In this document: in pieces, positions 1 to 22,464 of the stretch | Position numbering within the stretch: the first letter of the stretch is position 1 | How the letters are laid out: every line of letters begins with the position of its first letter | Virus record (IMG/VR): IMGVR_UViG_3300025030_000436 | Location: 1-22,464 of that record | Length of the DNA: 22,464 nt | Source of the DNA: a virus | Strand: one strand, 5' to 3' | The notes under the pieces: generated by a model | Database searches by the model: none | What the model was told of the DNA's origin: nothing | What the model saw: the letters and a program-made list of their open reading frames with translations, nothing else | Program-made: the position numbers and the translations under genes

Positions 1-595
1 CTTCCTGACTATATTGAATCTCCATTTTCAAAATCCCAGGTTCAACTATATCATTTATGTCTTTAATCTCATACGATTGAATACCAATTTTATAAATCTC
101 GCCTCGTTTTATTTGTCTTGTAATTTCGTTATTTGAAATTTTTAATATGATAGTAGTTGATGGAGATTCTATGTATGTAGTTTGATCAGTATCTAAATTT
201 ATATTAGATTGTATAATATAAGGAATTTCATGTAGAGTGTGAGATTGATCGTAGTAGTTTAGTGTGTTGTTGTTGCATCTAGTAATTATGCCAACTTCTG
301 ACACTTGAGAAGTAGTATCTGTTTCAGTACATATCCATTTAGAATTATCAAATTCTACAATATCACCAGTATTAATAGTCTCATTTGGATAGCATAATAA
401 TCTTTTTTTATTTGGATTTTTTATAATCGAACTTTCTTCAACAATACGAACATTTCTATCAACATCATTAATTTTTACTAGATTATAACTTGTAGAATTT
501 TTAAATTCAGTTGATATTATATTTTTCATATTGTTTACGTATAGTGATTTTCTATCTATTCCTCGTCTTGCTTGATAATCAGTCCACCAAGTCAA
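1..595 (-). CDS. Neck / head-tail connector-like structural protein, 3' end outside window
   Basis: The reading frame is open from a TTG start at 595 to the left edge, giving 198 codons. I chose the start because GGAGG lies at 606-610, ten bases upstream, and an in-frame TGA lies just before it (602-604). The protein starts TWWTDYQARRGIDRKSLY and continues with a beta-rich stretch containing KRLLCYPNETINTGDIVEF, then KWICTE and GIITRCN. From memory this resembles a family of Bacillota phage proteins encoded just after the capsid genes and thought to be connector or minor structural proteins. It is the last gene of the visible head block, which fits a neck role. The function is an inference from position and remembered similarity; the coding call itself is strong. 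Confidence 0.75.
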   Translation of the reverse strand, partial: MTWWTDYQARRGIDRKSLYVNNMKNIISTEFKNSTSYNLVKINDVDRNVRIVEESSIIKNPNKKRLLCYPNETINTGDIVEFDNSKWICTETDTTSQVSEVGIITRCNNNTLNYYDQSHTLHEIPYIIQSNINLDTDQTTYIESPSTTIILKISNNEITRQIKRGEIYKIGIQSYEIKDINDIVEPGILKMEIQYSQE

Positions 596-639
596 TAAAT
601 ATCAACCTCCTATAAATTTCTAACAAATTATAATATGGT

Positions 640-672
640 ATATAAGAGGAGATTTTATTACTCCCCTTATAT
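640..672 (-). terminator. Intergenic hairpin after the small structural gene
   Basis: A 12-bp stem (640-651 with 661-672) has a 9-base loop. One pair is A·C on the plus strand but U·G in minus-strand RNA, so it is fully paired only in the transcript of the genes. No U-run follows, so it may be a weak terminator, an RNA-processing site or an mRNA stabiliser. Confidence 0.5.
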
Positions 673-683
673 TTGTTTAGTAA

Positions 684-959
684 TTACATACTTTCTCTTT
701 TACCAATAATTTTTAATACTGAACCATCTGCTGCTGAATTATAATGTAAAACTTTACAATATTCTTTAAAGTTTTCTAAACTTTGCCCTGCTGCTAATTC
801 TATAGCACCATCTTCAGTTACTAAATTATCCAGGTTTATTGTTACAACATTAGCAGATGTATTACTAATCAGATAGAATCCACTTACATCAAGAGTAACG
901 CTTTGTGCTGCAATATTTGCTACCAGTTTTTTGCTTACATACCCAGTTATATTTGCCAT
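684..959 (-). CDS. Small conserved structural-region protein (91 aa)
   Basis: This is a 91-residue protein beginning MANITGYVSKKLV. An ATG three codons upstream (968) is almost touching the GGAGG, whereas the ATG at 959 sits about 10 bases from it, so I prefer 959. The sequence is rich in Ala, Val, Leu and Asn with short beta-strand-like segments (QSVTLDVSGFYLIS, NVVTINLDNL) and has no signal peptide or membrane helix. It lies between the fibre-like protein and the neck-type protein and is probably a small virion component such as a decoration protein. I do not recognise a named family. Confidence 0.65.
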   Translation of the reverse strand: MANITGYVSKKLVANIAAQSVTLDVSGFYLISNTSANVVTINLDNLVTEDGAIELAAGQSLENFKEYCKVLHYNSAADGSVLKIIGKRESM

Positions 960-995
960 TCTTAACATTCCTCCTAAATTTTATTTTAATATTTT

Positions 996-2054
996 TTAAT
1001 ACACAGAACCTTTTGTAATTCTCCTCCAATTATTGTCAGAAATTGTATTTGCAGAATTAAGATAATACAAGTATGTTCCATCATAATGTACAATTTGACC
1101 AACTACAGTACCAATGGTTCCTGAAACTCCACCTGTAAGATTAACTTGTGCAAATGCACCATTAGCCATAGTTTCAGTAGTAGCAATAGAATTTCCTGCA
1201 ATACCTTTAGTATCGGCAGTAAGCACTACAGTATCTCCTGCACCATCGACAGCCCCAACACCTTGAGTATCACTTGTAGTAATAGCTAAAGCCAATGCTG
1301 TTACTGCATCTGCTTGTACACAATCAACTCCAGGTGTAGTTGTTCCAAGAGTTACGGCATCAAAAATATTAGAACCTGCCGTAAATGTTTCTGTAGTAGC
1401 GATTAAATCACCTGCTACTCCACCAATTAAAGCAGTTATTACACAATTATTTACTGCAAAAACTGCTGCTGTGACCTGAGTATGAGCAGTATTTACACTA
1501 TCAGTCCCATTAATTGCAGTAACAATTGCGACTTTCGCAGTAGCTAAATCAGTACCAACAGACACTTCTCCGTCTGCATTAGCTGTGCCATCTGGAACAA
1601 ATGTATACACTTTAGTACCAATTGTCATTGTATTACCAGCAGTAGGTTGTGTGTCAATTGTTAATGTTCCTTGTGATTTTGTTGAAACTGCTTCAATATC
1701 AACTGCAATATTATCACCAGTTATAGTTTGCATTGCATCTGCACAAAATTCATAAACATCATCACCAATTGTAACTGTCTCACCATCAATTACTACACCG
1801 TTAATCGTAAGAGTACCTGTAGCAGCTACTGCATTAACAGGAGTTGCCTCTGTAGGAATATGTAAACTAGATGTTTTATTAATATCTGCGCCGCCTGCTG
1901 TTATAGCTACTCCATTAAATTTAGGAGCAGTAATATCAAGTGTATTAACTTTGTTGTTTGCATCTGTTACAACTGCCTTACCAGCAATTACTGTACCTGG
2001 AGTAACATTTATTAAAGAATCTTCAGATGCACTTTTAAATTCAAAATCACCCAT
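996..2054 (-). CDS. Fibre- or decoration-like virion protein with a nested duplicated domain
   Basis: This 352-residue protein has a good ribosome-binding site (AAGGAGG, 8 bases before the ATG). Residues 1-75 form a variable head with a TPGTVIAGKAVVTDANNK segment. Residues 79-310 are a beta-rich, Gly/Thr/Ala-rich region containing two related domains with the hallmarks GTLTI, TVTIG or TMTIG, YEF or YTF, and IATTET. The second copy (about 128-241) sits inside the first (about 79-127 plus 242-310). The C-terminus, residues 312-352, ends with GQIVHYDGTYLYYL and NWRRITKGSVY, a pattern I associate with phage head-fibre and tail-fibre proteins. Position after the capsid gene suggests a surface fibre or decoration. 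The G+C content is visibly higher than in neighbouring genes. Confidence 0.75.
   Translation of the reverse strand: MGDFEFKSASEDSLINVTPGTVIAGKAVVTDANNKVNTLDITAPKFNGVAITAGGADINKTSSLHIPTEATPVNAVAATGTLTINGVVIDGETVTIGDDVYEFCADAMQTITGDNIAVDIEAVSTKSQGTLTIDTQPTAGNTMTIGTKVYTFVPDGTANADGEVSVGTDLATAKVAIVTAINGTDSVNTAHTQVTAAVFAVNNCVITALIGGVAGDLIATTETFTAGSNIFDAVTLGTTTPGVDCVQADAVTALALAITTSDTQGVGAVDGAGDTVVLTADTKGIAGNSIATTETMANGAFAQVNLTGGVSGTIGTVVGQIVHYDGTYLYYLNSANTISDNNWRRITKGSVY
1332..1673 (-). repeat. Inner copy of a repeated protein domain (residues about 128-241)
   Basis: The segment encodes GTLTIDTQPTAGNTMTIGTK through IATTETFTAG and the strand after it. It matches the outer copy, which is split into GTLTINGVVIDGETVTIG before it and GIAGNSIATTET after it. 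The DNA of the two copies has diverged, so this is an old protein-level duplication. Confidence 0.6.
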
Positions 2055-2081
2055 AATTAACCTCCTTATTATATTTATTTA

Positions 2082-2519
2082 TTAACCACCAGATTTATAA
2101 AAATTAGAATATAAATATCCATCATACAAATAATCATTAACTTTTAATTTTAATTCTCTATCATATTGAGTTTTTAATTTACTTAATACTTGAAGTTTAT
2201 CAGAAGGACTAAATAATTTAAAATCTTTATCTGAAAGATTTAGTTTCAATAAATTACCATTATTTATTATTTCATCAAACCAAACTTTTCTCATATAATC
2301 TGCTAAAATCCATTGCTCTTCTTCTGTCAAATCATTCGTAAATAATTCTAATGTATCATCTCTAATTAAAGATTGTTTGCATTTTTTAAATAATACTATA
2401 GCTTTTGAAAGTGTTAATTTATTTTCAATAAGCATATTTTCTTCATCTAAAGAAGTTAAATCAAAATCATCAATTTCATGCATAAATTTTTGAAAAATCA
2501 AGTCATAAGAAACACTCAT
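2082..2519 (-). CDS. Conserved hypothetical protein, possible head-completion factor (145 aa)
   Basis: This 145-residue, mostly helical, acidic protein has a start supported by AGGTGAT seven bases upstream. Its central part reads LTEEEQWILADYMRKVWFD, followed by LSDKDFKLFSPSDKLQVLSK and a Tyr-rich C-terminus (DYLYDGYLYSNFYKSGG). No catalytic motif or membrane segment is visible. The gene is 8 bases after the preceding gene and is part of the head block. Small helical proteins in this position often connect portal and tail, but I cannot assign a family; a head-tail adaptor is the most likely role. Confidence 0.65.
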   Translation of the reverse strand: MSVSYDLIFQKFMHEIDDFDLTSLDEENMLIENKLTLSKAIVLFKKCKQSLIRDDTLELFTNDLTEEEQWILADYMRKVWFDEIINNGNLLKLNLSDKDFKLFSPSDKLQVLSKLKTQYDRELKLKVNDYLYDGYLYSNFYKSGG

Positions 2520-2527
2520 ATAATCAC

Positions 2528-3043
2528 CTATTTATTCTTTTCTTGGTTTTGTTTATTAGCTTTTTCATCTTCTTTCATAAGACTAATCTTAACTTTAGTT
2601 TCATCTTCAATGGTATTAATTACTGAACCTCTTAAATTATCAAAATCTCCAATTGCTAATTCAGCTAATAATTCCTTATTACCATCTGGAAGTTTTGTAA
2701 TTTCTTCTTTCAATTCTTCAGCATCTAAATTTGCTAACATACGTTTCAATTCAGAATGTAATTTTATATCCTCATGTTTTAAATTTAAAATTCCTAATGA
2801 ATCAAATACTTTTTTATCTGGAACATAAATATCTCCAGTTTGAATTAAATCACTAGTGTATGCCATATTTTCTAATTCTACATAAGGCAATGAGGCAGGA
2901 GCAGCGATTTTTATTAAATTAATAGGTCTTCCATTTAATTGAATCCAATGGATTCTAGAATTGGAGTTATTAATTATTCTAACTTTTGTATCTGGATCAA
3001 TTGTATTGATTATGTCGTTTAATTTAGTGTTTGTTTTTGCCAT
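2528..3043 (-). CDS. Conserved hypothetical structural-region protein (171 aa)
   Basis: This 171-residue protein is the first gene after the major capsid gene and its hairpin. The N-terminal half looks beta-rich (DTKVRIINNSNSRIHWIQLN) and contains a possible exposed loop. The C-terminal half is helical and charged, ending in a Lys/Asn/Gln-rich tail (DEKANKQNQEKNK) that is probably disordered. The ribosome-binding site is weak (AAGGA about 12 bases upstream), unlike those of its neighbours, so it may be translated less. Position suggests a head-associated or connector protein. I do not recognise the family. Confidence 0.65.
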   Translation of the reverse strand: MAKTNTKLNDIINTIDPDTKVRIINNSNSRIHWIQLNGRPINLIKIAAPASLPYVELENMAYTSDLIQTGDIYVPDKKVFDSLGILNLKHEDIKLHSELKRMLANLDAEELKEEITKLPDGNKELLAELAIGDFDNLRGSVINTIEDETKVKISLMKEDEKANKQNQEKNK

Positions 3044-3084
3044 AAAAATAAATCATCCTTTTTTATATTGTTATTTTTAATAAT

Positions 3085-3116
3085 ATAAAAGGAGTGATTT
3101 ATTCCACTCCTTTTAT
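3085..3116 (-). terminator. Perfect 12-bp hairpin immediately after the major capsid gene
   Basis: 3085-3096 pairs perfectly with 3105-3116 around an 8-base loop. In minus-strand RNA the distal arm ends in UUUUAU, giving a terminator-like shape without a long free U-run. It sits between the capsid gene and the next gene, where partial termination would keep capsid mRNA in excess. Confidence 0.6.
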
Positions 3117-3156
3117 AAAATAAATATATTAATTTTTTTTAAATTATAGTCAACAT

Positions 3157-4158
3157 TTAAAGGGCAACATTCCTATACATAGTGTACATATTGCTATAAA
3201 CAATAACTAAACCAAATTTTTTATACGCATTGAAATCTATACTTCTATCGGCATTTTCAGTTTCCGTAACAATAGTTTCTCCCTCAAATGCAACTTTTAC
3301 AATTTTGCTTTCATTGGTTACAACAATAATAGCATATTGATCACTTAAAACTTTAGCAGTGTTACCATCATCAGCAAAAGCGTTAGGCAATACAACAACA
3401 CTTGCACCTCTAAATTTACCAATTCTACCAAATTCTCTGCGTTCAGTTCTATCCATATCACTTACAAACCCAGGTGTTTCTTCAATAGTACCTGCAAAAG
3501 TAGGAGTACAGAAAATTACAACATTATCACCATAAGATTGTACATTAGTAATCAATTGACCCATTTGACTAGGAACAAAAGCATTAGCTTGTACTTTCAT
3601 ATTGGCAGATAAACCAGTAAACGAGGCAATTAAAGTAGTTTGAATTTGAAGATTAATTTTTTCCATAATACCATCTACTATAGCATTAATTAAATCAGTC
3701 CAGTCCACAACCCCGTCTAAAAAACGCTCAAATTCGACATAAACTGCACCACCATATGCTTCCATAGTCATATTAATATAATCAACATCTAATCTTGTTC
3801 TTTCAATTACACCACCTAAACCAACTTTGGTGATGAAATTAAGTAAACCACGCTTACCTTTTTTAGTTTTAAATTTAGGTTTTTGTCCTTGATCTAACAT
3901 TTGATACTCAACAAAACCACCATAAGCATCATCAACTCTCTTAGGTAGAATTTCATCTACATTTTCTTCAACTAATTCAAAAATTTCATTTTTATTTTTC
4001 CTGAAACTTTTATATCTATTCTTACCATCAGGTACTAATTCCTTAAATGCATTTCTCAATGCTTCGTTCTTTTCGGCAGAAGTATATGTAATACCATCTG
4101 CAATTGAATCATTTCTATCATATGTAGCTTTTGCTAATTCAAAATATTTTCTTTCCAT
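3157..4158 (-). CDS. Major capsid protein (HK97 fold)
   Basis: This 333-residue protein forms the head shell. Residues 1-65 are a charged helical N-terminal arm, as in the N-arm/E-loop region of HK97-type capsids. Residues 75-135 hold the E-loop-like segment with VGLGGVIERTRLDVDYINMT. The later alpha/beta region includes FERFLDGVVDWTDLINAI, a long helix typical of the P domain, then VVIFCTPTFAGTIEE and a C-terminal NAYKKFGLVIVYSNMY strand typical of the A domain. Length and position (after portal, protease-scaffold and decoration genes) match Bacillota phage capsid genes. GGAGG is about 11 bases before the ATG. No propeptide cut site is obvious, although a protease is encoded two genes upstream. 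Confidence 0.88.
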   Translation of the reverse strand: MERKYFELAKATYDRNDSIADGITYTSAEKNEALRNAFKELVPDGKNRYKSFRKNKNEIFELVEENVDEILPKRVDDAYGGFVEYQMLDQGQKPKFKTKKGKRGLLNFITKVGLGGVIERTRLDVDYINMTMEAYGGAVYVEFERFLDGVVDWTDLINAIVDGIMEKINLQIQTTLIASFTGLSANMKVQANAFVPSQMGQLITNVQSYGDNVVIFCTPTFAGTIEETPGFVSDMDRTERREFGRIGKFRGASVVVLPNAFADDGNTAKVLSDQYAIIVVTNESKIVKVAFEGETIVTETENADRSIDFNAYKKFGLVIVYSNMYTMYRNVAL

Positions 4159-4202
4159 ATTAACTAATTCCTCCTTTAATATTTATATTTGTATTTTATT
4201 AC

Positions 4203-4754
4203 TTAGGATTTTGTGCAGACAAACATTAAGGCAGATTCTCCAGCAGGTAAAGTCACAACTCTAGTTGCTTGTAATTCAACAGCAGCACCAGCATTTTGAA
4301 TAGGCTCCAATTCAATTTGACCATTAGTTGAGGGATAAGCATAAACAGCAGTACCAGCAGTAATAGCAGCAACAATAGCAGCATAATTTGCATAATCGCC
4401 ATCATCATATTTAAAATTGTTAGTATCAAACATATCACCAATCTGTAAACGATAAATTCTAGGCAAAAATTCATTTAGATTCAATCTAAAATTACCAAGA
4501 GACATATCACTTTCATCATACATTTTTTCTACACATGCAACTAAACCAATTCTGTCAGTTGCAGCAGCAGGTAAATCAAGAGTTTTTGCATAATGATTTT
4601 CCACTAAAAGAAAACCATTTTGACATGCTGTAGCAGCAAAATCAGTTGCGTCTAAAGCATATTGGATATTATGTTCACCTGTTTTTACACCTGCTACTTT
4701 TCTTAAATTCACAATGCCATATCTTCCTGTTACTACGTTATTAACATTAGCCAT
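4203..4754 (-). CDS. Putative head decoration / capsid-associated protein
   Basis: This 183-residue protein is encoded between the protease-scaffold and the major capsid genes, with a strong AAGGAGG nine bases before the ATG. It is beta-rich with Ala-rich stretches (NYAAIVAAITAGTAVYAY, ELQATRVVTLPAGESALMF) and has no transmembrane helix or enzyme motif. In related Bacillota phages this slot often holds a capsid decoration or cement protein, which is my inference here. The good ribosome-binding site and location imply abundant expression with the capsid protein. Confidence 0.7.
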   Translation of the reverse strand: MANVNNVVTGRYGIVNLRKVAGVKTGEHNIQYALDATDFAATACQNGFLLVENHYAKTLDLPAAATDRIGLVACVEKMYDESDMSLGNFRLNLNEFLPRIYRLQIGDMFDTNNFKYDDGDYANYAAIVAAITAGTAVYAYPSTNGQIELEPIQNAGAAVELQATRVVTLPAGESALMFVCTKS

Positions 4755-4782
4755 AAATTAATTCCTCCTTAAATTTATTTTA

Positions 4783-5781
4783 TTATTTTTTAGATATTAA
4801 TGAAGTCCAATCTTCTTTTTTCTTAATAGAAAAATTAAAAATTGGAATCTCTGTTTCAGTTTTCTTTTTAGTTTTAGAAAATTTTGTAGATAATTCTTTT
4901 GAAGCATATATAAGTTTAAATTCTTTTTCCATTTCTTCAATGGATAAATCTTTGTCTTGGATAGATTGAATTTCTTCAGCAGACAATACTTTAGAAAAGT
5001 TTTCAATTAATTCTGCTTTAAGTTGTTTTTGCTGTGTTTCAAATGCTTCTTGTTGAGCGATTTCTATATTTGATTTGAATTCTAATAAGGCAGAGTTAGA
5101 TTGAGTAAGAGTTTCGTTAGAATTAATAAGAATTTCATTTTCTGATACTAAAGCAGAATATTTAATTTTATAATCTTCTAATTCAGGTTTAATATTTTCA
5201 TACTCAACAGTAATTGCTTCAAATTTTGTCTGAATATTATTCTTTTCTACTTCAAGAACATTGAATTTCTCATTAATTTCATCAATCTTATTAATTGCAT
5301 CTACATCTGTATTATTATCTAATTTTGAAAATTCTTCTGTTAATTCTTTTTCCTTTGAAGAAACAGCATAGTCAATTGCTTCTTGAGGGAATAAGTTAAA
5401 CATATTTACAGATTCACCATCAATAAAATCGACAATTTCAAATTTCTTTCTTTTTTTTGTTGCGAAGTCAATCACAACACTATCACCATTCATAGAATAC
5501 ATAAATCCATAAAGATTATAATTATCTTGTCTATCATAGGCAAATACTTCTGTCTCTGAACTGTTAACATAAGAGTATTTTGAACACTCATCTCCCCATC
5601 TATCTCTATACTTCTCTACATTTAAAGTATTTGCAATTTCTTCTTGTTTTTGAGAAGTTAGTAAAGCAAAATATTCTTCAATCTTTTCTTGTAATTGTTC
5701 AATAGACAATTCTTCAATATTAAAATTTAAAGATTCTAGAGTAAGATTATACTGTTCTAATAATTTTGTTTTTTCTTCCAC
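4783..5781 (-). CDS. Predicted scaffold-only product from an internal in-frame GTG start
   Basis: Within the fusion gene, the perfect ribosome-binding sequence AAAGGAGG (5789-5796) lies 7 bases before an in-frame GTG at 5781. Starting there gives a 332-residue protein beginning VEEKTKLLEQYNLTL that contains all of the helical scaffold region and none of the protease. The two ATGs around it are in another frame that ends after about ten codons, so the GTG is the plausible start. The nested arrangement parallels lambda C/Nu3. Expression of this product is predicted, not shown. Confidence 0.6.
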   Translation of the reverse strand: MEEKTKLLEQYNLTLESLNFNIEELSIEQLQEKIEEYFALLTSQKQEEIANTLNVEKYRDRWGDECSKYSYVNSSETEVFAYDRQDNYNLYGFMYSMNGDSVVIDFATKKRKKFEIVDFIDGESVNMFNLFPQEAIDYAVSSKEKELTEEFSKLDNNTDVDAINKIDEINEKFNVLEVEKNNIQTKFEAITVEYENIKPELEDYKIKYSALVSENEILINSNETLTQSNSALLEFKSNIEIAQQEAFETQQKQLKAELIENFSKVLSAEEIQSIQDKDLSIEEMEKEFKLIYASKELSTKFSKTKKKTETEIPIFNFSIKKKEDWTSLISKK

Positions 5782-6516
5782 ATCATTACCTCCTTTATTA
5801 TTCATTAATTCTTTATCACCCCCTTCACTAGGGGTATTTATTAAATTGCTAATTTGATTATTAAATTCAAATAGCAAATTGTTAAACTCAGATTTAAATT
5901 GTTCGTTAAAATTATATTTATTTACTATTACTGAAGCTTGCTCAAAACAAGGTTCTACATTATTTTCACCAATTTCTCCATTCTCATTTTTATCTTTTCC
6001 AAGTAAACAAAGTGCAGAATACTCAAATAAATTTATCTGAAAGTTTCCACTCTCTTTAATTGAAAAATCACTTACTGATATTTCCATACTTTGGTTAATT
6101 CCATCATCAATAACTTTTTGTATTTGTTCAGGATACCTACCTGCCCAAAGTACAACATCTGCTTGAAGATATTTATGTATTACTCCATTATCTTCAAGTT
6201 CAACCCATTGTGCGTTATGATTTTCTTTTACTACACCATAAGGGACTGTTTTATCTTTTAATACTAGAGTATTACCTTGCCATTCAATTGCAATATCATG
6301 TCCACCAAAATTATTTTTATCAGGTAACCAATTACCAACTATAGGTATTAATGATAGACTAGGCATTGCATTAGTAAATGCTAATTCTGTAATATCAGAT
6401 AAATTTCTATTATCACCTTGATAAGCAATTAAAGCAGTACCTTCAACAAATTCAGAATTGTTAACTTGTACAAAATCATTATTAAATTTCACTTTCAAAC
6501 TAGGATGATTATTCAT
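4783..6516 (-). CDS. Prohead protease-scaffold fusion protein
   Basis: This 577-residue protein has an N-terminal maturation protease and a C-terminal scaffold. Residues 23-195 carry the protease-like region: AFTNAMPSLSLIPIVGNWL, then FGGHDIAIEW (His73), YLQADVVLWAGRYPE and INQSMEISVSDF (Ser143). The His and Ser are the likely catalytic pair, as in phage head maturation proteases. Residues 246-577 are acidic, helical and coiled-coil-like (Glu/Lys/Gln/Asn-rich, about 385-545), as expected for scaffold. The linker (225-245) is Gly/Asn-rich and contains an internal ribosome-binding site. The start has AAGGTGGTGA upstream. The gene lies between the portal and capsid genes, the usual place. Family assignment of the protease to S78-like is from memory. 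Confidence 0.82.
   Translation of the reverse strand: MNNHPSLKVKFNNDFVQVNNSEFVEGTALIAYQGDNRNLSDITELAFTNAMPSLSLIPIVGNWLPDKNNFGGHDIAIEWQGNTLVLKDKTVPYGVVKENHNAQWVELEDNGVIHKYLQADVVLWAGRYPEQIQKVIDDGINQSMEISVSDFSIKESGNFQINLFEYSALCLLGKDKNENGEIGENNVEPCFEQASVIVNKYNFNEQFKSEFNNLLFEFNNQISNLINTPSEGGDKELMNNKGGNDVEEKTKLLEQYNLTLESLNFNIEELSIEQLQEKIEEYFALLTSQKQEEIANTLNVEKYRDRWGDECSKYSYVNSSETEVFAYDRQDNYNLYGFMYSMNGDSVVIDFATKKRKKFEIVDFIDGESVNMFNLFPQEAIDYAVSSKEKELTEEFSKLDNNTDVDAINKIDEINEKFNVLEVEKNNIQTKFEAITVEYENIKPELEDYKIKYSALVSENEILINSNETLTQSNSALLEFKSNIEIAQQEAFETQQKQLKAELIENFSKVLSAEEIQSIQDKDLSIEEMEKEFKLIYASKELSTKFSKTKKKTETEIPIFNFSIKKKEDWTSLISKK
5789..5835 (-). promoter_or_regulatory. Internal ribosome-binding site with upstream GC hairpin
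   Basis: AAAGGAGG is at 5789-5796 in the protease-scaffold linker. About 20 bases upstream is a 5-bp all-but-one-GC hairpin, 5818-5822 with 5831-5835. Both GC-rich elements stand out from the AT-rich surroundings. They probably tune the ratio of scaffold to protease. Confidence 0.6.
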
Positions 6517-6543
6517 ATGTCACCACCTTTACTAATTAATTAT

Positions 6544-6735
6544 TTAAAACATTAATTTATTACTAACAACACATTTACTTTTATCAATTTGATTAAAATT
6601 AAATTTATTATTAGTATCAATAATAAAAATCCAACATTGTTTATTGTCAATATTGGATTCCTGAAATAGTTTTACTTCTTTTTGAAGTTTATTTTTTTCT
6701 TGCTCATCAAAACAATATATAAATATTATAATCAC
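6544..6735 (-). CDS. Small conserved protein between portal and protease (about 60 aa)
   Basis: This is a short basic protein beginning IIIFIYCFDEQEKNKLQKEV, with CWIFIIDTN and a C-terminal VVSNKLMF. Similar small proteins follow portal genes in some Bacillota phages, as I recall. The start is uncertain: the longest frame begins with GTG at 6735, 10 bases after the portal stop, without a ribosome-binding site. AGGTGA overlaps that GTG and would better suit a rare AUU or AUA start a few codons in. Translation may depend on coupling to the portal gene. Function is unknown. Confidence 0.6.
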   Translation of the reverse strand: MIIIFIYCFDEQEKNKLQKEVKLFQESNIDNKQCWIFIIDTNNKFNFNQIDKSKCVVSNKLMF

Positions 6736-6745
6736 CTACTATAAA

Positions 6746-8338
6746 TTATCTTTTATTTGTTTCACCATCTCTAGCAATAATCCCACCATCACTTAATTTG
6801 TCATCAGCAATATTTGGTCTTCCACCTTCATCATCATCAGAATTTCCAGACTGATTCATATTTTTAGGAGCAACCCAATTGTCTTTTGATTTAATTAGAT
6901 TTTCATATTCTAATGTTGCATTATAACAATCACTTGAATGTCCTACCTTTGTAATTAAAACATTCAATGAACCTCCTATTGTAGTTAGTTTATATTCATT
7001 ATCAATTATTTCTTGTTGATTATACCAAGTTGTTTTCCATATATTTAATTTAAAAGTATATTTTTTGCGTAAGTTTACATTGCTAATTCTATAATTAAAC
7101 CAACTCTGTATTTTATCTAACATGCTAAAAACTATTGATTGGATATAAATTAAATTCTGTGCTATACCAACAGATGAATTTGTACTTGAACCTCCAAGTA
7201 ATAAAGGATTCGCTCCTGCTTGCATATATGCCATTGATTTAGCAAATTCAGCTAAGTTAGTTTTTTCATTTTGTATACTTCTAAATGGAATCTCACGTAG
7301 AGGATATGGCGATCCAGTTATAGTAACTTTATCAGAAACCCCAGAAGCTACAACATTTACCCATTGAGACACAATATCTGGTTCTACTAAAGGAATTCCT
7401 GTTTCTTTATCGTGTGGAAATTCAATATTAATGAGTTTTATTGAATCATCCCTAGAACTCTCAATCTCCTCATCAATCAAATCATTTAATAAATACAATT
7501 CAGTAAATAATTGACTATATAATGGCAAAAAGAAAGTATCATTATCTCCACCTAATTTAATACAACATACTTTATCACTGGGTAGGGGTTGCCACTCTGG
7601 ATACCTTAATCTATCTGAATTAGTTTTATATTTATTGTATAATATTTTAAATTCATCAGGATATATTTCTTCCCATGCGAATTCAGAAAGTTCACTATCC
7701 CTTAATAATTCTTCAAAATATTTAAAGTTAAATTCTACAGTAAATTGTCCTGATTTTATTGAACGCAATCTAACATATTTTATGGGCAAATCCCATAAAT
7801 AAGGGAAATTACCGTCATTCTTTTCAAATCCACAATAACCACCATATCTAACTAAACTTTCAATGATTCTACGTCCAGTTTTTTTTATATCTATATTATC
7901 AATATATTTTCTAACAGTAGAAAATTCATTATTAAAATTTTTTAAAATTTTATTTATTACTTCCTGTAATTCTTCTTCAGATAATTCTTTTGATGTTTGA
8001 TTAGCAATTTCTTCTTTTAATTTTTGCATTGTAGAAAAATCAGGTTGAAGATAATTATCTAATGTAGCCATATTTGTAGTTAAATTAACTAATACTTTAT
8101 ACATTCCTTCAGGTGCATATAAATTATCTGATAAATCAAGTATCTCATTTTGATATTTTTGTGGATTGCCTAACCATAATTTTATTTTATCAATTGTTAC
8201 ATTTTTTAAATTTCTACGTTTATTTATAAATAATCCACCTATTCTTGATAGAGAAAAGTTTTTTGCTGATTCCCATGATTTTTTTAATGAGAATAGGGTA
8301 GGGGAGAGGTTTTGATTATTGGGTATTTGGTCTGACAT
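6746..8338 (-). CDS. Portal protein
   Basis: This 530-residue protein should form the dodecameric DNA-entry ring at one head vertex. The N-terminus contains SWESAKNFSLSRIGGLFINK and LKNVTIDKIKLWLGNPQKY. The middle includes an LWDLPIKYVRLRSI region and the GANPLLLGGSSTNSSVG segment followed by a long helix, which I associate with portals of Bacillota phages. The C-terminus is a likely disordered acidic tail (NSDDDEGGRPNIADDKLSDGG). The start has AGAAAGGAGG upstream, but the ribosome-binding site can pair with the 8306-8313 segment. It follows the large terminase by 25 bases and precedes the protease, the standard order. Confidence 0.87.
   Translation of the reverse strand: MSDQIPNNQNLSPTLFSLKKSWESAKNFSLSRIGGLFINKRRNLKNVTIDKIKLWLGNPQKYQNEILDLSDNLYAPEGMYKVLVNLTTNMATLDNYLQPDFSTMQKLKEEIANQTSKELSEEELQEVINKILKNFNNEFSTVRKYIDNIDIKKTGRRIIESLVRYGGYCGFEKNDGNFPYLWDLPIKYVRLRSIKSGQFTVEFNFKYFEELLRDSELSEFAWEEIYPDEFKILYNKYKTNSDRLRYPEWQPLPSDKVCCIKLGGDNDTFFLPLYSQLFTELYLLNDLIDEEIESSRDDSIKLINIEFPHDKETGIPLVEPDIVSQWVNVVASGVSDKVTITGSPYPLREIPFRSIQNEKTNLAEFAKSMAYMQAGANPLLLGGSSTNSSVGIAQNLIYIQSIVFSMLDKIQSWFNYRISNVNLRKKYTFKLNIWKTTWYNQQEIIDNEYKLTTIGGSLNVLITKVGHSSDCYNATLEYENLIKSKDNWVAPKNMNQSGNSDDDEGGRPNIADDKLSDGGIIARDGETNKR
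8294..8310 (-). promoter_or_regulatory. C/U-rich 17-base motif, copy 1 (portal 5' coding region)
   Basis: The plus strand reads TAGGGTAGGGGAGAGGT. It is identical to 18631-18647 and close to 15588-15604. It begins 28 bases after the portal start codon. It contributes AAAACCTC, which pairs with the portal ribosome-binding site (8306-8313 with 8341-8348), putting the start codon in a 27-base loop. Confidence 0.5.
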
Positions 8339-8363
8339 TTAAAACCTCCTTTCTGTTTATTTA

Positions 8364-10169
8364 TTATCTTCTTGCTCTTGATGATTTGTTTGCTATAGCA
8401 AAATATGATGATGGGGAGATGTTAGTGTTTTTCTTTTTTCCCGTAATATGTTTTCTTCTTAATTCTGATAAATACCATGCAAGCATAGCTATACAATAAG
8501 CTCTATCATCATATAATCTACCTACTCTATCATCCCTTAAATCATATCTATAATTACCATTTGTTCCATCATATCTATACATGTTAACTAATTCTTCTTT
8601 AGCTAAATCAATATTTTTTAAAGCTAATTCTTCATCAAAAGATAATTTATATGATTTTTCACTATCGGCAAAAGTTAAAAATCCTTTCATATCATAATCT
8701 TCAGTAAAACTTATTAAATCAAGATTTAACATTTCAATAAGTGCGTCAAATAACATTTTTTTATATTTTTGTGGTGAAAGCAATTTAATTTTATCAACCG
8801 CATTTGGAAATTTTGAAATATAATCTGATGATTCAATTTTATCAATTAAACCTTTATGTTTAATTCCAGTATTATCAGTCCAATCTTCCATAAGATAATC
8901 TGCAATATTAACACCACCTCCACCACTACCTGCATCAATGCAGATAGTTTCTATATTTTCATAGTCAGCAGATTGTTTACCATTATAATCTAAAATCATT
9001 TGTTTTAAATGATTTACTTGTTCTGGTGTTCTCATTGGTGTTTTCTTTTTCTTAGCAATATCAACAAAACTTACACCATTGCATATTTCCATTTTATAAC
9101 CAATATTATCATCAAATATAATCTCTCCAACCATTGTAATAGCATTGTCGTAAGATCTACTAGGGTCATATGCTAATGCAAATTTTCTATTACTATCATT
9201 AGCAAATACAGGTTTTCTTAATTGAGAATTTCTAATAAGTACAGATCTTTTAATAATTTGCTTATCAGAGCCTTCCGTAGTAAAAATATTTTTGTATTCC
9301 CTCATTCCCTTGTCGTAATTCTCACGCATGGCATTATCTATTGTTTGTTGACTAAGTAATGGAACTGGATATAATTTTCCATTAAAAGTTGCATTTATTA
9401 CTACGTCAGAATTTATATCTGCTACAAAATAATTAGAATCACCAATCATCATTTTTTGTGCATATTCTCTATATATTCTAAAAAAAAATGTATCTGTACT
9501 TGATGCTGAAGATGCAAATATTGCCTGGTTTGGAAATTGTCTTGGAAATGTTGATACATCAATATCTCCACCAAGTCTAAAACTACTGTTTTGAGTAATA
9601 AATGGTAATGATGCAGTAAATAATTCATCTGGAGCAAAACCACTTTCATCATAAAAATTGCAATTTGAGCGTTTTGAACGAATATTATTAATTGCTCCAT
9701 TTAATGAATTTACTGCGCTTCCGTTATAAAGGTTATATTCAAAAGAACTTGGATTGTGTGTAAAACCATCTTTATTGGAGGCACTTTTTACAGTTTCATT
9801 TAGAAAAACATCTGTTAAACCAGTAAAAGATGCAATTTCTTTTTTTGCTATTTTTTCAATTTTTGAGAACATTTCTTGACTTTGACTTCCAGATCCAGCT
9901 AAAATATAAGCTTGAAAATTCGGTATAAGCAAACTTTTTGCCATTAAAAAAGGTGAACCAAGCGTAGTTTTTCCTGATGAACGCCCCATACACCAAACAC
10001 AATTAGGAGTATACCAACTTTTTAAAAATACAAATTTTTGAAAATCAAGAAGATCTAATCCGAAAAATCTTTCTGCAAAACGTACTGGAAATTTACGTCC
10101 CCAATTAACTATTTCTGCAAGTTTTAAATATCCATCAATTTTTCTTTGTGACATAGTTTTTTTATTCAT
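8364..10169 (-). CDS. terL: Terminase large subunit (packaging ATPase and nuclease)
   Basis: This 601-residue motor cuts concatemeric DNA and drives it into the head. Walker A is GRSSGKTT at 62-69, and Walker B with the catalytic Glu is CNFYDE at 170-175. The C-terminal RNase H-like nuclease shows Asp335 in AYDPSRS, Asp412 in CIDAGSGGGG and Asp554 or 555 in YDDRAYCIAM. Length is normal and both active sites look complete. The gene overlaps the putative small terminase gene by 8 bases, implying translational coupling, with GAAGGTGA upstream of its ATG. No intein or intron interruption was seen. Confidence 0.95.
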   Translation of the reverse strand: MNKKTMSQRKIDGYLKLAEIVNWGRKFPVRFAERFFGLDLLDFQKFVFLKSWYTPNCVWCMGRSSGKTTLGSPFLMAKSLLIPNFQAYILAGSGSQSQEMFSKIEKIAKKEIASFTGLTDVFLNETVKSASNKDGFTHNPSSFEYNLYNGSAVNSLNGAINNIRSKRSNCNFYDESGFAPDELFTASLPFITQNSSFRLGGDIDVSTFPRQFPNQAIFASSASSTDTFFFRIYREYAQKMMIGDSNYFVADINSDVVINATFNGKLYPVPLLSQQTIDNAMRENYDKGMREYKNIFTTEGSDKQIIKRSVLIRNSQLRKPVFANDSNRKFALAYDPSRSYDNAITMVGEIIFDDNIGYKMEICNGVSFVDIAKKKKTPMRTPEQVNHLKQMILDYNGKQSADYENIETICIDAGSGGGGVNIADYLMEDWTDNTGIKHKGLIDKIESSDYISKFPNAVDKIKLLSPQKYKKMLFDALIEMLNLDLISFTEDYDMKGFLTFADSEKSYKLSFDEELALKNIDLAKEELVNMYRYDGTNGNYRYDLRDDRVGRLYDDRAYCIAMLAWYLSELRRKHITGKKKNTNISPSSYFAIANKSSRARR

Positions 10170-11262
10170 TAACTATGTCACCTTCTCTAATTTTTATTTT
10201 TAATAATCTATTTTCTTCTTCTAATTTTATATTTTTCTTTTGTAAATTTTGAAGTAAATTACGTTGTTCATTAATCATAAAAGTATAATCATTTTCATCA
10301 AATTGTAATTGTTTTAAAATACTATTATTACTAATATCTGCTACCTGTTTCATTCCTTCGCAAGTTTCTATATCAAAAAGATTTACTTCCACTTCCATAA
10401 AACCTTTTTCTTGAAGTTGTTTAATAATTCCAGATAAAGTACCTGCACCTTTAGATTTATTGGTTGCATGATTAACTGAGATTCCATTATCTTTAGCCAT
10501 AGCAAGAATAGCACGATATATTTTATCTTTAGTTTCAAATAAAGACTTAACTCCACCAACTTGATTTTGAACGTTACTTATATCACTAGTCATCAATGTT
10601 AATGCTTGATTAAGTTTATCTATTTGATTAAAACTTTTAACTATTTCGATTACTATAGGCAATTTAAAAGAATCTTCAAGTGTTGATTCATCAAGAAAAT
10701 CAACTAGAGTATTATAAAGATATTTTTTATCCATTGGATTATCGTTTTCAAATGGATCATAACCAACCATGCGAATTACATCTTCTTTATTACGTTGGTC
10801 TTCTTCATTTGTATCTAATTTTATCTCAGTCTCAAATATATTAATATTCTTATCAGATTCTAATGGAGTTGATTCTGAAAATGTTCGAGATCCATATTGT
10901 GGCAATGAATTTACTTTTTGAAAATATATCTGTGCAATGTTACTATTACTATTATTTGCTTGTTGTTCTGCACTATAATATAAACTTGATTCAAAATATA
11001 CATCAAGTAATCTACATAAAAAATATAATGCAATTTTACAATCATCATATTTTTTAACCAAATATTCGTATAAATCTACACAACATTGACGACATACAAC
11101 CATTCGTTGATTATTTGCTTTTAATATTATTGAATTAGATTTGTAAAAATCTTTATCTTGATTTTTTTCTTGTCCACAACAAACACATTTAAACATAACT
11201 TTTTCTTTTTTAGGTTGTGGCATAATTGCCACAGTTTTTTTCACTCTAGGAATAAACGCCAC
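10162..11262 (-). CDS. Putative terminase small subunit with N-terminal zinc finger
   Basis: This 366-residue protein has a CxxC...CxxC zinc finger near its N-terminus (KCVCCGQEKNQDKDFYKS through VVCRQCC, about residues 25-61), an acidic linker, and a C-terminal coiled coil (about 325-358). Zinc-finger proteins of this type lie just before the large terminase in several Bacillota phages, and the 8-base overlap with terL supports a DNA-recognition partner role. The assignment rests on context and memory. The start is unclear: AAAGGAG lies almost against the GTG at 11262, so initiation may occur a few codons later. The gene begins 18 bases after the HNH endonuclease gene, whose insertion may have disturbed its leader. 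Confidence 0.7.
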   Translation of the reverse strand: MAFIPRVKKTVAIMPQPKKEKVMFKCVCCGQEKNQDKDFYKSNSIILKANNQRMVVCRQCCVDLYEYLVKKYDDCKIALYFLCRLLDVYFESSLYYSAEQQANNSNSNIAQIYFQKVNSLPQYGSRTFSESTPLESDKNINIFETEIKLDTNEEDQRNKEDVIRMVGYDPFENDNPMDKKYLYNTLVDFLDESTLEDSFKLPIVIEIVKSFNQIDKLNQALTLMTSDISNVQNQVGGVKSLFETKDKIYRAILAMAKDNGISVNHATNKSKGAGTLSGIIKQLQEKGFMEVEVNLFDIETCEGMKQVADISNNSILKQLQFDENDYTFMINEQRNLLQNLQKKNIKLEEENRLLKIKIREGDIVNE

Positions 11263-11280
11263 ACTCCTTTAAATAAAAAA

Positions 11281-12759
11281 TTAACTAACATCTAACAAAT
11301 CTTTATATTTTCCATTATAATAATTATTAACAAATTCTTCAAATTGTTTTTGCGTATTATTACCATATCCAAACTCCATATGGAATCTAAAGTGGATATT
11401 CTCATTTAAACAAACTCCAAAAGGATGCCTATAATGAATTTCTAAACATTTATTAATTAATTTTTTTAATTCATCTTCAGTATAATCACTTATATTATCA
11501 TATAAAACTAATCCAGTTTCTTTTAAAGTATCTTGTATAATATTATCAAATGAATATAAATGATGCACAGCATCAAATTTACCATTAGATAATATACATT
11601 TATAATTACAATTTTCTATGCTATCTAATTTCCATTGTTTAATATTCCTTCTCAATTCTTGATATAAATTACTTATACCACCTTTATAATTTGGATTTAA
11701 TATTCCAAATCTTTGACTATTATATTGAGGATTATCATTCATCGCCCATTTATTTAAAGCAATTAATCTATTAGAATTAAATTTACCTATTTCACTATAT
11801 ATTTTATTTATTGTTTCTTCTGTCTTATAAATACCTAATTCTTTAGCTTTATGCATAATACTAATAATAGAAATAAATGGGAAATATATATTCATTAAAT
11901 CATTATTTGACATATGTGGATATTTTTCTTTTAATAATATTTTTTCTTCATCTGTCCATCTATGAACATTTGAATCTACTCTAAATTTTTCTCCTTTACA
12001 TTCTTTACATACATTTCTTAAATTATCAGTACATGATTCATCTTTTGGAAAATAATCAAAATTACAAGGTAAATATCTATTACAACTTTTACAATATTTA
12101 TGTAATATATTATTAATAAATTTATATTTATAATCATTATAGTTTTCTACATGATTACTTATTTTTCTTAAATTTAATTTTTGTGCAACATGTAATATTG
12201 ATTTTTCAGTACGTTCTATTGACAATAAAGGAATAATTTCTTTTATTGATTTATCTATATAATTATCCTTTATAATATTTATATCTTTTTCTAACCAACT
12301 TTCAGATGCAATATTAGGAAAGAAATCTCTTCCAATACATTTCCAACACATATTCCTATAATTATCAAGACATTTTTTATCAGATTGAAAATAATCTCTA
12401 GTTAATGGATAAGTATTACCACAAGTTTTACATTTTTTATATCCTTCGTCTGCTCCATTTCTTCTACGAATAATTTGACATTTAATACATACATTATAAA
12501 ATCCATCAGATGATTTATTTAAAGTATTAAAATTATTTTTATTTATTTCTAATACTTTACCACAATCAACACATTTTTTATAATTTTCTGGTAAGTCATT
12601 TTGTTTTCTATTTTTCTTTTTATTAATTTCACTTCTGCAAATTTTACAAATTGAATTTAAACCATCCTTACAACCACTATGAATATGAAAATACTCTTTT
12701 GTTGATGGTTTTTCTTCACCACATTCTTTACACTTCTTTAACTTAACCTCTTCGCCCAT
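11281..12759 (-). CDS. HNH homing endonuclease with four zinc-finger modules
   Basis: This 492-residue protein is a probable free-standing homing endonuclease. Four CxxC...CxxC modules occur at residues 10-41, 63-94, 110-141 and 223-254, each with a YF or NF and an N-x-x-C pattern. Two similar helical DNA-binding units lie at about 155-198 and 268-312 (WTDEEKILLKEKYPHMSNND, HKAKELGI). The nuclease region includes LNPNYKGGISNLYQELRR, HH at 399-400 (AVHHLYSF) and GVCLNENIHFRFH at 448-460. All expected His residues are present. It is directly upstream of the terminase genes, which suggests that its target lies there. The ribosome-binding site is weak (GGTGA) and follows a structured leader. Confidence 0.88.
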   Translation of the reverse strand: MGEEVKLKKCKECGEEKPSTKEYFHIHSGCKDGLNSICKICRSEINKKKNRKQNDLPENYKKCVDCGKVLEINKNNFNTLNKSSDGFYNVCIKCQIIRRRNGADEGYKKCKTCGNTYPLTRDYFQSDKKCLDNYRNMCWKCIGRDFFPNIASESWLEKDINIIKDNYIDKSIKEIIPLLSIERTEKSILHVAQKLNLRKISNHVENYNDYKYKFINNILHKYCKSCNRYLPCNFDYFPKDESCTDNLRNVCKECKGEKFRVDSNVHRWTDEEKILLKEKYPHMSNNDLMNIYFPFISIISIMHKAKELGIYKTEETINKIYSEIGKFNSNRLIALNKWAMNDNPQYNSQRFGILNPNYKGGISNLYQELRRNIKQWKLDSIENCNYKCILSNGKFDAVHHLYSFDNIIQDTLKETGLVLYDNISDYTEDELKKLINKCLEIHYRHPFGVCLNENIHFRFHMEFGYGNNTQKQFEEFVNNYYNGKYKDLLDVS

Positions 12760-12792
12760 TCCCTATCACCAAATCCCTTCTACGTTTTATTT

Positions 12793-12886
12793 TCTCTACG
12801 TGTTTTCTTACTATAAACAAAAATAAAAAAGAAATGAGTCCACGTAGAGATTGGGTCATGACTCCCAATACAAAACTCATTTCTTT
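12793..12886 (-). promoter_or_regulatory. Structured leader of the HNH gene: terminator-like hairpin and possible pseudoknot
   Basis: In minus-strand RNA, 12875-12886 pairs perfectly over 12 bp with 12828-12839, followed by a U-rich run (UUUAUUUUUG). An inner hairpin (12850-12855 with 12864-12869) lies in the loop. A second 10-bp helix, 12841-12850 with 12793-12802, crosses the first, with one base between them, as in an H-type pseudoknot. It could be a terminator, an attenuator or a translation block on the endonuclease gene. Confidence 0.55.
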
Positions 12887-12936
12887 AAAAATATCTAATC
12901 TAACATCATCACCAAATCTTGCTTTTATTATAAACA

Positions 12937-12995
12937 TTAATACACAATAAAACCTGTTAAATTTGATTGTTAACAGGTTTAATCTATACTAATAT
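12937..12995 (-). repeat. Hairpin element copy B, downstream of the tail-like gene
   Basis: An 11-bp perfect stem (12950-12960 with 12970-12980) lies between conserved flanks. In the minus strand these are TAGTATAGATTAAA before it and TTTTATTGTGTATTAA after it. The same layout occurs at 14250-14326. It may terminate transcription of the tail-like gene, since U-rich sequence follows the stem. Confidence 0.6.
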
Positions 12996-14201
12996 TTATA
13001 ATGTTTTTAATTTATCATCAATAACTACTTCAAATTTATTCAATTCTCTATCTAAATCATTTATACATTTCTTATGTTTTATTTCCTCATCCAAAATAAT
13101 TTTCCTATAAGAAGAATCAATTATTTTCCAAACTTTATGATTCCTAATATTTCCTTCATGATTTTGTTCCCATACTGCAATTTCAGTAATAAATTGTGAA
13201 TTATCTAATTTATTCTCTAAATTAATTTGTTCTAAATAATTTTTATAAGAAAATTTTAATCCTTTATCAAAACCTAAACTATCAGGATTATATATTGATA
13301 CAGTTTTATTTTCGGTATCAAAATAAACAATTGCACCAAATGCTTCTTGTACATCTATAAGAATTGAATCTAAAATTGTTTTATTTTTAATATTAAATGC
13401 TCTAAATATTGAATCATATAAAGGATCTACATAACCAATAGACCAATTTGAATAACTAGTATAATTTAAAATATCATTTAATACATGAGTGCAATTTTTG
13501 TTAATCACATTATAATCACTAACTATAAAATCTGCTAATTGTATTTCTAATGAATATGCAATAAAACTTATCTTATCATTTTTTATAATTTGATTATCAA
13601 TCATTTTAATTAAAAACCATTTTGATTGATTATTTAATGTTAATTTAATTAAATAATCATTTTTAATTATATCGGCATATTTTAAGGGAATAAAGAAAGT
13701 TAATTGGTCTATACCGTTTAATTTCTCAATATAAGTGACATCATATAAATTTAATTCGCCAATTAATTTGCGATCAGGTTTATGTAATGTAAATATTGGT
13801 TTGACTTTAATTATATTTTCTACTCCATATTCAGAATACATTAATTGCCAATCATATTTTTTTATTAAGTCTAATGTTTCTCTTAATGATTTTAATGTTG
13901 ATATATATCCATTCATTTCATTATTATTTCTAAGTTTATCAAGTCGTATATTTAATTGTTTTGCTTCCTGTTTAAGATTATTAACAATTCCATCATAAAA
14001 ATTGTCATTGCTTTTATACACTAACTCACAAGTCTTATATTTTAAATTTTCATCAATAGATATTGGGATACCTTTATAATAACATATATCATCTTTCATA
14101 ATTATATTTGGGAAATCTACTAAATCATTAAAGAATTTTTGATCACATACTATTTTGATCACGTTTTTTAAGTCTCTTCCTCTAAAATTATCTATATTCA
14201 T
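12996..14201 (-). CDS. Chimeric protein with a tail-protein (Tal / Gp37-like) domain
   Basis: This 401-residue protein has three parts. Residues 1-130 are charged and helical (FRGRDLKNVIKIVCDQKFF, ending DLIKKYDWQLMYSEY). Residues about 132-345 resemble the N-terminal domain of siphophage tail endopeptidase-type or ReqiPepy6 Gp37-like proteins: KPIFTLHKPDRKLIGELNLY, ISFIAYSLEIQLADF, then FDTENKTVSIYNPDSLGFD. The final 55 residues include AVWEQNHEGNIRNHKVWK and a charged helix. A tail protein is out of place just before the terminase genes. The start has GGAGG seven bases upstream. It may be a tail domain inserted into another protein; the family call for the middle is moderately sure. Confidence 0.65.
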   Translation of the reverse strand: MNIDNFRGRDLKNVIKIVCDQKFFNDLVDFPNIIMKDDICYYKGIPISIDENLKYKTCELVYKSNDNFYDGIVNNLKQEAKQLNIRLDKLRNNNEMNGYISTLKSLRETLDLIKKYDWQLMYSEYGVENIIKVKPIFTLHKPDRKLIGELNLYDVTYIEKLNGIDQLTFFIPLKYADIIKNDYLIKLTLNNQSKWFLIKMIDNQIIKNDKISFIAYSLEIQLADFIVSDYNVINKNCTHVLNDILNYTSYSNWSIGYVDPLYDSIFRAFNIKNKTILDSILIDVQEAFGAIVYFDTENKTVSIYNPDSLGFDKGLKFSYKNYLEQINLENKLDNSQFITEIAVWEQNHEGNIRNHKVWKIIDSSYRKIILDEEIKHKKCINDLDRELNKFEVVIDDKLKTL

Positions 14202-14249
14202 ATTTATACCTCCACAGTGGTTAGGTCACTACCCATATTTATGCATTTT

Positions 14250-14326
14250 TTAATGCACAATAAAATCTACTAATTAATCTAATTGATAACTAAACTAACT
14301 AGCAGATTTAATCTACACTAAATATT
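14250..14326 (-). repeat. Hairpin element copy A, upstream of the tail-like gene
   Basis: A 20-bp stem (14263-14282 with 14290-14309) has a 7-base loop. Five of its pairs are G·U wobbles only in minus-strand RNA. Its flanks match copy B: TAGTGTAGATTAAA before and TTTTATTGTGCATTAA after. The first stem pairs differ between copies by a compensatory T-A to C-G change. Confidence 0.6.
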
Positions 14327-14379
14327 ATATTATTAATTTGCTCTTCAGCTTAATAATAAATAATTAACAAAACTAGAAA

Positions 14380-14400
14380 AAGTTTATTTTAAATAAACTT
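14380..14400 (-). terminator. Probable intrinsic terminator after the Cys-rich gene
   Basis: AAGTTTAT (14380-14387) pairs with ATAAACTT (14393-14400) around a 5-base loop. In minus-strand RNA it is followed by UUUCUAGUUUU. It lies 27 bases after the stop codon at 14428. The rest of the gap 14202-14427 holds hairpin copy A and the leader of the tail-like gene; I see no gene there. Confidence 0.55.
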
Positions 14401-14427
14401 AATTTAACTTTAGTAGCTAATAGATAA

Positions 14428-15210
14428 TTATAATCTTTTAACTCCATTAATAATTTTACTTGCTAAAGTATTAATATCTTCTTTTGTACCACTCATATTA
14501 TTTACATTTACAGTTAAATTACATATAAAATCAGATTTATTATCTACATCATCAACAAATTCCTTTTCACAATCATTCCATCCAATTTTCTTACCCAACA
14601 TAAACAATTCATATAAAACATTTTTAACACATGAATCACAATCACAATCCAAATTTTCAATTTTATCAAAGAAATGTTCAATAACACTAATGTCTAAGCA
14701 TACTTGTTTATCTTCACAATCATTACATTTATCTACTGGTTCATAAATTATATCATCTTCTGTTATTTCAAATTCATCTTCATCATAATCTGGAATAAAA
14801 ATATCCGCAAACTCATCTAAGATAGTCTTAACTAATTGAAAATCTTTACCAGCATTTATAATCCTACATGTGAAAATTTCTAACAATTCACCATAGTCGA
14901 ATTCTTCTTCATCACAATTACACCCACATTCACATTCTCCACAACATTCATCACACTTACAATTATTTATATAACCTTTACATTCTTCGCAATTATCACA
15001 ATCACTATATTCGTATGGATTATTATCTACTGTTTCTTTTACTATTTCCTTAACTTTATCTTCTTCTAATTTCTTATCCTCAATATCTTTTTCTCTTTCT
15101 AGGTAAAAATAATACAAATCACAATCCACACTCTCACCATTGATATAGAATTCTTCTATAAATTTTCCCGTTTTTGAATCATAGATACTTTTTGCTTCAA
15201 ATAAATTCAT
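14428..15210 (-). CDS. Acidic, extremely Cys-rich hypothetical protein
   Basis: This 260-residue, strongly acidic protein has 21 Cys. Eleven fall within residues 71-99 (YSDCDNCEECKGY, then CKCDECCGECECGCNC). Later pairs occur at KCNDCEDKQVC and LDCDCDSC. Such spacing suggests clustered metal binding (zinc or an iron-sulfur centre) rather than one zinc finger, but no known family is evident to me. The flanking segments are helical, and the C-terminus NINTLASKIINGVKRL-like end is basic. A good AAAGGAG lies about 11 bases upstream. It sits in an operon-like run after the ClpP-like and 120-residue genes and is followed by a terminator-like hairpin. Function unknown. Confidence 0.75.
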   Translation of the reverse strand: MNLFEAKSIYDSKTGKFIEEFYINGESVDCDLYYFYLEREKDIEDKKLEEDKVKEIVKETVDNNPYEYSDCDNCEECKGYINNCKCDECCGECECGCNCDEEEFDYGELLEIFTCRIINAGKDFQLVKTILDEFADIFIPDYDEDEFEITEDDIIYEPVDKCNDCEDKQVCLDISVIEHFFDKIENLDCDCDSCVKNVLYELFMLGKKIGWNDCEKEFVDDVDNKSDFICNLTVNVNNMSGTKEDINTLASKIINGVKRL

Positions 15211-15286
15211 GATTTAATATTCTCCTTTTAATTTAAAATTATAATTTAAACTTAATAATCACAATCTAATACGTACAATCTAAAAA

Positions 15287-15649
15287 CTACAACATTTCCT
15301 TTTCTTTTAATATAGTTGCATTTTTAGATGCTTCAATACTAGCATTAGCATTTATATTTGTTATGTGTACACTATGATCAACATTCATTTTATTTAATAT
15401 TAACGTAATTGAATCATCCATTGAAACGCCACTATTAATTAAACCAGTATAGAAACCTGCGTAATATGAAGAATCTTTTAATCCTCTTTTAAATTCATCT
15501 GAATCTAATTGAATATTATCATCTTCTGCTAGATTATCAGTTGGTATCTCTAATGGTTCAAAGAATAAAATTACTTCTGATGTTGAAGAGAGTAGGGGAG
15601 TGGTATTTAATTCTTGTGTTTGAGATATTGTTTTTGTTTTATCGTTCAT
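15287..15649 (-). CDS. Conserved small hypothetical protein (120 aa)
   Basis: This 120-residue acidic protein has AGGAGA six bases before the ATG. Its N-terminal 30 residues are Thr/Ser/Gln-rich and probably disordered. The core, about 53-85, reads FKRGLKDSSYYAGFYTGLIN and GVSMDDSITLILNKM, likely helical. The C-terminus forms a charged helix (ASIEASKNATILKEKEML). It lies 18 bases downstream of the ClpP-like gene, so the two are probably co-expressed, and it may be a partner of that protein. No enzyme motif is seen. Its 5' coding region carries one copy of the C/U-rich motif (15588-15604). Confidence 0.7.
   Translation of the reverse strand: MNDKTKTISQTQELNTTPLLSSTSEVILFFEPLEIPTDNLAEDDNIQLDSDEFKRGLKDSSYYAGFYTGLINSGVSMDDSITLILNKMNVDHSVHITNINANASIEASKNATILKEKEML
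15588..15604 (-). promoter_or_regulatory. C/U-rich 17-base motif, copy 3 (diverged)
   Basis: The plus strand reads AGAGTAGGGGAGTGGT in its core. It matches 14 of 17 bases of the copies at 8294-8310 and 18631-18647, but the codons are read in a different frame, so the DNA or RNA rather than the peptide appears conserved. It lies 45 bases inside the gene. Confidence 0.45.
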
Positions 15650-15667
15650 ATTTTTCTCCTATATATT

Positions 15668-16267
15668 TTATAGAATTTTATCTACGCAACCTAAAATAAT
15701 TGCTTCTTCAGGCCATAATGAAACGTCTAAATCATGTTCAGTAATATTATCAAGTTTATCTTGTGTAATATTAGTATATTTTAGTATTACATCTTGACAT
15801 CTACGCCATAATTCTTCTAAATCTTTTAGTTTCCTTTTAGATTGTTCTACTGATGTATTTCCTAATTCGTAAGATTGCAATTGATGATATAAAAATCGAG
15901 TATGTTTTTGACAAATACGTTCCGAAGTAGATATGAAGATTTTAAATGCTCCGCTCATAATTTTTCCGTATGCTTTACCAATTATTTTATATCCCATATC
16001 TTTTAAAGTCTCTATAGTAGAAATAATACTTAATGTTGCGTAAACTGACCCACCATAACTTGAAACTTTTAATATGATTGGTTCTGCATCTTTAGGATTT
16101 ACATTATTCTTTTGATCTCTTTCTACTATTTTTTCAAACATTCTATTAATGATAAATTCCGTATCTTCATCAATAATATCATCATTTAAATATATTGTAC
16201 GTTCATTAATATAAGCATTAAGTTTAATTTCTTCTACTATTTTATTTATTGGAGTTAATATTTCCAT
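15668..16267 (-). CDS. ClpP-like serine protease
   Basis: This 199-residue protein has the ClpP/crotonase fold pattern. It shows SSYGGSVYATLSIISTI at 69-85 (oxyanion and substrate-strand region), Ser105 in GKIMSGAFKIF, His128 in RFLYHQLQ, and an Asp near 179-181 in EHDLDVSLWPEEA, followed by the GCVDKIL end that closes ClpP proteins. The nucleophile context differs from the usual G-x-S-A-A-S-M, but Ser and His are kept, so it may be active. Phage ClpP-like proteins are often prohead or regulatory proteases. As a separate protease-scaffold protein is encoded in the head module, this one may have another substrate. AAAGG lies about 10 bases upstream. Confidence 0.82.
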   Translation of the reverse strand: MEILTPINKIVEEIKLNAYINERTIYLNDDIIDEDTEFIINRMFEKIVERDQKNNVNPKDAEPIILKVSSYGGSVYATLSIISTIETLKDMGYKIIGKAYGKIMSGAFKIFISTSERICQKHTRFLYHQLQSYELGNTSVEQSKRKLKDLEELWRRCQDVILKYTNITQDKLDNITEHDLDVSLWPEEAIILGCVDKIL

Positions 16268-16290
16268 ATGTTTATTACCTTTCAGTTTAA

Positions 16291-17016
16291 TTATTTAATT
16301 ACTGAATGTAAAATATCAGTCAATCCTAATTCTTTATCCCAAATAAAACTTTGTGCTTTCTTAGTTAAATATTCATTTTTTGTAATCCATTTATAACCAT
16401 ATGCAGTTTTATTCCTATATTTATAATTTAATACTCTTTGAATATTACTTGTAACTTTCCCTGAAAAATATATTTCTGCTTCAGATATTGAAACAAATTC
16501 TCTTATAAAATCACCAGTATTTTTATCTAACTGTATAATTTCAATATTACTATGATGTTCTTTTCCACCTTTTTGTCCCAAGCCTAATAATTTTCTTGTA
16601 TTAGATAATTTACTTTTGCTAAATTCTGACATTATATAACCTTTTCTAGATTCAGACATTTTATGTTTAGTTTTTAAAGAATGTTTTTTATTCAGCCATG
16701 GTTGACCATTCCCAATTACTCCACCAATCAAAGTATTATATCCGTTTTTAACAGTATCTAAATAATTTATCCAATAACATTCACGTTCATTAAGCAATTC
16801 TTTATTATCTACAATTTCTATGATTTCAAATTTAAAATTATCATTACCATATTTTCTTATAGCATTATGAAATTTATTATTATCTATTTTATTTTTTGAA
16901 TCACTAAAATGTTTTCTAACTCTTTCTTCTAATGATTGTGTTGTTTGTCCAACATAGATTTTACCATTAATAATATTAATTATTTTATAAATACAAAATA
17001 TCTTTTCAGTTTCCAT
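16291..17016 (-). CDS. GIY-YIG homing endonuclease with a metallophosphoesterase-like C-terminal tail
   Basis: This 241-residue protein is a probable free-standing homing endonuclease. The GIY-YIG domain (about 6-95) has CIY at 8-10 in place of GIY, YVG at 21-23, Arg32 and catalytic Glu77 in LLNERECYWI. A NUMOD3 motif follows (about 104-126, LNKKHSLKTKHKMSESRKG), then a NUMOD1 region (about 160-212, IIQLDKNTGDFIREFVS to GYKWITK). The last 23 residues (KKAQSFIWDKELGLTDI and on) do not belong to these modules; they match the metallophosphoesterase C-terminus encoded upstream. AAGGAG lies about 12 bases before the ATG. It sits between that enzyme's gene and the ClpP-like gene. Confidence 0.9.
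   Translation of the reverse strand: METEKIFCIYKIINIINGKIYVGQTTQSLEERVRKHFSDSKNKIDNNKFHNAIRKYGNDNFKFEIIEIVDNKELLNERECYWINYLDTVKNGYNTLIGGVIGNGQPWLNKKHSLKTKHKMSESRKGYIMSEFSKSKLSNTRKLLGLGQKGGKEHHSNIEIIQLDKNTGDFIREFVSISEAEIYFSGKVTSNIQRVLNYKYRNKTAYGYKWITKNEYLTKKAQSFIWDKELGLTDILHSVIK
16294..16362 (-). repeat. Tail homologous to the metallophosphoesterase C-terminus (mate at 17269-17337)
   Basis: Both segments encode 23 residues ending at a stop codon. The shared pattern is KKxQSFIxxxxLGxTDxxxxxxK, with 11 identical positions and most others conservative. By eye the DNA is identical at 44 of 69 positions. This is a gene fragment fused to the endonuclease. Confidence 0.75.
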
Positions 17017-17048
17017 AATAAAAACATCTCCTTCTTTTACGAATTTTT

Positions 17049-17083
17049 TAAAAAATAAAAACTACTATTTTTTAGTAGTAGTT
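17049..17083 (-). terminator. Intrinsic terminator at the end of the DUF5659-like gene
   Basis: 17060-17067 pairs with 17076-17083 (8 bp, 8-base loop); a 7-bp alternative uses 17073-17079. Minus-strand RNA then runs UUUAUUUUUU. The TAG stop of the small gene lies inside the distal arm. Confidence 0.75.
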
Positions 17084-17238
17084 AAAGTAGTTAAATCATT
17101 TCTGAACTTTTCTGTGTCTTCAAACACAAAAACAGTTTCGTATTGTTTATTTTTATTAGGTTTAATGTCAACTATTGGATTACCTTTATGTAATAAAGTC
17201 CTTGCAATAGAAGGTTTAATTATTACTTTACAATCCAT
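17065..17238 (-). CDS. Short DUF5659-like protein (57 aa)
   Basis: This 57-residue gene lies between the metallophosphoesterase and GIY-YIG genes. Its ATG at 17238 has GAGGT seven bases upstream. The protein begins MDCKVIIKPSIARTLLHKGN, continues VDIKPNKNKQYETVFVFED and ends in a Thr-rich tail. This matches my memory of the DUF5659 pattern (a shortened LL.KG...DI segment followed by ..VFVFEDTE) in small phage and Firmicute proteins of unknown function. Its end overlaps a terminator hairpin, so transcripts entering the GIY-YIG gene may be reduced. It may have travelled with the endonuclease. Confidence 0.7.
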   Translation of the reverse strand: MDCKVIIKPSIARTLLHKGNPIVDIKPNKNKQYETVFVFEDTEKFRNDLTTLTTTKK

Positions 17239-17265
17239 AATTTATACCTCACAATTATATTAAAT

Positions 17266-18612
17266 TCATTTAACAATAGTATTAATAACATCTGTAATAC
17301 CTAAATCATCATTAATAATAAAACTCTGATTCTTCTTTTCAGATTGAATATATCCACTATCATTAGACCAACGTGAAGTTCCTGACACTGTAGGCAATCT
17401 CATAATCTCTAAATATCCTTGTTTTTCATAAATCATAGATTGATGAAGATGTGCTAACATGCAAATTATATGTTCTGATTGACTCCACATATCTTTTGCT
17501 TCCGTAGTTATAATCTTCAATGCATCTTTAATTTTCATATCATGAGATAAACATAATAATGTTTTACCTATTCTACAATATTTACGAGGTAGAGGAGAGG
17601 AATCAATTTTAATATTATCATCATTCTTATACCAAGCATTTATTGTTTGCATTATTCCAAACATAGTATGTAAATCATGATTAGATGGTACATATTGAAC
17701 ATCTACTGGAGCAATTTCTGACAACATATCAATTCCATTAATAATTAATTGAGTTGCTTTTACAACAGTAGTAAACCATAATGCAGAATTATCTTGTGGT
17801 GTTAAACGAGTTGTAGTTCCTGATAAATTATCCGCATTTATTGCATCATTGCCTACAACAAATAATACTTTTTCAAATTTTCTATGTTTTACTCTATTGA
17901 TAATATCATTTAAAGTATAATAATAAATTTGTTCTGCAATTTCTAAATTATATTCATTGCCAGTTGAATAGTTATCAGAAAGTAAACCGTAGTGCAAATC
18001 CGCAATCGGAACAACTAAAGTATCTCCATTTTGTTCATATTGCTTTGATATAATATTACATTTATTTTTATATTCTGTTTTGATATTAGCAAATAACTTA
18101 TTAATATCTTCAATATTCCATTTATATTCTGTGACTGGTTTAACCACAATCTTACTAGAATACAAAATCATGATTCCATCTTTCTTACTATAACTATTCC
18201 ATATATTATTTTTAGCACTGACTAATTGAAAAACTTTAGAATCGTAACCATGTGCTTTTAAAAGAAACTCTGTATCTTTTGCATCATTTTCTGACATTTG
18301 AATTAATTTATCACTAGTTTGCGTATTATCTTTATTTAATTCAATAGTATTCTTATAATTTTTAGTTAATTCTGATTCTAAATTATTATCATTGATACTA
18401 TTTTGTACCTGACTATCTACAATACTTTTTTTATATTCATCAATAGTCATCTGTAATACAGTTAATGCTTTTCTGGCATGATCTGAAGAAACTTGTTTAT
18501 TATATAGTAATTCATAAATTTCACATTTATCTAAATCATAAAAACTTTTATTCTCTAATAATCTATCAGCATAATTTATAAAATTCTCATTGTCTTTTCT
18601 TAAATGTTCCAT
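17266..18612 (-). CDS. Calcineurin-like metallophosphoesterase
   Basis: This protein of 448 residues probably hydrolyses a phosphodiester or phosphoester using two metal ions. In this numbering the motifs are DLH at 205-207 (PIADLHYG), GND at 254-256, NHD at 311-313 (PSNHDLH), SHD at 356-358 and AHLH at 387-390. All five classic motif positions are filled. Residues 1-180 are a helical extension (QVSSDHARKALTVLQMTIDE) that may bind DNA or a partner. I chose the ATG at 18612 because GAGG lies 6 bases upstream; an ATG 20 codons earlier (18672) keeps the frame but has no ribosome-binding site. Phage relatives are often called metallophosphatases or recombination nucleases. The substrate is unknown. 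Confidence 0.85.
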   Translation of the reverse strand: MEHLRKDNENFINYADRLLENKSFYDLDKCEIYELLYNKQVSSDHARKALTVLQMTIDEYKKSIVDSQVQNSINDNNLESELTKNYKNTIELNKDNTQTSDKLIQMSENDAKDTEFLLKAHGYDSKVFQLVSAKNNIWNSYSKKDGIMILYSSKIVVKPVTEYKWNIEDINKLFANIKTEYKNKCNIISKQYEQNGDTLVVPIADLHYGLLSDNYSTGNEYNLEIAEQIYYYTLNDIINRVKHRKFEKVLFVVGNDAINADNLSGTTTRLTPQDNSALWFTTVVKATQLIINGIDMLSEIAPVDVQYVPSNHDLHTMFGIMQTINAWYKNDDNIKIDSSPLPRKYCRIGKTLLCLSHDMKIKDALKIITTEAKDMWSQSEHIICMLAHLHQSMIYEKQGYLEIMRLPTVSGTSRWSNDSGYIQSEKKNQSFIINDDLGITDVINTIVK

Positions 18613-18630
18613 ACAATTCCTCAATTCTAG

Positions 18631-18661
18631 TAGGGTAGGGGAGAGGTATAAAAATATACCT
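18631..18661 (-). promoter_or_regulatory. Leader hairpin and C/U-rich motif copy 2 before the metallophosphoesterase
   Basis: TAGGGTAGGGGAGAGGT (plus strand, 18631-18647) is identical to the portal copy. It overlaps a perfect 7-bp hairpin, 18644-18650 with 18655-18661. With the preferred start at 18612 this is untranslated leader; with the upstream ATG it would be coding, in the same frame as the portal copy. Confidence 0.5.
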
Positions 18662-18705
18662 TTATCGACCATTTTTATTTAATTCAGTTGGTGTACAATC
18701 CCACC

Positions 18706-18748
18706 ATTATAACCTATCCCAAAAAGCAAAGTATAGTACAGGTACTAT
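18706..18748 (-). promoter_or_regulatory. Candidate promoter with adjacent dyad operator
   Basis: A consensus -10 box TATAAT occupies 18706-18711 on the minus strand. The hexamer 17 bases upstream (ATACTT) is a poor -35 box. A perfect dyad, ATAGTAC-2-GTACTAT, lies at 18733-18748, just at and upstream of the -35 position. The layout fits an activator- or repressor-controlled promoter reading into the metallophosphoesterase gene. Confidence 0.5.
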
Positions 18749-18752
18749 CTAT

Positions 18753-18774
18753 ACAAAAACAACACCGTTTTTGT
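18753..18774 (-). terminator. Hairpin between PhoH-like and metallophosphoesterase genes
   Basis: ACAAAAAC (18753-18760) pairs with GTTTTTGT (18767-18774) around 6 bases. The arm is U-rich in minus-strand RNA, but no further U-run follows. It may end the upstream PhoH transcript just before the candidate promoter. Confidence 0.45.
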
Positions 18775-18792
18775 TCTTTGTTGTAAATTATC

Positions 18793-18856
18793 CTTACCAC
18801 AATAACTAATTCATTAATAATGTTATAATGTAATGTTAATTATTGTTTATGGTAAG
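18793..18856. repeat. Imperfect 13-bp inverted repeat downstream of PhoH-like gene
   Basis: CTTACCACAATAA (18793-18805) pairs with TTATTG (18840-18845) and TGGTAAG (18850-18856), with a 4-base bulge. The loop is AT-only in large part. With the 18753-18774 hairpin and the dyad, it accounts for most of the 18673-18872 gap; I see no gene there. Confidence 0.5.
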
Positions 18857-18872
18857 TCTCATGTTGTGTAGT

Positions 18873-20099
18873 TTAATCCATCCAATCCATATCACTGATC
18901 ATTTTACTAATTTCACTTCTATGGTCTTCAATCATATTTACCTGTCCTACAATATATTTATCTTTAAAATTATTAATTGCAACAGATAATCCATTTCTAT
19001 TTAAACAATATCTATTATCAATTTGAGAAGTAGAACCATCTAATAATACAAATGTTCCTTCACCAATTCTTGAAAGTAATCTTTCCATTTCAGAAGGAGT
19101 AAAATCTTGTGCTTCATTAATATATAAAATAGAATTTCTTAAACTTCTACCTTTGGCAAATTGAATAGGTAATATTTCTAATTTATTATTTCTTAATAAA
19201 ATATCCATTAAATTATCTTCTGAGGTGGTATCACACAAAACACCTAATAATGGTTCTGTCTTCTCCACAACTCCTCCTGGAATCGCAGGAAATTCTCTTC
19301 TATTTTTTGGAGGAGAATCACTTTTTACAAAATATAATTTATCTACTTTTTCTTTATCTAACATATGTAATGCCCAATGAATCATCAAAAAACTTTTTCC
19401 AACGCCATATCTTGAATCAGTTATTTTAATTTTTATATTATCATTTTGAAGCATATGTATAAATGCTTTTTGATAAATATCTAATGGAATAATTTTATTT
19501 ACATATTTATTTACTATTGGTTTAATTTTAACTTCTTCAAAATACTTATTCCATGTAAATAAATATTCATCATTTGATGTTATATTATGAATTATTATAT
19601 ATTCATTAGGTTGAAAATTATATGAATTAGGATTTTCAAGTAAGTTAACATATTCTTGTTCTGTTAATGTTAGTTTTCTAATACCATTATAATTATTATT
19701 ATTACCATCTTCAAACTCAAACATCTTACATGGTAATCCTAATGCTTGTGCTTTGACAATTAAATTGTAATCATCTGAGACAAAAATCATTTCATTATCT
19801 TTATTTTCATAAGTGGTATATGCCATAGATAAAATCATATTATCATTACTTTGATTAGAAAACATTACACCACAAATATTAGCACCGTTCATTATAACTT
19901 CTACATTATCAGCAAATTTTATATCTTTGATTATTCTCCTTGCTTGATATGATAATCTTTCATCTCTTTTAAGTTTATCTAATTCCTCAATTGAGACTAT
20001 TGATATATAGACTTTTTGATAATCACTTAGATTAAATTTTGAGTTAAGTAAAATATTTGTATCACAAAAAACTTTATTTGTTTTCTGTTCATCTTTCAT
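18873..20099 (-). CDS. PIN-PhoH fusion protein (PhoH2-like)
   Basis: This 408-residue protein joins a PIN ribonuclease domain (about 8-130) to a PhoH ATPase (about 205-408). PIN acidic residues: Asp13 (VFCDTN), Glu38 (SIEELDKLK), Asp86 (SNDNMI) and Asp109-Asp110 (VSDDYN). The PhoH part has Walker A-like SRYGVGKS (229-236), where the first Gly is Ser, and a Walker B-like LYINEAQDF, where the usual Asp before Glu is Asn. The sensor-like segment LLDGSTSQID replaces the more usual GDPSQID. PhoH2 proteins are RNA helicase-nucleases by established knowledge; activity here is uncertain. I prefer the ATG at 20099 because AAGGA lies nine bases away; the ATG at 20108 is adjacent to it. Confidence 0.85.
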   Translation of the reverse strand: MKDEQKTNKVFCDTNILLNSKFNLSDYQKVYISIVSIEELDKLKRDERLSYQARRIIKDIKFADNVEVIMNGANICGVMFSNQSNDNMILSMAYTTYENKDNEMIFVSDDYNLIVKAQALGLPCKMFEFEDGNNNNYNGIRKLTLTEQEYVNLLENPNSYNFQPNEYIIIHNITSNDEYLFTWNKYFEEVKIKPIVNKYVNKIIPLDIYQKAFIHMLQNDNIKIKITDSRYGVGKSFLMIHWALHMLDKEKVDKLYFVKSDSPPKNRREFPAIPGGVVEKTEPLLGVLCDTTSEDNLMDILLRNNKLEILPIQFAKGRSLRNSILYINEAQDFTPSEMERLLSRIGEGTFVLLDGSTSQIDNRYCLNRNGLSVAINNFKDKYIVGQVNMIEDHRSEISKMISDMDWMD

Positions 20100-20138
20100 A
20101 AATTTCATTCCTTTTCAGAAAATTTTTGTTGCTACTAT

Positions 20139-20330
20139 TTACTTTTCCATCTCTTTCTTAAACATCATCAATCTTACCTTGTCAGCCATCCAATCTGGTA
20201 CAAAATATTTCTTACGTCTTGATTTTTTACATCTTCCAATTAGAGATAAATCTTGATACTTTCCCCTTTCCATTTTGAGAATATTGTTTTTAATTAACCA
20301 ATCTTTTTCTTGTTTACTTACTTGTTTCAA
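20139..20330 (-). CDS. Small basic hypothetical protein (63 aa), TTG start
   Basis: This 63-residue basic protein begins MKQVSKQEKDWLIKNNILK. It contains YQDLSLIGRCKKSRRKKYFV, a strongly positive patch, and a C-terminal VRLMMFKKEMEK helix. Similar small proteins occur in phages of this host group, as I recall. The start is TTG at 20330, with AAAGGAG about 13 bases upstream, a long spacing; an in-frame stop lies just before. The downstream neighbour is the PIN-PhoH gene. It may bind nucleic acid, judged only from charge. Function unknown. Confidence 0.6.
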   Translation of the reverse strand: MKQVSKQEKDWLIKNNILKMERGKYQDLSLIGRCKKSRRKKYFVPDWMADKVRLMMFKKEMEK

Positions 20331-20395
20331 TGTTTACTAGATTCTCCTTTTATGATTTATTTTTTGTTATTAATTTTTTGTTTAGGAAATTAAAA

Positions 20396-20422
20396 AGAGA
20401 GTAGAACGCATCCTAACTCTCT
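20396..20422 (-). terminator. Strong intrinsic terminator after the RNA polymerase gene
   Basis: 20396-20404 pairs with 20413-20422 over 9 bp with one bulged base and an 8-base loop (GATGCGTT in minus-strand RNA). It is followed by UUUUAAUUU. This is the most GC-rich terminator in the window and separates the polymerase gene from the 63-residue gene. Confidence 0.75.
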
Positions 20423-20450
20423 AAAGTGTAGTCCGAAGACAACCACCGCA
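20396..20450 (-). ncRNA. Candidate small structured RNA with a UUCG-capped hairpin
   Basis: Between the polymerase gene and the terminator, a GC-rich segment forms a hairpin (about 20426-20446) closed by C-UUCG-G, with one bulge and one mismatch, followed directly by the terminator. Its GC content contrasts sharply with the AT-only DNA on either side. A weak promoter-like pair (TTGAAT at 20523-20528, TATTTT at 20500-20505, spacing 17) lies upstream. It may be a small RNA or a structured 3' end of the polymerase mRNA. The rest of 20331-20568 holds nothing else that I can identify. Confidence 0.4.
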
Positions 20451-20568
20451 ATTCAATATAATTATTTTTATAATACTATATCATATAGTACGTTTTAATA
20501 AAATATTATCAACACACTACAAATTCAATAATATCAATACTTTCTAATAAATAAAATATAAACTTAAT

Positions 20569-22464
20569 CTAAAAATTTAGACCTTTTAGTAATTTATATT
20601 GCGTTTTTATATAGAATTTTCCGAATATATTATAATCCCAATCATCATTTTCAAATACTTCTGCCAATATATCTTCATTTGAAATATCTTTGTTTCTAAA
20701 ACATTTTAATACTTCTAATTTATTAGATAAAAATAATAAATTTAAACATACTATAGAATATTTAGAAAAACCTATATCATCATTAATTATTTTAAAACAT
20801 TTTCTAAGAATATGTAAAATAGTGGAGGTTTTTATTTTATAATTCATTAATTCTTTAACTGCTTTTTCTTTTTCTTTTCTCCTTATATAACTTTTTGCAT
20901 TATCATTTAATTTGCAAGTATCAATTTTTAATCCATTAATCTTTTTCCCACATTGACTAATAATTTTATATATAATATTTATTTGTTTATAATTTACATT
21001 ATCTAATTCACAAGGAGTAATAAGTAAATCTTTAAAATCTATATTTTTACATCTATTACCACCATTAAAAACTAAAACATCTTGTAAAATATCCATAGGA
21101 GTATTAAATTTTTCAAATATTCTATACTCACCTGATTTAAATATCATAGAGAAAAATTTTGGAACTGTCATTTTATTAACTTGTTTACCAAATCTATCTT
21201 CACCTTCAACATATATAATATTTGCATTATTTTTAATTATTTTAAGTTCATTATGCATATTAACATTATCAAATAATTTTTTACTTTTATCTATTTCAAT
21301 TTGAGATAAAGAAGATAATCTACTACTTAAATTATATAATTCGTCTATTACATCTTGAGATTTTTTATTAAATATAGCATCATTCATGTAAGAATTTATT
21401 ACTTGTGATAAATTTATTATTTTTCCTATATAGTTATTACTCAATACAATATCTAATTTATTTATTTCATTCATATTGTATTTTCTTGGTTTTGCCACGC
21501 CTTTAACCATATTTATAGGAGTTTTAAAATTAGTTTCGCAATATTTTGCTTTATCAACTAACAAATTATGACATAAAAGTAAAATAGTGTCACTATCTAC
21601 ATCACAGCCCTGCAACCTATCTGGTGCATCATTATCAAAAAAATTAATTGCACAAATATTATCAGTTAAATTAAACCAATTATACTCATTGTGTTTTTTA
21701 TTTACAGTATGCATTACATTTCCAGCATTTACATGAGGGTTTCTTGAAGCACAAAACTCTTGACCATCATTATAATAAGGGCAATATATCTCCCTTCCTT
21801 TCATAATAGAATTATCTTTATATTCTCCTATTGAAGCTAACAACATTTCATAAGGGTTAGAAAATAATGTAACGTATTTTGTATTTTCTAATCTTATTTT
21901 ACCAATTCTTAAGTTGTTTATATAATTAGAAATTAATTCACTTTTAATATCTTTGAATTTCTTTGTTTTCATTATATCTGGATTAACCAATAATAGACCA
22001 TTTATTAAATCAATAGTATCATATGAAGAAATATCTCCTTCATCAATACTTTCATTAAAAAGATAATTTAATTTATAGTCTCTTAATAAATAATTACGGA
22101 AAACAACATTATCATTTTTTAATAAATTAACATATTCTCTTTCTAATTTAGTTAATTCTATTAAATCTTCATAAGTTAAATTTGGAATACTATTTAATAA
22201 TTGATAAGTTGTTCTATTATATGTTCCAAAATTTGTATCTTTGTCGCATTTTACTACACCAAAAGTAGAATCAACATTATTTATCCAATGTTTATAACAA
22301 TCTTTTAATTTACCTGTTTTTATTTTATAAGCAAACTTTAAAAATTTTAATGAATTAGGAGTAGTTATTAATTTTATTTTATCAGCATCATAGGTATTGC
22401 CAAACATATCAGTAAGTTTTGTTATTTTATTTTTATTAAACCATGATTGAAGTTTTGTATTAAA
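20569..22464 (-). CDS. Two-barrel (YonO/QDE-1-like) RNA polymerase, 5' end outside window
   Basis: The frame stays open to the right edge, so the true start is upstream; 631 codons plus stop are visible. Counting from the first internal Met (22407), the catalytic motif is Asp269-Val-Asp271-Ser-Asp273, within RLQGCDVDSDTILLL (21589-21603). It corresponds to DxDGD of the second double-psi barrel, which holds the catalytic metal. The preceding CASRNPHVNAGN and TDNICAINFF segments and the following KTPINMVKG, NYIGKIINLSQVINS and IEIDKSKKLF match a family of single-chain polymerases I know from Bacillota phages and mobile elements; YonO of phage SPbeta is the named relative. It probably transcribes phage genes. 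The N-terminal barrel may lie partly outside. Confidence 0.82.
   Translation of the reverse strand, partial: FNTKLQSWFNKNKITKLTDMFGNTYDADKIKLITTPNSLKFLKFAYKIKTGKLKDCYKHWINNVDSTFGVVKCDKDTNFGTYNRTTYQLLNSIPNLTYEDLIELTKLEREYVNLLKNDNVVFRNYLLRDYKLNYLFNESIDEGDISSYDTIDLINGLLLVNPDIMKTKKFKDIKSELISNYINNLRIGKIRLENTKYVTLFSNPYEMLLASIGEYKDNSIMKGREIYCPYYNDGQEFCASRNPHVNAGNVMHTVNKKHNEYNWFNLTDNICAINFFDNDAPDRLQGCDVDSDTILLLCHNLLVDKAKYCETNFKTPINMVKGVAKPRKYNMNEINKLDIVLSNNYIGKIINLSQVINSYMNDAIFNKKSQDVIDELYNLSSRLSSLSQIEIDKSKKLFDNVNMHNELKIIKNNANIIYVEGEDRFGKQVNKMTVPKFFSMIFKSGEYRIFEKFNTPMDILQDVLVFNGGNRCKNIDFKDLLITPCELDNVNYKQINIIYKIISQCGKKINGLKIDTCKLNDNAKSYIRRKEKEKAVKELMNYKIKTSTILHILRKCFKIINDDIGFSKYSIVCLNLLFLSNKLEVLKCFRNKDISNEDILAEVFENDDWDYNIFGKFYIKTQYKLLKGLNF

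Follow-up and report, generated by a model that had tools for sequence, protein, structure and literature searches.

To our knowledge, among the enzymes of its phage group only YonO of phage SPβ has been characterized biochemically. This processive RNA polymerase is DNA-dependent, with a strong preference for DNA as template; the late genes of SPβ, 37 of them read as one operon starting upstream of yonK, require it, and its aspartate-triad mutant (3D>3N) is inactive (PMC5467207). The two-barrel RNA polymerase superfamily, with its supposedly universal DxDGD loop, also includes all cellular RNA polymerases. This motif has been called universally conserved in a review (PMC7598289) and is written DxDxD in two papers (PMC7824862, PMC10770324). 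A further trait given for the YonO-like single-chain enzymes is an upstream barrel that lacks an SBHM insert (PMC7824862).

The window analyzed here, i.e., the whole 22,464-base virus record, stops within a gene whose product carries the motif DVDSD. Sequence conservation, a predicted structure and analogy with SPβ make it likely that the product is a YonO-type RNA polymerase for late genes: DNA-dependent, folded as one chain with two double-psi barrels, and with serine at the position usually held by glycine.

Identification of the polymerase gene

The reading frame extends for 631 amino acids with no stop as far as the contig end (open reading frame list), and the 5′ part of the gene lies outside the contig. 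A first-pass annotation had proposed a polymerase gene here, and the frame proved to be real: it encodes the catalytic motif and both upstream blocks named in that annotation (Table 1), and its product matches phrog_8308 (E 2.1e-54), a family without assigned function. Complete copies of the gene, whose recovery had also been advised, were obtained from two contigs. The copy at L004:5200-7893 encodes 898 amino acids from a TTG start and differs from the window copy by two residues; a second complete copy, on L005, encodes 900 amino acids and is 95% identical. The catalytic aspartates had been given as Asp269, Asp271 and Asp273, a count from an internal ATG that becomes 555, 557 and 559 in the full protein.

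Profile searches connect this protein to YonO. The family phrog_8308 matches yonO in the SPβ record at E 0, and in a control search of 14 known genomes it was found in only one, that of Bacillus subtilis. The protein also matches YonO by BLASTP (E 2e-8; identity ~20%), and a profile of 92 relatives aligned with a profile of YonO and three close homologues over 530 columns (hhalign; probability 99.8, E 1.6e-27). The relatives also matched a second, sister group of glycine-type proteins (E 2.2e-37), some members of which reach the gathering score of the Pfam family RdRP (PF05183). The window protein gave no match at that score, no Pfam or NCBIfam family covers it, and its weaker PHROGs match is to phrog_4291, named "RNA-dependent RNA polymerase" (E 1.5e-6). 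Because neither phmmer nor profile searches returned a meaningful match among PDB sequences, the fold assignment rests on a predicted model.

Table 1. Features of the window, with positions on the 22,464-base record and the basis of each assignment.
Feature	Position	Strand	Basis or remark
Two-barrel RNA polymerase gene, 3′ two thirds	20569..22464	-	residues 268-898 of full protein and stop
K307 codon	22345..22347	-	invariant lysine of Ser and Gly groups
RNPHVNAGN block	21718..21744	-	R508, P510 invariant in Ser and Gly groups; H511 in Ser clade
LTDNICAIN block	21643..21669	-	
Catalytic motif DVDSD (D555, D557, S558, D559), second double-psi barrel	21589..21603	-	relatives' alignment
IEIDKSK block	21280..21300	-	D659, K662 conserved in Ser and Gly groups
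Hairpin and T run directly after polymerase gene	20392..20421	-	probable terminator
PIN-PhoH protein	18873..20108	-	domain and PHROG profiles
Exonuclease-like metallophosphoesterase	17266..18672	-	homologous to SPβ yonJ
ClpP-type prohead protease	15668..16267	-	domain and PHROG profiles
yonG-like gene, just before terminase	10162..11262	-	homology to SPβ yonG
Terminase large subunit	8364..10169	-	homologous to SPβ yonF
Portal protein	6746..8338	-	phrog_2739

Predicted fold and template

An AlphaFold2 model of the polymerase, built on a 92-sequence alignment, reached a mean pLDDT of 90.6 and a pTM of 0.86, and is predicted to hold both double-psi barrels in one chain. In a Foldseek search of the PDB, only QDE-1 and plant RDR2 were retrieved at E < 0.001. 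Structural superposition with VIA-align gave Z scores of 22-24 for QDE-1, with an end-to-end alignment of 657 residues at Z 24, and of 19-27 for RDR2 (15 for its open form), followed by the phage proteins P74 gp62 and P32 gp64 (15.8) and P23-45 gp96 (10.7-11.4) and by the large subunits of cellular RNA polymerases (about 8-9). A designed double-psi barrel superposed on model residues 461-566, a region that contains DVDSD (Z 8.2, 2.0 Å, 79 residues); the double-psi-barrel match on which the first-pass annotation had staked its assignment is thus present in the model. Profiles and predicted fold together uphold its proposal of a YonO/QDE-1-type polymerase. Of the three comparisons that it had suggested, YonO was recovered by profiles and QDE-1 by fold, whereas crAss-like gp66 was absent among the fold matches listed for the model.

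The structural matches bear on the choice of template. A polymerase that copies RNA in the manner of QDE-1 and RDR2, for example one that turns transcripts of the phage or its host into double-stranded RNA, would accord with RNA-silencing enzymes being the best structural matches and with some sister proteins passing the Pfam RdRP threshold, and QDE-1 is reported to accept both DNA and RNA as templates (PMC2950127). The top viral predicted structure is likewise named "RNA dependent RNA polymerase" (TM 0.85 by query length). However, database names of this type reflect fold and not tests, and YonO, which belongs to the same PHROG, strongly prefers DNA (PMC5467207). We consequently hold an RNA-templated enzyme to be quite improbable and favor a DNA-dependent polymerase.

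Conservation and history of the catalytic serine

The serine remarked upon at the outset in place of the usual glycine is a real difference: YonO reads DNDGD, and the window protein, which does not have glycine as the fourth motif residue, lies outside the canonical DxDGD class. Among 171 distinct relatives with a readable position, most of which were gathered for their resemblance to the window protein and which hence represent this neighborhood rather than the whole superfamily, the motif was DxDSD in 152, DxDGD in 17, DxDAD in one and ambiguous at this residue in one. DxDSD is the rule across a clade of more than 100 sequences. On a quick tree of 69 sequences, computed with the fourth motif column removed and including some long branches, the distribution of serine and glycine needs two changes, as against an average of 13.8 in 500 label shuffles. 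One large clade unites 51 serine sequences, and a trio from the Bacilli sample (L211, L212 and L214) nested among glycine sequences marks a second, independent origin. Reversion from serine to glycine may also occur, since a partial sequence excluded from the tree (L198) scores as a member of the serine clade yet carries DNDGD. Judged from these sequences, serine is a clade-wide trait of one large branch, whose members come from phages of Clostridia and from mobile elements. This branch has apparently not been described so far: no DxDSD-type polymerase motif appeared among the literature matches listed, although an earlier mention is possible.

The three aspartates of DVDSD show no variation across the 92 aligned relatives. 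Positions that are essentially invariant in both the serine and glycine groups comprise D235, G236, R259, K264, K307, Y354, Q355, R508, P510, D555/557/559 and N618. K264, which is outside the window, and K307 are the two lysines invariant in both groups and are, by this conservation, candidates for the basic residues of the upstream barrel. Given that the aspartate triad and the other conserved positions are unchanged in both groups, serine appears to be tolerated in a seemingly intact active site. In such a site, the catalytic magnesium would be held by the three aspartates, with help from K264 and K307, following the pattern of QDE-1 and of cellular RNA polymerases.

The departure from a loop described as universally conserved (PMC7598289) might instead indicate that the serine variant is catalytically dead and has been retained as a structural or regulatory protein. 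This is very improbable. Serine has two origins on the tree, and dozens of divergent members share an unchanged aspartate triad together with the same residues at the other conserved positions, which would be surprising in a decayed enzyme. For an active polymerase, which remains our preferred reading, the change from glycine to serine could alter function. A large natural DxDSD clade offers a ready-made test of the role of that glycine.

Late-gene neighborhood and transcription signals

Co-directional and downstream of the polymerase gene lie the genes for the PIN-PhoH protein, the phosphoesterase, a GIY-YIG-like protein, the ClpP-type prohead protease, the terminase and the portal protein (Table 1). 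The series polymerase, phosphoesterase, yonG-like gene, TerL and portal recurs, always co-directional, at dozens of loci. In SPβ, yonO is followed by homologues yonJ, yonG and yonF in matching order, such that the order from polymerase to TerL is common to the window and SPβ by homology. The portal is shared by annotation; the window portal profile gave no match to SPβ yonE, although the portal is the next gene in both.

The hairpin and T run directly after the polymerase gene are near-identical in three related contigs (L013, L014 and L030). The hairpin is the only element conserved here, in the closest four or five relatives, and no Rfam family matches it. It is a probable terminator separating the polymerase gene from the late genes, and this arrangement fits separate transcription of the two. 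A scan for sigma-70-type promoters found 84, a number at the level of chance (82.8 expected), and no conserved promoter-like block stood out downstream of the polymerase gene when 19 close relatives were aligned.

The crAss-like gp66 is believed to be a virion-packaged early RNA polymerase. A similar enzyme in the present phage, injected with the DNA and transcribing early genes, could be suggested by the structural genes that adjoin the polymerase gene and by a fold class that includes phage virion polymerases such as P23-45 gp96 (PMC10770324). We nevertheless judge such a role improbable: the polymerase is not fused to a tail or tape-measure protein, and YonO, the nearest relative of known function whose gene order agrees, acts on late genes (PMC5467207).

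The SPβ-like gene order and the work on YonO (PMC5467207) instead lend support, by analogy, to the transcription of late genes proposed in the first-pass annotation. In the late-gene model, the polymerase would be made from its own transcription unit, ending at the terminator just after the gene. It would then use one or a few phage-specific promoters to transcribe the co-directional late module, i.e., the genes for PhoH, phosphoesterase, prohead protease, terminase, portal and capsid. We infer activity, late timing, promoter recognition and the use of DNA instead of RNA as template from the predicted structure and from this analogy.

Two further genes within the late module, an HNH-like gene (11281-12759) and the GIY-YIG-like gene (16291-17016), are absent or located elsewhere in many relatives and therefore look like homing-endonuclease insertions.

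Distribution, mobile elements and interrupted genes

Matches to phrog_8308 (E < 1e-10) were detected in 19 of 391 genomes sampled from the class to which the Konateibacter genome belongs and in 12 of 399 sampled from that of the Peribacillus genome. Prophages account for some of the chromosomal copies, such as L099, where tape measure and amidase genes are present. In seven loci (L007, L119, L121, L125, L135, L142 and L144), a DxDSD polymerase is instead found near a MobL-type relaxase; L125, the MobL locus that was scanned, encodes a ribbon-helix-helix protein and two tyrosine integrases as well. The polymerases of these loci are apparently carried by integrative mobilizable elements and not by phages, and a late-gene role cannot fit every member of the family because some of the elements contain no detected phage late genes. 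On its opposite strand, L135 also encodes another two-barrel polymerase, one with a DxDGD motif (L135:1-2694, minus strand).

It is conceivable, though in our view doubtful, that the DxDSD clade forms a functionally distinct polymerase class that also serves MobL-type integrative elements and in which serine changes metal or nucleotide handling. Were this the case, the handling affected would be fidelity, template choice or substrate choice. The serine clade is widespread in phages of gut Clostridia and in mobile elements, and would be a source of single-chain enzymes for transcription that probably recognize promoters of their own.

Several polymerase genes are interrupted. In five loci (L085, L086, L143, L148 and L151), the gene is broken exactly between the codon for the first catalytic aspartate and the next (D/xDSD), and four of the five contain group I intron matches (RF00028, E 8e-7 to 2e-4, below gathering score). 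A split one or two codons earlier is seen at L010:4275-5525, where the insert carries an HNH-like open reading frame, and a clear group I intron is located further on. The same contig also contains matches to ROOL RNA and RAGATH-18 RNA (L010:8424-9021 and 10421-10481) and two tRNAs. In phage phi3T (L180, L184), a split in yonO lies downstream of the codons for the catalytic motif, and the gap had no match in Rfam; yonO of SPβ is not split.

Comparison with known polymerases

The motif of QDE-1 and RDR2 is DxDGD. The window protein resembles QDE-1 of Neurospora and plant RDR2 in overall predicted fold (Z 19-27 for most entries) and in an aspartate triad in the second double-psi barrel, but these are eukaryotic RNA-silencing enzymes and the window protein has no Pfam RdRP match. 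Like P74 gp62, P32 gp64 and P23-45 gp96, it is predicted to be a single-chain two-barrel phage polymerase (Z 11-16). These proteins, however, belong to Thermus phages, no close sequence relation was found between them and the window protein, and P23-45 gp96 is fused to a tape measure.

The nearest counterparts are of the YonO type. SPβ YonO shares with the window protein membership of PHROG 8308, a single chain, the aspartate triad and a late module ordered as polymerase, exonuclease, yonG, terminase and portal. The two differ in catalytic motif (DNDGD versus DxDSD), are only ~20% identical, and have different neighbors, with yonO adjoining the HU-like yonN and the window gene adjoining PhoH. 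YonO-like proteins encoded by phages of Enterocloster and Thomasclavelia (L008, L009) also match this PHROG and lie in head modules with the same gene order, but read DFDGD and occupy a separate branch of the tree. Of these glycine-type phages, that of Thomasclavelia keeps the full order from polymerase to portal, while no phosphoesterase was detected in that of Enterocloster. Single-chain RNA polymerases of the YonO type were already known; what appears to be new is a serine that characterizes an entire clade.
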